Positions 1 through 64,000 of a DNA stretch of 64,000 nt are shown here, piece after piece. Within the stretch, counting starts at the first letter, position 1. Each line of letters opens with the position of its first letter. The position numbers were made by a program, and so were the translations under genes. The notes below the pieces were generated by a model, which made no database searches, had not been told where the DNA came from, and worked only from the letters and a program-made list of their open reading frames with translations. The DNA comes from Rhodohalobacter sulfatireducens (GTDB taxonomy: Bacteria; Bacteroidota; Rhodothermia; Balneolales; Balneolaceae): the NCBI RefSeq assembly GCF_022012475.1, contig NZ_JAKLWS010000001.1, forward strand, positions 1 through 64,000, written 5' to 3'.

Positions 1-291
1 AATAGCCACAAGTTCATCGCGCACTTTGCAGATCAGTTTTGCGAATGGAACAGTGTCATCCTCGTCGGTTTTAAACTGTGTATCTTCAAAACCCTCGATA
101 CTCCACAAGAACTCTTTATAGTTCTGAATTTGTTCGGGTGTACCGCCCAATGTCCCGTTAATTCCCTCTTGCCCGATATACACTCGTCCCTTTACACCAA
201 GATCTTTCATCTTTTGCTTGTGCTCATTGCAAAATGTTTCAGGATCTTCTATCGGCTCAAAATTGTAGTAAAGAATAACTTCGTATTTCAT
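1..291 (-). CDS. trhO: tRNA uridine 5-hydroxylase TrhO, N-terminal part (cut by window edge)
   Basis: The minus strand reads ATG at 289-291 and stays open to base 1, giving 97 codons. The product begins MKYEVILYYNFEPIEDP and contains GQEGINGTLGG, the conserved N-terminal block of the TrhO/YceA (UPF0176) family. Family knowledge: TrhO hydroxylates uridine 34 in some tRNAs, using an N-terminal domain and a C-terminal rhodanese domain; only the first domain is visible here. The rhodanese cysteine lies outside the window and cannot be checked. The gene diverges from the protease at 395, so the roughly 100 bases between them should hold both promoters. I am fairly sure of the family. Confidence 0.85.
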   Translation of the reverse strand, partial: MKYEVILYYNFEPIEDPETFCNEHKQKMKDLGVKGRVYIGQEGINGTLGGTPEQIQNYKEFLWSIEGFEDTQFKTDEDDTVPFAKLICKVRDELVAI

Positions 292-394
292 AAATAATTC
301 AGACAGTTGTAAATAGTATTCGTTAAACCCTTCGCGAATTCATAATTTACGATGATTTCAAACAAGTTTTAAACTCTCTCTCCGTTTGGAAACC

Positions 395-2218
395 ATGAGT
401 TATATTTTCAAACAGATCGGTTTCATTACACTCCTTTGTGTGATCTTGCTTACAGAGCTCTCCCCTCTGCTGCAAGCTCAAAGTCATCAACATGTCAATG
501 GATTGAATCATCCGGTCCTTTCTGCCATCAACCAGGAAGTTCAGTCGGGGAATATTTCAAGGGGTGAGGCAATACTGCAATCAATTTATGCGGGGTTTGC
601 ACCTGAACGGTTAAATGTAAAGTATCAAACTGAGAGTAGAGAGAACCCTCCAATCCGCTGCTTGACTCCCGTTTTGATGGAGTTTGAAAGATTACGAAAT
701 GATTTGAATCCTGCCATCGTAAAAGAAATTGAATTGATAACCTCCCCAGGATCTTCTTTTGATATGCTATCGCATATCTCACCATCCGGTAATTTTATTC
801 TTCATTACGAAGTTGAAGGTGAGGATTCAGTTCCTCTTGAAGATGCAGATAACTCCGGTATTCCCGACTACATTGAAAAAGCCGCATTTGCCGCCGATTC
901 ATCCTACCGGCACGAGGTTGAAAACATAGGTTTTATGGATTTTTTAAAATCCGATCCTTACGAGATCTATTTTTTAGATTTTGGATTTTATGGTACCACA
1001 CGATCATCAGGTTCAACAACCTCTATTAATATCCACAGCAATTTTGAAGGATTCCCCGAAAATACTCATCCGGAGGGAAATCAAATTGGAGCCTTGTATG
1101 CAACCATGGCTCATGAAATAAAACATGCCATCCAGTACGCAAATAACCGTTGGAAGGGTGAGTCAGGGAATACGGCCTGGTCTGAAATGGACGCTACCCT
1201 GATGGAGGAGATCGTATTTGATGACGTGAACGACTACTACAATTACATAATGCAGTATGATGATCAACAAAATGATTGGGATCATGGAAAAGCCAGGCCA
1301 TCATCTATTTTCGGAAACCCGGACAGTCCTATCCCAGGATCGTACAATCACGTAAGCTGGATGCTCTATTTTTTTGAAACCTTTGGTGCAACGTTCTGGG
1401 TAGATGTCTGGAATATCATCCGAACCGATTACCTGAATACGGATAAAAGCGAAAACCTGATTCCGTTTGTCGACGCCGTGAGCCAGGCATTGGAATTGTA
1501 TGAAACAAATTTCCCGCATGAGCACCTGATGAATCATATGTGGCATATGGTGGCCGGACCCAATTTTATGACACCCGGTTTTGGATTTGATGAGAGTGCA
1601 GAGTATCCAACAGCAAATTTCTCTAAAACACTCACACAGCCGCCGGACAGCGTTACAAATCGGTATTTACGCTCTCATGCCGCAGATTACCTGGAGGTCG
1701 TTCCATCAAACATTACACCCGGGCAGCCATCCATATTCTTGGAATCCGACATCAATGGTATCGGGATTGGAGTGGTTGGTTTTTTTAAAAACGGGGAGAT
1801 CGATATAGAGTTTATGGCGAATCCAAATTCCAGCTCACAATCGCTTCAAACCACATGGTCCTGGGATGATCTGATTGATATGCGAATTGCGGTTGTTAAT
1901 ACTCACAGAGAAAGCAGCGGTACATATCATCTAACTGTCAGCTCTACAATTCCGGAAGAAGATACGATTACTCAAAACTATCCAAATCCCTTTAACCCCG
2001 TCACCACCATCGAATTTGCTCTCACCGAACGAAAGGATGTGGTTGTTGAGGTGTATGATCGGATCGGCCGAAAAATTTCAACGCTGGTTGACGAGCAGCT
2101 CGGCCGGGGGTTTCATACCGTTCGGTTCGATGGAACCGGTTTGGCATCAGGAGTATATTTCTACAGGATTGTAACTAACCAAACTGCCGTAACTCGAAAA
2201 ATGGTATTGGTGAAATAG
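395..2218 (+). CDS. Secreted metalloprotease-like protein with C-terminal sorting domain
   Basis: A 607-residue exported protein. The start is placed at ATG 395; the frame is open from a TTG at 386, but ATG 395 gives a clean signal peptide (MSYIFKQIGFITLLC..., cleaved near QAQS). HEIKH at residues 240-244 is an HEXXH zinc motif, and the later WSEMDATLMEE stretch looks like the glutamate-containing third-ligand helix of gluzincin-like peptidases, resembling the myxobacterial MXAN_6640 type. Residues about 525-607 form a type IX-like sorting domain beginning NYPNPFNP and ending in GVYFYRI...KMVLVK. Inference: a cell-surface or secreted peptidase. The substrate is unknown. It stands alone, divergent from trhO and convergent with hemW. 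Confidence 0.75.
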   Translation: MSYIFKQIGFITLLCVILLTELSPLLQAQSHQHVNGLNHPVLSAINQEVQSGNISRGEAILQSIYAGFAPERLNVKYQTESRENPPIRCLTPVLMEFERLRNDLNPAIVKEIELITSPGSSFDMLSHISPSGNFILHYEVEGEDSVPLEDADNSGIPDYIEKAAFAADSSYRHEVENIGFMDFLKSDPYEIYFLDFGFYGTTRSSGSTTSINIHSNFEGFPENTHPEGNQIGALYATMAHEIKHAIQYANNRWKGESGNTAWSEMDATLMEEIVFDDVNDYYNYIMQYDDQQNDWDHGKARPSSIFGNPDSPIPGSYNHVSWMLYFFETFGATFWVDVWNIIRTDYLNTDKSENLIPFVDAVSQALELYETNFPHEHLMNHMWHMVAGPNFMTPGFGFDESAEYPTANFSKTLTQPPDSVTNRYLRSHAADYLEVVPSNITPGQPSIFLESDINGIGIGVVGFFKNGEIDIEFMANPNSSSQSLQTTWSWDDLIDMRIAVVNTHRESSGTYHLTVSSTIPEEDTITQNYPNPFNPVTTIEFALTERKDVVVEVYDRIGRKISTLVDEQLGRGFHTVRFDGTGLASGVYFYRIVTNQTAVTRKMVLVK

Positions 2219-2239
2219 CTCAGCTGAATATATTATCAA

Positions 2240-3373
2240 TCAAGAGAGTAATTCAACAATCAAGTGATCGGATATCTTTAAGCCATCCGAAGTCATTTTT
2301 AATGTACTGTTTTCTGTTACCATGAATCCCTTCTCAACCTGATCTTCAATCCATTGCCACTGTGAATCAGTGAAACTGTATCCATAACTCTGTTTAAGAT
2401 CTATTTCAGAAACTCCCCATTTTGTTCGAAGACCCAGCATTAATCGCTCTTCTGCGAGTGTATTTTTTGATAACGTTTCTTCTTCCTCTCGATAATCCTC
2501 CGGGGCTTCATTCAGATACTTTTTTAGATTGGCTTCATTCTGCCAGCGGTTTGCTCCCGATTCATCCCACCAAAAAGAGTGAGCAGACGGCCCGAACCCG
2601 ATATAATTTTCATGTTTCCAGTAATTACTGTTATGAACAGCCTCCTTACCGGGCTTGGAAAAATTGCTTACCTCGTATTGCTCTATTCCGGCTGCGGCTA
2701 GTTGAGTACGAACCACATCAAATTGCTCCGACACGCGGTCATCATCCGGCGGATCAATTCGTCCAAGTTCTACCTGTTTTCCAAGCCTGGTTTTGGGTTC
2801 TACAGTCAAAGAATAAGCGGAAATATGAGGTGGATCAAAACTGAGAAGTTTGTCAATATCTTGCTCCAGAGTTTCTACTGATTGGCCGGGGTTTCCGTAA
2901 ATAAGATCGGCTGTAAAGGTTGGAAAACCTGTTTTTTGTAAGGCTTCAAGTGCAGAAAAAGCTTCTTCCGGGTTATGTGCCCGGTGCATAAACTCCAGCA
3001 GTTTCTTATCAAATGACTGAACACCCATGCTTGCCCGGTTTACTCCTAAATCCTGGATCATAGATAGATAATCCCGGGTAACATCATCCGGGTTCAGCTC
3101 CATCGTAATTTCTTCAGCATCGATATCAAATACCGAGTGCAGTGCTCCAAAAATGCTCTCAAGCTGCTTGTTATTTAGAAGTGAGGGGGTTCCTCCACCC
3201 AGGTAGATTGTACGGACTATCTCCTTAGAAAATTTAGTATCACCGTATGAATTGATTTCAGATAAAAGAGCCTCTACAAAGGGTTGACGAAGTTTGTCTC
3301 GCGTAAGAAAATAGAAATCACAGTAACTGCATGCTTGTTTGCAGAATGGTATGTGGATATAGATTCCGGACAT
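2240..3373 (-). CDS. hemW: Radical SAM heme chaperone HemW
   Basis: A 377-aa protein. C11, C15 and C18 form the CxxxCxxC radical SAM cluster motif (FCKQACSYC), followed by the GGGTPS SAM-binding block near residue 60 and a HemW-type C-terminal domain. Family knowledge: HemW resembles coproporphyrinogen III dehydrogenase HemN but acts as a heme-binding chaperone. HemN has the cluster motif CxxxCxxCxC; the fourth cysteine is absent here (CDF follows), which favours HemW over HemN. The length is normal for the family. It ends 22 bases from the convergent protease gene and is about 100 bases downstream of the carbonic anhydrase gene on the same strand. Confidence 0.9.
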   Translation of the reverse strand: MSGIYIHIPFCKQACSYCDFYFLTRDKLRQPFVEALLSEINSYGDTKFSKEIVRTIYLGGGTPSLLNNKQLESIFGALHSVFDIDAEEITMELNPDDVTRDYLSMIQDLGVNRASMGVQSFDKKLLEFMHRAHNPEEAFSALEALQKTGFPTFTADLIYGNPGQSVETLEQDIDKLLSFDPPHISAYSLTVEPKTRLGKQVELGRIDPPDDDRVSEQFDVVRTQLAAAGIEQYEVSNFSKPGKEAVHNSNYWKHENYIGFGPSAHSFWWDESGANRWQNEANLKKYLNEAPEDYREEEETLSKNTLAEERLMLGLRTKWGVSEIDLKQSYGYSFTDSQWQWIEDQVEKGFMVTENSTLKMTSDGLKISDHLIVELLS

Positions 3374-3474
3374 TTTTCAGATTGATGATTCTTAAACCCT
3401 CGAAGTTTCTTTTCAGCATAAGTAATTATTCCAAATGAGATGAACTTTAAAAAACAAACCTTCCTGGGTTTCTC

Positions 3475-4023
3475 TCACTCTTTAGCTTTATAGAAAGGAT
3501 TTTCATCATATTTGTCTACCTGGAGATATGTGCGCTGGTATTTCACGTAATTTTCTGCATTCTGAGCGATATGCTGAATCTCTTCCTCGGTAAGTTCTCT
3601 CACTTTTTTTGCCGGCGTACCCATATATAAAAATCCGGATTCCAGTTTTTTCCCGGGCGGCACAAGGCTCCCGGCCGCTATCATAACATCCGGTTCTATC
3701 ACCACATCATCCAAAATTGTTGCCTGGATACCCACTAAAACTCTGTCGTGGATGGTACACCCGTGAATTGTGGCATTATGGCCGATAGTAACCTGGTTTC
3801 CCAACTTGGTTGGATTGGTTTGGTTGGTTACGTGGATACAACTGTTATCCTGGATATTGCTTTTTTCACCAATCTCGATCCAATTTACATCTCCCCTGAT
3901 CGTCACATTAAACCAAACGGAACTCTCACTGCCAATGGTCACATCCCCGATGATATCTGCACTGGGTGCCACAAACACACTATCATCAAACTGTGGAGAT
4001 TTATTTAAAAATTCGTAGATCAT
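3475..4023 (-). CDS. Gamma-class carbonic anhydrase family protein
   Basis: A 182-aa left-handed beta-helix protein with hexapeptide repeats throughout (IIGDVTIGSESSVW, GNQVTIGHNATIHGC). The three metal-ligand histidines of gamma carbonic anhydrases are visible at H64, H82 and H87. The closest known groups are the YrdA/PaaY/CaiE-like proteins; many bind zinc, but carbonic anhydrase activity is not proven for all. It is presumably cytoplasmic, as there is no signal peptide. The start is at ATG 4021-4023. It may be cotranscribed with hemW downstream, but the 101-base gap leaves that open. Confidence 0.85.
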   Translation of the reverse strand: MIYEFLNKSPQFDDSVFVAPSADIIGDVTIGSESSVWFNVTIRGDVNWIEIGEKSNIQDNSCIHVTNQTNPTKLGNQVTIGHNATIHGCTIHDRVLVGIQATILDDVVIEPDVMIAAGSLVPPGKKLESGFLYMGTPAKKVRELTEEEIQHIAQNAENYVKYQRTYLQVDKYDENPFYKAKE

Positions 4024-4028
4024 ACAAG

Positions 4029-4050
4029 TACGCCGGACAGCTTGTCCGGC
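4029..4050. repeat. Short GC-rich palindrome (CGGACAGCTTGTCCG type)
   Basis: GCCGGACA and TGTCCGGC arms surround a 3-base loop just upstream of the carbonic anhydrase start. On the plus strand it is followed by TTTT, but no plus-strand gene precedes it, so a terminator role is unlikely. A related palindrome lies 60 bases further on (4107-4134). Confidence 0.55.
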
Positions 4051-4106
4051 TTTTCAAAAATTTAATGTGCTTAAGTGCCGTGACAGAACTATAAAATGTA
4101 AAGTTG

Positions 4107-4134
4107 ATTGGTGAACGAGCAAGCTGCCCGTTCA
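4107..4134. repeat. Short palindrome downstream of the DsbA-like gene
   Basis: TGAACGAGCA and TGCCCGTTCA arms around AGC form a near-perfect stem. It follows the stop of the minus-strand DsbA-like gene but lacks a T tract, so it is called a palindromic repeat rather than a terminator. It could still block 3' exonucleases. Confidence 0.5.
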
Positions 4135-4142
4135 ACTTGATA

Positions 4143-4760
4143 TTATTCAGAGCGGTACATATAAAGTTCAACAATCGCTTTAAACTGCTCGTAACTTTGG
4201 GGATTCTGTCGAAGTTTCTGGCCGTTCATAAAATAAGTTGGCGTTGAATTTACTGTTCGTCTCAATCCCTCTTGAAGCTGACTGTTCACTCTTTGCCGGA
4301 TCTGTTCAGACTCAATATCGTTTTCAAATTGATCCATATTCAACCCGATCTGCTCAGCAAAATCAAAAAAATACTCCCGGGCTCCACCTTGAGACCACTC
4401 TTCCTGGTACTCAAATACCAAGTCGTGCATCTGTTCAAATTTACCCTGTTCGCGTGCTGCCTCTGTCGCTCTCGCAGCAAGGTCAGCAAATTGATGTCCT
4501 CTCAATGGAAAATGGCGGTACTCAATCTCAATCATATCACCATACTCAGCTTTCAGCTGTTCTTCCAGGGGAATATAAACCTTACAGGCCGGGCACTGGT
4601 AATCACTGTATTTTAAAATTCTAACTTCCTGTGCTTGGCGCGGAGCATTTTCCTGCGTTTGAGTGGATGAATTTCCAAAAACACCTCCATAATACAAGGC
4701 TGTAATGGCAACCCCGATAAAGGCAATAAATGCAACTGACTGTATTACTTTCTTATTCAT
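4143..4760 (-). CDS. Membrane-anchored DsbA/BdbD-type thioredoxin-fold protein
   Basis: A 205-aa protein with an N-terminal uncleaved-looking membrane segment (residues about 7-25), then a thioredoxin fold with the catalytic pair C56-P-A-C59 and a TP cis-proline near residue 184 (NSTPTYF). The helical insertion between them matches the Thioredoxin_4/DsbA-like family. Family knowledge: these proteins oxidise or isomerise disulfides in exported proteins. No DsbB or VKOR partner is next to it. It sits 75 bases downstream of sufE on the same strand. Confidence 0.85.
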   Translation of the reverse strand: MNKKVIQSVAFIAFIGVAITALYYGGVFGNSSTQTQENAPRQAQEVRILKYSDYQCPACKVYIPLEEQLKAEYGDMIEIEYRHFPLRGHQFADLAARATEAAREQGKFEQMHDLVFEYQEEWSQGGAREYFFDFAEQIGLNMDQFENDIESEQIRQRVNSQLQEGLRRTVNSTPTYFMNGQKLRQNPQSYEQFKAIVELYMYRSE

Positions 4761-4835
4761 AATAGATAACTTCTAATTTTATTTATTCAGGCCCTCCGGT
4801 AGAGGCAGCTAAAGTTTACTGAAAATTGTAGTGAA

Positions 4836-5270
4836 TTACTGTACGGATTGTCCCATTTTACTTTTGTAGGCCATCGCATAAATCTTCATCTGCTTCACCA
4901 TAGACGCCAGTCCATTCGATCGTGTGGGTGAAAGGTGCTGCTGCATCCCGATCTCTTCGATAAATTCCGGATCGGTTTGAAGTATTGTTTCCGGATTTTC
5001 GCCCGAATAGAAATTCACAAGCATAGCCACCAATCCTTTCGTGATGGCAGCATCACTATCAGCCTTAAAAATTATTTTATCATCATCTTGCTCGGTAACC
5101 AGCCATACCTGCGATTGACATCCGCGAACCAGGTTTTCCTCCACTTTAAGTTCTTCATCAAGCGGTTCCAGTTTCTGCCCCAGTTTTATGATGTACTTAT
5201 ATCGCTCGGGCCAATCGCCCAGCAATTCAAATTGTCGTGCAATTCGATCCTGTTTTTCTTCAATAGTCAT
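4836..5270 (-). CDS. sufE: SufE family cysteine desulfuration protein
   Basis: A 144-aa cytoplasmic protein of normal SufE length. The active-site cysteine is C51 in the conserved block VRGCQSQVW, which accepts persulfide sulfur from SufS. Family knowledge: SufE passes sulfur to the SufBCD scaffold in iron-sulfur cluster assembly. No other suf gene is in the window, so this copy is detached from any suf operon. The start is at ATG 5270 and the upstream PAS gene ends 53 bases away on the same strand. Confidence 0.92.
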   Translation of the reverse strand: MTIEEKQDRIARQFELLGDWPERYKYIIKLGQKLEPLDEELKVEENLVRGCQSQVWLVTEQDDDKIIFKADSDAAITKGLVAMLVNFYSGENPETILQTDPEFIEEIGMQQHLSPTRSNGLASMVKQMKIYAMAYKSKMGQSVQ

Positions 5271-5322
5271 ATTTCTAAGGTAAGAATTCTATGAACGGGT
5301 GTCGAATTGTTAACGTAAAAGA

Positions 5323-6588
5323 TTAGGTTTTAGTAGATTCTTTGGCAGATGAAATCTCAGTAGAAGTTGACCCCTTAATTCCTACAACAGATGCATTTTC
5401 GGCATCCCAGACCGGTTTAGCGTAATCAATTACTTCTGAATAACTGCCATCTTTCATAACGATTCGGAATTGCTCCGTACTCGGTTTGCCTTCCTGCACA
5501 TTTCTAAGATGGTTTTCAACTTTTTGGAAATCATCTTTATGTACTAAATTTTTCAGAAGCATACCCTCTGCTTCATCTGTGGATATTCCTGTAATATTCG
5601 GAAAGGTTTCTGAAACATATTCAAAAACAAAATTCTGATCATCGTTTTGAACCAGCTTGTAGCGAAATTCACGCATGGTGTCAAACAAATTTCGATACGA
5701 TTCATTTCGCTTGTTTAGCATCGCCATAATTCGTTTTTGGAGAGACTTATTTTCGAAAGAAGCGCGAACAACTTTTTGATCATCTATCTCCAGCAAGCGT
5801 GTTTTCATTTTAACTTCTATGAAATTTCCTTTACTATTTTTGATTTTCAGCTCATAAGATGAACCATCAAAATCACTGGGCTTAAATTTATCAAACCGGT
5901 GCTTGAAATTTTCAATCTGTTCATCAGTCAATAGTTCCCAGATTTTAAACTTCTTCAACTCCTCATCATCAAATCCAATGAGATCTCTGAATGCTTTGTT
6001 TGATGTGATGATATTGCCTTGCTCGTCGATATCAACCAATGTTTTTTTAGATTCCTCGGCAAGACTATCGAATTCAATCTTGGAATCCACAACTTTCTTT
6101 TCAGACCGTTTTCTTTCGGTGATATCGTGTTGGTAAGAAACCCAATGAGTAATCTCACCATCCTCGTTTGTAAGCGGGTGAATATCCCACTGATTTATAA
6201 ATTCACTGCCATCTTTTCGATAATTCACAGTATGACCAAAAAAGGCCTGCCCCTCTTTGAGTCGTTTCTTCAGAGTATCCAACACTTTCCGATCTGTTTT
6301 GGGACCTTGAAGGATTCGCGGTGTATTTCCAATTGCTTCCTCTTTTGAATAACCGGTCATCCGGGTAAATCCATCATTTACGTAGACTATTTTTGGGCCC
6401 GGTTTTTCCAGGTCAAGTGTCGTAATTACAATTGAGTCATAATCACTTCGAATAGCACTCTCTAATAAATTTAATTGTTTTTTGGCTTCCTCTCTTTCGT
6501 CAACGATATCCTGAACAAATTCAATTAGCTTTCTGTAGGATTCTTCGTCTTTGCTACATGATTTTAAAAATTCTTGAATATTTGCCAT
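5323..6588 (-). CDS. PAS-only signalling protein with three PAS domains
   Basis: A 421-aa soluble protein with a short helical N-terminus, then PAS/PAC units at about residues 40-160, 170-290 and 300-410. The first unit is LOV-like: it has GNTPRILQG and YRKDGSEF, but where photoactive LOV domains have cysteine in GRNCRFLQ this protein has proline, so flavin-cysteine photochemistry is not expected. No kinase, GGDEF, EAL or HTH output domain is present. Inference: a sensory or scaffold protein that works through protein contacts. No partner gene is adjacent; sufE lies downstream and an acyl-CoA dehydrogenase upstream. Confidence 0.8.
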   Translation of the reverse strand: MANIQEFLKSCSKDEESYRKLIEFVQDIVDEREEAKKQLNLLESAIRSDYDSIVITTLDLEKPGPKIVYVNDGFTRMTGYSKEEAIGNTPRILQGPKTDRKVLDTLKKRLKEGQAFFGHTVNYRKDGSEFINQWDIHPLTNEDGEITHWVSYQHDITERKRSEKKVVDSKIEFDSLAEESKKTLVDIDEQGNIITSNKAFRDLIGFDDEELKKFKIWELLTDEQIENFKHRFDKFKPSDFDGSSYELKIKNSKGNFIEVKMKTRLLEIDDQKVVRASFENKSLQKRIMAMLNKRNESYRNLFDTMREFRYKLVQNDDQNFVFEYVSETFPNITGISTDEAEGMLLKNLVHKDDFQKVENHLRNVQEGKPSTEQFRIVMKDGSYSEVIDYAKPVWDAENASVVGIKGSTSTEISSAKESTKT

Positions 6589-6842
6589 AATTTTCGCGTG
6601 ATTGTGTTACTAAAAAACTCCGATTTATTGTCTGAGAGGCTGGTTTCCCAATATTTCGCCCATATTATACTTTATAAACATGTTTGAAACACACTTTCGT
6701 TTAGAAATCATTCCGAAAAAATCCAATTTAGTTGAAAAAGTTAAACAATGCTTCTGTAATCATCGAATGTTTGAACTATTTGAAAGTTGATTATTAGCCC
6801 TTATTACTCACACAATGATTGAAAAACTGTTGATTTATTTCT

Positions 6843-8015
6843 TCATTCCTTTAAAATAATCTTGGCAATAGTTTGTAGTTGCATGTTCGAAGTACCTTCG
6901 TAAATCTTCCCAATTTTAGAATCACGGTAGAACTTTTCCACAGGGTACTCTTTTACATAACCGTAGCCCCCAAACAGATCCACCGCCATTGAGCTTACTT
7001 TTTCTGCTACTTCCGAACTGTAATATTTAGCCATGGCTGCTTCTTTCAGGAACGACTGCCCCGCTTCTTTCTTTCGGGCAGCATTGTATACCAACAGGCG
7101 TGCCATCTCCAGTTCGGTTGCCATTTTTGCCAATTGAAATTGGACACCCTGGAACTCAGAGATAGATTTTCCAAACTGCTTACGTTCTTTTGTATATCGA
7201 ATGGCTTCATCGTATGCGCCCTGTGCAATGCCAATCATCTGGGCTCCTATACCAATTCTTCCCTCATTCAGAGTCTCTATGGCTACTTTATAACCCTTTC
7301 CAACTTCTCCAAGAATATTTTCCTTTGGAACCTTCACATCTTCAAATGTCAATTCACAGGTAGAACTAGCCCGTATTCCCAACTTGTTCTCTTTTTTTGA
7401 GATAGAAAAACCATCCATTCCCCGCTCCACTATAAAACAGGTGATTCCTTTATATCCTTTATCAGGATCGATATTTGCAAACACAAGGAAAATATCCGCT
7501 TCAGCTGCATTAGTAATCCAAAGTTTAGTGCCATTCAAAATGTATGAATCGCCGTCTTCCTTAGCTGAGCACTTCAGAGCAAAAGCATCACTTCCCGAAC
7601 CGGCTTCAGACAAACAGTAGGCACCTACTTTTTCAGTTGCTAACGGAGGCAAAAATCTTTCTTTAACTTCATCAGATCCCCACCTTAGAAAAGCGTTGTT
7701 AACGAGGGTATTTTGCACATCCATAAAAACACCTACAGATGCATCCACTCGCGAAATCTGTTCGATAGCCACAATACCCATAAAAAATGTTCCCCCTCCG
7801 CCATCATATTTCTCGGGGATTTCGATCCCCATGAAACCCATATCAAAAAACAGTTGGATCAATTCCGGATCGAGTTTTGCGTTCTCCTCCATCTCCCGGA
7901 CTTTGGGCTGAATGACCGTATCAGCAAATTCTGCCGCGGCATCTTTCAGCATCTGTTCATCTTCCGTTAAATGGGTCAGTGGATGCGTTTTTTCTTTTGA
8001 CTCTGCCATATCCAT
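6843..8015 (-). CDS. Acyl-CoA dehydrogenase (short or branched chain type)
   Basis: A 390-aa FAD enzyme of typical length. The N-terminal helical domain, the beta domain with CLSEAGSGSDAFAL, and the C-terminal helical domain are all recognisable. The catalytic base is probably E373 in YEGTSNMQ, the position used by short-chain dehydrogenases. Family knowledge: the enzyme makes trans-2-enoyl-CoA and passes electrons to ETF. It diverges from mutA across a 263-base gap. A link to propionate or branched-chain amino acid breakdown is plausible given the methylmalonyl-CoA genes, but chain length cannot be told from sequence reading alone. An alternative start is ATG at 8009. Confidence 0.88.
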   Translation of the reverse strand: MDMAESKEKTHPLTHLTEDEQMLKDAAAEFADTVIQPKVREMEENAKLDPELIQLFFDMGFMGIEIPEKYDGGGGTFFMGIVAIEQISRVDASVGVFMDVQNTLVNNAFLRWGSDEVKERFLPPLATEKVGAYCLSEAGSGSDAFALKCSAKEDGDSYILNGTKLWITNAAEADIFLVFANIDPDKGYKGITCFIVERGMDGFSISKKENKLGIRASSTCELTFEDVKVPKENILGEVGKGYKVAIETLNEGRIGIGAQMIGIAQGAYDEAIRYTKERKQFGKSISEFQGVQFQLAKMATELEMARLLVYNAARKKEAGQSFLKEAAMAKYYSSEVAEKVSSMAVDLFGGYGYVKEYPVEKFYRDSKIGKIYEGTSNMQLQTIAKIILKE

Positions 8016-8278
8016 TTGATTTTGATTTGTTGGCTATCTCATATATTCAATTTTTGTATTTACTCTTGCAACAGCCATATCCTCTTGTTGATTTCCGTAA
8101 ATGCTAAGCCGTTCAGCATTGTTTCAAAATGTGATGGATGCTGATTTTAGCAACCAAAATTTTGTTTGAATATATGTAATTCAGATCGGTTTATCGCACG
8201 TAAATCAAGTAATTTTTTAGCGAAAAACAACGGGTCTGATTATCTTAAATAAAAGGTTCATAAAACTAAAGAGTGACC

Positions 8279-10267
8279 ATGACAACCAATAAGAATGGAC
8301 AGAAAAAAAGGTTGTGGGATTTTGAGCCGGTATCTAAAATCAAGTGGGAAGAAAAAATAAACCAAGATCTGAAGGGGGCTGATTATAAAAGCAAGCTCTT
8401 TTGGAATTCTCATGAAGGTTTTACTGCCGCGCCTTTCTACACCCAAGAAGACCTGCAAAACCTTGAGCATAATGCAAAAAAAACGATAATTGATAGAACC
8501 GGGTGGACATGCTGCGAACCTATCTATGAGACAGCGCCGGGTGATGCAAATGAGGCTATGAAAACAGCCATTGAGAAAGATTCCGCATCTTTTCAAATCC
8601 GGTCAAAATCTTCCTGGAAATCGGGCATGCTTGGCGGGGATATGTACGGAACACAAATCCAGAAACAAGCTGATTTAGACCGGCTGATGGACGGTATTGA
8701 TACTGAATCCGTGGAGTTTACTTTCGACTCCGGAATGACCACACCCGCACTTGTGGCGATGATGAATAATCATCCGGAAAAGTTCAACAATCCAAAATTT
8801 GTTTTTGATCCCTTTACCTACATAGCAGAACGGGGACGACTGCCGTTCGATGAAAAAAAATTAAAAGAGATCGTTAATCAGCTTGTTGATCAAAAAAACT
8901 ATAAAACGCTGTGTGCCGATGGGTTATTTTATCATCGAACGGGCGCAACTATTGTTCAGGAGTTGGCACTGGCCCTCGCTACAGCGAGTGAGTACCTGTC
9001 TTTAATTGATGAAGAAAAAAAGGAAAGCGCTGCAGATGAAATTTTTGTACGGCTTGCTGCCGGACCACTCTATTTCCCGGAAATAGCCAAATTACGTGTG
9101 ATACGACTTCTTTGGGATCAACTGATGGAGGCATACGGTTTCGAAAACCCGCCGAAGTTGACCGTTATCGCGGAGACCTCAAAAACCAACAAAACCATTA
9201 CCGATCCCCACAACAACCTGATACGAACCATCACCGAATCGATGTCGGCCGTTTTGGGTGGAGTGAATCAACTGATGGTTCATCCTTATAACACATTAGA
9301 ATCAACGCCCGGAAACTTCTCAAGACGGATTGCCCGAAATATTCAGTACATCCTTCGGGATGAATCTCATTTTGATAAAGTAGCCGATCCATCTGCCGGT
9401 TCCTATTACATCGAAAACCTCACCTCAACCATCGCCAAAGAGGCCTGGGAGTATTTTCAAACGATTGAAAATGAAGGCGGAGTTCTGCAATCACTCAAAA
9501 ACGGATCGATCCAGGAAGTTATTAATCGCTCCAAAGCAGAAAGAGAAAAAGCTGTAAACCAAGGTAAAAAAGTGTTGGTTGGCACGAACTATTATGCAAA
9601 CGCTGAGGAAGAGCTTCCCGATACAATCGATGCAGAATCATTTGCAGATTCACTCGAACTAACTGATTTCGAGCATGATGATTCATCCGAAGATCTGATC
9701 CAATCACTCCAAAATGCTTTTAAAAATGAAGCAACGGTTGGCGACGTGATAGAGGCCATGCTGAAACCTGAAAAGGTGCTCTACCAGGTTGTAGAGGAAA
9801 CGAGATTAGGATCTGTCTTTGATGAGATTCGCCTTCGAACAAAATCTCTTTCTGAAGAAACAGAAATTGAACCGGTTGTTCACCTTGTACCGGTTGGGGA
9901 TGTAAAATGGCGAAACGCCCGGGCTACATTCTCACACAACACCCTGGGATGCGGAGGGTTTAAAATTGATCATCCGACCGGATATGATTCAATCGATGAA
10001 GCTGCAGAAAAAATTGAGTTCGGCGAAGCTGATCTATTCGTTCTATGCAGTTCAGACAAAGAGTACGAAGAGTTTGTTGAACCTTTCTGTGATGCTTTTT
10101 CTGATAAAGGAATCTGCATCCTTGCGGGCCATCCTGGAGATAATGAAGAGAGTTATCGAGCAGCGGGAATGGATCTGTTCATACACAAAGGCATGGACAT
10201 CCCTGCTTTGCTGCTCAATATTCAAAATGACTTGTTTAAAATAGAGAAAGACCATGAAACGACCTGA
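8279..10267 (+). CDS. mutA: Methylmalonyl-CoA mutase small (beta) subunit
   Basis: A 662-aa protein homologous to the large subunit but lacking the B12-binding DxHxxG: the matching C-terminal region reads [15 protein letters not shown]. This is the normal state of the non-catalytic subunit. Substrate-domain hallmarks such as [10 protein letters not shown] are present. The start is taken at ATG 8279; a GTG at 8273 is an in-frame alternative. The last 14 bases overlap mutB, which implies translational coupling. Role: together with MutB it interconverts succinyl-CoA and methylmalonyl-CoA. Confidence 0.92.
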
Positions 10268-12407
10268 TTTTTCAAAGATCCCCTTCAATCCAAACGGGAT
10301 AAAAGAGAGTACTTCTTCAACAACTAAGGAAAATATTTGGCAGACTCCGGAAAAGATACCGGTGAAACAGAGGTTTACTGCGGAAGATATTGAATCCGTT
10401 GAACACCTCGACTATGCTGCCGGTATACCGCCCTATTTGCGTGGGCCCTACTCAACCATGTACACCGGCCGGCCATGGACAATTCGTCAATATGCCGGTT
10501 TTTCAACGGCGGAGGAGTCTAACGCATTTTATCGGCGAAACCTGGCAGCCGGTCAGAAAGGGTTATCTGTTGCTTTTGATTTGGCGACACACCGCGGTTA
10601 CGATTCCGATCACCCGCGGGTCAGCGGTGATGTTGGAAAAGCCGGTGTTGCTATCGATTCAATCCTGGATATGAAAATCCTGTTCGATCAGATTCCATTG
10701 GACGAGATGTCTGTTTCCATGACCATGAACGGTGCCGTAATCCCGATTATGGCATTTTACATTGTTGCCGCAGAGGAACAGGGTGTACCCACTGAGAAAC
10801 TGAGTGGCACCATCCAAAATGATATTCTCAAGGAGTTTATGGTTCGGAATACGTACATCTATCCGCCCGAACCCTCCATGCGAATTATCGGGGATATTTT
10901 TGAGTATACATCCCAGAATATGCCGCGTTTTAATTCCATCAGTGTAAGTGGTTACCACATGCACGAAGCCGGAGCTACGGCCGATATTGAATTGGCTTAT
11001 ACATTGGCAGACGGCCTGGAGTACGTGCGTCGGGGGATTAAAGCCGGATTAGATATCGACGATTTTGCACCACGAATATCATTCTTCTGGGCGATCGGCA
11101 TGAACCATTTCATGGAGATTGCTAAGCTTCGCGCCGGCAGAATGCTCTGGGCCCAATTGATGAAACAGTTCAATCCCAAAAATCTAAAATCACTATCTCT
11201 GCGGACTCACAGTCAAACATCGGGTTACAGCCTTACCGAACAAGATCCGTTTAACAACGTTGCCAGAACAGCTATTGAGGCAATGGCTGCAACGTTGGGA
11301 CATACTCAATCACTCCACACCAATGCATTAGACGAAGCGATTGCACTTCCATCGGACTTTTCAGCCCGGATTGCCAGGAATACACAACTCATACTGCAGG
11401 AGGAAACCGCCATTACGAAATCAATTGATCCGTGGGCCGGTTCTTATTACGTGGAATATTTGACGGACCAGATTGCAAGACGTGCACTCGAGCTGATTGA
11501 AGAAGTTGAAGAGCTCGGCGGTATGGCCAAAGCGATTCAAACCGGGATCCCAAAAATGCGCATCGAAGAAGCGTCTGCCAAGAAACAGGCACGAATTGAC
11601 AGTGGCAAAGAAACCATTGTTGGCGTGAACAAATACCGGTTGGAAAAAGAGGAACCGATTGATATTCTTGAAGTGGATAATGAGAAAGTGCGTCATTCTC
11701 AAATCGAACGGCTTGAAAAGTTACGGTCTGAGAGAGATGAGGAAGAGGTTCAGCGCTCGTTGGATGCCATTACCAAATGTGCAGAAACCGGTGAAGGTAA
11801 CCTTTTGAGCCTAGCTGTGGATGCGGCCCGAAATCGTGCATCCCTCGGAGAAATTTCCATGGCGATGGAGAAAGAGTTCGGCCGTTACCAGGCAACCATT
11901 AAATCAATATCAGGAGTATATTCATCTGAAATGAAGAAAAACAAAGAGTTTGAGGAAGCCCAAAAACTTGCCGACAAATTCGAAGAGCAAGAAGGACGGC
12001 GTCCGCGAATCATGGTAGCCAAAATGGGTCAGGATGGTCACGACCGGGGAGCAAAAGTGATCTCAACCAGCTTTGCCGATCTTGGATTTGACGTAGATAT
12101 TGGTCCGCTTTTCCAAACTCCCGAAGAAGCCGCAAAGCAAGCCGTAGAGAACGATGTTCATATTCTTGGTGTCTCCAGTCTTGCCGCAGGCCATAAAACA
12201 CTGGTCCCTCAAGTTATTGAAGAACTAAAAAAATATGGACGTGAAGATATTATGGTCATCGTTGGCGGAGTGATCCCTAACCAGGATTACCAATATCTGT
12301 ATGATAGAGGTGTGGCTGCTGTGTTCGGCCCCGGGACGGTTATTCCAGAGGCAGCGAAGAAGATTTTGCATATTTTGCTGGATAAAGAGAGTGTTGTCTC
12401 CCCTTGA
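10254..12407 (+). CDS. mutB: Methylmalonyl-CoA mutase large (alpha) subunit
   Basis: A 717-aa adenosylcobalamin enzyme. The TIM-barrel domain has the classic start [13 protein letters not shown] and [10 protein letters not shown]. The C-terminal B12 domain has DGHDRG (DxHxxG) near residues 593-598, where the histidine is the lower axial cobalt ligand. It converts (R)-methylmalonyl-CoA to succinyl-CoA. Its last codons (VVSP plus stop) lie inside a palindromic repeat unit starting at 12395, so the native C-terminus appears to have been replaced by repeat sequence. The partner GTPase MeaB is encoded at 16037. Confidence 0.95.
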
Positions 12408-12516
12408 GGGGAGACAGATTGGCGAGCGTTTAGCGAGTCTATAAGAGGGGTGTTCGGGAATACTGAATGCATCAGGACACCCCTCCCGCCTAAAGGCGGA
12501 CTCCCCTCAAGGGGAG
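12395..12516 (+). repeat. Multi-hairpin palindromic element, unit 1 (left of DUF559)
   Basis: The unit starts with a 22-base palindrome (TGTCTCCCCT TG AGGGGAGACA). It continues with the core GGCGAGCGTTTAGCGAGTC and paired AGGGGTGT...ACACCCCT arms, then the hairpin CCGCC TAAA GGCGG. It ends with CTCCCCT CA AGGGGAG at 12501-12516. The same order recurs in unit 2 at 12911-13033. It supplies the mutB stop codon. Confidence 0.85.
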
Positions 12517-12542
12517 ATCTGGCACGTTAAAATCAACAACCT

Positions 12543-12911
12543 ATGCCTAACAAAATCCATCCTTACAATCCAAAGCTGAAGAAACTGGCAAGAAAGCTGA
12601 GGAAAAATATGACATTGAGCGAAGTCCTTCTTTGGCAAAAAATTAGAGGGCGAAAACTTGGATATCAATTTCACCGACAAATTCCAATACTCAACTACAT
12701 AGTAGATTTTTTCTGTCATGAACTTCAATTGGCCATTGAAGTTGACGGAAGTACCCATGATCACTCCCAAACTTCCAAAGAGGATTTAGAAAGACAAAAA
12801 GAATTGGAGTAACGCGGAATTCTTTTTCTTGGATTTGACGAAATGGAAGTCAGAAAGAACATGGAGGAAGTTATTAGCACAATTGAAAATTGGATTGAAC
12901 TGAACACTTGA
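12543..12911 (+). pseudogene. DUF559 endonuclease-like gene interrupted by an in-frame TAA
   Basis: The open part (12543-12812, 89 aa) has the DUF559 start KLARKLRKNMTLSEVLLW, then RGRKLGYQFHRQIPI...YIVDFFCHELQLAIEVDGS, containing the D...ExD-like core of this PD-(D/E)XK, Vsr-like family. After TAA at 12810-12812 the same frame continues for 32 codons as RGILFLGFDEMEVRKNMEEV...NWIELNT to TGA at 12909-12911. This is the normal DUF559 tail, so one base change (CAA to TAA would restore LEQRGILFL) has split a 122-aa gene. The ancestral stop abuts repeat unit 2. A sequencing error or a living truncated product cannot be excluded. Confidence 0.85.
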
Positions 12912-13033
12912 TCTCCCCTCGAGGGGAGATAATAACGGAGCGTCCAGCGGAGTTATTTGAGGGGTGTTGTGTAATTCTGGACACCTGCACTAAACACCCC
13001 TCCTGCCTGAAGGCGTACTCCTCTCAAGGGGAG
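12911..13033 (+). repeat. Multi-hairpin palindromic element, unit 2 (right of DUF559)
   Basis: It opens with the perfect 20-base palindrome ATCTCCCCTC GAGGGGAGAT. Next come an AATAAC/GTTATT stem carrying the core GGAGCGTCCAGCGGAG, GAGGGGTGTT...AACACCCCTC arms, a decayed CTGCC/GGCGT hairpin, and a final CTCAAGGGGAG end. It has the same orientation and order as unit 1. Bases 13034-13077 hold nothing recognisable. Confidence 0.85.
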
Positions 13034-13077
13034 AACTTATATGCTATCCTAAATGAACTTACGGCTAAGCTAATTAC

Positions 13078-13174
13078 AGACATGGTATTTTTTCTTATGA
13101 CTACTTCATTTCGCAAAGAGTTAGAATGATTAATCTTTAGATAGTGTCATACCTGCACGAAAAATACCATGTCT
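13078..13174 (+). repeat. MITE-like element, copy 1 (AGACATGGTATTTTT ends), left of terC
   Basis: Terminal inverted repeats AGACATGGTATTTTT (13078-13092) and AAAAATACCATGTCT (13160-13174). The interior matches copy 2 at 14049-14145 closely, for example ATTAATCTTT followed by TAGTGTC. There is no coding capacity. Bases 13175-13278 probably hold the terC promoter. Confidence 0.85.
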
Positions 13175-13278
13175 TTTCATGTCATTACCCCTATTTCTTT
13201 ATCCATGAGAAAGTTGATCTCAATCTGTATCTTTCTCAATCGTAATGAGATACAGGAATTTAAGATCATAAATTCATT

Positions 13279-14037
13279 ATGGAAATTTTTCTGAGCCCCG
13301 AAGCCTGGATCGCCCTTCTCACCCTAACCTTTCTTGAAATTGTTCTTGGAGTCGATAACATCATCTTCATCTCTATCGTCTCAAATAAACTACCGGTTCA
13401 CCAGCAGAAAAAAGCTCGGACCATCGGTCTGTTTCTCGCCCTTGTTTTCAGAATCCTAATGCTTCTCACTATTAGCTGGATTATTGGATTTACGGAACCA
13501 CTCTTTTCTCTTTTTGAGATGGATTTTAGCATTCGGGACCTTATCCTATTTGTCGGGGGTATCTTTCTGATCTTCAAAAGTACCATTGAAATTCATCATA
13601 AGATGGAAGGTCAGCACGACGAAAAAGGCAAAAAAGAGCTTGCCACATTTGGCGAGGTAATTTTTCAAATTGTTGCACTAGACGTCATCTTTTCATTCGA
13701 TAGTATTCTCACAGCAATCGGTTTAACCGAGGAAGTCCTGCTGATGATTATCGCCATCACCATTGCTATCGGGGTAATGATCGCCTTTACCACGAAAATC
13801 AGTGAGTTCATCAAAAAACATCCCACTTTGGAGGTTCTCGCTCTCTCTTTCCTTATTTTAATCGGCTTCATGCTGATGATCGAAGCTTTTGAATTCCACG
13901 TTCCGAAGGGATACATCTACTTTGCGGTTTTCTTCTCGCTGCTGGTTGAGTTGGTCAACATGCGCATACGTAAAAACAAAGATGCTGACGAGCCGGTTAA
14001 ATTGAGGAAGCGGTTTGAGGAGGAGTCGGTTGAGTAA
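13279..14037 (+). CDS. TerC family integral membrane protein
   Basis: A 252-aa protein with about seven membrane segments. TerC hallmarks are the first-helix block LEIVLGVDNIIFISI and the internal repeat ALDVIFSFDSILTAIGL, each with acidic residues inside the membrane. Family knowledge: TerC proteins are linked to tellurite resistance and to manganese or calcium export, and some support metal loading of exported proteins. No ter genes are nearby. The gene is bracketed in direct orientation by two copies of a MITE-like element, so it may have moved or been inserted around. Confidence 0.88.
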   Translation: MEIFLSPEAWIALLTLTFLEIVLGVDNIIFISIVSNKLPVHQQKKARTIGLFLALVFRILMLLTISWIIGFTEPLFSLFEMDFSIRDLILFVGGIFLIFKSTIEIHHKMEGQHDEKGKKELATFGEVIFQIVALDVIFSFDSILTAIGLTEEVLLMIIAITIAIGVMIAFTTKISEFIKKHPTLEVLALSFLILIGFMLMIEAFEFHVPKGYIYFAVFFSLLVELVNMRIRKNKDADEPVKLRKRFEEESVE

Positions 14038-14048
14038 GTTTATCTATC

Positions 14049-14145
14049 AGTCATGGTATTTTTTCTTAAGGCAACTTCACCTGGAAAATTCTAAGAGTAA
14101 TTAATCTTTGAGTAGTGTCGTGCCAGCACTAAAAATACCATGTCT
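14049..14145 (+). repeat. MITE-like element, copy 2, right of terC
   Basis: Left end AGTCATGGTATTTTTT and right end AAAAATACCATGTCT (14131-14145), in the same orientation as copy 1. Both copies share the left segment starting TTTTTTCTTA and the right segment from ATTAATCTTT. It begins 11 bases after the terC stop. Confidence 0.85.
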
Positions 14146-14163
14146 CCTTACCTACAATGTCTT

Positions 14164-15228
14164 TCACGATACCCATCCCATACTTTTCGCATGCTCAAGC
14201 GCTTCATGTGAGTCCTCCATCAACAGGAAAGGAATATCCAGGCCTGTTGTCATCTCTTCTATCTCCCGCTTCCTTGCATCGGAGTGAACATGACGAATGT
14301 AGATAGCCATCACACGGTTGGGATACTTTTCATAAATATTGAGGTATATTTCCGGATCTTCCTCGCCGCTGTCGCCAATCAGTATGAATGGAAGCTGATC
14401 GTAAACATCCAGGATCTTCTCGATATTACGCGTTTTAAAAGAGTGAGAATCTTCTTTAATCCACTGGCTTGGGCCGATTCCCAAATCACGCAGTAAAAAG
14501 GGTGCCTTTGAAATATCATTTAGCTGGCAAAATGTATCCAGCATCTCATACAAATTATATGAGCTCCCGGATACAAAGAGCAGGGGATTTTGATTCTCAC
14601 CGGTTAGAACTTTGTAGAGTTCAGCCACACCCTCAAACGCCACTCTGTTTTCAGAGTCGTACCGAATGGTATTCAAAACCATCTGAATTTTATTGATGAT
14701 ATCAGTGTGGATAATCGTATCGTCGATATCTGAGATAATACCGTACGAGCTCTGTTGACTTGAGATCAAAACTTCACCCATCGCCATTTCTATGTAGCTC
14801 AGATCAAACGGCATGTGGGTGATTTCCAGCTCAACATCATGCCACCCATTTTTGAGTTCAGTTAGATGAAGATCTTTGAAGTGAAGATCGAAATAACCTT
14901 CATGATCACTGATGGAATCCGCCTCCACGCCATTCAGTATTCCCTTAACGCCCACGCCCGGGATCTCATCACTGGCATACCGTTTCCAGGTTTTTTTCAG
15001 GTTGTAATAGAGCGAATTTGGAACCACTACATCGCCATGTATGATCTCTTCTTTCTCAAGTACACGTCCTCGCAGAAATGCTTCATTTTGATTACCAAAT
15101 CCCCGATATGGAAACAGGATGACATCATTAAACAGGTTCAGCTTGCTCTTTAACCGGTACTTAACCTTATCATATCTCTTCTCTGTTTTTATGATTAAAT
15201 CTTTCAGCATGTCCCAAATATCAAGCAC
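14164..15228 (-). CDS. App1-like phosphatidate phosphatase domain protein (DUF2183)
   Basis: A 354-aa soluble protein. Residues 165-175 carry the HAD-type catalytic motif DIDDT (DxDxT), followed by FVSGSSYNLYE and FILIGDSGEEDPEIY, the other App1/DUF2183 blocks. Residues about 90-140 look like a beta-sandwich domain often found before the catalytic domain. Family knowledge: yeast App1 dephosphorylates phosphatidate; bacterial members are mostly uncharacterised. The upstream gene at 15241 ends 12 bases away on the same strand, so the two form a likely operon. Confidence 0.85.
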   Translation of the reverse strand: MLDIWDMLKDLIIKTEKRYDKVKYRLKSKLNLFNDVILFPYRGFGNQNEAFLRGRVLEKEEIIHGDVVVPNSLYYNLKKTWKRYASDEIPGVGVKGILNGVEADSISDHEGYFDLHFKDLHLTELKNGWHDVELEITHMPFDLSYIEMAMGEVLISSQQSSYGIISDIDDTIIHTDIINKIQMVLNTIRYDSENRVAFEGVAELYKVLTGENQNPLLFVSGSSYNLYEMLDTFCQLNDISKAPFLLRDLGIGPSQWIKEDSHSFKTRNIEKILDVYDQLPFILIGDSGEEDPEIYLNIYEKYPNRVMAIYIRHVHSDARKREIEEMTTGLDIPFLLMEDSHEALEHAKSMGWVS

Positions 15229-15240
15229 CTATACTGATTT

Positions 15241-15834
15241 CTAATCATGCCTTTGCAAAAATTCAGGATACCCATAAGAATCTTTATTTCTGAAACTTGA
15301 AAAATCAAGACCCAGTTGTTCAATCAAATTCAATAAATTTTCCCGCTCCCGATTTGATGAACTGAAAGCCTCAAGGCCGACAGTGTAAATCGTTTTTTTT
15401 GATTCTTGAACTTGAATTACAGTGAATTCAGCTCCACAACCCTCAGCAGGAAACCCCTCTTTTATGTATTCAATTTCGTTTTGATTGATAATCTTATACG
15501 TTTTCTTAAAACGTTCCTTTTTCACAGATATCCAGTCATCCAGCAGTTGATTATCAACCGTATTTAGAATATTCCTCTCTTCGGAAGTACTCCATTTGAT
15601 CCAATGCTCCATGATCCCGAAATCAAGCTCCTCGTCTTTTGCTCGTTTGACCTTTAGTTCGTGATTTCCTTCCCTGATCTTTATTCCCGTGTTGATGGTG
15701 TCGGATTCTAAATAATAATCCGTACGATCGGGCTCCCTGTTGCCCTCTCCTTTTTCCGGTAGTTTTTCATAAAACTCCCATAGAATATCTTTATCCGTTG
15801 ACCACCACCTGATTTCAGAACTTTTAAAAATCAT
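15241..15834 (-). CDS. Uncharacterised protein, possibly CYTH/triphosphate-tunnel-like
   Basis: A 197-aa soluble protein starting MIFKSSEIRWW. I do not recognise a named family with certainty. It has alternating charged strands such as TGIKIREGNHELKVKRAKD and EHWIKWS, and a later GAEFTVIQVQESKKTIYTVGLEAF strand pair. These recall the ExExK-type beta strands of CYTH proteins, which bind triphosphates, but the motif is not exact. There is no signal peptide or membrane segment. It is closely followed by the App1-like phosphatase, which suggests a shared role. Confidence 0.55.
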   Translation of the reverse strand: MIFKSSEIRWWSTDKDILWEFYEKLPEKGEGNREPDRTDYYLESDTINTGIKIREGNHELKVKRAKDEELDFGIMEHWIKWSTSEERNILNTVDNQLLDDWISVKKERFKKTYKIINQNEIEYIKEGFPAEGCGAEFTVIQVQESKKTIYTVGLEAFSSSNRERENLLNLIEQLGLDFSSFRNKDSYGYPEFLQRHD

Positions 15835-16036
15835 AATATCCTTTTATTTAACTCTTAATAAGAATCGTCACGAAAACACAAAATCTCAAAAATGAAATTT
15901 TAAGATTGTATTTTAAACAGTAGCATCCAGTGAATTTTAATTGAGGGATGTTTACCGAAACCTTGATTCTTCACACACATTCCTCCAATAAGGTAACTCC
16001 TCTGAAGTGAAAAACTTCAAGAATTCCATAGCATAT

Positions 16037-17089
16037 ATGCCAAAATCAAACAAAAAAGAAAAATCCAAGCCTGCAAATTCCATCAACCCGAACTTTAAAA
16101 CAAAACGTTCTGCACTGAAAAGCCGGAGGGAGTTTGTGGATGGTATTAAATCAGGCAGCAGAACAATACTCTCCCAGGCCATTACACTTATTGAGAGCAC
16201 CCGGTCTGAGTATCGCGAATTGGGTCAGGAAATTCTTGAGGATTGCCTTGACCAAACCGGGAAGTCGATTCGAATAGGCATCACCGGGGTGCCGGGTGTA
16301 GGCAAAAGCACCTTTATTGAAAGCCTTGGAAAGCAACTTCTCGAGGATGGAAAAAAGTTGGCGGTTCTTACGATCGATCCCAGCAGCAGCCGGTCGAAAG
16401 GAAGTATTTTGGGCGATAAAACCCGGATGCCGGCTCTCTCAGCTCATGAGAATGCGTATGTCCGGCCTTCCCCCACCGGCGGAACATTGGGCGGTGTAGC
16501 CCGAAAAACCCGGGAGACTATCCTGCTCTGTGAGGCCGCAGGATTCGATACCATCTTTGTGGAAACGGTTGGCGTTGGGCAATCTGAAATTAAAGTACAA
16601 TCGATGGTGGACTTCTTTCTATTGTTGATGCTGGCCGGTGCCGGTGACGAATTGCAGGGGATTAAACGGGGTATTATGGAGATGGCTGATATGATAGCTA
16701 TCAACAAAGCAGATCAAAAAAATATTAAAAAGGCAAACCAAGCCCGGCAAGAGTTCAAAAATGCCCTTTCTCTTTTCCCGGCTCATGAATCGGGATGGGA
16801 ACCACCGGTGCTAACTTGTTCTGCACTTGAACAAATAGGTTTGAATGAGTTGTGGGAGCAGATTGAGAAATACTTTAGCCTTACAAAAGAGAATGGGTAT
16901 TTCGAATCGAACCGAAAAAAACAGGCCGTTTATTGGATGAACGAGGCGATTGAGGATCAGCTGAAAGATCGATTTTTTCAGCATCCTAACATAAAAAAGG
17001 AACTGCCAATACTTGAAAAAAAAGTGGCCACCGGTTCTATTAGTTCGTTTAAAGCTGCATCAGACCTTTTGAAACTATTTGAACATTAA
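16037..17089 (+). CDS. meaB: Methylmalonyl-CoA mutase-associated GTPase MeaB
   Basis: A G3E-family GTPase of about 350 aa. The Walker A block is GVPGVGKSTFIE, followed by DPSSSRSKGSILGDKTRM and TVGVGQSE, both typical of MeaB/ArgK, and NKAD for guanine recognition. Family knowledge: MeaB gates cofactor loading and protects or reactivates methylmalonyl-CoA mutase. ATG 16037 is chosen; a GTG at 16007 would add ten residues. It is on the same strand as mutAB but separated by 3.6 kb of repeats and unrelated genes. In many genomes meaB directly follows mutB. Confidence 0.93.
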   Translation: MPKSNKKEKSKPANSINPNFKTKRSALKSRREFVDGIKSGSRTILSQAITLIESTRSEYRELGQEILEDCLDQTGKSIRIGITGVPGVGKSTFIESLGKQLLEDGKKLAVLTIDPSSSRSKGSILGDKTRMPALSAHENAYVRPSPTGGTLGGVARKTRETILLCEAAGFDTIFVETVGVGQSEIKVQSMVDFFLLLMLAGAGDELQGIKRGIMEMADMIAINKADQKNIKKANQARQEFKNALSLFPAHESGWEPPVLTCSALEQIGLNELWEQIEKYFSLTKENGYFESNRKKQAVYWMNEAIEDQLKDRFFQHPNIKKELPILEKKVATGSISSFKAASDLLKLFEH

Positions 17090-17160
17090 GACAGTTTTTC
17101 TGTAAAAGAAAAGCGGCTACCGGCCGTTACACCTTGCAAAATTCAAATAATCAGGGGTTT

Positions 17161-17787
17161 ATGAACTCTGCTGCAAAAAATACGGTCCGGTACTACGACA
17201 AACTCGCCAACCGGTATGATAAACAGTACCAAACCTACTTAAACCATACCCACGAAAAACTCCTTGATAAGATTGAGCTGTCACCCGAGGATGAGGTTTT
17301 GGATTGCAGCGCCGGTACCGGGCTTCTTGCCCACGAGATTATGGAAAAATTCGGATCCTTCAAACGATTGGTTCTGAATGATCCGGCCCCAAACATGCAG
17401 GAACGGGCTAAATATCGCCTGCGCTATGCAAAAGACGTTGAGTTTACCAGTCACTTTACAGAGGAGTTGCCGTTTGAAAATGAAACCTTTACGCAAATTA
17501 TCTGCCTGAACTCATTTCATTACTACACAGATCAAGATCGTGTTCTGAAGAATTTCAGCCGTATTCTAAAACCGGGTGGAACGCTCTGGATGCTCGACTG
17601 GAACCGTACCGGTTCTTTCAAAATAGCCAACAAATTTATCGACTGGCTTTCACCTGAAAATATCAACAGCCGGACTCTACCCGAACTAAAATCACTTCTA
17701 GCGGATCATGAATTCGACGTCGTTGATGAGGATACCTGGGGATATCGATGGTGGAATTTTTTGTTTGTGAGATGTGAGGCGGTTTAG
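17161..17787 (+). CDS. Class I SAM-dependent methyltransferase
   Basis: A 208-aa protein with a Rossmann methyltransferase core: motif I reads VLDCSAGTGLLAHEI, the acidic post-motif is LVLNDPAPNM, and the later LKPGGTLWMLDWNR is the usual beta-5 region. ATG 17161 is chosen because CAGGGG stands just upstream; a TTG at 17134 is the longest alternative. It resembles UbiE/Methyltransf_11 proteins, but the substrate cannot be told. It follows meaB by 71 bases and may share its transcript. Confidence 0.82.
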   Translation: MNSAAKNTVRYYDKLANRYDKQYQTYLNHTHEKLLDKIELSPEDEVLDCSAGTGLLAHEIMEKFGSFKRLVLNDPAPNMQERAKYRLRYAKDVEFTSHFTEELPFENETFTQIICLNSFHYYTDQDRVLKNFSRILKPGGTLWMLDWNRTGSFKIANKFIDWLSPENINSRTLPELKSLLADHEFDVVDEDTWGYRWWNFLFVRCEAV

Positions 17788-17798
17788 GCCTCCTTTTT

Positions 17799-17914
17799 AG
17801 ACATGGTATTTACTTTAGACATGGTATTTTTAAGAAGTGGCAATATATTTTTTAGCCGATAAAAAAGTGGAATCCAAAACAGTGCATTTATTCGGCAAGA
17901 AAAATACCATGTCT
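17799..17914 (+). repeat. MITE-like element, copy 3, with doubled left end
   Basis: The left end AGACATGGTATTTAC at 17799 is followed at once by a second left end AGACATGGTATTTTT at 17817. The right end AAAAATACCATGTCT is at 17900-17914. The interior differs from copies 1 and 2. It lies between the methyltransferase and the hsp20 terminator. Confidence 0.75.
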
Positions 17915-17926
17915 GTAGGTAACACA

Positions 17927-17960
17927 ACAAAAAAGCCACCCGGCAATAACCGGATGGCTT
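17927..17960 (-). terminator. Rho-independent terminator of hsp20
   Basis: On the minus strand the arms AAGCCATCCGG and CCGGGTGGCTT form an 11-base stem with a 6-base loop, followed by TTTTTTGTTG. It lies 24 bases after the hsp20 stop. Confidence 0.85.
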
Positions 17961-17983
17961 CTCAGTACTTTTGTTATTTTTAA

Positions 17984-18430
17984 TTATTTGATCTTAATTT
18001 TACGGCCTGTCTTCTCTTTTAGCTTCGGTATAGTAATCGCTAAAACTCCGTTTTCGTAGGCCGCTTCAATCTTATCTGTATCAGCTACATTCGGTAATGG
18101 CAGCGACCGGCTGAATTTACCAAATCTGCTTTCCACTCTGTGGTATTTTCGGCCGTTTTCTTTGCCTTGGTCTTTTATTCTTCGCTCCCCACTGATGGTA
18201 AGAACATTATCATTCAGGCTGATATCGAAATCGTTCTTATCCATACCCGGGAGCTCAACTGTTACTTCAAATTGTTTGGCCGTTTCATATACATTCATGT
18301 CGGGTACAAACGTCCCTTCTGTCCAGTTAAAGGCATCTTCAAAAATGTCGTCTAACCAGTTTGAAAGACTGAGTGGTGAGTTTAATCTTTGTCTTGTAAG
18401 TGTGGGTCGTGTTTCTCTTTTCATCAGCAT
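17984..18430 (-). CDS. Hsp20/alpha-crystallin family small heat shock protein
   Basis: A 148-aa protein. The alpha-crystallin domain spans about residues 40-138 (VTVELPGMDKNDFDISL, then GVLAITIPK), and the C-terminal tail is short. Family knowledge: an ATP-independent holdase that forms oligomers. The start at ATG 18428-18430 is supported by a strong Shine-Dalgarno (AGGGAGG at about 18439-18446), unusual in this window and consistent with high expression. An inverted repeat at 18545-18584 lies upstream and a clear terminator lies downstream, so it is a single-gene unit. Confidence 0.93.
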   Translation of the reverse strand: MLMKRETRPTLTRQRLNSPLSLSNWLDDIFEDAFNWTEGTFVPDMNVYETAKQFEVTVELPGMDKNDFDISLNDNVLTISGERRIKDQGKENGRKYHRVESRFGKFSRSLPLPNVADTDKIEAAYENGVLAITIPKLKEKTGRKIKIK

Positions 18431-18544
18431 AGTTATAACCTCCCTAATTGGTTAAAATTAACAAGATTAATTCATGGTGATTTGTTGATTGTCAACAACC
18501 TACTTCTCTAAATGCAAAACGGATACCAACTAACTTTGAGAATT

Positions 18545-18584
18545 AAAAAATGACAAAATCGGATTTCAGAAACTGTCATTTTTT
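18545..18584. promoter_or_regulatory. Inverted repeat upstream of hsp20 (candidate operator)
   Basis: AAAAAATGACA (18545-18555) and TGTCATTTTTT (18574-18584) are exact 11-base inverted repeats 18 bases apart, 115-155 bases before the hsp20 start. They do not match the CIRCE sequence. The distance makes an operator only possible; the pair could also be an attenuator or a small repeat. Confidence 0.35.
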
Positions 18585-18655
18585 ACAATTGGTTTTCAAT
18601 TTTGACAGAGCAGCTTCGAAAAAATGGCAAATCAAGGTGAATTGGAAGTCGTTAT

Positions 18656-18722
18656 AAGACATCGGATGAGTGAAAAAGCAATTCATCAAATTTATCAGCA
18701 AAAAAAACTCATCCGATGTCTT
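18656..18722. repeat. 67-base inverted-repeat element with 16-base arms
   Basis: AAGACATCGGATGAGT (18656-18671) and its exact reverse complement (18707-18722) surround 35 AT-rich bases. It lies in the 391-base gap between hsp20 and the M15-like gene. The rest of that gap (18723-18821) shows nothing recognisable. Confidence 0.7.
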
Positions 18723-18821
18723 CCGATTCTTGGAATACAACGGTTTATACCAATAGAATGGCTTTTTTCGTCTGTCAGATCACCAAAAAGGTACGACGAC
18801 TGTTCGATCTTGAATCAGAGA

Positions 18822-19547
18822 TCAATTCACCGCCAACTCCACATGCAGATGATCGGCTGTACCCACGTGTCGAAGTGTTTCAAAACCCATTATTTCAAGT
18901 GAATACTGCAACAAGGTATTGCGAATCAAGCCATGACCCCGTGTCCGCAAATCCACTGCATGAACGTATCCGTTCTCCTGCCGGTAATGCAGTGAATGGG
19001 GATTGACCGTTAACCCCATAGCTTCATAATCATCCGAAACACGTTCGATGTCTGTAATAACAAGGCCACCATCGGCAAGTGTAACTGTTGAAATGGCTAC
19101 CCTTAAAATGGGATGCATGGAACGATACACATCTCTTACTTCCTCTGTTTTTGCGTTCACACCCGACAGATAAAAAAGTGAAAACAAGCAAAACCCGAAT
19201 ACCATCAACCCTGCGCTTCCTGCACTTACCTGAAATCGTAATTTTCGATTCTTAATTCTGCTCAGTAACAATAACATATAGATCAGAATCAAAAGAATCG
19301 TGATAGATATTCCAACACCCAATGCGATCCATGCCGGGGTACTGTAAGCCAGGTTCAAATAAACCGATGTGCGAACCAACAGATAAAAGGGCAGGATCAT
19401 CAAACCAATCACCCCAAACAAGATGATGAGCGCCCACAGGAATCTCCTCTTTAGGCCTGAATGGGTTTTATCCTGCTTTGTTTGATTTGGCTTTTTTTGG
19501 TGAAGGTTGAGCAGCCAATCGACATCTTTTTTACTCACGTTATTCAT
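18822..19547 (-). CDS. Membrane protein with C-terminal M15-like peptidase domain
   Basis: About 241 aa. ATG 19547 is chosen because AGGAA stands five bases upstream; the frame is open to 19616. Three hydrophobic segments occupy about residues 30-120. The C-terminal part has YVHAVDLRTRGH and ends TADHLHVELAVN, an H-x-x-x-D plus HxH pattern resembling the zinc site of D-Ala-D-Ala carboxypeptidase-type (M15) enzymes. Inference: a periplasmic peptidoglycan or peptide hydrolase tethered to the membrane. The canonical SxHxxG spacing is not clear, so activity is uncertain. Confidence 0.6.
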   Translation of the reverse strand: MNNVSKKDVDWLLNLHQKKPNQTKQDKTHSGLKRRFLWALIILFGVIGLMILPFYLLVRTSVYLNLAYSTPAWIALGVGISITILLILIYMLLLLSRIKNRKLRFQVSAGSAGLMVFGFCLFSLFYLSGVNAKTEEVRDVYRSMHPILRVAISTVTLADGGLVITDIERVSDDYEAMGLTVNPHSLHYRQENGYVHAVDLRTRGHGLIRNTLLQYSLEIMGFETLRHVGTADHLHVELAVN

Positions 19548-19610
19548 GATTCCTGGTACGACGTAACGGATAATCTGTTGCGGATCTTGATTATAAGCGT
19601 GGGTAAAGAT

Positions 19611-19650
19611 GCACAAGCGAGCAAACTACGCTAACCAAGGACGCTTGTGC
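19611..19650. repeat. Inverted repeat, 9-base arms (GCACAAGCG)
   Basis: GCACAAGCG (19611-19619) and CGCTTGTGC (19642-19650) lie between the APC-Usp gene and the M15-like gene. On the minus strand it follows the APC-Usp stop but has no T run. Confidence 0.5.
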
Positions 19651-19660
19651 TATTCTTTAT

Positions 19661-22015
19661 TTAATTCTCTCCGCTTGTATCCGGTGAGGTGCTCAACCCA
19701 AGTTGTTCTTTCATCCGTTTGATTCCCTCACTGGCTTTCAGTTTCCAGTCTTCGGTTACAAAACGACGAACCATTAGCACGGAACATGGTGCACGATCAG
19801 CAATTACATCGGGGATGGTGCCAAACAATACGTTACGGATCTTCCACTCGTGCGATGCACCAATAATCACAAGGTCGTGGTCATGCACATCAAGCTCAGC
19901 AAGAATTCCGCTTGATACATCTTCCGATTCTCTGATTTCTATCTTCACCCTGTCAAAACCGTCTGTCAGCTCACTGATCGATTTCTCCAACTCTCTTCTC
20001 TCGTCTGCCTCGTCAACACCGGACTTGACCAACCGCAGCACTTTGAGTTCAGCATCCAAAAATCGTGCAATTCGAATACCGATTTCAAGTCCCAGCCAGG
20101 CATGGAGTCCGCCACCCCACGGCAGCACAATAGAATCTATATCCTTTAACCCCCGATCTTTTAGTATTGCGAGATCTGCTCGTAAATTTTTCAGAACGCG
20201 CTGAACCGGTGTATTATAGATGCGGCCAACGCTGAATCCACCCTGCCAGCCCATCAGCATCAGGTCGGCACGTCTTTCCTCTGTCTCATTAATCAATCCC
20301 TGGAATATGTCGTAAGCGGCTTCCGAAACAGATTCAAATTTTGTTTTAGCCAGCATCCTGGCCGCCTCTTTACCATTGGTTTCTTTTTCTCCTCGGGATT
20401 CTTCAGCAATTTTTTCAATACTCTCACGTACGGTTGTCTTCTCACCCAGTTTTCTACGGATGGTTTCAATAGGAGTTTGCAGTGGAACGCGAACCATTCC
20501 AAGCCCGGTAACGGTTCCTCCCTGTTTCGTACCGGTTGCTATCAATTGACCCAGTTTCAGAAGATCGCCTTCTGTTTCAGGGTTTGCCAAAGCGGCTACC
20601 ACATTTCTTGGGGATGTAGAACTAAGCGGCCGAATGGTCGGAACCCACTCTTCGGACTCATCCACATGCTGCTCCATTGGCAATGAAAAGACACCGAGTC
20701 CATGCTCTTTCCACTTCTCTTTAAATTCTGGCACAGCGTGTTCAAACTCTACCCTATTTCTGCCCCAAATTGCATACCAGGCAAGGCTAACAACAATTAA
20801 AATTACCACGGCTACCTGTGCAAATGTACCGGAATAAATGATGATGGCAAGACAACCTAATGCTGCAAAAATCTGTAAATAGGGAGTTCCGGGAGTACGA
20901 TAGGTTGGCTTATACCATTCCGGGCTTGATGCTCTTAATATTACGCACCCAATATTTAGGGCCGCGTAGCTGTATAACTGCAAGACACTTGCAATTTTTG
21001 CAAGATCCTCCAAACTTTCCAGGAATAAGAAAGCCAATGCTAATACTCCCGTTAACAGAATGGCCCGGTACGGAGTCAGCAGTTTATCATGGATAGCGCT
21101 CAGCCAATTGGGCACCATCCGGTCGCGCGCCATCGCGAGATTAATTCTTGAAGAGGCCATGATACTGGCATTGGCGGAAGAAAGTGTGGCCAAAAGTCCG
21201 GCAATTATTATTGCTACAGCCCCCGGTCCGCCAAGCATTGTACGGGCTGCAGTGGTGAGGGGATCCCGCACGTCAATAATCGTTTCTTGGGTGAACATGC
21301 CCGCAATCACCAGCAGAATGATAACATATAAGAGTGTAACAATAGCCACAGAACCGATAAGTGCACGCGGGAGGTTTTTCGACGGTTCTTTGATCTCCTC
21401 TGCCACTGCCGCAATTTTTACAAAGCCTAAAAATGATACAAATACAAGTGCCGTTGTTGCCGAAATAGATTCAAATCCAAAAGGCATAAAAGGGGTGAAA
21501 TTATCAACGTTAATATTGAAAACCCCAAAAACGCTGAAACCTCCCAGGATAGCGAAAAGAGTGAGTACCACAATAACCTGTGTCCTGCCGGACTCCTTCG
21601 CACCAATTACATTCAAAGCTACAAGTAGTACACCACCGATTACAGCCCCCCAAAAAGCTGTCAAAGGCAAAAATTGCGATAGGTATTCACCCAAACCAAA
21701 AAGATAAAAGGCGATGGCAAATGTTAAACTCAGCCAAATTCCAACTCCGGATATCGCTCCAAATGCCGGACCCAAAGATCGCGACACAAAGAAATAATCA
21801 CCGCCGGATGTAGGCATTCCCGTTGCCAGTTCAGCTGCGCTGGATGCGGTAATCATACAAACAATACCCGCAGCCAAATATGCAAAAATAGCCGCAGGAC
21901 CCGACATTTCGAGTGCGATACCGGCAAGTAAAAAAATACCTGCACCGATCATTGTACCTGCACCGATGGTGAGGGCATCCCAAAATCCCAATTCCCGTCG
22001 TAAGTCACTCATCAA
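19661..22015 (-). CDS. APC family permease fused to universal stress protein domains
   Basis: A 784-aa protein. Residues about 1-430 are a 12-helix amino acid/polyamine/organocation permease beginning LGFWDALTIGAGTMIGAGIF, the APC signature. Residues about 460-600 look like a diverged universal stress domain. Residues about 640-765 form a second one with VIIGASHEW...LFGTIPDVIADRAPCSVLMVRR, which carries the GxxG(9x)G nucleotide-binding pattern. Family knowledge: such fusions exist in several phyla and probably couple uptake to nucleotide level; the substrate is unknown. It diverges from nhaC across 239 bases. Confidence 0.85.
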   Translation of the reverse strand: MMSDLRRELGFWDALTIGAGTMIGAGIFLLAGIALEMSGPAAIFAYLAAGIVCMITASSAAELATGMPTSGGDYFFVSRSLGPAFGAISGVGIWLSLTFAIAFYLFGLGEYLSQFLPLTAFWGAVIGGVLLVALNVIGAKESGRTQVIVVLTLFAILGGFSVFGVFNINVDNFTPFMPFGFESISATTALVFVSFLGFVKIAAVAEEIKEPSKNLPRALIGSVAIVTLLYVIILLVIAGMFTQETIIDVRDPLTTAARTMLGGPGAVAIIIAGLLATLSSANASIMASSRINLAMARDRMVPNWLSAIHDKLLTPYRAILLTGVLALAFLFLESLEDLAKIASVLQLYSYAALNIGCVILRASSPEWYKPTYRTPGTPYLQIFAALGCLAIIIYSGTFAQVAVVILIVVSLAWYAIWGRNRVEFEHAVPEFKEKWKEHGLGVFSLPMEQHVDESEEWVPTIRPLSSTSPRNVVAALANPETEGDLLKLGQLIATGTKQGGTVTGLGMVRVPLQTPIETIRRKLGEKTTVRESIEKIAEESRGEKETNGKEAARMLAKTKFESVSEAAYDIFQGLINETEERRADLMLMGWQGGFSVGRIYNTPVQRVLKNLRADLAILKDRGLKDIDSIVLPWGGGLHAWLGLEIGIRIARFLDAELKVLRLVKSGVDEADERRELEKSISELTDGFDRVKIEIRESEDVSSGILAELDVHDHDLVIIGASHEWKIRNVLFGTIPDVIADRAPCSVLMVRRFVTEDWKLKASEGIKRMKEQLGLSTSPDTSGEN

Positions 22016-22254
22016 AAAATGGTTTACAAGCTTGGATTAACGATTAAAAACATATCCTCAATAATAATCATTTCCCTTTGAAACTCAGGGTAAAAATCTT
22101 TTTAATCCATCAATTTTTTTAAATGATTCTTATGGATTGATTCAACCGCAGTTGTTCAATTTGTATTCTGAAAACTGACCGATGATAACTATTTTGAACA
22201 CGCTCAATTGATAGCGGGGTCAATATAGAGCCTAAACATACAGATTATCTTTCT

Positions 22255-23820
22255 ATGACCCAGACCGAAAATTATATTCAAAGCAGATTTGGGAACCCAA
22301 AGAATCGTCGGCGTATCATAACCGGCTTTTTTATTGCATTGATCATTGCAGGGTTTTACCTCGCCCTTACAGATGCCTTCCCAGAGCAGGATGGGCACTA
22401 CGGGTTTTGGTCGATTATGCCTCCGCTTGTTGCAATTGTTTTGGCTTTTTGGACCCGGGAAGTTGTAAGCGCACTTTTTATCGGTGTTTGCCTGGGCGGA
22501 GTCATCGCCGGTGAGGCCAACATCGTTCAAAGCTTCCTGATTCCCTCCATCGGTACCGAAAGTTTTGCGCTCATCTTGTTGGTGTATCTCTGGGCACTGG
22601 GTGGTTTGATTGGCATCTGGACCCGCACCGGCGGGGCCGAAGAGTTTGCAACATGGGCAAGCAATCTGATGGTAAGAGGACCCAAAACAGCCAAATTTTT
22701 CACCTGGATTATGGGATTGATTTTCCACCAGGGAGGAACCATCAGTACGGTTTTAACTGGGGCAACAGTCCGGCCGGTTGCCGACAAACATAAAGTATCT
22801 CATGAAGAACTTGCCTACATGGTAGATTCAACAGCCTCACCTGCAGCTACACTAATTCCGTTCAATGTATGGCCCTTTTATGTGAGCGGTTTGATTGTAG
22901 GTACGCTTCCTATGTTTTCCACTCCAATGGATGGTGTTTTCTTCTTTATTGACGCCGTTAAATATAATTTTTATGCTATTTTTGCCATCCTCATTACCCT
23001 GTTGTTTGCCTGGGAGAAATTACCCTGGATACCGGGCAAAAAGATGCGAGCCGCAATTAAACGAGCACGAGAAGGTGGCCCGTTAGATCACGCCAACGCC
23101 ACACCGATGGCTGCCGATGAGCTTACTCAAAAGAAAGTTCCTGAAGATTATAAACCTGGGTTGATTGATTTCTTTGGACCCATTGGTGCTCTTTTAGGGG
23201 TTGCGATTATTCCTTTTATTGTCACATACTTTTTTATGGGTCAAAAAGAAGATCCAACCCTTCTGATTGCCGAAGCTTTCGTTCTGGCTGTACTTGTAGG
23301 ATTAGGTATTGCCATGGCTAAAGGAATGAAACTCCAGGAAGCTATTGAAGGATTTATCGACGGGTGTAAAGGAGTAACCATTGGTGCCATCATACTTGCA
23401 CTTGCGGTTTCCCTGAAAGAAGTTGCCGATGCTGTTGGTACTGCCGGTTACGTCGTATCTATTTTGGGTGACCTTGTATTACCCGCTTTTCTGCCCGGTG
23501 TTCTGATGGTTCTCTGTATGATTATCGCTTTTTCAACCGGAACTTCCTGGGGTACATATGCAGTAGTGTTCCCGGTTGCTGTTCCACTGGCCTGGGCGGT
23601 TGTACCCGATCCGTTTTTCCTGACGCTCTGCTTCTCGGCCGTAATTGGTGGTGCCGTTTTTGGGGATCAGTGTTCACCGATATCAGACACCACAATTCTC
23701 AGTTCATTAGCCACGGGCTGTGACCTGATGGACCATGTAACCACTCAATTTCCACTTGCTATAACAGCGGGGCTTTTGGCTGTGATCAGCTATGCACTAA
23801 TGGTTGTGCTTTTTGTTTGA
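22255..23820 (+). CDS. nhaC: NhaC family Na+/H+ antiporter
   Basis: A 521-aa integral membrane protein with about 12 segments. Characteristic blocks are GLIFHQGGTISTVLTGATVRP, DSTASPAATLIPFNVWP and GDQCSPISDTTILSS, which match the NhaC superfamily. A soluble loop of about 60 residues lies near residues 255-320. Role: sodium export in exchange for protons, or transport of an organic substrate, since some relatives carry malate or lactate. A sodium role fits a marine organism. It is monocistronic; repeat copy 23831 follows the stop. Confidence 0.87.
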   Translation: MTQTENYIQSRFGNPKNRRRIITGFFIALIIAGFYLALTDAFPEQDGHYGFWSIMPPLVAIVLAFWTREVVSALFIGVCLGGVIAGEANIVQSFLIPSIGTESFALILLVYLWALGGLIGIWTRTGGAEEFATWASNLMVRGPKTAKFFTWIMGLIFHQGGTISTVLTGATVRPVADKHKVSHEELAYMVDSTASPAATLIPFNVWPFYVSGLIVGTLPMFSTPMDGVFFFIDAVKYNFYAIFAILITLLFAWEKLPWIPGKKMRAAIKRAREGGPLDHANATPMAADELTQKKVPEDYKPGLIDFFGPIGALLGVAIIPFIVTYFFMGQKEDPTLLIAEAFVLAVLVGLGIAMAKGMKLQEAIEGFIDGCKGVTIGAIILALAVSLKEVADAVGTAGYVVSILGDLVLPAFLPGVLMVLCMIIAFSTGTSWGTYAVVFPVAVPLAWAVVPDPFFLTLCFSAVIGGAVFGDQCSPISDTTILSSLATGCDLMDHVTTQFPLAITAGLLAVISYALMVVLFV

Positions 23821-23830
23821 CATCCAGATC

Positions 23831-23897
23831 GGCTCAGACCCCAACGGGATGTATTCGGCGCTAGCCAATCTACGTAACACGGCTCGCCTGAGCCGTG
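23831..23897 (+). repeat. Palindromic repeat family B, copy 1 (before the 23924 lipoprotein)
   Basis: It contains CCCCAACGGGATG, ATTCGGCGC and CTACGTAACACGGCTC, and ends with the perfect hairpin CACGGCTC GCCT GAGCCGTG at 23878-23897. Copy 2 is at 24530-24595 in the same orientation. Confidence 0.85.
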
Positions 23898-23923
23898 AAG
23901 TTTGAATTTTAATCAATTACATA

Positions 23924-24514
23924 ATGAAAAAAGTACTTCTTCTCCCTCTACTCATGTTATTGGTTACCGGCTGTGGTGATCCGCTGGATGAATTTATCTA
24001 TTCGTCCGGTGTACAAATTTGTGGTCAAACTTATGTTCTGGGAGATAGCCTTCAGGTCACTGAAACGGCAGAATCCGTTACTTATAACGAGGCTGAAGAA
24101 ACGTTTACAATGAATTGCAATGAGGTAGGATTATACCTGTTGGGTTCAGGCACACCGACTCGGCAGGTTATTCCAATTGACGAGCTCGCCTTCTCTACCA
24201 ACGCCGCCAATCGGATAGATTCCATCTCCGGCCGATGGAGAATTCTCACTTCATCCGGGAGAAATCTTTTAGATAGCCTGCAGTCTTCTCCCGACAGTGC
24301 CATGTATGCTGATTCAATACATTATTATCGACAAACTCTGAAAATGGGCACAGACATCAGGCAACTTTTATTTGATATGCAGTCTGACTTTGATGAGCCG
24401 CATTCAGAAAATCCGGTTAGCTGGTCGACTGAAAACGGTTCAATTTCCTTTTATTCTGATGAAAATGAGCGAGAAGCTGTTTTTAGAGTATCAACAAAAG
24501 TTGAAGAGTTTTGA
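23924..24514 (+). CDS. Hypothetical lipoprotein
   Basis: A 196-aa protein with a lipobox at residues 14-17 (VTGC), so it should be lipid-anchored in an outer or inner membrane. I do not recognise the family. The mature part has few cysteines and no repeats; residues about 90-180 look helical and acidic. The gene is bracketed by two direct copies of repeat family B (23831-23897 and 24530-24595), separating it from nhaC and the DUF4159 gene. It is probably transcribed alone. Confidence 0.65.
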   Translation: MKKVLLLPLLMLLVTGCGDPLDEFIYSSGVQICGQTYVLGDSLQVTETAESVTYNEAEETFTMNCNEVGLYLLGSGTPTRQVIPIDELAFSTNAANRIDSISGRWRILTSSGRNLLDSLQSSPDSAMYADSIHYYRQTLKMGTDIRQLLFDMQSDFDEPHSENPVSWSTENGSISFYSDENEREAVFRVSTKVEEF

Positions 24515-24529
24515 GAATAAAGATGATCT

Positions 24530-24595
24530 GCTCAGGCCCCAACGGGATGCCTTCGGCGCGAATCGATCTACGTAACACGGCTCGCCTGAGCCGTG
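24530..24595 (+). repeat. Palindromic repeat family B, copy 2 (after the lipoprotein)
   Basis: CCCCAACGGGATG, CTTCGGCGC and CTACGTAACACGGCTC recur as in copy 1, ending with CACGGCTC GCCT GAGCCGTG at 24576-24595. It has the same length and direction as copy 1. Confidence 0.85.
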
Positions 24596-24667
24596 TAGTA
24601 CCACCCATTGGCAATGATTTTTCTTTAATGCCAAACAACCTGGCAGTTGTATTGATTGATGGCAGAA

Positions 24668-24725
24668 AGACCTCGAACTCTGACAGGAACTCACTGCGTT
24701 CGCGCTCTGTCAGGTTCTCGACTCA
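24668..24725. repeat. Imperfect inverted repeat downstream of DUF4159 gene
   Basis: CTCGAACTCTGACAGG and CTGTCAGGTTCTCGA flank a CACTGCGTTCGCG centre. On the minus strand it follows the DUF4159 stop. It has no T tract, so it is a palindromic repeat or weak terminator. Confidence 0.5.
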
Positions 24726-25400
24726 TCAAGGACTCGTCAACGCATAAACCAACAAATTCACACCAAACTGCAGAGCGGCATCTGTTACTTCCTGTGGATT
24801 GTCGAACTCGTCAAAGGCCCACCCATCTGAGGGGTTGGATTCATAGGTATAGAGAATAACCATGCGTCCGTTTCGATACACCGCAAATGCCTGGGGAGGT
24901 TCGCCATCGTGCTCATGTACTTTGGGCGGCCGTCCCTCCGGGAAGTTGTACACATTGCTGTAGAGAGGGTGGTTGGCCGGCAATTCAAAAAAACGTTCAT
25001 CGGGAAAGATGTTTTGCAGGATCTCTCTTACATATTGATCCATTCCGTAATCATCGTCCACATAAAGAAAACCACCGTTTTCGAGGTAGGTACGAAGATT
25101 TTCCATCTCCGCATCATTCACAGCAATGTTACCATGGCCTGTCATAAACAGGAAGGGATAATTGAAAATATCGCGGCTGCCAAGTTGTACATCATCATAT
25201 TCCGGGTTGATATTGATGGGAACCCGGTCTTGAGTAAACTCAATCAAATTGGTAAGCGAGGAAGGTACATTATACCAGTCACCCCCTCCCCTATATTGGA
25301 CTCTTGCAATTTTAAATCCATCATCGTTCTGAGCAAAGACAAAAATGGGTGATGCCAGTATTAAAATGAAAAGCCCTGTACAAATTACCTTTTTAATCAT
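24726..25400 (-). CDS. DUF4159 domain-containing exported protein
   Basis: A 224-aa protein with a signal peptide (MIKKVICTGLFILILA, cleaved near FAQ). The mature part starts FKIARVQYRGGGDWY and contains YPFLFMTGHGN, LRTYLENGGFLYVDDDYGMD and DGWAFDEFDNP, all typical of DUF4159, which has a glutamine-amidotransferase-like fold without known activity. Family knowledge: DUF4159 proteins often occur near MoxR ATPase and DUF58 genes; none is seen here. It diverges from the fucosidase gene. Confidence 0.85.
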   Translation of the reverse strand: MIKKVICTGLFILILASPIFVFAQNDDGFKIARVQYRGGGDWYNVPSSLTNLIEFTQDRVPININPEYDDVQLGSRDIFNYPFLFMTGHGNIAVNDAEMENLRTYLENGGFLYVDDDYGMDQYVREILQNIFPDERFFELPANHPLYSNVYNFPEGRPPKVHEHDGEPPQAFAVYRNGRMVILYTYESNPSDGWAFDEFDNPQEVTDAALQFGVNLLVYALTSP

Positions 25401-25574
25401 GCGATAAAATGGTTCTTATTGATCCGATTGCCGGTATATAACGGAATTAATGATCGATTCATATAACCAACCATATAAACGTACGAACTATTTCCCTTTT
25501 ATTGAATGATATATTGATTTTGAGAGTATCGAATTTTAATCTATTTGAACTGTTTGATTCTGCCATCCGTAAAG

Positions 25575-25587
25575 TACCTTTGTATTT
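25575..25587 (+). promoter_or_regulatory. Candidate TAnnTTTG promoter box directly before the fucosidase gene
   Basis: TACCTTTG (25575-25582) matches the Bacteroidota -7 box TAnnTTTG. A TTTG lies 18 bases upstream, near the expected -33 position. The box ends five bases before ATG 25588, which would give a leaderless or nearly leaderless transcript. Use of this consensus by Balneolota is an assumption. Confidence 0.4.
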
Positions 25588-27102
25588 ATGAAAAAAATCG
25601 TTCAAATCACCCTTACCCTTCTTTTCATTTCTACAAGTGTGTTTGCACAAGCTTCAGATGATGAAAAGAAGTATGAGCCTACCTGGGAATCTCTTGCGGA
25701 ACATGATGAAGCTCCGGGCTGGTTTCGAGATGCCAAGTTTGGGATCTATTTTCACTGGGGAGTTTATTCGGTTCCTGCTTTTAATAATGAGTGGTATCCC
25801 CGCCACATGTATGCGCCTGACTTAGAAGAGCGGGGAGAGGAAACCTGGGGACAAGATGTATATGGATTTCATACAGATAAATATGGATCCCCTTCTGAAT
25901 TCAGCTATCCGGATTTCATTCCGATGTTTACAGCCGAAAATTTTGATCCCCAGGAATGGGCCTCACTCTTTAAAGAAGCAGGAGCACAATTTGCCGGTCC
26001 TGTAGCGGAACACCATGATGGTTTTTCGATGTGGGATAGCGAAATCACTCCCTGGAATGCGTCTGATATGGGACCCAAACGGGATATCACCGGGGAATTA
26101 GCTGAAGCAATTCGCGGACACGGAATGAAATTTATCACCAGTTTTCATCATGCTCGAAATAATTTATGGAAACCCGAGGGAGAAGAGTGGACGGGTCATT
26201 ATTCATATGTAAAAGAACATTTTCCGTCTCTTTTAGATGATCCGGAACGAGCCATTCTATATGGATATATGTCACGGGAGAAATTTCTGGAAATGTGGAG
26301 CGATAAACTGAAAGAAGTGATCGATAAATATCAGCCGGATATGATGTGGTTTGATTCATGGCTGCATGAGATCCCTGACAGCGTTCAGACAGATTATCTA
26401 GCTTACTATTTCAATAAGGCCGGGAAGTGGGACAAGGATGTAGTTGTTACCCGAAAACAGAATGATCTGCCGCTCAGTGTAAGCATTCTGGATTTTGAAA
26501 AGGGCCGCGCTGAAGGAATCAATGAACATCCATTTTTAACAGATGATACCATCAGCAAAGGCAGCTGGTGCTACACGGAAGGCCTCGGGATAAAAAGTAC
26601 CTCCATTGTGTTGCACTCTCTGATCGATATTGTAAGCAAAAATGGTCAGCTGTTGTTAAACATCTCACCCATGGCAGACGGAACTATTCCTGAGAATCAG
26701 AAACAGGTGCTTCTTGAAATGGGAGATTGGCTGGAGATCAACGGAGAGGCAATCTATGGTAGCCGCCCCTGGAAAGTCTATGGTGAGGGGCCCACACAGC
26801 TACAGGAGGGACAATTTGGAGGCGTGACTGATGCAGAAGGATTTACAGCAGAGGATGTTCGATACACCCGTCGTGGAGATACTCTCTATGCCATTATCCT
26901 CGGCTGGCCCCGAGCGAATCAAGAGTTTCAATTTGATGAACTCAACACTGAGAGTTTAGATGGAAAAACCATTTCTGACATATCCATTTTAGGAAGCTCT
27001 GAAGAGATTGACTGGGACCTTAGCGACGAATCACTTTCTGTTCAAATGCCATCAGAAACGCCGGACGAAAAAGCGATCGTTTTTAAAATCCGGACCGAGT
27101 AA
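25588..27102 (+). CDS. Alpha-L-fucosidase, glycoside hydrolase family 29
   Basis: A 504-aa protein with a signal peptide (MKKIVQITLTLLFISTSVFA). GH29 hallmarks are GIYFHWGVYSVPAF, the HHDGFSMWDS block, and MMWFDSW, where D256 is the likely nucleophile. A C-terminal beta domain follows from about residue 400. Family knowledge: retaining hydrolases that remove terminal fucose. Fucoidan or other algal glycans are plausible marine substrates, but no other polysaccharide genes or SusCD pair are near. A terminator follows at 27128. Confidence 0.92.
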   Translation: MKKIVQITLTLLFISTSVFAQASDDEKKYEPTWESLAEHDEAPGWFRDAKFGIYFHWGVYSVPAFNNEWYPRHMYAPDLEERGEETWGQDVYGFHTDKYGSPSEFSYPDFIPMFTAENFDPQEWASLFKEAGAQFAGPVAEHHDGFSMWDSEITPWNASDMGPKRDITGELAEAIRGHGMKFITSFHHARNNLWKPEGEEWTGHYSYVKEHFPSLLDDPERAILYGYMSREKFLEMWSDKLKEVIDKYQPDMMWFDSWLHEIPDSVQTDYLAYYFNKAGKWDKDVVVTRKQNDLPLSVSILDFEKGRAEGINEHPFLTDDTISKGSWCYTEGLGIKSTSIVLHSLIDIVSKNGQLLLNISPMADGTIPENQKQVLLEMGDWLEINGEAIYGSRPWKVYGEGPTQLQEGQFGGVTDAEGFTAEDVRYTRRGDTLYAIILGWPRANQEFQFDELNTESLDGKTISDISILGSSEEIDWDLSDESLSVQMPSETPDEKAIVFKIRTE

Positions 27103-27127
27103 TCCGTTCTTAAAGAATGGTTAAAAA

Positions 27128-27164
27128 ATAGCGAGGAAGTTTGTCTCTCCTCGCTATAAATATT
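27128..27164 (+). terminator. Rho-independent terminator of the fucosidase gene
   Basis: ATAGCGAGGA (27128-27137) and TCCTCGCTAT (27148-27157) form a perfect 10-base stem followed by AAATATTTT. It is 26 bases after the stop codon. The A-rich left flank may also serve the opposite strand. Confidence 0.75.
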
Positions 27165-27319
27165 TTGCTGGAATTGAATGTTAGGTGACTTTGACATCAC
27201 CAGTCTCAAGTTGACCCTCAGCCAAAGTGCCACCTGATCCAATAACATTCACGGTGAATTCGAAATTTTTAAAAGTTATTGTTTAATTGATTTGAAGATT
27301 TACTTTCTCTCTGATTCTA

Positions 27320-27529
27320 TTAACAACAACTTCGATCTTTTTGAATAGGAGGACAAGGTGTATCACCATAGGAACAGAAGACACAGCAGTCTCCTTTTTG
27401 GGGCTTCAAGACTTCTCCGCACTCCGGACATTCCCAAAAAAATTGACAGGAATCTGTTGGCATCTCCTCTCCTGATAGATTCCCGCATTCAGGACAGGTA
27501 ATCGTGGATTTTTTCTTAACTATTGGCAT
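27320..27529 (-). CDS. GDCCVxC domain Cys-rich small protein
   Basis: A 69-aa protein with two CPxCG-like knuckles (CPECGNLSGE, CPECGEVL) and a C-terminal block GDCCVFCSYGDTPCPPIQ. This is the GDCCVxC family, some members of which are selenoproteins; here the cysteines are encoded as cysteine. Many relatives sit near metal-resistance or mercury genes. The function is unknown, but metal binding is likely from ten cysteines. It lies next to the RND efflux operon on the same strand, but 97 bases downstream of its last gene. Confidence 0.85.
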   Translation of the reverse strand: MPIVKKKSTITCPECGNLSGEEMPTDSCQFFWECPECGEVLKPQKGDCCVFCSYGDTPCPPIQKDRSCC

Positions 27530-27626
27530 GGCTAGATAATTATAATCTATTAAAGTACAAGTTTAATGGTTTTGAATAAAGATTCGTAGTGCCTCTTATC
27601 GCACATCGCATAAGGATTTCAGCTTC

Positions 27627-30600
27627 CTATGATCTGGTTTCAAACTGAGCCAGCAACGCCGGAATCACTACCATGTTCAACAGTGTTGAACTCAACAATC
27701 CGCCCAAAATAACCTGTGCCATGGGTGACTGAATTTCATTTCCCGGCTCACCCACAGCTAATGCCAAAGGAATGAGCGCCAAACCTGCCGTTAGTGCTGT
27801 CATTAGAATTGGATTCAGCCGTTCCATCGCCCCCTGACGAATCGACTGCATAAACTCATTTCCCTGGTTTCGCAAGTTTTGATAGTGAGATACCATCAAA
27901 ATTCCGTTTCTTGTGGCAATTCCAAATAGCGTAATAAACCCAACCAGCGATGCTATAGAAATTATCCCACTTGTAAAGAGCACAGTGTAGATCCCACCGA
28001 TTAGTGCGAAAGGAAGATTTACCATTACTAATAATGCGGTTTTTAGCGATCCGAATTCGAGATACAGTAGGAGATAGATCGCTGCGATTGCCACGATGCT
28101 TAATAGTGAGATGGTCCGTGTAGCTTGAGCTTCGCTTTCAAACTGTCCGCCGTACTCCACAAAATATCCCTGTGGAAAACTGACATTCTCCGATACATTC
28201 GCCCGAATCGCATCGACCGTACTTCGCAGATCCCGGCCGGATACATTTGCGGATACTACAATTTTTCGCTGCACATTTTCACGGCTGATAGTGTTCGGTC
28301 CGCTCCTGGATTGAATGGATGCGAGCTCAGCCAGCGGTACAATGGTTCCATCATTCAGATTGAAGGTTGCATTTTGAACCGATTCAATACTCCCGCGGTG
28401 CTCCTCATCAAAGCGAACAACCAGATCAAACATTTTGTCGCCTTCAAGTATTTGGGATACCACTTCTCCGGCAAAGGCAACATCCACCATTTCTGATATA
28501 TCTTGAATGGTCAGTCCATAGCGTGCCATCGCTCTTCGGTCTGGACGTATCTGAATCTGCGGAACATTGGATTGCTGTTCGACAGCAAGATCCACAACGC
28601 CGTCAACGGTTTCCATTTGACCGCGAACTTCCTCGGCAAGTGCCCGAAGCCGGAACAGATCAGAACCAAATATTTTTACGGCAATGTTTGCCCTCGTCCC
28701 CGAAAGCATGTGATCGATCCGGTGGCCAATCGGTTGACCAATTGTGATATTCGTTCCGGGAATAACACTCAAATCTTCCCGTAACTCCGTCAACATCTCC
28801 TCTTTTGATGAGCCTTCGGAAACGGTAAACTTCGCGTCAATTTCTGAAGCGTTCACTCCCTGTGCATGCTCATCCAGTTCAGCTCGGCCGGTTCTTCGGG
28901 ACGTGGATGAAATTCCGGGATGCTCCAAAAGGATCTCTTCAATTCTCCGTCCCATTTGGTTCGATTCCGTCAGTGACGTTCCCGGAATGGTTACCGCGCT
29001 AATCACCAATGTGCCCTCATTAAACTCGGGCAGGAATGAGCGGCCTAAAAATGGAATTACGATTAACGTGCCGATAAAAAGTATGAGCGTACCGGCAATG
29101 ATAATCTTCTTAAACCGAAGCGTGAAATCCAGAACCTTTTCATAACCGCCTTTTAACTTTTTGGTGAACCAGCTCTCCTCCAGTTTTCCTTTGGAAGCCT
29201 GGCTCGGCAACACATAGTAACATAGCGCCGGAGTCACAGTCATGGCGATGATCAGCGATGCTCCTATCGAAATGATGTAAGCCAACCCGAGCGGCTGAAG
29301 CATTCTTCCCTCAATTCCGCTCAAAAAGAAAAGCGGTATAAACACAATCATGATAATCAGCGTGGCATTGATAATGGATGAACGGATCTCTTTCGATCCT
29401 TCAAACACAACATCAATGGCCGGTTTCTGCTGACTCTCGGGGAGTTTTGAGTTTTCGCGAAGACGCCGGAATACATTCTCCACATCGATAATCGCATCAT
29501 CCACAATCACACCGATCGCAATGGCCATACCGCCCAGTGTCATGGTGTTGATGGTGATATCGAAAAACTCGAGTACGAAAACTGAAAAAATAAGCGCGAG
29601 CGGAATGGCTGTCAGTGAAATCAATGTCGTCCTGAAATTCGCAAGAAACAGAAACAGGATAATGATCACCAGAAATGCGCCGTCTCGCAGAGCTTCTATC
29701 ACATTCTCAATCGCCAAGTCGATAAAATCAGCCTGCCGAAACAGGTGTGTGTTGATCGAAAATCCTTCAGGTAAACTTTGCTCAATTTGGGCCAGTGTTT
29801 CATCCACCCTCTCGGTTAGCTCAAGCGTATTCGTTTCCGGCTGTTTCTGGATCGATATGATCACGGCCGGTTCTGCATTCACAGAAGCATCCCCGATTTT
29901 TTGAGCTGCTGCAATCTGAACATCGGCAACATCTCCAATGGTAATTGGAATGCTATTTCTTTCTGTGACTACTGAATTTTCTATATCCTCTACACTGTAC
30001 GCCCGGCCAATTCCGCGAATAGTATATTCCTGGCTATACTCCCTAAAAAAACCACCGGAGAAGTTTTGATTAGCGCTTTCGGTCGCTTCCAGAACCTGGT
30101 CCAGCGTAACATTGTATTCTTTGAGCCTTTCGGGATTTACCCGAACCTGGTACTGCTTTTGGCCTCCTCCAATGGGTATCACCTGGGCAACCCCGGGGAT
30201 CGCCAATAGTCTCCGGCGAATTTCCCAATCAGCCGCCGTGCGGACTTCCAGTTCAGAATGCCGATCGCTTTCCACACTGACCAGCATAATCTCTCCCATA
30301 ATCGAAGAGATCGGAGCCATAATCGGCGGCGGAACTTCTTCAGGAAGGTTATTTGCCACCAATTGTAGTTTTTCGTTGACGATCTGGCGAGCTCTGAAAA
30401 TGTCGGTTCCCCAGTCGAATTCAACCCAAACAATGGATATGCCTTTTGCTGAAGATGATCGAACCCGGCGTACTCCCGTTGCCCCATTTACGGATGTTTC
30501 AATGGGAATCGTCACCAATCGTTCTACTTCTTCAGCTGCCAAACCATGAGCTTCCGTCATAACGGTAACCGTCGGTGCGGTCAGGTCTGGAAATACATCC

Positions 30601-30707
30601 ACCGGCATTCTCTGAACGGTATAAATACCTGCGGCAAGAATCACCACGGAACTGACCAGCACCACCAATCGGTACTTTAATGAACCTCGTATAATTGCAT
30701 CTAACAT
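27627..30707 (-). CDS. Heavy-metal RND efflux pump (CzcA/CusA-like), system 1
   Basis: A 1026-aa inner-membrane pump of the HME-RND family, of usual length. Twelve membrane segments and two large periplasmic loops are visible. GMAIAIGVIVDDAIIDVENVF in the fourth segment carries the acidic residues used for proton relay. Role: drives metal ions from the periplasm or cytoplasm through the adaptor and TolC-like channel. The ion cannot be read from the pump alone; His-rich partners upstream suggest zinc, cobalt, nickel or copper. It is the last gene of a minus-strand operon, 21 bases after the adaptor. Confidence 0.9.
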   Translation of the reverse strand: MLDAIIRGSLKYRLVVLVSSVVILAAGIYTVQRMPVDVFPDLTAPTVTVMTEAHGLAAEEVERLVTIPIETSVNGATGVRRVRSSSAKGISIVWVEFDWGTDIFRARQIVNEKLQLVANNLPEEVPPPIMAPISSIMGEIMLVSVESDRHSELEVRTAADWEIRRRLLAIPGVAQVIPIGGGQKQYQVRVNPERLKEYNVTLDQVLEATESANQNFSGGFFREYSQEYTIRGIGRAYSVEDIENSVVTERNSIPITIGDVADVQIAAAQKIGDASVNAEPAVIISIQKQPETNTLELTERVDETLAQIEQSLPEGFSINTHLFRQADFIDLAIENVIEALRDGAFLVIIILFLFLANFRTTLISLTAIPLALIFSVFVLEFFDITINTMTLGGMAIAIGVIVDDAIIDVENVFRRLRENSKLPESQQKPAIDVVFEGSKEIRSSIINATLIIMIVFIPLFFLSGIEGRMLQPLGLAYIISIGASLIIAMTVTPALCYYVLPSQASKGKLEESWFTKKLKGGYEKVLDFTLRFKKIIIAGTLILFIGTLIVIPFLGRSFLPEFNEGTLVISAVTIPGTSLTESNQMGRRIEEILLEHPGISSTSRRTGRAELDEHAQGVNASEIDAKFTVSEGSSKEEMLTELREDLSVIPGTNITIGQPIGHRIDHMLSGTRANIAVKIFGSDLFRLRALAEEVRGQMETVDGVVDLAVEQQSNVPQIQIRPDRRAMARYGLTIQDISEMVDVAFAGEVVSQILEGDKMFDLVVRFDEEHRGSIESVQNATFNLNDGTIVPLAELASIQSRSGPNTISRENVQRKIVVSANVSGRDLRSTVDAIRANVSENVSFPQGYFVEYGGQFESEAQATRTISLLSIVAIAAIYLLLYLEFGSLKTALLVMVNLPFALIGGIYTVLFTSGIISIASLVGFITLFGIATRNGILMVSHYQNLRNQGNEFMQSIRQGAMERLNPILMTALTAGLALIPLALAVGEPGNEIQSPMAQVILGGLLSSTLLNMVVIPALLAQFETRS

Positions 30708-30728
30708 GATCGTTTTTCCTTAAATCGA

Positions 30729-32384
30729 TTAATGGGAGTGTCCGTGAGCGGGTGCTTCTGTTGAAAGGGATGCCAGCTTCACCTGGTATGCATTTTGGGT
30801 GACAACATGCTCGCCTTCACTCAATCCGGAGGTTACTTCAACCCAGCCCCGGTTTCGAATGCCGGTTGTAATCGTACGTTTTTCAAACGACTCACCGGAG
30901 ACATGAACGAAGACCACAAAATTGCCCTCTTCTTCAATCAGTGAGGATTCCGGGATAGCCAGTGCGTTTTCTCTGCTTTCAGTATCTATTTCTACAGTTG
31001 TGTAAAGACCGGATTGTAATTGACTTTCAGCATTATCGATTTCATAAATTACCGGTAATGTTCGCGTTTGCGGATCGATACTGCTCCCCATGCTTACTAT
31101 GTGTCCGTTTACCTCTTCAAGAGTGTAGAGCTTGTCACTTCCCTGAACACGAAACACGGCAGAGCCCGGTGATTGAATCGAGGCCCGTTTGAAAGCCGGC
31201 AGATGAACATTCAGCCAGATCTTCGATAGATCCGCAACTCTGTAAAGCGGTTCTCCGGCACTCACCTGCATTCCGGGAGTCACGAACGTTTCAACAATCA
31301 CTCCGTTGATTGGGGACTTCAGATCGAACCGATAGGTTTCCTCGGAATCGCCAGAAACATCCGCTCCCGACATATCAATTTGCGCCACTTCCTGTATGGA
31401 TTGAAACTGCGTACGTGCCTGCCGGTACTGAATCCGAGCTTCTTCAAGTTCAATTTCCGGAATTGCTTCCTGTTCGTATAACCGTTGTGAACGCTCATAT
31501 CTCTTTTGAGCCAGTTCCATCTGGGTCTGTGCATTGATAATCTGCTGAGCATAATTCTCACCATCAGAAGACTGAAGCGCCGGGTTCAACCGAACCAGAA
31601 CGGCATCTTTTGAGATTCGCTGACCCACCACAGGCAGATTCTGATTCATGCTGTTCAGGACAATTCCCGAAAACGGTGCAGAAACCACAGCCTCCTGGTT
31701 GTTTACCGGCTGGATTTCGCCGTGAGCCTCCACTGTTTCTGAAAGTGTTTGGCGACTAACGGGTTGCGTTCCGAATGGAATCTTCCACTGTTGTTCCTTC
31801 AGGAAGGTTATCAGGTTTGGATCTTCCTCCTCGTGCACCTGTGGAACTTCTTCTGCGGAAGCGTAAACGGGAATGCCATCTACATGGAGTGTGTCATCCA
31901 CCATTCCCTGAATGATAATGGTCAGGTTGTAGCGTCCTGCCCGGTCAAAGATGACATCCGGACCGTAAATTCCGGGAACCTGGACTTCCGTTTCAGTGAG
32001 GGAACCTTCGATGCCTCTTTCAGAGCTAAACACGAACTCCACTTCCGAATTAGATATAGGGCTGAAATCCGAAAGGCGGGTCAGGTGAACAGCGAAGGTA
32101 GCTTCCTGCCCAACAATTAGCTCAGGATACTCCATAAACAGTTCCGTTTTGTCTGTCCACTTCGTAATCATCCCGGCCCCCTCCAATTTGGGGTCTTCTT
32201 CATCATGCTGATGATCAGAATCCCCATCATGGGAGTTTCCGTCATCTTCCTGTGCTTGTTGTGCAGGCTGTTCATGAGTGTGATCGCTCTCTTCTCCATG
32301 AGTATGGGCCTGATCATCGCCACCGCCACAACCCGCCAGAAAAAGGGATATACTCAGAATAATAAATGCTATTAGCTGTTTCAT
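30729..32384 (-). CDS. RND periplasmic adaptor with His-rich N-terminus, system 1
   Basis: A 551-aa lipoprotein. The start is taken at ATG 32384 because MKQLIAFIILSISLFLAGC is a lipoprotein signal; the open frame extends to 32639 but would overlap the preceding gene and bury the signal. After the lipobox comes a His/Asp/Glu-rich tract (HTHGEESDHTHEQP), a beta-sandwich region at about 75-190, then barrel-sandwich and helical-hairpin parts typical of CusB/CzcB. The His tract may capture metal for the pump. It is transcribed with TolC and the pump. Confidence 0.87.
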   Translation of the reverse strand: MKQLIAFIILSISLFLAGCGGGDDQAHTHGEESDHTHEQPAQQAQEDDGNSHDGDSDHQHDEEDPKLEGAGMITKWTDKTELFMEYPELIVGQEATFAVHLTRLSDFSPISNSEVEFVFSSERGIEGSLTETEVQVPGIYGPDVIFDRAGRYNLTIIIQGMVDDTLHVDGIPVYASAEEVPQVHEEEDPNLITFLKEQQWKIPFGTQPVSRQTLSETVEAHGEIQPVNNQEAVVSAPFSGIVLNSMNQNLPVVGQRISKDAVLVRLNPALQSSDGENYAQQIINAQTQMELAQKRYERSQRLYEQEAIPEIELEEARIQYRQARTQFQSIQEVAQIDMSGADVSGDSEETYRFDLKSPINGVIVETFVTPGMQVSAGEPLYRVADLSKIWLNVHLPAFKRASIQSPGSAVFRVQGSDKLYTLEEVNGHIVSMGSSIDPQTRTLPVIYEIDNAESQLQSGLYTTVEIDTESRENALAIPESSLIEEEGNFVVFVHVSGESFEKRTITTGIRNRGWVEVTSGLSEGEHVVTQNAYQVKLASLSTEAPAHGHSH

Positions 32385-32415
32385 TGCTTCAAAATTTGGT
32401 ATTGATAATTGGGAA

Positions 32416-32706
32416 TTAGTGACTATGGTCTTCATTCCCGTGAGTATGTGTTGAATCATCATCATGACTGTGTTCTTCCTCGTGGCTGTGATCGCTGTCT
32501 TCGTCATGAGAGTGATCGGATTCTTCTTCATCAGAGTCCTCTCCACCACCAATACGAACGGCGTCGCTATCATCTGTAGATTGTTCAGCCGGTTGCTCAT
32601 GAGTGTGATCGGCGCCTTCGCCGTGTGAATGGCCTTCATCGTCGGAACCGCATCCCGTTAAAAAAAATCCTATGCTAAGTGCTAAAATTGAGATCGTATA
32701 TTTCAT
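32416..32706 (-). CDS. Small His-rich metal-binding lipoprotein
   Basis: A 96-aa lipoprotein (lipobox LTGC at residues 16-19). Nearly all the mature chain is low-complexity His, Asp, Glu and Ser with HSHDE-like repeats. Its first 40 residues closely parallel those of the adjacent adaptor (both read ...GC then H-x-HGE, DHTHEQPA), so it looks like a partial duplication of the adaptor N-terminus. It overlaps the TolC-like gene by four bases (ATGA), showing operon membership. Likely role: periplasmic metal buffering. Confidence 0.8.
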   Translation of the reverse strand: MKYTISILALSIGFFLTGCGSDDEGHSHGEGADHTHEQPAEQSTDDSDAVRIGGGEDSDEEESDHSHDEDSDHSHEEEHSHDDDSTHTHGNEDHSH

Positions 32707-33956
32707 TGTTCTATAGATTTTTGAGTTGTAAAGAGTTGGTCTGAAGTCATCGCTTCAAGTTGGAAGAGTGCCTGGTTGTAATCGGCAATGGTTTCGTAGA
32801 TCAGGCTTTGGCCGTCTGCATAGGCTTGGGTTGCATCAAGCAGTTCAACCAGTGAATATCGTCCCTCTTGATAAGAAGCCTGCGCCGTTTCCAGCATATC
32901 CTGAGAAAAGGATTGCTCCTGCATCGTTTCCCACTGCTGATAGATATTCATCACTCGGTTGTAGGCAATATCCACCTGGTTTTGAATTGTCTTTTCCTTC
33001 AAATAAAGTGACGTTTCAAGAGTTTGAGCCGATGCCCGTGCTGTTGTGATTTGCCCACTATTTTGACTAAAAATCGGCAGTTTTATGGAGGCTCCCAACA
33101 CATATCCTTCCGATCCATCGGACTGATTTTTATACCCGAAGTTCACGTTCAGATCCGGCAGACGTTCACGTTTTTCTACTTTTAAACGAAATGAAGAGGC
33201 ATTTACCCGCGATTCCAGCGCCTTGATATCCGCCCGGCTCTCCAACGCTGCATCTGTCAACAGATTTTTTTCAAGCGTCAGTGGAATGACTCCGAGTGAG
33301 TCCTGAATAGAAATGCTGCCAACCGGTGCCTCTTTGGGAAGAATCATTGTTTCGAGCTCATTCGTCACTTCCCTGAGGCTCAGTTCCACCTCGTTTCGAC
33401 TCTTCAGGTAACGATTCTGTTCTATAGAAAACCGTTGCACCTGGATACCTGAAAATGTACCCTCACTCTGGCGGGCTTTTGCCGATTCTAGCGCGTTATT
33501 GATGATCGAAAGTGCATCATCGTAAACGGCAAGCTTATTTTTTAAATACCACGCCTCCGAATAGAGTGATTTCACTCGCCGAAGCAGTAGTTGGCGGTCG
33601 TAAGCATAATCGAATTCTGCCGCTTTTTGACTCTCTTCAGAGCTTCGCTTCCGAAGAAACGGCTGACCCAGAAATTCAATCGGCTGTGATATTTGATAGG
33701 TCGTCTCCTGGTAATCAAGCGTCCCGGCATTTAACTGCTCACGGAATACACTCACTTCAGGATTAAAGTATGTGCTGAACTGAATGGCTTCTCCCTTTTT
33801 GCGGAGTTCATCCAGTTTGGCAAGCTCTTGCTGAAGGCTGTTTTCGTTAAACATCTCTACAGCATCCTCAAGAGAAATGGGGTTTGATTGGGATTGGACA
33901 ATCACGGGCAAAGAGATCAATGCCAAAAAGATCATCCACCAATTGATTCTATTCAT
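32703..33956 (-). CDS. TolC family outer membrane efflux protein, system 1
   Basis: A 417-aa protein with a signal peptide cleaved near QSQS, followed by two outer-membrane efflux repeats rich in coiled-coil helices (ISLEDAVEMFNENS, then ADIKALESRVNASSF). It belongs to the CzcC/CusC-like channel family and is shorter than E. coli TolC. It is the first structural gene of the minus-strand RND operon and overlaps the His-rich lipoprotein gene by four bases. Confidence 0.88.
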   Translation of the reverse strand: MNRINWWMIFLALISLPVIVQSQSNPISLEDAVEMFNENSLQQELAKLDELRKKGEAIQFSTYFNPEVSVFREQLNAGTLDYQETTYQISQPIEFLGQPFLRKRSSEESQKAAEFDYAYDRQLLLRRVKSLYSEAWYLKNKLAVYDDALSIINNALESAKARQSEGTFSGIQVQRFSIEQNRYLKSRNEVELSLREVTNELETMILPKEAPVGSISIQDSLGVIPLTLEKNLLTDAALESRADIKALESRVNASSFRLKVEKRERLPDLNVNFGYKNQSDGSEGYVLGASIKLPIFSQNSGQITTARASAQTLETSLYLKEKTIQNQVDIAYNRVMNIYQQWETMQEQSFSQDMLETAQASYQEGRYSLVELLDATQAYADGQSLIYETIADYNQALFQLEAMTSDQLFTTQKSIEQ

Positions 33957-34025
33957 GGTGTTAATTTTAATTTAAAAATGTAGAAAGCTTGAACAGAGTA
34001 TTCTGTCAATGGAGGGCAGACAAAG

Positions 34026-34469
34026 TTATCCTACAGGAGGGGCTCGAAGAGAAAAGGAATAGCGATGAAAAAGGTTTGAAATGCGATCAGGTGGAGGAAG
34101 ATCCAAATATGTTGGATTCAATATATCCATGACAGATCCAGAGTCAATTGAAATCAGACCTACAAAAGATTGTGATAACTGAAATACATTTTGTTGGAGT
34201 GTAGTGGTTCGAACACTCTTAAGATTCAGCGTGGAGGTGGGATGATTATGGGAATCTTCAAGATCAAAAATGGAACCATCATACTCGTGATCAGGTGTGT
34301 GACTGTGGCTGTGCGAATGAACATAGATATGAATGTCTCCGTGATCAAACAGGTGATCAAAGAATGAATGAAGATGCGTACCCTGGCCAAAAAGGATAGA
34401 CAAAGTGAAGCCGGCACAGATCAGTGCCACCGTTATTTTTTTTATTATTTGATCAGCTTTTCTTTTCAC
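34026..34469 (-). CDS. Small exported His-rich protein upstream of RND system 1
   Basis: About 148 aa. No ATG is available in the N-terminal part; GTG 34469 gives a good signal peptide (residues about 10-28), and GTG 34508 is the longest option. After the signal comes HLHSFFDHLFDHGDIH and HSHSHSHTPDHEYDG, clearly metal-binding in style. The tail ends YSFSLRAPPVG. I do not know a named family. The gene leads the RND operon by 69 bases on the same strand and is probably induced with it. Two other small proteins at metal operons here (39821, 61681) share this layout. Confidence 0.65.
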   Translation of the reverse strand: MKRKADQIIKKITVALICAGFTLSILFGQGTHLHSFFDHLFDHGDIHIYVHSHSHSHTPDHEYDGSIFDLEDSHNHPTSTLNLKSVRTTTLQQNVFQLSQSFVGLISIDSGSVMDILNPTYLDLPPPDRISNLFHRYSFSLRAPPVG

Positions 34470-34508
34470 GTAAAAAAAATACTTTCTGATAGCCCTAAAA
34501 CCAAACAC

Positions 34509-35151
34509 TATTCTTTAAAATTACAAAAAGTGACTCCCCGCCCTGCCTCTTTCAGATAAGCAATTACATTAAACGTACTAATGAATACAATGATCTGAAA
34601 ACTACCTATGCTCGACATTCTGTTTTTTCATTTTCAATCGCCTCTTATGATTGCGAATATCACCGGCTATAATCCACCAATCCCCGGGAGCAAGCTGATA
34701 AAGCAAACCATCAGATAACTAACTGAAATCTAAAAATTCAGGAAGTTCTTCATATAAATTCGACCGGTTACTCACCAAACTGCCAAAATGATACCATGCT
34801 TTTCGTGTGATTCAAATACAACAATTATAGTGATGGTTCATAATTGTCCAAAACGATTTTGAGGTTAGAAATATATTGACTCTTGCAGGCCTTCAGCCTT
34901 TGACTTGTGGCAATTACCACAAGCTCAAGGCCTGCAAGAGACTTGGTTCATTTAAGTCTGAGTCTGAATATTCAACACCGCTCAAAATTTACCCATACAT
35001 TTGATAAGACAACATTATTACCAGTTTTAGATACGTTTGGACAGCTATGGTAATGTATCATAAAATCGTTTTCAGGATCTATTATTGAATGTCAAAAAGA
35101 TCTCTATTGTTATGCAACCGAAGGTAGAAAGTAGAATCAAATTTTTAGGTT
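34509..35151. other. 643-base gene-free region between RND system 1 and rhodanese
   Basis: Contains the long inverted repeat at 34880-34940 described separately. The remainder is AT-rich, with no convincing ORF or RNA gene seen. The part next to 34509 should carry the promoter of the metal operon, and the part next to 35151 the rhodanese promoter. Confidence 0.6.
34880..34940. repeat. Nested inverted repeat (CTCTTGCAGGCCTT arms)
   Basis: Outer arms CTCTTGCAGGCCTT (34880-34893) and AAGGCCTGCAAGAG (34927-34940) are perfect 14-mers. Inner arms CTTGTGG (34904-34910) and CCACAAG (34917-34923) extend the structure. It has no T tract, so it is called a palindromic repeat. Confidence 0.8.
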
Positions 35152-35502
35152 ATGACTACCGATGTAAAAACACTTCAACGAATTGACGCAGAAACACTTA
35201 ATCAACGACTAAAAGGCACTCAACCGCCGATTTTAATCAATGCTTTGGCTAAAGATGCCTATATCGCCAAGCACATTCCCGGCTCAATAAACATTCCAAC
35301 AGAGAATGCGGAAATGGCTGAAAATATCATTCCCTATAAAGACGCTGAAATCGTTGTCTATTGCGCGAATGCTGACTGCACAGCCTCTCCCGAGCTTGCA
35401 GAAAAACTTGAAGATATGGGCTATACAAATGTGATAGACTTCCAGGAAGGACTCGCTGGTTGGAGGTCAGCCGGGTACAAATTGGTTGGCGATGAAATCT
35501 AA
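35152..35502 (+). CDS. Single-domain rhodanese-like sulfurtransferase
   Basis: A 116-aa cytoplasmic protein of one rhodanese domain. The likely catalytic cysteine is C71 in VVYCANADCTAS, and HIPGSINIP is the conserved N-terminal rhodanese block. Family knowledge: such proteins carry persulfide sulfur or act in thiol stress. A second cysteine, C76, lies in the active-site loop. It is monocistronic: a terminator follows within 25 bases. Confidence 0.88.
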   Translation: MTTDVKTLQRIDAETLNQRLKGTQPPILINALAKDAYIAKHIPGSINIPTENAEMAENIIPYKDAEIVVYCANADCTASPELAEKLEDMGYTNVIDFQEGLAGWRSAGYKLVGDEI

Positions 35503-35525
35503 ATAGACACACTAAATTGATTCAG

Positions 35526-35555
35526 AAGCCGTCTCGGTTTGAGGTGGCTTTTTTT
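35526..35555 (+). terminator. Rho-independent terminator of the rhodanese gene
   Basis: AAGCCGTCTC and GAGGTGGCTT pair (with two G-T wobbles) around GGTTT, followed by TTTTT. It is placed 24 bases after the stop. Confidence 0.8.
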
Positions 35556-35628
35556 AATTTCATTTCCTATTGGTGATTTTGAGATTATATTACAGGCAGT
35601 TACTGATCTCAAAACTCAATCCAGAAAT

Positions 35629-36963
35629 ATGGCAACACGAAGACAGTTTCTCTCAAACTCGGGAAAATTAATTATGGGACTTGGCGCATCTTCAATCCTT
35701 CCCGCCACATCATTTTCAATATTATCCGGCTCACCCAACGAAAAACTGGTCATCGGACTCATTGGCTGTAAAGGGATGGGCTGGAGCAATCTGCAAAATC
35801 TGTTGAGAGTAGAAAATGTAGAATGCAAAGCGTTATGTGATGTAGACCAAAATGTACTGGATCAGCGGGCTGCTGATTTTGAAGAAATGACCGGACAGAA
35901 AGCTGTACTATACAATGATTACAGGCGAATGCTGGAAGATGATGATATAGACGCTGTGATCATAGCCACACCCGACCATTGGCACTGTCTGCAAACTGTA
36001 CATGCCTGCCAGGCCGGAAAAGATGTGTATGTTGAAAAACCGCTCGGAAAGAATACCGACGAGTGTGATGTGATGGTGAAGGCTGCCCGTCAAACCAATC
36101 GCGTTGTACAAGTGGGACAGTGGCAAAGAAGTGGGAAACACTGGAATGATGCCATCCAGTATCTACAGTCGGGCGCTTTGGGGAACATCCGGGTAACCAA
36201 ATCGTGGGCTTACCAAGGCTGGATGGAATCTATTCCTGTAAAACCGAATCAACCCGTACCTGAAGGGGTAGATTACGATTCCTGGCTGGGCCCTGCACCG
36301 GATCGACCTTTTAACCCGAACCGTTTTCATTTCAATTTCCGTTGGTATTGGGATTATGCCGGAGGCTTGATGACAGATTGGGGTGTTCACCTGATCGACA
36401 TCATTCTCTACGGTATGAATGTAGATGCACCAAATACAGTCCTGTCAACCGGCGGGAAATTCGGTTATCCTGATGACGCGATGGAAACACCCGACACGCA
36501 GCAAGCGATCTACGAATTTGATGACTTTTCGATGATTTGGGAACATGCAGCCGGAATTGATGGCGGCCCTTATGGGCGTAATCACGGTGTAGCTTTTATT
36601 GGCAATAACGGAACTCTCGTTATCGACCGTGGTGGCTGGGAAGTAATTTCAGAGACGGAAACGGATTCAGATGGGAATCCTCAAAATATTATTACCGGGG
36701 TAGAGACCACACAAAGCAACGGAGAAGACCTGTATAATCACATGCAAAACTTTGTTGATTGTATCAAAACTCGTGAACGGCCCAATGCAGATATCGCTTA
36801 CGCCAGCAATACAGCGGTTGTTGCTAACCTCGGTAATATTGCTTATCGAACCGGAGAACGAATTGAGTGGGACCATCAGGCCAGGAAAATCACCAATGTA
36901 AATCAACCAAATGAGCTCCTGAAATCTGATTATAGAAATCCCTGGAAATTTCCGGTACTCTAA
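35629..36963 (+). CDS. Gfo/Idh/MocA family oxidoreductase with Tat signal
   Basis: About 444 aa. ATG 35629 is chosen because it starts MATRRQFLSNSGKLIMGLG, a twin-arginine signal; the longer frame from 35539 runs through the terminator of the upstream gene. The NAD(P)-binding domain has LIGCKGMGWSN in place of the usual GxGxxG, and VYVEKPLGKN is the conserved EKP motif. Family knowledge: exported Gfo/Idh/MocA enzymes of this kind act on sugars or related compounds with a bound cofactor. The substrate is unknown. CrcB follows after three bases. Confidence 0.88.
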   Translation: MATRRQFLSNSGKLIMGLGASSILPATSFSILSGSPNEKLVIGLIGCKGMGWSNLQNLLRVENVECKALCDVDQNVLDQRAADFEEMTGQKAVLYNDYRRMLEDDDIDAVIIATPDHWHCLQTVHACQAGKDVYVEKPLGKNTDECDVMVKAARQTNRVVQVGQWQRSGKHWNDAIQYLQSGALGNIRVTKSWAYQGWMESIPVKPNQPVPEGVDYDSWLGPAPDRPFNPNRFHFNFRWYWDYAGGLMTDWGVHLIDIILYGMNVDAPNTVLSTGGKFGYPDDAMETPDTQQAIYEFDDFSMIWEHAAGIDGGPYGRNHGVAFIGNNGTLVIDRGGWEVISETETDSDGNPQNIITGVETTQSNGEDLYNHMQNFVDCIKTRERPNADIAYASNTAVVANLGNIAYRTGERIEWDHQARKITNVNQPNELLKSDYRNPWKFPVL

Positions 36964-36966
36964 TTC

Positions 36967-37347
36967 ATGATTCGGAACCTACTTTTCATTGCAGCCGGCG
37001 GAGCCGTTGGGTCCGTTCTTCGATACCTGACCTCGGTGTGGACAATCAAGTTAATCGGACCGAACTGGCTCATTTCAGGAACTGCAGCTGTAAATATTAT
37101 TGGCTGCATCTTGATCGGCATCGTTGCCACCATTCTCCAGGAAAAGGGAATGATGGAAAACACAGTGAAGCTTTTTTTGGTTGTGGGATTCCTGGGCGGT
37201 TTTACAACATTTTCCTCATTCGGCCTTGAAGGATTTGAAGTGGCTGAACTTTCTCTTCAAAAAGGGTTGGTCTACATGGGCTTCCAGGTTTTTACCGGTA
37301 TCGCCGCGGTATGGGCCGGAATTGAAATTGGGAAATGGTTTACCTAA
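36967..37347 (+). CDS. crcB: Fluoride channel CrcB/Fluc
   Basis: A 126-aa protein with four membrane helices. GGFTTFSSFG, with its phenylalanine and threonine track, and the N-terminal GGAVGSVLRY are Fluc signatures. Family knowledge: it forms a dual-topology homodimer that lets fluoride leave the cell. It lies three bases after the oxidoreductase stop, so no room exists for a fluoride riboswitch directly upstream, and none was seen. Confidence 0.93.
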   Translation: MIRNLLFIAAGGAVGSVLRYLTSVWTIKLIGPNWLISGTAAVNIIGCILIGIVATILQEKGMMENTVKLFLVVGFLGGFTTFSSFGLEGFEVAELSLQKGLVYMGFQVFTGIAAVWAGIEIGKWFT

Positions 37348-37358
37348 TCAACTCTTAT

Positions 37359-37676
37359 TTAACCACGAACCACAACCGCACCATACGGAATTCTATGCCT
37401 GATACTATGGCATGATACCGGGGGCGGCTGTTGTCCCGGAGGACGGTCGTCTAACCAAACACGGCATTTCCCTGGAGGTGGCATATGTCCGGGAGGTATC
37501 TTTATATGATGCTTTCTTCCTATTCGGTGATGTTCTCTTCTCGGTTCGTCTTTTCGCGGCGGATCACCGATAACCACAGGTTCTGGTTCAATAAGGATTC
37601 CACCCGATACCATACATCCAGACATCAAAGTGCCAAAGAGTATAAATGCAATCAGTTTAAGCAGGGTCATTTTCAT
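37359..37676 (-). CDS. Small Pro/His-rich lipoprotein of unknown function
   Basis: A 105-aa protein with a lipobox (MSGC at residues 18-21). The mature part is rich in proline, histidine and arginine: HHRIGRKHHIKIPPGHMPP followed by GKCRVWLDDRPPGQQPPPVSC. The PPGxCRxW...PPGQQPP pattern occurs in small exported proteins of many environmental bacteria, but no function is known to me. The two mature cysteines may form a disulfide. It converges on crcB and is 11 bases away. Confidence 0.65.
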   Translation of the reverse strand: MKMTLLKLIAFILFGTLMSGCMVSGGILIEPEPVVIGDPPRKDEPRREHHRIGRKHHIKIPPGHMPPPGKCRVWLDDRPPGQQPPPVSCHSIRHRIPYGAVVVRG

Positions 37677-37843
37677 GGCTATACTATTCGATTCCCATTA
37701 TTCAAATCAATCATATTATTGATCAGATTACAGTTTAGCTGCCGATTTGTTTCTGCAAAAATGCAAAATCACATCAATATGCGATGCTTTTGAGGGATTG
37801 AGATCCAGAATGGAAGAAACAATCTGAACGGAGGGCTGTTTAA

Positions 37844-38560
37844 ATGTTCGAATCAGAAATTAACCAATTGAAGACTATAATGTATAGAACATCAAAATTA
37901 TCATTTATCATCTCAACAGTTTTAGCTTTATCAATCCTGATGTCCGGATGCTCTCAATGGAGTAAAACGGCTAAAGGAGGCGTAATAGGGAGTGGTGCCG
38001 GTGCAGCAGCGGGGGCGGTTATAGGTAAAACACTTGGAAATACAGCAGCCGGCGCTATTGCCGGTGCAGCCGTTGGAGGCACGGTTGGTGCTATCATCGG
38101 ACGCCAGATGGATAAGAAAGCAGCCGAACTTGAAGAAAATCTTGAAGGAGCAGAAATCCAACGTGTTGAAGAGGGAATTGCGGTCAGTTTCGACACCGGT
38201 TTGTTGTATGATTTTGACTCAGCTGAATTGAGACCTGAAGCGATGGAAAATCTAAAGCAGTTAGCAGAAATCATGGGAGAGGATGATAATACCGAACTCC
38301 TGATTGTAGGTCACACCGATTCTGTTGGACGGGAAAGTTACAACCAGAATTTAAGTGAACGACGCGCAGACTCAGCCGCAGATTATATTATTTCGCAGGG
38401 TATCGCCGCTAATCGTGTTGATACTGAAGGACGAGGAGAAAGCGAACCAATTGCGGAAAACGATACTGAAGCAGGGCGTCAGGAAAACCGACGCGTAGAG
38501 GTAGCTATCTTTGCGAGTGATGAATATATCTCCGAACTGCAGGAAGCCCAGGAAGACTAA
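37844..38560 (+). CDS. OmpA family lipoprotein with glycine-zipper region
   Basis: A 238-aa protein. ATG 37844 has GGAGG nine bases upstream; ATG 37880 would give a shorter signal. The lipobox is MSGC (C36 from the first start). Residues about 45-95 are a Gly/Ala-rich glycine zipper (GSGAGAAAGAVIG). Residues about 120-230 are an OmpA domain with NQNLSERRADSAADYI and GRGESEPIAENDT, the peptidoglycan-binding signature. Likely role: anchoring the outer membrane to the cell wall. Confidence 0.88.
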   Translation: MFESEINQLKTIMYRTSKLSFIISTVLALSILMSGCSQWSKTAKGGVIGSGAGAAAGAVIGKTLGNTAAGAIAGAAVGGTVGAIIGRQMDKKAAELEENLEGAEIQRVEEGIAVSFDTGLLYDFDSAELRPEAMENLKQLAEIMGEDDNTELLIVGHTDSVGRESYNQNLSERRADSAADYIISQGIAANRVDTEGRGESEPIAENDTEAGRQENRRVEVAIFASDEYISELQEAQED

Positions 38561-38642
38561 TTTCTATGAATTCCCTCTGATAACTTAGGATGACTGTTAA
38601 TCCGACTACTTTTTTAGATACTTCGTATTTATTATCAATTGA

Positions 38643-38719
38643 GACTTTGACCCCGAATGGGGTCGCATATAACAGCCCAGGGTCAATCCTGCAAAGCGGG
38701 ATGCAACCCTGGGTCAAGA
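38643..38719. repeat. REP-like double hairpin element
   Basis: GACCCCGAATGGGGTC forms one hairpin. GCCCAGGGT and ACCCTGGGT form a second around ATCCTGCAAAGCGGGAT, which itself folds. This resembles REP units mobilised by RAYT transposases in other genomes; no RAYT gene is in the window. The rest of the 38561-38961 gap holds a further CAGGGTTGGGCG stretch and no gene. Confidence 0.65.
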
Positions 38720-39000
38720 AGTCAACTCCTGAAAACCCAAGGCGAAAATTAAGCACCACCACCGAAACTTTATCGCAGGGTTGGGCGATAAGTTCTTAAA
38801 GGGGATGCAACTCAAGTTATGGTCAGCGAATTGACTATGAACCAACTCATCTGCGAAGCTTTTGTTTGGAAATATTCTCAAAATGATACAACGAATGCCG
38901 GTAAAAATTTGAGGTTCAACTTTCGAGTAGACCGATACAGGGAATTTAGTATTTTAGGTTAATGAAACAGTTGAATGAACGATCCCTTATAAAACTCACC

Positions 39001-39753
39001 ATGAAAGAGAATTTCTTAAATCGGTTACCGGCATTTTTATTTTTACTACTCTTTTTAAGCTCTGCTCAGGTAACAGCCCAAACATGTCCGGCCGACGCTC
39101 CTGCATTAACTCCCGCAACTCTGCAGGAAGAATGGGCCGTGGAATGGTGGATGCCCCGCCACGAAGCCAAACTTGAAGAAGAGGGTCGTGAAGATGCAAA
39201 ACTACTCTTCATTGGAAATTCAATCACGCACGGATGGGAAGATTCGGGAAAGGAAGTTTGGAATGAATATTATGCTCCTTACGGTGGCTACAATATCGGG
39301 TTCGGTGGTGATCGAACTGAGAATGTTTTATGGAGATTTCAGAATGGTGAACTGGATGAAATCGATCCGGAGCTGGCAATTCTTATGATCGGCACAAATA
39401 ATACCGGTCATAGACAGGATCCACCCGAGTGCACCGCCAGGGGAATTGAGATGATTTTAGATGAATTGAAACAACGATTACCAGATACCGAAGTCCTCAT
39501 GTTAGCGATTTTCCCGAGAGAGTCTTCTCCCGATGGCGAGTTGCGTCAGCTGAATAGTCAAATCAATGAAAGAATTGCGCAATTTGCAGATGGCGAACGC
39601 GTTCACTTTCTGAACATCAATGATACCTTTTTGGATGACAATGGTGTTTTATCTGAAGAGATTATGCCGGATTTGCTCCATCCCAACGAATATGGGTATC
39701 AGCTTTGGGCAGAGGCCATGCAGCCAATAATTGATGAATTATTAAAAAACTAA
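39001..39753 (+). CDS. SGNH/GDSL hydrolase, exported
   Basis: About 250 aa. ATG 39001 gives a good signal peptide (MKENFLNRLPAFLFLLLFL, cleaved near TAQ); ATG 38962 would add 13 residues. Block I is FIGNSITHGW with the serine nucleophile, block II includes GFGGDRTENVLWR, block III is MIGTNNTGH, and block V is DLLHPNEYGY with the Asp/His pair. It resembles the PAF acetylhydrolase-like and carbohydrate esterase members. Substrate is unknown. It stands alone between repeats and the copper island. Confidence 0.88.
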   Translation: MKENFLNRLPAFLFLLLFLSSAQVTAQTCPADAPALTPATLQEEWAVEWWMPRHEAKLEEEGREDAKLLFIGNSITHGWEDSGKEVWNEYYAPYGGYNIGFGGDRTENVLWRFQNGELDEIDPELAILMIGTNNTGHRQDPPECTARGIEMILDELKQRLPDTEVLMLAIFPRESSPDGELRQLNSQINERIAQFADGERVHFLNINDTFLDDNGVLSEEIMPDLLHPNEYGYQLWAEAMQPIIDELLKN

Positions 39754-39810
39754 ATCAGTTTACTACTTGTGACTGTACCAATATTACTTTTTCTAAAATT
39801 TTTGTAATAT

Positions 39811-39820
39811 TAAGTTTGTG
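39811..39820 (+). promoter_or_regulatory. Candidate TAnnTTTG promoter box before the copper island
   Basis: TAAGTTTG (39811-39818) fits the Bacteroidota -7 consensus and ends two bases before ATG 39821. A TTTTTG lies upstream in an AT-rich tract. As with the box at 25575, this would imply a leaderless message. Confidence 0.3.
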
Positions 39821-40249
39821 ATGAAAAAATCTAAATCATATAAAATCTTTACAAAATCTGCAGCACTACTGCTGGTTTTAGGTTTATTGCTGCCATCAGT
39901 TTTACAGGCCAAACAGCTTGTAGATTTTTGCATGATGGAGATGAGTCATCATGAGATGATGGATGATTCACACGATTGCTGTATTTCAGATCAAACGAAG
40001 CAAGAAGCAACTCATAAAAATCATCACGACTGCAAAGAGGCTCAAATCTGTGCCTGTACTGTAGATATCACACAGGTAAAAAATCAATTTAGAGTCCCCA
40101 CTGCTAAATCATCTGCAGCAATTCTCTCTCAAACGGGCTTCAACTTCATAGTCACCTCGCCTGACGAGTTTATCTTTGAAGATTACTTTGCAGATGCCCT
40201 TGAACATTCTCCCCCTCTCTACCTCCAGTACGATACATTTTTGAATTAG
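39821..40249 (+). CDS. Small exported His/Cys-rich protein (HYC_CC_PP-like)
   Basis: A 142-aa protein; ATG 39821 is preferred over GTG 39818. A signal peptide (residues about 10-30) is followed by CMMEMSHHEMMDDSHDCC, HKNHHDCKEAQICAC, and a tail HSPPLYLQYDTFLN. The HDCC, CxC and PP features match small Bacteroidota proteins named HYC_CC_PP, which often precede metal transport genes. Inference: a periplasmic copper binder or sensor. The CusA gene follows 353 bases later across a repeat, so cotranscription is uncertain. Confidence 0.7.
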   Translation: MKKSKSYKIFTKSAALLLVLGLLLPSVLQAKQLVDFCMMEMSHHEMMDDSHDCCISDQTKQEATHKNHHDCKEAQICACTVDITQVKNQFRVPTAKSSAAILSQTGFNFIVTSPDEFIFEDYFADALEHSPPLYLQYDTFLN

Positions 40250-40274
40250 CATTTCTCTTTTAGGGAAGAGAGTC

Positions 40275-40443
40275 TCTCCTCCATGGAGGAGACAGAGCAT
40301 AAAGCGTTCAGCGTATGCTCAGAGGTGGGTTTTTCGTTGGGCTATTTAGTCCAAGCTTAATTTAGTTTACAAGCTTGATCAAGGCTCAACACACCCCTGA
40401 TGGTTCGCTAAACGCTCTCCCATCTGTCCCCTCTCGAGAGGGG
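40275..40443. repeat. Gene-free relative of the DUF559-flanking palindromic element
   Basis: It starts with the perfect palindrome TCTCCTCCATGGAGGAGA (40275-40292), then a GAGCATA/TATGCTC stem with the core AAGCGTTCAGCG. After about 80 bases comes an inverted core (TTCGCTAAACGCTCT at 40404-40418), and the perfect palindrome CCCCTCTCGAGAGGGG (40428-40443) closes it. Bases 40444-40602 show no gene. Confidence 0.75.
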
Positions 40444-40602
40444 AATAATTCAATTCTCTCCTACTCAAACCCATCAAAAAAACCTAAAAACCTAAAAACC
40501 GATTATACATCGGCAACTAACGACTCCCCGAAAAATCGGGACTGAAACACTCAGCATGACTAAAGACTTCCATAACTGTCGAGACTTCGAAATTCACTTA
40601 GC

Positions 40603-43600
40603 ATGACTAACAAAATCATTCGCTTTTTTCTTGAAAATAAATTAGTTGCAGTACTGCTTTTACTGGTACTGACCGGATGGGGTATCGCCACTGCGCCGTT
40701 TGACTGGAATATCGATTCCATCCCGCGCGACCCGGTTCCGGTGGATGCCATACCAAATCTCGGTGAGAATCAACAGATCGTTTATACCGAATGGCCGGGT
40801 CAGTCGCCACAGGATGTGGAAGATCAAATCACTTATCCGCTCACGACCCAACTTTTAACGGTACCCGGAGTTCGAACCGTTCGAAGTACCTCTATGACCG
40901 GCCTCTCCAGTATCTACGTGATTTTTGAAGAGGATATTGAATTCTACTGGAGTCGCTCGCGCATCCTTGAAAAACTCAATGCGTTGCCCGCCGGAACCCT
41001 ACCCGGAAATGTTCAACCGGCACTCGGTCCCGATGCCACGGCTTTGGGACAGGTGTATTGGTACACGCTTGAAGGGCGCGACGAAAACGGAGATCCGACC
41101 GGCGGCTGGGATCCACAAGAGCTTCGATCGATCCAGGATTTTTATGTGGGATACGGACTTTCCGGAGCGCAGGGTGTGGCTGAAGTCTCATCCATTGGTG
41201 GATTTGTTCGGGAATACCAGGTGGATGTCGACCCAAACAAAATGATGGTTTACGATGTTACTCTTTCGGATGTCTTTGAGGCGGTTCGCAATAGCAATGT
41301 GGAAACCGGTGCCCGAACGCTTGAGATGAACAATGCCGAATACCTGGTTCGCGGACTTGGTTATATCAAAAGTATCGACGACCTGGAATCTGCCGTTGTA
41401 AAAGTGGTGGATAACACGCCCATTCGAATTCAGGATGTGGCGTTTGTCACGATGGGTCCTGCACAGCGGCGCGGCGCCCTCGACAAAGCAGGAGCCGAAG
41501 CCGTTGGCGGCGTGGTGGTAGCCCGCCAAAATGCCAATCCCCAACAGGTGATTGACAATGTAAAAGCCAAAATTGAGGAGATCTCATCCGGACTTCCATC
41601 CAAGACTCTTTCCGATGGAACCGTCTCAAAAGTAACCATTATCCCGTTTTATGACCGCTCAGAACTGATTGGAGAAACTCTCTACACCCTTGAAGAAGCT
41701 CTCACTCTCGAAATACTGATTACGATTATCGTGATCGTGATTATGGTTCTTAATCTTCGGACCTCCATCCTGATCTCAACCATGCTGCCGCTTGCGGTTC
41801 TGATGAGCTTTATCGGCATGAAATATTTTGGCGTGGATGCTAATATCGTGGCGCTGTCCGGAATTGCAATTGCCATCGGTACCATTGTGGATATGGGCGT
41901 TATCCTGTCTGAAAACATGCTCCGCCATATGGAGGATATGGATGAAGATGAGTCGCTTCTCGAAGTAATTTACAATGCCACGGTTGAAGTTGCGTCCGCT
42001 GTGATAACGGCTGTAACAACGACGATTGTCAGTTTCCTGCCGGTCTTTACGATGATTGCGGCCGAAGGGAAACTCTTTAAACCTCTTGCCTACACAAAAA
42101 CCTTTGCCCTGATAGCATCCATAATCATAGCCATCACTTTGATTCCACCGTTTGCGCACTGGTTTTTTGGATTTAAAGTAAACAGTCGAAAACTCAAATT
42201 GGGATGGAACGGCTTATTGGTTATTAGTGGATTCGTTATTGTATTTACTGTTTCAGGATGGGCCGGACTCCTGATTTTAGGATTTGGCCTCATCAACGGT
42301 GCAGGATTTTTTCTTGATGAAAATTATCAGCAACGAATTCCGCTGCTCAATAATGTTTTGGCGGTTGCAGTCGTCACCTGGCTGCTCACAAAATATTGGC
42401 TCCCATTCGGCCCCTCCGTCTCATTCCTTGGAAACCTGATTTTTATTGTAATACTGATTGCCGTCATCCTGGTCAGTTTTTGGCTGATCATCAAATACTA
42501 TGACCGGTTGATCTCCTGGTGCCTGGATTATAAAAAGACATTTCTAGCCCTTCCTACAACGTTTGTTGTTTTGGGGATGATGATCTGGCTGGGATTTGCC
42601 TCTGTATTTGGATTTATAGCAACCGGTTTTGATGCTGTGGGGGTAAACGTTCGAACGACCTCACTCTGGTCATCTGCAACAGGTACATTCCCCGGTTTAG
42701 GCGAAGAGTTTATGCCCACTTTGGATGAAGGCGCCTTTCTATTAATGCCCACAACCATGCCACACGCGGGTGTCGAGGAAGCGATGGACGTGATGCAGAA
42801 GCTGGATATGTCTGTCGCCTCCATTCCGGAAGTGGAAACGGTCGTCGGAAAAATGGGGCGAACGAACTCCGCTCTCGATCCCGCCCCTATCTCCATGTTT
42901 GAGAATGTGATTCTTTATAAATCAGAATACAAAACGGATGAGAGCGGCCGACGAATTCGCTATCGCGTGGATGACAACGATGAATTCGTCCGGGATGAAA
43001 ATGGTGCATTGATTCCTGATTCTGACGGAGAATTCTATCGCCAGTGGCGGGATGAAATTCAATCGCCTGATGATATCTGGAATGAAATTGTTGAGGCATC
43101 CAGAATTCCGGGCACAACTTCTGCACCAAAACTTCAACCTATCCAAACACGCCTCGTGATGCTTCAGTCGGGCATGCGTGCACCAATGGGAGTTAAAGTG
43201 AAAGGCGATAATCTTGAAACGATCGAATCATTCGGACTTCAACTTGAGGATGTTCTTCGGGAGGTTCCGGGAGTCAATGCATCCTCGGTGTTTGCAGAAC
43301 GCATCGTCGGGAAACCGTATTTAGAGATCGACTGGAACCGAAATGAATTGGCACGTTACGGGCTCTCCATGCAGGATGTTCAACATTTCGTAACGGCCGG
43401 AATCGGGGGAATGCCTGTATCTACTTCGGTAGAGGGACGGGAGCGCTATGATATTCGCGTCCGTTTTGCTCGTGAACTGAGAGGTGATCCAGAATCAATT
43501 TCTGAACTTTTGGTGCCCACAAAAACCGGCACGCAAATTCCATTGGGACAACTTGCCGAGATCAATTACCGGCAGGGGCCCCAAGCGATCAAAAGTGAAG

Positions 43601-44361
43601 ACACATTCCTGGTTGGCTATGTGATTTTTGATAAGCGGGACTCCTTCGCCGAAGTAGAATTTGTGGAGAATGCCAGAACCGTTATCCAGGATCGAATCGA
43701 TTCAGGAGAGTTAATTGTCCCGGCCGGTATCAACTTTGAATTTGCCGGAAATTACGAAAACCAGGTACGTGCTGAGAAACGACTCAGCATCATCCTGCCA
43801 ATTGCCCTGGTCATCATCTTCTTGATCATGTACTTCCAGTTCAGGTCCGTAGCCACAACAGGCATGATCTTCACCAGTATTTTTGTGGCCTGGGCCGGTG
43901 GCTTTTTACTCATTTGGCTCTATGGGCAGGGGTGGTTTTTAAACATCGACCTTTTCGGACAAAACCTCAGAGAGGTCTTTCAGATGGGAACTGTCAATTT
44001 GAGTGTGGCGGTTTGGGTTGGGTTTATCGCTCTGTTTGGAATTGCGGCAGACGGCGGTGTCGTAATGGCTACGTATCTCGATCAGCTGTATGACCGAAAA
44101 CGGCCCTCAAGTTTACAAGAACTGCGGGAAGTAGTTGTTGAAGCGAGCTCACAAAGAATCCGGCCGACTCTGATGACAACCGCCACAACCATCCTGGCCC
44201 TGCTGCCGGTCTTGACATCCACCGGTCGCGGTTCGGACATCATGGTTCCAATGGCTATTCCAAGTGTTGGAGGAATGTTACTGCAGGTCATCACCCTCTT
44301 TGTGGTTCCCGTCCTCTACTTCATCTGGAAAGAATTTCAACTTAAACGGAGTATGAAATGA
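40603..44361 (+). CDS. cusA: CusA-like heavy-metal RND efflux pump, system 2 (1252 aa)
   Basis: An HME-RND pump of the Cu/Ag CusA type. It has the N-terminal periplasmic blocks WPGQSPQDVEDQITYPLT and TALGQVYWYTLEG and the fourth-segment block GIAIAIGTIVDMGVILSENM. At 1252 aa it is about 200 residues longer than E. coli CusA. The extra length includes additional hydrophobic segments around residues 530-640 and an acidic insert around 775-825. Role: expels Cu(I) or Ag(I) through the CusB and TolC partners. Its stop overlaps the next gene by four bases (ATGA). Confidence 0.9.
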   Translation: MTNKIIRFFLENKLVAVLLLLVLTGWGIATAPFDWNIDSIPRDPVPVDAIPNLGENQQIVYTEWPGQSPQDVEDQITYPLTTQLLTVPGVRTVRSTSMTGLSSIYVIFEEDIEFYWSRSRILEKLNALPAGTLPGNVQPALGPDATALGQVYWYTLEGRDENGDPTGGWDPQELRSIQDFYVGYGLSGAQGVAEVSSIGGFVREYQVDVDPNKMMVYDVTLSDVFEAVRNSNVETGARTLEMNNAEYLVRGLGYIKSIDDLESAVVKVVDNTPIRIQDVAFVTMGPAQRRGALDKAGAEAVGGVVVARQNANPQQVIDNVKAKIEEISSGLPSKTLSDGTVSKVTIIPFYDRSELIGETLYTLEEALTLEILITIIVIVIMVLNLRTSILISTMLPLAVLMSFIGMKYFGVDANIVALSGIAIAIGTIVDMGVILSENMLRHMEDMDEDESLLEVIYNATVEVASAVITAVTTTIVSFLPVFTMIAAEGKLFKPLAYTKTFALIASIIIAITLIPPFAHWFFGFKVNSRKLKLGWNGLLVISGFVIVFTVSGWAGLLILGFGLINGAGFFLDENYQQRIPLLNNVLAVAVVTWLLTKYWLPFGPSVSFLGNLIFIVILIAVILVSFWLIIKYYDRLISWCLDYKKTFLALPTTFVVLGMMIWLGFASVFGFIATGFDAVGVNVRTTSLWSSATGTFPGLGEEFMPTLDEGAFLLMPTTMPHAGVEEAMDVMQKLDMSVASIPEVETVVGKMGRTNSALDPAPISMFENVILYKSEYKTDESGRRIRYRVDDNDEFVRDENGALIPDSDGEFYRQWRDEIQSPDDIWNEIVEASRIPGTTSAPKLQPIQTRLVMLQSGMRAPMGVKVKGDNLETIESFGLQLEDVLREVPGVNASSVFAERIVGKPYLEIDWNRNELARYGLSMQDVQHFVTAGIGGMPVSTSVEGRERYDIRVRFARELRGDPESISELLVPTKTGTQIPLGQLAEINYRQGPQAIKSEDTFLVGYVIFDKRDSFAEVEFVENARTVIQDRIDSGELIVPAGINFEFAGNYENQVRAEKRLSIILPIALVIIFLIMYFQFRSVATTGMIFTSIFVAWAGGFLLIWLYGQGWFLNIDLFGQNLREVFQMGTVNLSVAVWVGFIALFGIAADGGVVMATYLDQLYDRKRPSSLQELREVVVEASSQRIRPTLMTTATTILALLPVLTSTGRGSDIMVPMAIPSVGGMLLQVITLFVVPVLYFIWKEFQLKRSMK

Positions 44362-45692
44362 ACACTACAGAATATCGAATAATGAACAAAAGAATATCGA
44401 ATGCTGAAGTTTACTCAGCGAACGCTCTGCGAACCCTGCGGTTGATTCTTTTTACTCTCATTATGGCAATGCCCTTTTTGCTGAATGCGCAATCCATCGA
44501 AGATTACCAAAAGATCGCAGCAGAGAATAATCCTGAAGTACGGTCTGCTTTTCATCAATATCTTGCGAGCCTGGAAGAACCGGATCAAATGGGTGTTTTG
44601 CCTGATCCTGAGATTGCCTTTGCTTATTTCATCAGTCCGATTGAAACTCGCCTCGGCCCCCAACAGGCACGCATTTCCCTCACGCAGATGTTTCCCTGGT
44701 TTGGAACTCTTGGTGATAAACGGGAAATAGCATCCATTCAAACAAAAGCTCATTTCGAGACATTTCGGGAAACACGAAATCGGGTATTCTATCAAACCGA
44801 AAAAGCCTTTCTGGATCTCTACGAGTTAGATCGAAGTATCGAAATAGCGAAAGAGAATCTTGAGATCCTGAACTCGTTAGTGGAGATCAGCCTTCGCCGA
44901 TATGAAACTAATCAAGCCACACAAGTTGATGTATTGCGAGCCCAGATTGAACAGGAAGACCTGAAGACACAACTGGCACTTCTTCGGGATAACCGGACTG
45001 TCCTGGAACAGAAAATCAGTGAACTGCTTAACCATCCGGAAAATATTCAGATTCACGTTCCGGATACTCTGCATGCGGATCTTCTTTTGGATGATTCTCA
45101 ATCACTGAGAAATCAATTGATTCAGGAAAATCCAATACTGTCCCGGCTGCGATATCAAGAGGAATCCTCCAAAGAGATGAAGGAGTTAGCGGCTAAAGAT
45201 GGCAAACCATCTTTTGGGATTGGTGCTGATTACATCTTTACAGGTGAACGTACAGATATGGCCGGGTTGACTGACAATGGAAAAGACGCCTTAATTGCAC
45301 GTGCAAGTTTTAGGATTCCGTTGTTCAGAAATAAGTATAATGCGCAGGTTCAACAAGCAGAACAAAATATTCAGTCAGCGCAAATGCAGATTTCATCCAA
45401 AGAAAATTCTCTTGAAACCGACTTGGATGAATCTTTAAGAGACTATTATGATGCAGACCGTCGGTTTGAGTTGTACGATCAAACACAGATCCAGCGAGTG
45501 AACCAGGCTCTCACCATCATGATGCAAGCATACTCAGCGGACAGCTCCAATTTTGAAGAGATTCTCCGTATGCAACGGAAGTTGCTTGACTACCAACTCA
45601 ACCGAATTCAAGCTCTCGCTGATATGTATAAGGCAGCCGCATACGTCGAGTATTTGACAGGACAGAACAATATCAATCCAAACGAAATTTAA
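44358..45692 (+). CDS. TolC family outer membrane protein, system 2
   Basis: A 444-aa protein overlapping cusA by four bases. A late signal segment (LRLILFTLIMAMPFLLNAQ, ending near residue 46) suggests the true start may be one of the nearby ATGs such as 44382. The mature part has the two efflux repeats (DYQKIAAENNPEVRSAFHQ; VDVLRAQIEQEDLKTQLAL) of CusC-like channels. It acts with the CusA and CusB products. Confidence 0.87.
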   Translation: MNTTEYRIMNKRISNAEVYSANALRTLRLILFTLIMAMPFLLNAQSIEDYQKIAAENNPEVRSAFHQYLASLEEPDQMGVLPDPEIAFAYFISPIETRLGPQQARISLTQMFPWFGTLGDKREIASIQTKAHFETFRETRNRVFYQTEKAFLDLYELDRSIEIAKENLEILNSLVEISLRRYETNQATQVDVLRAQIEQEDLKTQLALLRDNRTVLEQKISELLNHPENIQIHVPDTLHADLLLDDSQSLRNQLIQENPILSRLRYQEESSKEMKELAAKDGKPSFGIGADYIFTGERTDMAGLTDNGKDALIARASFRIPLFRNKYNAQVQQAEQNIQSAQMQISSKENSLETDLDESLRDYYDADRRFELYDQTQIQRVNQALTIMMQAYSADSSNFEEILRMQRKLLDYQLNRIQALADMYKAAAYVEYLTGQNNINPNEI

Positions 45693-45701
45693 ATAGATAA
45701 A

Positions 45702-45769
45702 CAGTATTGAGTAGCAAGTATTAAGAAAAACTGAACCATCTCAATACTTACTACTTGATACTCACTACT
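45702..45769. repeat. Imperfect inverted repeat between tolC-like and cusB-like genes
   Basis: AGTATTGAGTAGCAAGTATT and its imperfect complement TACTTACTACTTGATACTCA lie in the 90-base gap. It contains the simple units AGTAT and GAGTA and could be a slipped repeat insertion. Confidence 0.5.
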
Positions 45770-45782
45770 AAACTCAAAAATC

Positions 45783-47525
45783 ATGAATACAAAAAATATA
45801 CTTCTTTATGCCGGATTGTTGATACTTGGACTGTTTATCGGATACCTCTTTTTTGGAGGATCCGGCTCAGAGCAACCGATGGATGAGCACATTGAAGAGG
45901 CACATACAGATGAACAGGGAAATGTTGTATATACATGCAGCATGCATCCGCAGGTTCGTCAGAATGAGCCGGGAAACTGCCCAATTTGCGGGATGGAACT
46001 GATTCCCGCCGAGGATGAATCCAATCAAGCGGCAGATAATCCATATACAATGACGATGACCCCGGCATCGATGAAACTGGCTGAAATACAGACGACAGCA
46101 GTTGTGAGAGACCGAGCAGTGAGCACCTTCAGGTTGCCGGGTAAAGTCACAGAGAATCAAAATAATGTCTCGAATGTGACGGCACATTTTCCCGGTCGAA
46201 TTCGTGATTTGTATGTGGACTATGCCGGCACGTATGTAAGAAAAGGCCAACGGTTGGCGTCCATCTATTCCCCTGAATTAATTGCAGCACAGCAGGAATT
46301 ACTTGAAACGGCAAAGTTTAAAAATCAAAATCCCCGACTCTACGAAGCATCCAGGCGCAAGCTTCTTCTTTGGGAATTCCCGGAGAGCACCATCAACCAG
46401 ATAGAGCAGAGTAGAGAAATTATGACGGAACTGGACTTCTATTCCCCGGTCGGCGGATATGTTTCCCAACTGGCCATATCCCGGGAAGACCATGTCATGG
46501 AAGGCGAAATGCTCTACCGCATCGTAGATCTCTCAACGGTGTGGGTTGATTTCCAGGCTTTTGAGTCTAACATCTCCTCAATTGAGGAAGGAGATAATAT
46601 CCGGTTTACAATTGAAGCTGTTCCGGGGCAAACATTTGAATCTACCGTGGTTTATGTGGATCCATTCCTGGACAATCAATCCCGAACAGCTACCATACGG
46701 GCGAGGGTTGAGAATCGTGGAAATCAATTGAAACCCGGCATGCTTGCAACAGCCGAAATACAGTCAGGTAATTCAGCTGAAGCTCAGTTAATGGTTCCAC
46801 GATCTGCTGTTATGTGGACGGGAAAACGATCAATTGTGTATGTACAACTTCCCAATATGGAAACCCCAACGTTTGAAGCGAGAGAAGTCGTACTGGGGAA
46901 TCGAGCCGGCAGTTTTTACGTGATTGAGTCAGGTCTTTCTGAAGGTGAGCAGGTTGTCACCAATGGAACTTTCAAGATCGACAGTGCAGCTCAATTGTCT
47001 GATAAACTAAGTATGATGAATAGGGAACCCGGCACCGGTACAAACCGATCGGGACATGAAGGGCATACCATGCCTTTGGAATCGTTCGAGGAAATGGACA
47101 CGAACCAGGACGGCGATGAGGATCACTCCCAACATCAGCAGATTGAGATAGAGTCAGCCAGGGAACCTAACGAGCCCCAGGGTTTGAATATTAAATCTCA
47201 ACAAGATATTCATTCGATCATGCCGGCTTATCTTGCAACAAGAGCAGCACTTGCCAATGACGATTATGTTGAAGCGAATACCCAATTTCGCTCATTCACA
47301 GATATCCGCACAACCAATATCGAGGAGCTTCGTGCCGCTTTTAAACAGGTGTCTGAAGATCTGATTGCCGCCGTGGAAGAGTTTGGATACGAAGGAACTT
47401 TATATAAACAGTTTTGCCCAATGTATGGAGGCGGAAGTCAATGGATCAGTGATAACGAAGAGATTGCAAATCCATACTACGGGGATCAAATGCACAACTG
47501 CGGAGAAACCATCGAAGCACTTTAA
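45783..47525 (+). CDS. cusB: CusB-like adaptor with metal-binding domain and DUF3347 tail
   Basis: A 580-aa protein with one N-terminal membrane anchor (residues 6-25). Residues 50-75 are a heavy-metal-binding domain (YTCSMHPQV, then CPICGMELIP). Barrel-sandwich and hairpin parts of a CusB adaptor follow to about residue 410. A Met/His linker leads to a C-terminal DUF3347 domain at about 455-580 ending CPMYGGGSQWISDNEEI and YYGDQMHNCGE. Family knowledge: HMBD and DUF3347 parts bind Cu/Ag and hand it on, like CusF. The next gene encodes DUF3347 alone. Confidence 0.9.
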   Translation: MNTKNILLYAGLLILGLFIGYLFFGGSGSEQPMDEHIEEAHTDEQGNVVYTCSMHPQVRQNEPGNCPICGMELIPAEDESNQAADNPYTMTMTPASMKLAEIQTTAVVRDRAVSTFRLPGKVTENQNNVSNVTAHFPGRIRDLYVDYAGTYVRKGQRLASIYSPELIAAQQELLETAKFKNQNPRLYEASRRKLLLWEFPESTINQIEQSREIMTELDFYSPVGGYVSQLAISREDHVMEGEMLYRIVDLSTVWVDFQAFESNISSIEEGDNIRFTIEAVPGQTFESTVVYVDPFLDNQSRTATIRARVENRGNQLKPGMLATAEIQSGNSAEAQLMVPRSAVMWTGKRSIVYVQLPNMETPTFEAREVVLGNRAGSFYVIESGLSEGEQVVTNGTFKIDSAAQLSDKLSMMNREPGTGTNRSGHEGHTMPLESFEEMDTNQDGDEDHSQHQQIEIESAREPNEPQGLNIKSQQDIHSIMPAYLATRAALANDDYVEANTQFRSFTDIRTTNIEELRAAFKQVSEDLIAAVEEFGYEGTLYKQFCPMYGGGSQWISDNEEIANPYYGDQMHNCGETIEAL

Positions 47526-47558
47526 AACGATATTTCTAATCATAAACAGATCAAAATC

Positions 47559-48071
47559 ATGAAAAAGTTATTCATTTTAATCGCTCTTGTATTCTTAATC
47601 ACTTCAACGATTTTAGCACAAGAAAGTGGAAATCATCAACACAGCGAACACCTTGAAACACTTTTAACCGAATATCTGGAAATCAAACGTGCCTTGGTGA
47701 ATGACAATTTTGAAGGGGCTAAATCCGCTCTTCAAAGTTTTTCACAAGAGATAACTACAAATAATGAGATGAAACATCATCCCGAGCACAGTCTGATGCA
47801 TGAAACTCATCACAGCACTATGATTACTGCGGTTGAATCGGCATCCAATGCTGAAAATATTGACCAACTCCGCAACTCATTCGATGAAATTTCTGCAGAG
47901 CTGATCAAAGCCGTAAAAAATCAGAATATCAAAACCAATCTCCATGTTCAATTCTGCCCGATGGCTGACAATGGCGATGGAGCAAGATGGCTCAGTGAGA
48001 ACGAAGAGATTAAAAATCCATATTATGGTTCGATGATGTCCACTTGTGGATCTTTGCAAGAGCAGATTTAG
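47559..48071 (+). CDS. Stand-alone DUF3347 periplasmic protein
   Basis: A 170-aa protein with a signal peptide (MKKLFILIALVFLITSTILA). The mature helical domain matches the tail of the preceding CusB-like protein: both end CPM...W(L/I)S(E/D)NEEI(K/A)NPYYG and a final Cys. Histidines are added in the middle (HHPEHSLMHETHHS). Inference: a periplasmic copper or silver carrier that feeds the pump, the role CusF has in E. coli. It is 33 bases from cusB and 22 bases from the PII-like gene. Confidence 0.87.
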   Translation: MKKLFILIALVFLITSTILAQESGNHQHSEHLETLLTEYLEIKRALVNDNFEGAKSALQSFSQEITTNNEMKHHPEHSLMHETHHSTMITAVESASNAENIDQLRNSFDEISAELIKAVKNQNIKTNLHVQFCPMADNGDGARWLSENEEIKNPYYGSMMSTCGSLQEQI

Positions 48072-48093
48072 CAAACATTAATCAGGAGGAATT

Positions 48094-48435
48094 ATGAAGT
48101 TAGTTAAAGCTTACATCCGTCCGATATTATTGGAAGAGATGTACAAAACCCTACGATCTGAAGGACACTGTTGTATCACAGTGTTCCGTGGAGAAGGTGC
48201 AGGACAGTATACAGACCCGGAACACGCACACGGTTCGCTAAATTTTCCGGCCATGCATTCACATGTTGTAAAAGTTGAAATTGCTGCTGTGGATGAGGAT
48301 GTACCCTCAATTATTAAAATTATCCGGAATACTACCTCAACAGAATCGAAAGGCGATGGAATTATTTTTGTTATGCCTATTGAGGAGATGGTAAGAATTC
48401 GTGATGGTAAAAAGGGAGCAAAAGTAATTTACTGA
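48094..48435 (+). CDS. PII-like protein of the metal-efflux-associated group (PII-NG)
   Basis: A 113-aa PII fold protein starting MKLVKAYIRPILLEEMYKTL. The T-loop region is altered and histidine-rich (FRGEGAGQYTDPEHAHGSL, then FPAMHSH), and the canonical uridylylated tyrosine context and TGxxGDGKIF B-loop are changed (SKGDGIIFVMP). Family knowledge: PII-NG proteins, described from genome surveys, are encoded with CusABC-type RND genes. AGGAGG stands just before ATG 48094. Inference: senses metal or nucleotide state and tunes the efflux pump. Confidence 0.85.
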   Translation: MKLVKAYIRPILLEEMYKTLRSEGHCCITVFRGEGAGQYTDPEHAHGSLNFPAMHSHVVKVEIAAVDEDVPSIIKIIRNTTSTESKGDGIIFVMPIEEMVRIRDGKKGAKVIY

Positions 48436-48519
48436 ACTTTTCAGTTAACATTATGAATAGACGCTAAATAATCGATGTAAAGAACTATTTCACTAAATCT
48501 TACATAAAGCAATAAAATT

Positions 48520-48735
48520 ATGCATGATTTTCAATTTTTCGGAGGAGGCTGGATGATGTTTTTCTGGTGGTTTTTAATTATCGCACTGGTAATTATTCTC
48601 ATTCGGGCCTTCATGAATACCAGTCAAAACAAACAGAGAAAAGAGACACCCATGGATATACTCAAACGCAGATATGCTGAGGGTGAAATTGATGAAGAGG
48701 AGTTCAACAAACGAAAAAAGGAATTGCTTAAATAG
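48520..48735 (+). CDS. SHOCT domain small membrane protein
   Basis: A 71-aa protein: one membrane helix (residues about 9-30, Trp/Phe-rich), then a SHOCT motif (DILKRRYAEGEIDEEEF). SHOCT is a short C-terminal oligomerisation motif found on many proteins. Family knowledge: tiny SHOCT membrane proteins recur in copper gene clusters, but their role is unknown. The multicopper oxidase gene starts six bases later, so they are cotranscribed. Confidence 0.87.
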   Translation: MHDFQFFGGGWMMFFWWFLIIALVIILIRAFMNTSQNKQRKETPMDILKRRYAEGEIDEEEFNKRKKELLK

Positions 48736-48741
48736 CAGGAT

Positions 48742-50208
48742 ATGGACCGAAAAACCTTTTTAAAATATACAGGAGCCAGTGCAGGTTTATTGTTGGCTCC
48801 CTCCATTATAACATCATGCGTTACTGATGGTACCAGCCGTTCGGAACTCTATCAATATCCACTCCAGTTTCCCGAAAGTTTGGATCGTGATGAACTAAAA
48901 GCGTCTCCCAGCAACCTTACTATTGCCGGAGAATATTCTTTAGACGCTTTCTTGTTTAACGGAAGTTTACCTGGTCCCACAATTCGTAAAAGAAGAGGAG
49001 AACGATTTCAAATCCAATTTCAAAATGATATTGGGCAGGAAAGCATTATCCACTGGCACGGAATGATCGTACCTCCGGAAATGGACGGGCACCCAAAAGA
49101 CGTAATTTCTGAGGGAAATTATTCGTATGATTTCAAAATCAATCAACGCGCCGGAACCTATTGGTATCACCCGCATCCTCATCAAATTACAGGACCTCAA
49201 GTGTATCGCGGATTAGCAGGTTTTTTTATTGTTACAGATGAAGAGGAAGAAGCACTCAACCTACCCTCTGGAGAATTTGAAATACCACTGATCATTCAGG
49301 ATCGAAAAATAGACGACTCTGGTAACTTATACTACAACCCTTCCATGCCGGAACGTATGATGACGGGCTATTTGGGCGAGCATATATTTATTAATGGTGT
49401 CCCCAACCCACATCATGAAGTTCAGGCCAGACCTTACCGCCTGAGATTGTTGAATGGTTCCAATGCCAGAATCTATAATATTGCTTTTCGCAATGGACAT
49501 TCTTTTACCGTGATAGGTTCAGACGGGGGACTTTTACCTCAACCTGTTGAAACTTCGGAACTTCTGATAGCACCCGGAGAACGGGCAGATTTACTGGTTG
49601 ATTTCTCAGAAGGATTTTCCGGAAACTCAACAGAGTTAATCAGCAAAGAGTTTTCAGTGCCTTCAAATGGAGGAATGATGGGAAACATGCCTCAAATGAT
49701 GGGACAGGGAGGGCCTGAACAAGGTATTGAATTTCCATTAATGAAATTCCGCATTAACAATGATGTGGACTCATCGCCTTCGATCAATCTTCCCCAACAG
49801 CTTTCTGAGATCAATTTTCCTTCCCGGAATGATGTCGTGCGAGAGCGAGAGATAGAGCTAAACATGGAGATGATGACCGGACACACCATTAACGGGCGGC
49901 TCTTTGAAATGCTACGCGTTGATGAACAAATAAGCCAGGGAGATACAGAAATTTGGGAATTCATAAACAACTCCGCTGTTCCCCATCCTATGCATATACA
50001 TGCTGTACAATTTAAAGTGTTAAACCGAAGCGGTTATCGAGACCTAATTCCAACCGAATCCGGATGGAAGGATACCGTTCTGGTTATGCCGGGAGAACGA
50101 GTTCGAGTGATTATGACATTCAATGCTCAGAGCGGATTGTATGTATTTCACTGCCATAATTTAGAACATGAAGATGCAGGTATGATGGCAAATTTAGAAA
50201 TTACTTAA
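48742..50208 (+). CDS. Multicopper oxidase (CueO-like)
   Basis: A 488-aa exported protein. The N-terminus MDRKTFLKYTGASAGLLLAP and SIITSC suggests a Tat-like lipoprotein signal, although only an RK pair, not RR, is present. All four copper motifs are seen: HWHG, WYHPHPH, HPMHIH and HCHNLEHEDAGM. A Met-rich insert (GGMMGNMPQMMGQGG, about residues 311-325) resembles the CueO cuprous-binding region. Role: oxidises toxic Cu(I) to Cu(II) in the periplasm. It is six bases after the SHOCT gene. Confidence 0.92.
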   Translation: MDRKTFLKYTGASAGLLLAPSIITSCVTDGTSRSELYQYPLQFPESLDRDELKASPSNLTIAGEYSLDAFLFNGSLPGPTIRKRRGERFQIQFQNDIGQESIIHWHGMIVPPEMDGHPKDVISEGNYSYDFKINQRAGTYWYHPHPHQITGPQVYRGLAGFFIVTDEEEEALNLPSGEFEIPLIIQDRKIDDSGNLYYNPSMPERMMTGYLGEHIFINGVPNPHHEVQARPYRLRLLNGSNARIYNIAFRNGHSFTVIGSDGGLLPQPVETSELLIAPGERADLLVDFSEGFSGNSTELISKEFSVPSNGGMMGNMPQMMGQGGPEQGIEFPLMKFRINNDVDSSPSINLPQQLSEINFPSRNDVVREREIELNMEMMTGHTINGRLFEMLRVDEQISQGDTEIWEFINNSAVPHPMHIHAVQFKVLNRSGYRDLIPTESGWKDTVLVMPGERVRVIMTFNAQSGLYVFHCHNLEHEDAGMMANLEIT

Positions 50209-50263
50209 GGGTAGGTAATAATAATAATAACAAAACAGTGATTACTTAAACCTATTATGACCC

Positions 50264-50824
50264 ATGCGAATTTACATCAAAAATATGGTATGTGGCCGTT
50301 GCAAACAGGCTGTTAGAACAACACTTGAGGAAGTGGGACTTCAACCTGTTCAGGTAGAGCTGGGCGAGGTGAAGTTGCAGGAAGAGGATATTTCTTCCTT
50401 GAAAGACACTCTTGTAAAAAAACTACAAAGCCAAGGCTTTGATTTGCTCGACGATAAACGAACTCAAACAATTGAAAGAGTGAAGAATCTGATTACGGAT
50501 CTGGTTCATAATAAGAACAATGCTCTTGAAATGAATTTATCCGACTACCTTGTGAACGAACTCCACAAAGACTACAGCCATCTGAGCAATCTTTTTTCTG
50601 AAGTCGAAGGCATTAATATCGAGAAATACTACATCCTCCAAAAAATCGAAAGGGTTAAGGAGTTGTTATTCTATAATGAACTTACATTGAGTGAAATTGC
50701 CTTCCAACTCAACTATTCAAGTACCGCCCACCTCAGCAATCAGTTTAAAAGTGTGACCGGTTCAACACCCACACAGTTCAAAAACCTGAGAAACGCGCAC
50801 CGACACCCGCTGGATGATCTGTAA
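50264..50824 (+). CDS. HMA-AraC fusion transcription regulator
   Basis: A 186-aa protein. Residues 1-65 look like a short heavy-metal-associated domain with C10 and C13 in MVCGRC. Residues about 85-186 are an AraC-type DNA-binding domain with the two helix-turn-helix units (LTLSEIAFQLNYSSTAHLS and TGSTPTQFKNLR). Inference: a one-component sensor in which Cu(I) or Ag(I) binds the HMA cysteines and alters DNA binding. It sits between the oxidase and the CopZ/CopB genes and is the only apparent regulator in the island. Confidence 0.85.
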   Translation: MRIYIKNMVCGRCKQAVRTTLEEVGLQPVQVELGEVKLQEEDISSLKDTLVKKLQSQGFDLLDDKRTQTIERVKNLITDLVHNKNNALEMNLSDYLVNELHKDYSHLSNLFSEVEGINIEKYYILQKIERVKELLFYNELTLSEIAFQLNYSSTAHLSNQFKSVTGSTPTQFKNLRNAHRHPLDDL

Positions 50825-50924
50825 ATCTTTTAACTCAATCCCTATGCCAAAACTTTATAACAATCTCCAAAAATCCTGTAACAAAAAGTTTGATTGAATC
50901 ACTTAGATTTTTTCTGAAATTACT

Positions 50925-51182
50925 ATGAACCAAATAAATAAAACTATGAGCACACAACAATCATCAACAAAACAAACAGTCGTACAAATTGGCGGAATGG
51001 CATGTTCCGGTTGTTCAAACGCCGTTCAAAAAGCTCTTGAAAATCAAGAAGGTGTTACAAAAGCGGCAGTCGATCTCGAAAATGAAACGGCCTCAATAAC
51101 CTATGATTCGGATTCGGTTTCAGATGATGATTTTAAACAGGCGATTGAAAAAGCCGGTTATGAGTTTAAAGGAGTTAAATAG
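50925..51182 (+). CDS. CopZ-like heavy-metal-associated domain protein
   Basis: An 85-aa single HMA domain with the metal motif GGMACSGC. ATG 50946 is an alternative start that removes seven residues; either leaves an extra N-terminal tail before the domain. Role: cytoplasmic copper chaperone that passes Cu(I) to the P-type ATPase encoded at 51404. No signal peptide is seen. Confidence 0.9.
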   Translation: MNQINKTMSTQQSSTKQTVVQIGGMACSGCSNAVQKALENQEGVTKAAVDLENETASITYDSDSVSDDDFKQAIEKAGYEFKGVK

Positions 51183-51183
51183 C

Positions 51184-51297
51184 GTGAGTTGTAAACTTAC
51201 GTCAGTTCGAGCCTGACTTGTCGGTAGACAGGCGCATCTTCGACCACTTTTGGTCTGAACTGCCTGCCCAAACCGTCGGAGAAGTCGAAAAACTCAC
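51184..51297. repeat. Inverted-repeat element between copZ-like and copB genes
   Basis: Outer GTGAGTT (51184-51190) and AACTCAC (51291-51297) arms enclose internal pairings such as TTCGACCAC/GGTCTGAA and a GTCAGTTCGAGCCTGAC-type segment. It separates the chaperone gene from copB. The remaining bases to 51403 should contain the copB promoter or leader. Confidence 0.55.
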
Positions 51298-51403
51298 TTT
51301 AAATAAGCTGTTTCACATATTGCTCACCATCCTAATACTAAGAGTATTCAAAACGAATGAGAAAGGAATACAAAAATCCTAAAACTTTAATAAGGGGAGT
51401 CTC

Positions 51404-53473
51404 ATGAACCAAGATCATAATGAACATCACAACCATAGCCAAAACAATGGTAAGCCGTCAAACCACTCCAAGCGGTCAGACGGTTCTCATAACCACAATC
51501 ACGGGGGCCAGGAAGGCCATTCACATCGTGAGCATCATAAAATGATGGTGGAGGATTTTAAATTCCGGTTTTGGTGGGTTCTGGCGCTAACTATTCCCAT
51601 TCTCGCCCTCTCCCCAATGATCCAGGAATTTATGGGAGTTGACTGGCGGTTTACCAATGATTCCTGGATTCTTGCCGCACTTTCAACTGTAGTCTTTTTC
51701 TTTGGTGGCTGGCCGTTCTTAACAGGCCTTGTTGACGAGCTTAAGGAAAAACAACCCGGTATGATGACGCTCATCGGCCTGGCGATCACGGTAGCCTATG
51801 TATATAGTACAGCTGTGGTCTTTGGGTTTGATGGCCATCTGCTCTATTGGGAGCTGTCTACCCTGGTTGGAATCATGCTGCTGGGACATTGGGTGGAGAT
51901 GCGATCTGTATTGAGTGCTTCTGCTGCTCTTGAGGAGTTGGCAGAACTTTTGCCCGGGGAAGCACATCGTGTGAAAGAGGATGGATCCACCGAAGATGTA
52001 CCCCTGGAACAATTGAAAAAAGGTGACAAAGTACTCATTAAACCGGGAGAAAAAATTCCTGCGGATGGAACTGTTGTTAAAGGTGAATCCAGCGTGAATG
52101 AGGCGATGCTTACGGGTGAATCCAAACCGGTCAATAAATCTAAAGATGATGAAGTAATCGGCGGGTCGGTCAATGGTAAAGGTTCGCTTACGATTGAGAT
52201 TAAGAAAACCGGTGATGAATCATTTCTCTCTCAGGTGGTTGATCTTGTGAGGCAAGCCCAGGAAAGTAAATCCAAAACTCAGGATCTTGCGAATCAGGCC
52301 GCTTTCTGGCTGACGATTATTGCGATTTCTGCCGGAGCATTAACCTTTGCAGGATGGGCATTTTTTACCGGACAGGATATCAGTTTTATCATGAACCGAA
52401 CCGTTACGGTGATGGTGATTACATGTCCGCACGCACTTGGATTGGCTATTCCGCTGGTCGTTTCTGTCTCCACAAGTTTGGCCGCAACCAATGGATTCCT
52501 GATCCGGAACCGTGCCGCATTCGAACAGTCGCGAAATCTGCAGGCCGTCATCTTTGATAAAACCGGAACGCTTACCGAGGGCACGTTTTCAGTTACGGAT
52601 GTTCTCAATTTCAACGATCAATTTTCTGATGACGAGATCTTAACCTACGCCGCATCCCTCGAAACCAATTCGGAGCATCCCATCGCCAAAGGTATTTTAG
52701 AAAGAGCTGAAAACACGTTGGATGTGGATGAATTTAATTCCATCACCGGAAAAGGGATTGAAGGCGTTGTAGATGGAAAAAATGTGAAGGTGGTGAGTCC
52801 GGGTTACATTCGCGAAGCTGAAATGGACTATCCGAAAAAGAAAGTTGAGGAAATATCGTCACAAGGCAAAACAGTAGTATTTGTGATTATTGAAGATAAA
52901 CTTTGCGGGGCTGTGGCATTGGGAGATAAAATTCGGGAATCATCCCGTAATGCGATCAAAACCTTGCATGAAATGGGACTTGAATGCGTTATGTTAACCG
53001 GCGATAACCAACAAACTGCCGATTATGTTGCCAAAGAACTGAATATCGACCAGGTGTTCGCGGAAGTCCTGCCCGATGAAAAAGCGGATAAAGTAAAAGA
53101 AGTTCAAGGTCAGGGAAAACGTGTTGCCATGACGGGCGACGGTGTGAATGACGCCCCCGCCCTTGCTCAGGCTGATGTTGGAATCGCCATAGGTGCCGGT
53201 TCAGATGTAGCCGTTGAAACCGGAGATATAGTATTGGTTAAAGACAACCCTGAAGATGTTGTCAACCTCATCAAACTGTCGGGAGCTACCTACAACAAAA
53301 TGATTCAAAACCTGGCCTGGGCGACCGGTTATAACGTCATTACGATTCCGCTTGCAGCCGGTGTTTTATATAGCTGGGGAATCATTTTGAGTCCGGCCGT
53401 GGGAGCCGTGTTGATGTCGTTAAGTACGGTAATTGTCGCAGTAAATGCTCGGTTTTTGAAGATGGAGAAGTAA
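51404..53473 (+). CDS. copB: Copper/silver P-type ATPase, CopB class
   Basis: A 689-aa ATPase. It has a His-rich N-terminal tract in place of HMA domains (HNEHHNHSQNN...HREHH). The membrane motif is CPH (residues 341-343, TCPHALGL), the P1B-3/CopB signature, not the CPC of CopA. The phosphorylation motif DKTGT starts at D385, and the TGDGVND hinge is present. Role: ATP-driven export of copper, possibly Cu(II) or Ag(I). The start is preceded by AAGGGGAG, a good ribosome binding site. Confidence 0.93.
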   Translation: MNQDHNEHHNHSQNNGKPSNHSKRSDGSHNHNHGGQEGHSHREHHKMMVEDFKFRFWWVLALTIPILALSPMIQEFMGVDWRFTNDSWILAALSTVVFFFGGWPFLTGLVDELKEKQPGMMTLIGLAITVAYVYSTAVVFGFDGHLLYWELSTLVGIMLLGHWVEMRSVLSASAALEELAELLPGEAHRVKEDGSTEDVPLEQLKKGDKVLIKPGEKIPADGTVVKGESSVNEAMLTGESKPVNKSKDDEVIGGSVNGKGSLTIEIKKTGDESFLSQVVDLVRQAQESKSKTQDLANQAAFWLTIIAISAGALTFAGWAFFTGQDISFIMNRTVTVMVITCPHALGLAIPLVVSVSTSLAATNGFLIRNRAAFEQSRNLQAVIFDKTGTLTEGTFSVTDVLNFNDQFSDDEILTYAASLETNSEHPIAKGILERAENTLDVDEFNSITGKGIEGVVDGKNVKVVSPGYIREAEMDYPKKKVEEISSQGKTVVFVIIEDKLCGAVALGDKIRESSRNAIKTLHEMGLECVMLTGDNQQTADYVAKELNIDQVFAEVLPDEKADKVKEVQGQGKRVAMTGDGVNDAPALAQADVGIAIGAGSDVAVETGDIVLVKDNPEDVVNLIKLSGATYNKMIQNLAWATGYNVITIPLAAGVLYSWGIILSPAVGAVLMSLSTVIVAVNARFLKMEK

Positions 53474-53859
53474 ATCAAGAGACCCTCACTCCCCTAATTA
53501 GTACAAATTAAGGAAATACAAATCCTTCAATTCAAAATAATTGGGGGATTCATAGACACGTACGAAAATGCCGAGTTTGAAATTATTTCAAGGGATAATT
53601 ACCCGGAATTTGTTCTTTAACCGTACCATTCAAATAGTACTTAATACAGTTTTTGTGGAGGTTAATGCACGATTCTTGAAGAAGAGTAAATAAGATTTAG
53701 TGAATAGTTTTAACCTAACTTCTATCTGTGAACTGTATAGGTTTATTGGACAGAATAAATCAACTTACATAGACTATTCCAACGTATTTGAATTAGGAAT
53801 TAGAGTGGGCGAATCTTAATTTTTAAGAATATCAGAACCTTCATACTACCATTGGCGTT
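53474..53859. other. Gap with an unidentified 40-codon frame, after copB
   Basis: Bases 53498-53620 are open for 40 codons ending DNYPEFVL and stop; no start codon or family is evident, so it may be a gene remnant. The P-type ATPase tail relic at 53640-53693 is listed separately. Bases 53694-53859 show no gene and may carry the promoter of the kinase-like gene. Confidence 0.4.
53640..53693 (+). pseudogene. Relic of a P-type ATPase C-terminus
   Basis: This frame reads LNTVFVEVNARFLKKSK and stop. It parallels the end of the intact CopB 170 bases upstream (LSTVIVAVNARFLKMEK and stop). Only the last 17 codons can be aligned. It looks like the end of a second, deleted ATPase gene or of a duplicated copB tail. 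Confidence 0.7.
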
Positions 53860-54786
53860 TTGGAAATTACCAGCGAGCTATCAGTTACATCCGAGCAAAT
53901 TGCCAGCCTCGAGATGCACTCCGTCATCAATATTCTATCCGTAATTTCGGGGCAGTTGCGACTCATCCAGATGGAAACAGAAAATCAGGACTTGATTGAA
54001 CCTGTAATTGATATGAGTAATACTCTTGCTGATTCTTGCTCATCAAAAGACAAGCGGGGTTTAACACTCGAATCACTCAGGGAGTTTAGAAAAGCAGTAT
54101 TTTCGGCTTTGGATGAGTTGGAGAGTCGAAACTATCCACATAATAGTAGACCCTCCTTTTCTGAACACAAAGAGAACCTGACCAACATTTTTAACGTGTT
54201 TGATGTAAGAATGATGGAACTTTTGCACAGGTGGGAGAGTCCCGGGACCTGGGATTCCTTTAACTCAAAAAGTTTTGTCGGCGATTTTAAGAAGTTTTTC
54301 TACGCGATGGAGAAAAACAGTAAGGGCAGATATAAAATAACCTACAATATTGCTGAGCAAAAAGAGACAGACTATCTGGTCCATTTTGCTGTCAACAGCG
54401 ACGCTAAAGATAACAGGATCTATCTGCCGCTCATATTGAAAGACGTGATTCGAGACCTGATTGCCAATGCCAGGAAATACACACCTCCCGGCGGTGAAAT
54501 AAACATCGGCATCTCGCAAAAAAACCAGGCCTTTAAGTTTGTAGTTGAAGATAATGGTTATGGAATCCCGGAGGATGAAATTTCAAATGTTGTTGAATTT
54601 GGGGTTCGTGGAAGTAACGTAAAAGATAATGTGCGTACCATGGGTGGCGGATTCGGACTTACAAAAGCCTACTTTTTTGTTAAAGAACTGGATGGCAAAA
54701 TGTGGATTGACTCAAAATTAAATGAAGGCACAAAGATTATCATTAAAATTCCCATTCCCGACCGAGTCAATAAGAAATTTGGATAA
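53860..54786 (+). CDS. Soluble histidine-kinase core protein
   Basis: A 308-aa protein with a TTG start at 53860; the next ATG (53914) would cut into the first helix. Residues 13-40 contain an H-box-like helix with H20 and N24 (EMHSVINIL). Residues about 190-300 are a HATPase domain with the N box (DLIANARKY), VEDNGYGIP and GGGFGLTKAYFF. No sensor or membrane region is visible in the first 190 residues, which are mostly helical. No response regulator is adjacent. It lies 166 bases before the RsbW-GNAT gene. Confidence 0.75.
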   Translation: MEITSELSVTSEQIASLEMHSVINILSVISGQLRLIQMETENQDLIEPVIDMSNTLADSCSSKDKRGLTLESLREFRKAVFSALDELESRNYPHNSRPSFSEHKENLTNIFNVFDVRMMELLHRWESPGTWDSFNSKSFVGDFKKFFYAMEKNSKGRYKITYNIAEQKETDYLVHFAVNSDAKDNRIYLPLILKDVIRDLIANARKYTPPGGEINIGISQKNQAFKFVVEDNGYGIPEDEISNVVEFGVRGSNVKDNVRTMGGGFGLTKAYFFVKELDGKMWIDSKLNEGTKIIIKIPIPDRVNKKFG

Positions 54787-54952
54787 TTGAACTTTATTAT
54801 AGGAAGCAAAATTTCTCAAATCTTTAGAATTGATTCATTGCAAAGCTCTGTCTTGTAGGAATAAACTCCACTTCTGCCGCAGGTTCTTTCCTATAGCTCT
54901 TTCTTCCGAAAACGTATAATATTCCATTTTAAGAATTAATGGGATTCTAACG

Positions 54953-56434
54953 ATGGAAGCACACCTCTTGCTGGAATCTAAATTGGAGATGATTGGTACA
55001 GTAACTGATTTTACATACAAATGGTGTGTAAATATGGGATTTGATGAGCACAGCGCTGCAAGAATGGCTCTATCTGTGGATGAGATTCTGACAGATATTG
55101 TACTCTACGCATTTAAAGATGAAAAAGGGTATGTAGAAATCTGGTACCAATATACACCATCTGAAATAGAGATTATCATCCAGGAAAAAGGGGAGCCGTT
55201 TGATCCGGAAAGACATACTTACAACAGAGAAAAAGCGTTGATCGAAGGCGACTTTAAGGGGGCATCCCTTGAAACGGTTCAAAAAATGACAGATCACTTT
55301 CTTTTCTTAAACCGTGGAAAAGACGGTAAAGAATACAGGCTCGTTCAAAAGTATAGTTTTCCACACATTCTAGACCTTGTTCCGAACGAATATGATTTTG
55401 AAAAAGATGAAGATCCCGAGTCTGAACACAACTATCTAGTCACTCCGATTACAAGTGAGGATGCCGAAGATATTGCAAAACTGATTTATCGGTCATATAG
55501 CTACAGCTACCCAAAAGAAGATCTTTATTTTCCACGTCGCCTTGAAACAGCCATTTACAATGAGTACAAATATGGTACGATTGTGCGTACTCAATCTGGA
55601 AGACCTGTCGGATATTTTGCCGTCGTAAAGAGTACCGACTCAATGATCGGGGAAGTAACCGAGGCAGTGGTTTCACCACGACATCGTAACCGCGGATTGA
55701 TGAAAAAAATGATGCTTCATTTGATAGAAATGAGCCGTTCGGGGGGTTTGTCGGGGCTCTTTGGCATGGCAATGACCAACCATCTATTTAGCCAAAAGGT
55801 AAACAGCAGGTACGGTTTTAAGAGCACAGCACTGATCATCTCGAAAACCGGCAAGAGGACCTTAAAGGGAATGGAAAAGAGTCATCTGGACATGGTAAGT
55901 GTAATCCTGGACTTTTTGCCTCTGACAAAGCAATGGCAGCGCCCTCCCTGTTTGCCGAAAGACTACGCCGAACTTTTCTCTGAAATATATAATCAGTTTG
56001 AAGAACAGGATGAAAGCTCTGTGAAACAAAAACCCGCCGGCAGTAAGTCTGAGAAGACAGATATGAACTTGTCAATTAATTACGAAAGTCAATCGGCACT
56101 GATTACAGTTAAAACTTATGGCTCCACTTTCGTGGGAAGCTGTATGAGAATGCTGAAAAGTACAGAAGAATTAACGCTGACATCTCTCTATATAGACCTT
56201 CCTTTGGATGATCCATATATAGATTCTGCGATTACCTGGCTCAAAGATCATGGGTTTATTCTCGCCGGTCTTGTACCCTTTTTCCACCAGGAGGAGGATT
56301 ACCTTCGGATGCAGCGTTTTTTTAAAGATGTAAACTTCAACGAGATTCAAACTTATTCTGAAGTAGCAGGGAAACTAAAAAAAGTGATTCAAGATGAATA
56401 CAATGAACTACAAAAAAACCAGTCAGAAGCTTGA
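54953..56434 (+). CDS. RsbW-like ATPase domain fused to GNAT acetyltransferase
   Basis: A 493-aa protein. Residues about 1-135 resemble the anti-sigma/RsbW HATPase (MALSVDEILTDIVLYAF, then KGEPFDPERH). The usual N-box asparagine appears to be aspartate (ILTDIV). Residues about 155-315 are a GNAT domain with VSPRHRNRGLMKKMMLHL carrying the acetyl-CoA motif RxxGxx. Residues about 370-480 form a further alpha/beta domain of unknown type. Inference: a switch protein that links phosphorylation or nucleotide state to acetylation. Its last 41 bases overlap the STAS-like gene. Confidence 0.75.
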   Translation: MEAHLLLESKLEMIGTVTDFTYKWCVNMGFDEHSAARMALSVDEILTDIVLYAFKDEKGYVEIWYQYTPSEIEIIIQEKGEPFDPERHTYNREKALIEGDFKGASLETVQKMTDHFLFLNRGKDGKEYRLVQKYSFPHILDLVPNEYDFEKDEDPESEHNYLVTPITSEDAEDIAKLIYRSYSYSYPKEDLYFPRRLETAIYNEYKYGTIVRTQSGRPVGYFAVVKSTDSMIGEVTEAVVSPRHRNRGLMKKMMLHLIEMSRSGGLSGLFGMAMTNHLFSQKVNSRYGFKSTALIISKTGKRTLKGMEKSHLDMVSVILDFLPLTKQWQRPPCLPKDYAELFSEIYNQFEEQDESSVKQKPAGSKSEKTDMNLSINYESQSALITVKTYGSTFVGSCMRMLKSTEELTLTSLYIDLPLDDPYIDSAITWLKDHGFILAGLVPFFHQEEDYLRMQRFFKDVNFNEIQTYSEVAGKLKKVIQDEYNELQKNQSEA

Positions 56435-56693
56435 AGTAGAACTGACTGGTGATTTTAATCTCAAAGCTGTGAGAAAAATATCTGACCTGCTCGGTGATGG
56501 AAGTGAACTTTTCATCAATTTGAAAAATGCCAGATTCGTGAATAGCAAGGCGATCATTTTTCTTCATAAACTTATGCAAGGAAATCCCCGGGTAGTTGTT
56601 CGTTTGAAGAATCCTCCAAAAATCTTTTTTGAGCTTCTGCAAACGCTTGGCCTTCACAGAATTTGGGAACTCGACGAGATAGTAGAACCTTAA
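56394..56693 (+). CDS. STAS-like anti-sigma antagonist
   Basis: A 99-aa protein with the strand-helix pattern of STAS domains: LEVELTGDFNLKAVRKI, then ELFINLKNARFVNSKAI, where S51 sits at the position phosphorylated in SpoIIAA-type proteins (usual context DSSG, here NSKA). ATG 56394 or 56403 lies inside the upstream gene, giving a 41 or 32 base overlap and strong coupling. It is the natural binding partner of the RsbW-like domain encoded before it. Confidence 0.72.
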   Translation: MNTMNYKKTSQKLEVELTGDFNLKAVRKISDLLGDGSELFINLKNARFVNSKAIIFLHKLMQGNPRVVVRLKNPPKIFFELLQTLGLHRIWELDEIVEP

Positions 56694-56705
56694 CCCCCGC
56701 ATTCT

Positions 56706-57311
56706 ATGGAAGAAAACAAATCGATTTTAACCTCACTTAACCTTGATTTCCCGGTTTGGGAACAGATCTTTACGGTTCATCCTTTGGTCATCGTTGGAAC
56801 GGTTGGAAGGGATTCATCTCAGAATTTTGCCCCCAAACATATGGCGTTTCCGCTGGGCTGGAAAAACTATTTTGGATTTGTTTGTACCCCAAAACATCAA
56901 ACCTATCAAAACATCAAAGAAACCGGGGTGTTTACTGTAACCTACCCAAAGCCCGACCAGGTTGTCATCACCAGTTTAACAGCATCCCCGCGTTGTGATG
57001 ACGGAACCAAGCCCGATTTGAAACCCATCAAAACATTTCCGGCCTCTGAAATTGATGGCCATTTTATTGAAGACGGGTATGTTTTCCTGGAATGCAAATT
57101 AAAGAAATTTGTAGATGGCTTTGGTGAAAACAGCCTGATACTTGCCGAAATTGTTGCAGCCAGGGCCTGGAGTGATGTGATTAAAAATCCATCGCATTCT
57201 GATAATGAAACAATTTACAACCACCCGCAGCTGGCCTATATCGCCCCCGGCCGTTATGCCGTCATTGACGAGACACAGGCATTTCCGTTTCCGAAAGACT
57301 TTAAGAAATGA
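56706..57311 (+). CDS. Flavin reductase-like FMN-binding split-barrel protein
   Basis: A 201-aa cytoplasmic protein. VIVGTVGRDSSQNFAPKHM, then FVCTPKHQTYQNIKETGVFTVTYP, matches the flavin reductase-like domain family, which binds FMN and often reduces flavins or acts as an oxidoreductase. The start is 12 bases after the STAS-like gene and the end is three bases before the peptidase gene, so it belongs to the same transcript. Its substrate and link to the signalling proteins are unknown. Confidence 0.83.
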   Translation: MEENKSILTSLNLDFPVWEQIFTVHPLVIVGTVGRDSSQNFAPKHMAFPLGWKNYFGFVCTPKHQTYQNIKETGVFTVTYPKPDQVVITSLTASPRCDDGTKPDLKPIKTFPASEIDGHFIEDGYVFLECKLKKFVDGFGENSLILAEIVAARAWSDVIKNPSHSDNETIYNHPQLAYIAPGRYAVIDETQAFPFPKDFKK

Positions 57312-57314
57312 CCC

Positions 57315-58475
57315 ATGATTCCGAAAGCAGAAACCGAAACCATACTAAATGAATGCCTCTCACGTGAACAGGAGTTCCTGACGCTTCTCGAAGAGCTGGT
57401 AAATATTGAAACTCCACCGGGAGATATATCATCACATGAAAAGCTCTTTGATCGAATTCAGAAGGAACTTGAATCCCTGGATTATACAACAAATCACTAT
57501 CCAAGTAAGAAAAGCGGAGGACAAATTCTTTCACGGCCTGATGCTGATCATGGAAGTGTATATCAATTACTGCTTGGACATATTGATACGGTTTGGCCGG
57601 AGGGTACACTGGAAAAAATGCCTTTTAACAATGAGGGTAATGTTTTTACAGGTCCCGGTATTTATGATATGAAGGCGGGTATAAGCATGATGATTTTGGC
57701 ACTTAAAATTATGAAGGATCTTGATTTGGAGCCAACTGTTCATCCTGTTCTTTTCATCAACTCGGACGAGGAAACCGGTAGCCGTGAGTCTGTTTACAGA
57801 ATAAAAAACCTGGCGCGGACAATGAACAGGGCATATGTACTGGAACCATCGCTTGATCCCGACGGAAAACTTAAAACACGCAGAAAAGGAGTGGGTCATT
57901 TCGATATAGAGATTAAGGGGGTTTCCTCTCATGCGGGAATTGAACCTGAAAAGGGAAGAAGTGCCATCGTGGAGCTCTCCTACCTCATTCAAAAACTAAA
58001 TGAACTCAATGATCCGGAAAATGGAATCTCAGTAAATGTGGGTAAAATCGGTGGAGGTACGAATACAAATGTGGTGGCCGGTGAAAGCAGTGCAGCTGTA
58101 GATGTTCGGGTATTGACAAAAAAAGACGCAAAACGCATCAAACAAAAGATCTTGGAAATTGAACCCACCACACCCGGTGTCAAATTAAATATTTCGGGAG
58201 GCTTTAAGCGACCTCCCTTGGTACGTAATCAGAGAAACAGGAAACTCTGGAAAGAAGCACTAAGAATTGGAAAGAGATTAGATCTCAAACTTACAGAGGG
58301 CATTTCAGGAGGCGGATCTGACGGTAGCTACACAAGCCAGTTTACCGCTACGCTTGACGGTTTGGGAGCTGTGGGGGATGGTGCCCACAGCCCAACCGAA
58401 AAAATCTTCCTCGACAAAACACTGGAACGTACGGCGCTTTTAATTCACCTGTTGCTGCTCCCCGAATTAGAGTAG
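57315..58475 (+). CDS. M20 family metallopeptidase (carboxypeptidase G2-like)
   Basis: A 386-aa protein. Zinc-site blocks are GHIDTVWPEGTL (His, Asp), GPGIYDMKAG (Asp) and NSDEETGS (Glu pair), with a dimerisation domain in the middle (VSSHAGIEPEKGRSAI). GISGGGSDGSYTS and GDGAHSPTE are late conserved blocks. It resembles glutamate carboxypeptidase and related amidohydrolases. No signal peptide is present, so it should be cytoplasmic. It is the last gene of the plus-strand run and converges on the TonB receptor. Confidence 0.88.
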   Translation: MIPKAETETILNECLSREQEFLTLLEELVNIETPPGDISSHEKLFDRIQKELESLDYTTNHYPSKKSGGQILSRPDADHGSVYQLLLGHIDTVWPEGTLEKMPFNNEGNVFTGPGIYDMKAGISMMILALKIMKDLDLEPTVHPVLFINSDEETGSRESVYRIKNLARTMNRAYVLEPSLDPDGKLKTRRKGVGHFDIEIKGVSSHAGIEPEKGRSAIVELSYLIQKLNELNDPENGISVNVGKIGGGTNTNVVAGESSAAVDVRVLTKKDAKRIKQKILEIEPTTPGVKLNISGGFKRPPLVRNQRNRKLWKEALRIGKRLDLKLTEGISGGGSDGSYTSQFTATLDGLGAVGDGAHSPTEKIFLDKTLERTALLIHLLLLPELE

Positions 58476-58490
58476 TATTCATCATAAATT

Positions 58491-60701
58491 TCAAATTTTC
58501 ACCCGCACAGAAAGCATCATACTCCGCCCGGCTTCGTAGATATTTCCGATGCTTGTATGCGTATGGTAAAACTCGTTCGTAATATTGTTCATTTGCAGAA
58601 CGGTTTGTATGGAATCATCAGCCCAGCCTTTTTCAACACTTATATTTACTACGGCATAAGCATTGGTTGCATCTTCATTGGATGAGATCTGTGCAATCCT
58701 TTCCTGGCGGGCCGCCCACTCTAAATCCGTCATCACTCGAAATGTTCCTGCATGAAAGTGAAGGGTACTGAATCCCCTCAATGGTGGAATTAACGGCAAC
58801 GGTTCATCGAGTGTTTGATTTTGGGCATAGGTATATGAAAATCTATTTTCGAGTCTAAACGACCTGCTCAATGTATGGATACTTCGAAATTCTCCACCCA
58901 TCAATACCGCATCACCAACATTCGCATAGCGTTTAAAGCGAAAGTCGTTATTACTCAGATCATCAGACAAAATCCCATCGATATAATTAAAATATTGTTT
59001 GTAAAACAGGGACAGAGAAAAGGATTGATTTCCTGACTCTTTGGTAATATTAAAATCCGTGTTTATTGATCTCTCCGTTTTTAACCAGGGATTTCCATCA
59101 TAAAAATAACCGTCGGTATAATTGTAGATATAATGGCCAAATAACTCCATATGATTCCCCATCCGCTCGGAGTAAACCACGCTTGCACCTGTACTCCACC
59201 GGTCGTCAATCATCCAAAGCAGATTTCCTGAAACAGATGGCAGTATACGTTGACGTGCAGAAAGCTCCCGGTCATACAACCCCTCAAAAAAGGACTGATG
59301 AGTTTCACTGAGCGTATTCAAACTCTTATATCGAAGATTCTCCTCTATCTTTAAAAGTACTGAATCGGATAGATTGAACCGGTGCCTGAACCCAATCCCC
59401 ACGTTGTTTGTCCGGACCTCATCCAGGTTATAAATCATCATATCTTCGATGGATGAATCCAGGCTCTGCATCAGCATATCGCCGTACGCTTCGGATGTGA
59501 ATCCATCCACAAACCAGTCGAAGGAATGGGACTGAACGGTTGCAGAACCCGCCAATTTTGTTCCAAATGTTGTAGTGGTTCCGTACATCGGCATATACAT
59601 CCCGCGCATAACGGTCCGGTTGGCAACATCTCGTTCATAATCGTCCATCGTATGCCGGATAGCATTTGCATACAGCATTACAGATTTAAACCGAAAATGT
59701 TGACTGGTTGGCGCAAAATTAAACTTCAACTGACCAATATCGGCAAGGGCTTTTGTGGCGTCCATCAGCAGCGCCGGGTAACCAACATCATAGGCTTTAT
59801 CCGTGATGTAGTTCAATTCGACAGAGTGATTTGAAGCAAATGTATGCCGGTAGTTCAGGTTCAAATTAAACTTTTCATATTGTGTATTCTCTACGGTTTG
59901 ATTGTTGCCGGCTTCGAAGTCATCCGCCTTTTTATAGCTTCCTGAAAACCGAATGCTATTCCGGCCCGGCTTATCTGCAACATTTCCGCTCATCTGAATT
60001 GTGCGTAAGTTATCCGGCAACCTCAATCCGCTGCTCAGGTCCATCGTCAATCGCTCAGGCCCCGCTTTTTGAGTGATTAGATTTACCGTACTGTTGCCCG
60101 TTCCGTTTTCAGCAACACCCGCTCCGCTTTTATCAATTTTCAAACGCGATAAGTTGTTCATCTCTACATAAGAGGTGATGGGATCCATTTTATCCACACA
60201 GGCTTTAAAAACCTGCATTCCATCGATTACAAGATTCATTCGCTGATCACTTTGACCCCGGATTACCGGTTCCCAGCCAAAGGCTCCACGCTTTGTCATA
60301 GATAGCCCGTCTATGTTTTCCAGGAACCGGTCCATACTTTGTATTGGTTTCTGGTTTTGATAGGATCGCACATCGTTCCGGTCTTCATTTCCAACAACCA
60401 ACAGTTCTGTGGTTTGGTGAAAAACCGCCGGCCTCAATGCAATTAAATGGACAGAGGAATCGAGAGAAATGCTTCGGTTTTCGTAACCAACTGCAGTTAT
60501 TATTATTTGTTGATGATTCGGTTCTATTTTGAAAGTACCGTCTCTGTCCGTTATGGATATGACCTCACCGGTTGAATCTAAAATATGAGCGCCCGGAATA
60601 GGGGACTGACTCTCTTCATCCACAATCTGTATTTGTTGCTGTCCTAAAACATTACTTATTGTGATCAAAATTATGATCACCAGCGATATTAAATTCTTCA
60701 T
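58491..60701 (-). CDS. TonB-dependent receptor, OprC/NosA-like copper importer
   Basis: About 736 aa. ATG 60701 is chosen for the signal peptide MKNLISLVIIILITISNVLG; an upstream ATG at 60734 exists. A carboxypeptidase-like regulatory domain (residues about 25-95) precedes the plug and beta-barrel. Numbered from 60734, C179 and M183 stand in KACVDKMDPITSY and H361 and M363 in IRHTMDD. These match the CxxxM and HxM copper ligands of OprC, with similar spacing (182 against 180 residues as I recall). Inference: copper uptake. It is the last gene of a minus-strand operon. Confidence 0.85.
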   Translation of the reverse strand: MKNLISLVIIILITISNVLGQQQIQIVDEESQSPIPGAHILDSTGEVISITDRDGTFKIEPNHQQIIITAVGYENRSISLDSSVHLIALRPAVFHQTTELLVVGNEDRNDVRSYQNQKPIQSMDRFLENIDGLSMTKRGAFGWEPVIRGQSDQRMNLVIDGMQVFKACVDKMDPITSYVEMNNLSRLKIDKSGAGVAENGTGNSTVNLITQKAGPERLTMDLSSGLRLPDNLRTIQMSGNVADKPGRNSIRFSGSYKKADDFEAGNNQTVENTQYEKFNLNLNYRHTFASNHSVELNYITDKAYDVGYPALLMDATKALADIGQLKFNFAPTSQHFRFKSVMLYANAIRHTMDDYERDVANRTVMRGMYMPMYGTTTTFGTKLAGSATVQSHSFDWFVDGFTSEAYGDMLMQSLDSSIEDMMIYNLDEVRTNNVGIGFRHRFNLSDSVLLKIEENLRYKSLNTLSETHQSFFEGLYDRELSARQRILPSVSGNLLWMIDDRWSTGASVVYSERMGNHMELFGHYIYNYTDGYFYDGNPWLKTERSINTDFNITKESGNQSFSLSLFYKQYFNYIDGILSDDLSNNDFRFKRYANVGDAVLMGGEFRSIHTLSRSFRLENRFSYTYAQNQTLDEPLPLIPPLRGFSTLHFHAGTFRVMTDLEWAARQERIAQISSNEDATNAYAVVNISVEKGWADDSIQTVLQMNNITNEFYHTHTSIGNIYEAGRSMMLSVRVKI

Positions 60702-60800
60702 ATTGACAAGATGATATACTTTTCTATTTGTCATTTTAATGGGAGATCTGCCAACCTTTTATCATTCATAAAGCAGACCTCCCAATAGATGAACAAGAGT

Positions 60801-61604
60801 TTATTTTGCCTGGACACTGTATTCAAAAACTACTTCGGGCAGGGTTTCTCCATTCACTGTTAACTCAACCGAAGTTGTCCAAACCCCGCTCATACTATAG
60901 TTGATATCGCCTTCGTACATCCCGTTACCCGTGGCTACCGGATTTGTAAAATCGGTGGAATGTCCGCTGCCGCCGCCCATATCCATGTATGGATAGACTA
61001 AAAGTTCAGCATCTGAGACAGGCGGGAAGCTCATCATCGACTCGCGTGTATGGACCATAAATGCGAGCTCATTATTCCCGCTAACCGGATTTTGAGGTGA
61101 ATACCAGGTGATGAAATAGATCTTATCGGATTCGCTTCGAACACTGGTAAGCTTCCACGATGAATCTACATTAATGGGAAGCTCTCCGGTAATTAACTGG
61201 TCATCCTGTGTTCGAATCTCGAATGGCACAGACCAACTGCCCATTGCCCCGCCGGGCATGATAAATACAACCATATTTTTGAGATATCGGTCGTCTTCTT
61301 CAGCTGTTTGCGGTTCTGTATACGGAGTGGAGTGCATCATCTCCCCCATGTCCATCATCGGCGTAATAGAAAATTGTTGAGGTTCTATTCGGTCTCCGTC
61401 TTTCTCAATCTGCCAATAGAGCATATTGAATCCCGTTTCAGGTTCTTTTTCGGCAAAGAGTGATACTGTATACTCCTGTACTGTGACTGAATTCACGGGA
61501 ATTAAATCCAGTTCCGAATTGGAATTGTTGGTATTGCAAGAAGCGACAGCCAATACCAAAGCTGCCATGGCCATCATACGGCCCATAGATATAGATAATC
61601 TCAT
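60801..61604 (-). CDS. Met-rich lipoprotein with FixH/YtkA-like domains
   Basis: A 267-aa protein; a lipobox-like VASC lies near residues 20-23. Two similar beta-sandwich halves can be seen. Each carries a Met/His cluster (MMDMGEMMHS; YMDMGGGSGHS) followed by an Ig-like strand pair ending VPFEIRT or TSVELTV. The layout resembles the YtkA/FixH family, whose members often handle copper. Between the TonB receptor and the Cys/His-rich gene, it is a plausible periplasmic copper carrier. Family placement is moderate. Confidence 0.65.
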   Translation of the reverse strand: MRLSISMGRMMAMAALVLAVASCNTNNSNSELDLIPVNSVTVQEYTVSLFAEKEPETGFNMLYWQIEKDGDRIEPQQFSITPMMDMGEMMHSTPYTEPQTAEEDDRYLKNMVVFIMPGGAMGSWSVPFEIRTQDDQLITGELPINVDSSWKLTSVRSESDKIYFITWYSPQNPVSGNNELAFMVHTRESMMSFPPVSDAELLVYPYMDMGGGSGHSTDFTNPVATGNGMYEGDINYSMSGVWTTSVELTVNGETLPEVVFEYSVQAK

Positions 61605-61680
61605 AATAATGGAATGTTTAGCAATGTTTTAATTATCAGATCGCTGATCTCAACGATCCATCGTAAATCCTAAAACAGTG

Positions 61681-62124
61681 CTAAACGCGGGGCGGGCGAA
61701 ACAGATCAGAATCTGTTCCTTTCAAAGGGTGATCAGAAAATAAACTAAACGTCATATCTTCTTTTTGTGGGACAGGAGTTGACTCCTTTTCGTAACAGGC
61801 GGCCTGAATTTTATTCAGGGCGATCAGCGCCTCTGTTGATGAATTTTCAGTTGAATGCGGAGATGAAAAATAGCATGCATCACTCTGTGAACTTTCTCCA
61901 TGATGATCACCGTGAGAAGCCATCCCATTATGGTGACAGGTACAAGTTTTTTCCCCTTCTTCCACCTCACAATAACAAAATGAGATCTCGCAGTGAGTAC
62001 CTTCATCCTGGTTGTGTGAGTGATTCATCGTTAAACCCAAACCAAGCCATCCTGCAATGTTCCAAATCATTACAGTTATCACCAGAATGCTGGTTAGCTT
62101 ATAGTATGTTCGATCCGCATTCAT
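61681..62124 (-). CDS. Small Cys/His-rich membrane-anchored protein, first gene of the TonB operon
   Basis: A 147-aa protein with one N-terminal hydrophobic segment (residues about 10-32). Next come MNHSHNQDEGTHCEIS, then FCYCEVEEGEKTCTCHHNG and SHGDHHGESSQSDACY, rich in Cys and His. The tail ends DSDLFRPPRV. It resembles in layout the small proteins encoded at 34026 and 39821. No named family is known to me. It probably binds copper at the membrane surface before the TonB receptor operon. Confidence 0.65.
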   Translation of the reverse strand: MNADRTYYKLTSILVITVMIWNIAGWLGLGLTMNHSHNQDEGTHCEISFCYCEVEEGEKTCTCHHNGMASHGDHHGESSQSDACYFSSPHSTENSSTEALIALNKIQAACYEKESTPVPQKEDMTFSLFSDHPLKGTDSDLFRPPRV

Positions 62125-62250
62125 TCAGGTAATTTAACACTTAATTGTGAAAAATATTTTAATTCACAAAACCTGTAGCCATGAATAGAAAAGACTAATA
62201 TCTGCTCATTTTCCTTATTTTTAAATATAAGCTGCAAATAATATTCTACT

Positions 62251-63102
62251 ATGAAATCAAATATTCGGGTAACAAAAGCTTCAGGAGAGCAGGAACTTTT
62301 CGATGAGCATAAACTCAGAAGATCACTCAGAAGCGCCGGTGCCCACGGGGATACCGTCGATCGAATCGTTGAGTCTATTCATCAGTTACTCCATGACGGC
62401 ATTTCCACGCAAAAAATTTATCGTGAAGCCTTTGATCTGCTTAAAGAGGATTCTAAGAGACTGGCTGGCCGCTATAAACTGAAAGATGCTATTCTTGAAC
62501 TTGGGCCAACCGGATTCCCGTTCGAAAAATTTATCGCAGAACTTCTGAATCACCAGGAATACAAGACAGAAAATGGGATCATTGTTGAAGGCGATTGTGT
62601 CTCCCATGAAATTGATGTTATTGCTCAAAAAGACAACGAACATTTTATGATTGAGTGCAAATTTCACAACCGTAAAGGACATACCTGTGATGTGAAAATT
62701 CCCCTCTACATTCAATCTCGATTTTTAGATGTAAAAAGAAAATGGACAAGCCTGCCGGGCCATAAAAATAAAGTTCACAAAGGGTGGGTCGTTACCAATA
62801 CCCGGTTTACAAAAGATGCGGAGCAATACGCCGAGTGTATTGGATTGAAGCTACTGAGCTGGGATTATCCAAAGAATAACGGGTTGAAAGATCTTATCAG
62901 CAGGGCGAAACTGCATCCGGTAACATGTTTGTCATCCATGGATAAAATGGAGAAAAAACATCTTTTGGATGCTGATATCGTGCTTTGTTCTCAATTACTG
63001 GATCACACCGAGATGCTGGATAAGATTGGGATCGATTCTCGAAAGAAGAATCAAATCTTAAAAGAAGCTCGCGCCATCTGCAATCAGGAGAACAATCTAT
63101 GA
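62251..63102 (+). CDS. ATP-cone domain fused to Mrr-like PD-(D/E)XK nuclease
   Basis: A 283-aa protein. Residues 1-90 are an ATP-cone (VTKASGEQELFDEHKLRRSL), the nucleotide-sensing domain of NrdR and ribonucleotide reductase. Residues about 90-215 are a restriction-endonuclease-like fold with D122 (HEIDVI), E135 and K137 (FMIECKFHNR) forming the D-ExK site. Residues after about 215 are helical, and the extreme C-terminus is acidic. Inference: a nuclease controlled by ATP or dATP. It overlaps the next gene by four bases (ATGA). Confidence 0.85.
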   Translation: MKSNIRVTKASGEQELFDEHKLRRSLRSAGAHGDTVDRIVESIHQLLHDGISTQKIYREAFDLLKEDSKRLAGRYKLKDAILELGPTGFPFEKFIAELLNHQEYKTENGIIVEGDCVSHEIDVIAQKDNEHFMIECKFHNRKGHTCDVKIPLYIQSRFLDVKRKWTSLPGHKNKVHKGWVVTNTRFTKDAEQYAECIGLKLLSWDYPKNNGLKDLISRAKLHPVTCLSSMDKMEKKHLLDADIVLCSQLLDHTEMLDKIGIDSRKKNQILKEARAICNQENNL

Positions 63103-64000
63103 GTGAATCAATAAACATCCATTTCCTCGGGGCTGCCGGTACGGTAACCGGAAGTAAATTTCTTATTGAATCATCTGATAAAAATATCCTCATTGATTGC
63201 GGATTATTCCAGGGGATCAAAAAAATTCGGCAGCTGAACTGGAGCCATCTTCCGATCCATCTGTCCGATATTGATCTTGTTGTTCTAACTCACGGTCATT
63301 TGGATCACTCCGGTTTCTTGCCGAACCTTGTTAAAATGGGATACAAAGGCCCTATTTGGGCAACTTCTCCGACGATTGATATCACTAAAATTATCCTGGA
63401 AGACAGTGCCAAAATCCAGGAGGAAGATGCTGAAAAAGCAAATAAGGAGCACTTCTCAAAGCATCACCCCGCCAAGCCTCTTTACACGCTGAGACATGTT
63501 GAGAAGACTCTTCCGCTATTTGAGGCTAAAGATGAAGGTATTTGGGTCCAGGTCAGTGATCATATTCGGTTACGGTTTCAATATAACGGTCACATACTTG
63601 GAGCCGCCTACCTGGAGCTGGATCTTTTAGGAAAACGGTTTGTCTTTTCCGGGGATGTCGGGCGACCCTCAGATCCACTCCTTCGAGAACCCAAAAAGCC
63701 GGAAAAAGCGCATATTCTGTTTTTAGAGAGCACTTATGGCGATCGGCTTCACCCGGATAAATCAACACTGGATGAAATGCAAAAGGTTATTCTTGAAACG
63801 TATGACAACAAGGGAACCATTATCATCCCGAGTTTTGCAGTGGAGCGGGCTCAACTGCTGCTTTACATGTTGTGGCAACTTCGTGTTCAGAATAAAATCC
63901 CCGAATCCATTCCTATTATTCTCGACAGTCCCATGGGAGCAAATGTTCTTGACCTGTTTCAAAAACACACAAGTTGGCATAAACTGAGTTCAGCAGAGTG
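63099..64000 (+). CDS. MBL-fold beta-CASP hydrolase (RNase-like), cut by window edge
   Basis: The first 300 codons of a metallo-beta-lactamase-fold protein starting MSESINIHFLGAAGTVTGSK. The zinc motif THGHLDHSG (HxHxDH) is present, along with later GHILGAAYLEL and FSGDVGRPSDP, all typical of the MBL RNA-processing exonuclease group with a beta-CASP insert (the YSH1/CPSF-73-like family). The C-terminal part is outside the window. The four-base overlap with the ATP-cone nuclease gene shows translational coupling. Confidence 0.88.
   Translation, partial: MSESINIHFLGAAGTVTGSKFLIESSDKNILIDCGLFQGIKKIRQLNWSHLPIHLSDIDLVVLTHGHLDHSGFLPNLVKMGYKGPIWATSPTIDITKIILEDSAKIQEEDAEKANKEHFSKHHPAKPLYTLRHVEKTLPLFEAKDEGIWVQVSDHIRLRFQYNGHILGAAYLELDLLGKRFVFSGDVGRPSDPLLREPKKPEKAHILFLESTYGDRLHPDKSTLDEMQKVILETYDNKGTIIIPSFAVERAQLLLYMLWQLRVQNKIPESIPIILDSPMGANVLDLFQKHTSWHKLSSAE

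Follow-up and report, generated by a model that had tools for sequence, protein, structure and literature searches.

A partner-switch fold fused to a GNAT acetyltransferase domain and paired with a STAS gene in Balneolaceae and other bacteria

Gene content of the locus

The window, i.e., the whole 64,000-nucleotide stretch of Rhodohalobacter sulfatireducens DNA analyzed here, contains a gene joining an RsbW/SpoIIAB-type fold to a GNAT acetyltransferase domain. The gene for a STAS partner overlaps its 3′ end, genes for a flavin reductase-like protein and an M20 family hydrolase follow, and an orphan histidine kinase gene lies upstream (Table 1). The open reading frames of the kinase, the fusion and the STAS protein were all present at the coordinates first given in a sequence-only reading of this DNA, and on comparative sequence grounds all three genes are under selection. 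Fusion orthologues are 36–89% identical across Balneolaceae. A copper-type cluster, annotated by eye, is located at 48742–53473; it encodes a multicopper oxidase, an AraC-type HTH protein with an N-terminal MVCGRCK motif, a heavy-metal-associated protein and a P-type ATPase.

Table 1. Features of the fusion locus, in window coordinates.
Feature	Position	Strand	Details
Orphan cytosolic histidine kinase gene	53860..54786	+	HATPase_c 3e-17; neighbour, outside the module
RsbW-GNAT fusion gene	54953..56434	+	493 aa; ORF, Pfam, structure model
RsbW/SpoIIAB-fold (HATPase_c_2) domain, altered ATP site	54953..55357	+	Fusion residues 1–135; fold and profile match
N box E44-x-x-x-D48 of the fusion (canonical RsbW: Asn)	55082..55096	+	Alignment
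GNAT acetyltransferase domain	55430..55942	+	Fusion residues 160–330; fold and Acetyltransf_1
Tyrosine signature Y179-R-S-Y-x-Y-x-Y...Y192-x-P194	55487..55534	+	Most conserved stretch among fusion relatives
GNAT motif A / P-loop VVSPRHRNRGLMKKM	55667..55711	+	Aligned to Eis2 VSPTHRRRGLLTTMM; R245 invariant
Conserved C-terminal domain of the fusion	55958..56431	+	Residues 336–493
STAS partner gene	56394..56693, start 56394 or 56403	+	Overlaps 3′ end of the fusion
STAS Ser51	56544..56546	+	RsbV/SpoIIAA phospho-acceptor position; opens second helix of the model
Flavin reductase-like gene	56706..57311	+	Pfam Flavin_Reduct 1.8e-14; linked to and co-inherited with the fusion in Balneolaceae
M20 family hydrolase gene	57315..58475	+	Pfam 2.4e-20; last gene of the conserved block

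A four-gene block conserved in Balneolaceae

The order fusion–STAS–flavin reductase–M20 is intact at 14 loci in 13 further genomes of the family, one of which carries the block twice, and on four additional Balneolaceae contigs. With the window included, this amounts to 19 of 19 readable loci, a count that leaves out one contig ending inside the fusion. The genes flanking the block vary freely, and the real unit is these four genes, without the kinase. Homologues of the kinase, 35–76% identical over their full length, are found throughout the order, in many cases in genomes that lack the fusion; H20, the catalytic residue, is the same in all six that were compared. The kinase is found upstream of the fusion only in the nearest relative, G005, and is unlinked to it in G023 and G028; we therefore treat it as a neighbor and reject it as a module member. 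The gene-order conservation proposed as a check in the sequence-only reading thus holds for the block, while the module boundary drawn there stands for the fusion and STAS genes and fails for the kinase. The kinase itself represents an orphan soluble family found across the order, with an EMHSVIN H-box and no recognized HisKA or sensor domain; no response regulator was seen beside it in the window.

Of 59 related genomes, 10 have the flavin reductase gene, and these are precisely the 10 with the fusion; where the fusion is doubled, so is the flavin reductase gene (Fisher p 1.6e-11, a value overstated because the genomes are related). Five genomes that lack the fusion nevertheless carry relatives of the M20 gene. 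Neither gene adjoins the fusion outside Balneolaceae. The earlier suggestion that the two products could be targets of acetylation finds no support, and they resemble partners of the fusion in a pathway more than its substrates. A scheme in which the histidine kinase feeds the switch and these two proteins are its acetylated targets is very improbable: the kinase is physically near the fusion in the window and in G005, but its orthologues lie elsewhere in other genomes, many of them fusion-free, and in G005 itself an IS110-like gene (transposase named by eye) splits the two.

One genome (G003) carries two diverged copies of the whole block (L057, L064), their fusions being 77% (first copy) and 41% (second copy) identical to that of the window. 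In five Balneolaceae (L060, L061, L062, L067, L083) the block is near a PAS-type kinase gene, with a response regulator in four, and some of these loci have universal-stress or Hsp20-like genes (named by eye) nearby, which suggests a stress region.

The RsbW-fold domain and its altered ATP site

The N-terminal part of the fusion matches Pfam HATPase_c_2 (residues 8–127, 2.9e-8) and an RsbW profile (E 1.4e-16); its score against the NCBIfam RsbW equivalog is below the cut-off (25.6 vs 145 bits). In an AlphaFold model of the fusion built on 34 sequences (pLDDT 83.2), a GHKL fold of the RsbW/SpoIIAB type is present in residues 1–135, comparable with SpoIIAB (1th8_A; Z 18.2, rmsd 2.1, 127 residues) and RsbW (6m37_C; Z 18.0, rmsd 1.4, 114 residues).

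The ATP site of this domain is degenerate, a feature overlooked in the sequence-only reading. The N-box Asn for Mg-ATP is absent from the window fusion, where the position is D48; among 22 Balneolaceae and Aquificota sequences, D48 is found in 20 and Asn in 2, E44 of the N box is invariant (22/22), and the G1 Asp is changed to Glu (D78E) in 21. The G2 (GxG) glycines of the ATP lid are likewise absent from the window fusion, which reads KGAS-L there, and GxG is replaced in the fusions of this clade. GLG or GIG at G2 is confined to Ignavibacteria, Cloacimonadota and some other lineages; fusions of the first two keep both the N-box Asn and GxG.

Mean identity within the Balneolaceae/Aquificota clade is 52–56% for the RsbW domain and 61% for the GNAT domain. 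The former is thus nearly as conserved as the latter, which argues that the domain is used although its ATP motifs have changed in concert. On sequence grounds the altered site suggests a new role for the domain more than decay, and we reject a decaying remnant for this clade. The domain is probably a docking pseudokinase, whose loss of ATP binding we infer from the substituted motifs. With the usual N-box Asn and G2 glycines missing, it is doubtful that kinase activity drives partner switching in the classic way in this clade. Nothing usable on how N-box substitutions affect SpoIIAB emerged from a literature search.

The GNAT domain and the C-terminal domain

Pfam Acetyltransf_1 matches fusion residues 175–269 (7.1e-8; 33.2 bits against a cut-off of 20.7), and in model comparisons residues 160–330 match GNAT structures at Z ~13 and rmsd 2.2–2.6 over ~150 residues. 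The joining of an RsbW-like ATPase fold (Z 18) to an acetyltransferase in one chain, as first read from the sequence, is therefore confirmed. Across the family, Acetyltransf_1 is found in 34 of 34 aligned fusion proteins and HATPase_c_2 in 33.

Y179, Y182, Y184, Y186 and Y192 are invariant in the 34 aligned relatives, as are H277 and Q281 across phyla; judging by this conservation, tyrosines 179–192, H277 and Q281 probably line the substrate site. The position of the usual GNAT general-acid Tyr, which we take from a by-eye alignment and general knowledge of GNATs, is N284 in the fusion. A putative acetyl-CoA site, on which acetylation as an output would depend, is suggested by the model, which fits GNAT structures including some solved with acetyl-CoA, and by a P-loop resembling that of Eis2, an acetyltransferase with solved structures that aligns here as RRRGLL. 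The fusion P-loop RNRGLM (R245-x-x-G248-x-M250) has a bulky last position that departs from the R/QxxGxG/A consensus (PMC8556138). Together with the general-acid Tyr not being in place, this means that catalysis is not assured. Identity as AblB, the beta-lysine acetyltransferase, was rejected, the match being partial only (25.3 vs a cut-off of 205.1 bits); a sub-threshold AblB match is found in 10 of the 34 relatives.

Residues 336–493 form a third conserved domain after the RsbW fold and the GNAT, so that the domain content given earlier was correct for those two and incomplete for this region of ~160 residues. In the model, its strands and helices follow one another much as in the latter part of a GNAT, but a profile comparison with the first GNAT gave no similarity that would point to a duplicate of that domain.

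The STAS partner

The model of the window STAS protein (pLDDT 88.7) is nearest to SpoIIAA (1th8_B; E 2.2e-5, TM 0.70) and RsbV (6m36) in the PDB; its alignment included some canonical STAS partners, which may have helped the model. The protein itself matches no STAS profile above cut-off, neither Pfam STAS nor TIGR00377 (13.7 vs 53.45 bits), and Pfam STAS is matched by 12 of 17 orthologous or neighboring partners. Ser51 is the first residue of helix 51–62 of the model, and an acceptor Ser or Thr is conserved at this position in 27 of 27 aligned partners (Ser in 24). According to the model, the gene after the fusion codes for a true STAS protein.

In the window, the STAS and fusion genes share 32 or 41 nt, depending on the STAS start, and an overlap, already remarked on in the sequence-only reading, is kept at 18 of 18 Balneolaceae loci measured. 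In Aquificota, the STAS start touches the fusion stop or lies within 9 nt of it. The overlap or near-contact suggests translational coupling.

Distribution and gene context in other phyla

A genome scan identified fusion relatives, mostly full-length, in Balneolaceae, Aquificota, Ignavibacteriota, Cloacimonadota, Actinomycetota (Rubrobacteraceae), Pseudomonadota and Desulfuromonas. The grouping of the Aquificota fusions with those of Balneolaceae has full support in the tree. Fusion and STAS genes are adjacent at all readable Aquificota loci, three of which continue with an AguB-like carbon-nitrogen hydrolase (AguB score below the curated cut-off). In Ignavibacteria a canonical STAS gene precedes the fusion, with RsbW also present in L091; SpoIIE, RsbW and STAS genes lie beside the fusion in the unclassified relative L096, and a SpoIIE phosphatase gene follows it in Hydrogenovibrio. 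These fusion–STAS and STAS–fusion pairs support, by comparison, the coupling of partner switching to a GNAT that had been proposed, leaving its classic kinase-driven form in doubt given the altered ATP site. No STAS gene adjoins the fusion in Rubrobacteraceae, Cloacimonadota or Pseudomonadota, Alcaligenaceae being among the lineages checked; in Rubrobacteraceae, Alcaligenaceae and Cloacimonadota, STAS control may have been lost or be supplied from elsewhere.

The fusion could instead be a plain metabolic acyltransferase of a flavin reductase/M20 pathway, with the RsbW fold as a dimerization or structural module and the STAS protein as a passive subunit. The loss of ATP-site residues in several lineages and the perfect co-occurrence with the flavin reductase fit such an enzyme; the acceptor residue retained by every aligned STAS partner, and the intact N box with canonical STAS, RsbW and SpoIIE genes adjoining the fusion in Ignavibacteria and L096, speak against it, and we consider it unlikely.

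In Pseudomonadota and Desulfuromonas, LuxC/AMP-ligase genes precede the fusion. At six such loci (L105, L108, L113, L115, L116, L097) the relative follows a LuxC/AMP-binding fusion of ~840–880 aa, usually with an AMP-binding ligase as well, in an acyl-activation cluster; in L115 a SpoIIE phosphatase gene lies 3′ of it. Amines or acyl groups are what the products of neighboring genes in other phyla act upon, with an AguB-like amidase, an ornithine transaminase and LuxC/AMP-ligase as examples, and this weakly favors a small-molecule substrate.

Partner-switch components in the genome

The genome encodes eight SpoIIE phosphatases and a separate canonical SpoIIE–RsbW–STAS triad, located away from the fusion; together these could set the phosphorylation state of the STAS protein. 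No sigma-B/F/G factor scored over the cut-off in the genome, which is weak evidence of absence, as only 1 of 14 control genomes passed the same cut-off; a canonical sigma-B output, for which the genome offers no candidate at that level, was set aside on this weak ground.

A further possibility is that the GNAT is a sensor: acyl-CoA binding would alter the RsbW domain so that it holds or frees the STAS protein and, through it, a sigma factor or other target, thereby reporting acyl-CoA status to the partner-switch network. That the regulatory genes seen most often beside the fusion are those for STAS and RsbW, and that the P-loop is partly kept while the general acid is missing, would suit a sensor. 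Nevertheless, most family-wide invariant residues lie in the GNAT and not in the RsbW domain, the metabolic neighbors change with lineage, as expected for an enzyme, and there is the missing sigma factor candidate; the chance that the sensor interpretation is right seems small to us.

Proposed mechanism and relation to known systems

The placement of an RsbW-fold/GNAT fusion beside a STAS gene suggests that an enzyme, not a sigma factor, is the thing switched. In the model to which we give roughly even credence, the fusion is a regulated acyltransferase whose RsbW-fold domain receives the STAS protein of the overlapping gene; docking would depend on whether Ser51 is phosphorylated and would gate GNAT activity. 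As the RsbW domain here is a putative pseudokinase, any phosphorylation of Ser51 would fall to a separate RsbW, such as that of the unlinked triad, and one of the eight SpoIIE phosphatases would remove the phosphate. The substrate may be a small amine or amino compound handled together with the flavin reductase and M20 hydrolase, which we favor over protein lysines. More broadly, and more tentatively, partner switching may have been rewired in this family, an anti-sigma kinase having turned into a docking pseudokinase fused to a GNAT acyltransferase, which the bound STAS protein toggles, so that acylation rather than transcription would be the output of the SpoIIE/STAS stress pathway.

The fusion shares with RsbW/SpoIIAB–RsbV/SpoIIAA switching the fold of residues 1–135, a STAS protein with an acceptor serine encoded by the next gene and, in some relatives, nearby SpoIIE genes; it differs in carrying a GNAT, in the altered N box, G1 and G2 of the clade, and in having no sigma factor gene alongside. 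The published classification of regulated bacterial GNATs goes by the additional domain and by what metabolite that domain senses, Type III comprising the cAMP-, NADP- or ACT-regulated Pat/AAPatA/MxKat (PMC8556138). The fusion is closest to this type in having a regulatory domain N-terminal to the GNAT; acetylation of protein lysines would be a further likeness. Its own regulatory domain, an RsbW fold not listed in that classification (PMC8556138), would be expected to have a protein, not a metabolite, as its ligand, and an extra C-terminal domain is present. With Type V tandem GNATs (Eis) the fusion has in common a closely matching P-loop (VSPxHRxRGLL/M) and the presence of a conserved domain behind the GNAT; in the fusion, the secondary-structure order of that domain is compatible with a second GNAT while its profile shows no similarity to the first, an RsbW domain is added at the N-terminus, and nothing resembling the sterol-carrier fold at the C-terminus of Eis was seen. 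The non-canonical STAS systems SypA/SypE, BtrV/BtrW and RbaV/RbaW resemble the present one in that their output is not an established sigma factor, but no acetyltransferase domain is described for any of them in PMC8256260. In searches of open-access papers, which covered GNAT or LuxC combined with RsbW or anti-sigma domains as well as GNATs regulated by added domains, the fusion did not turn up.

The conserved STAS pair makes the proposed docking switch testable with two purified proteins. If correct, it would show an anti-sigma kinase losing its ATP site yet keeping its partner, and a multi-phylum GNAT family using a partner-switch domain would tie general-stress phosphatases to acylation chemistry.
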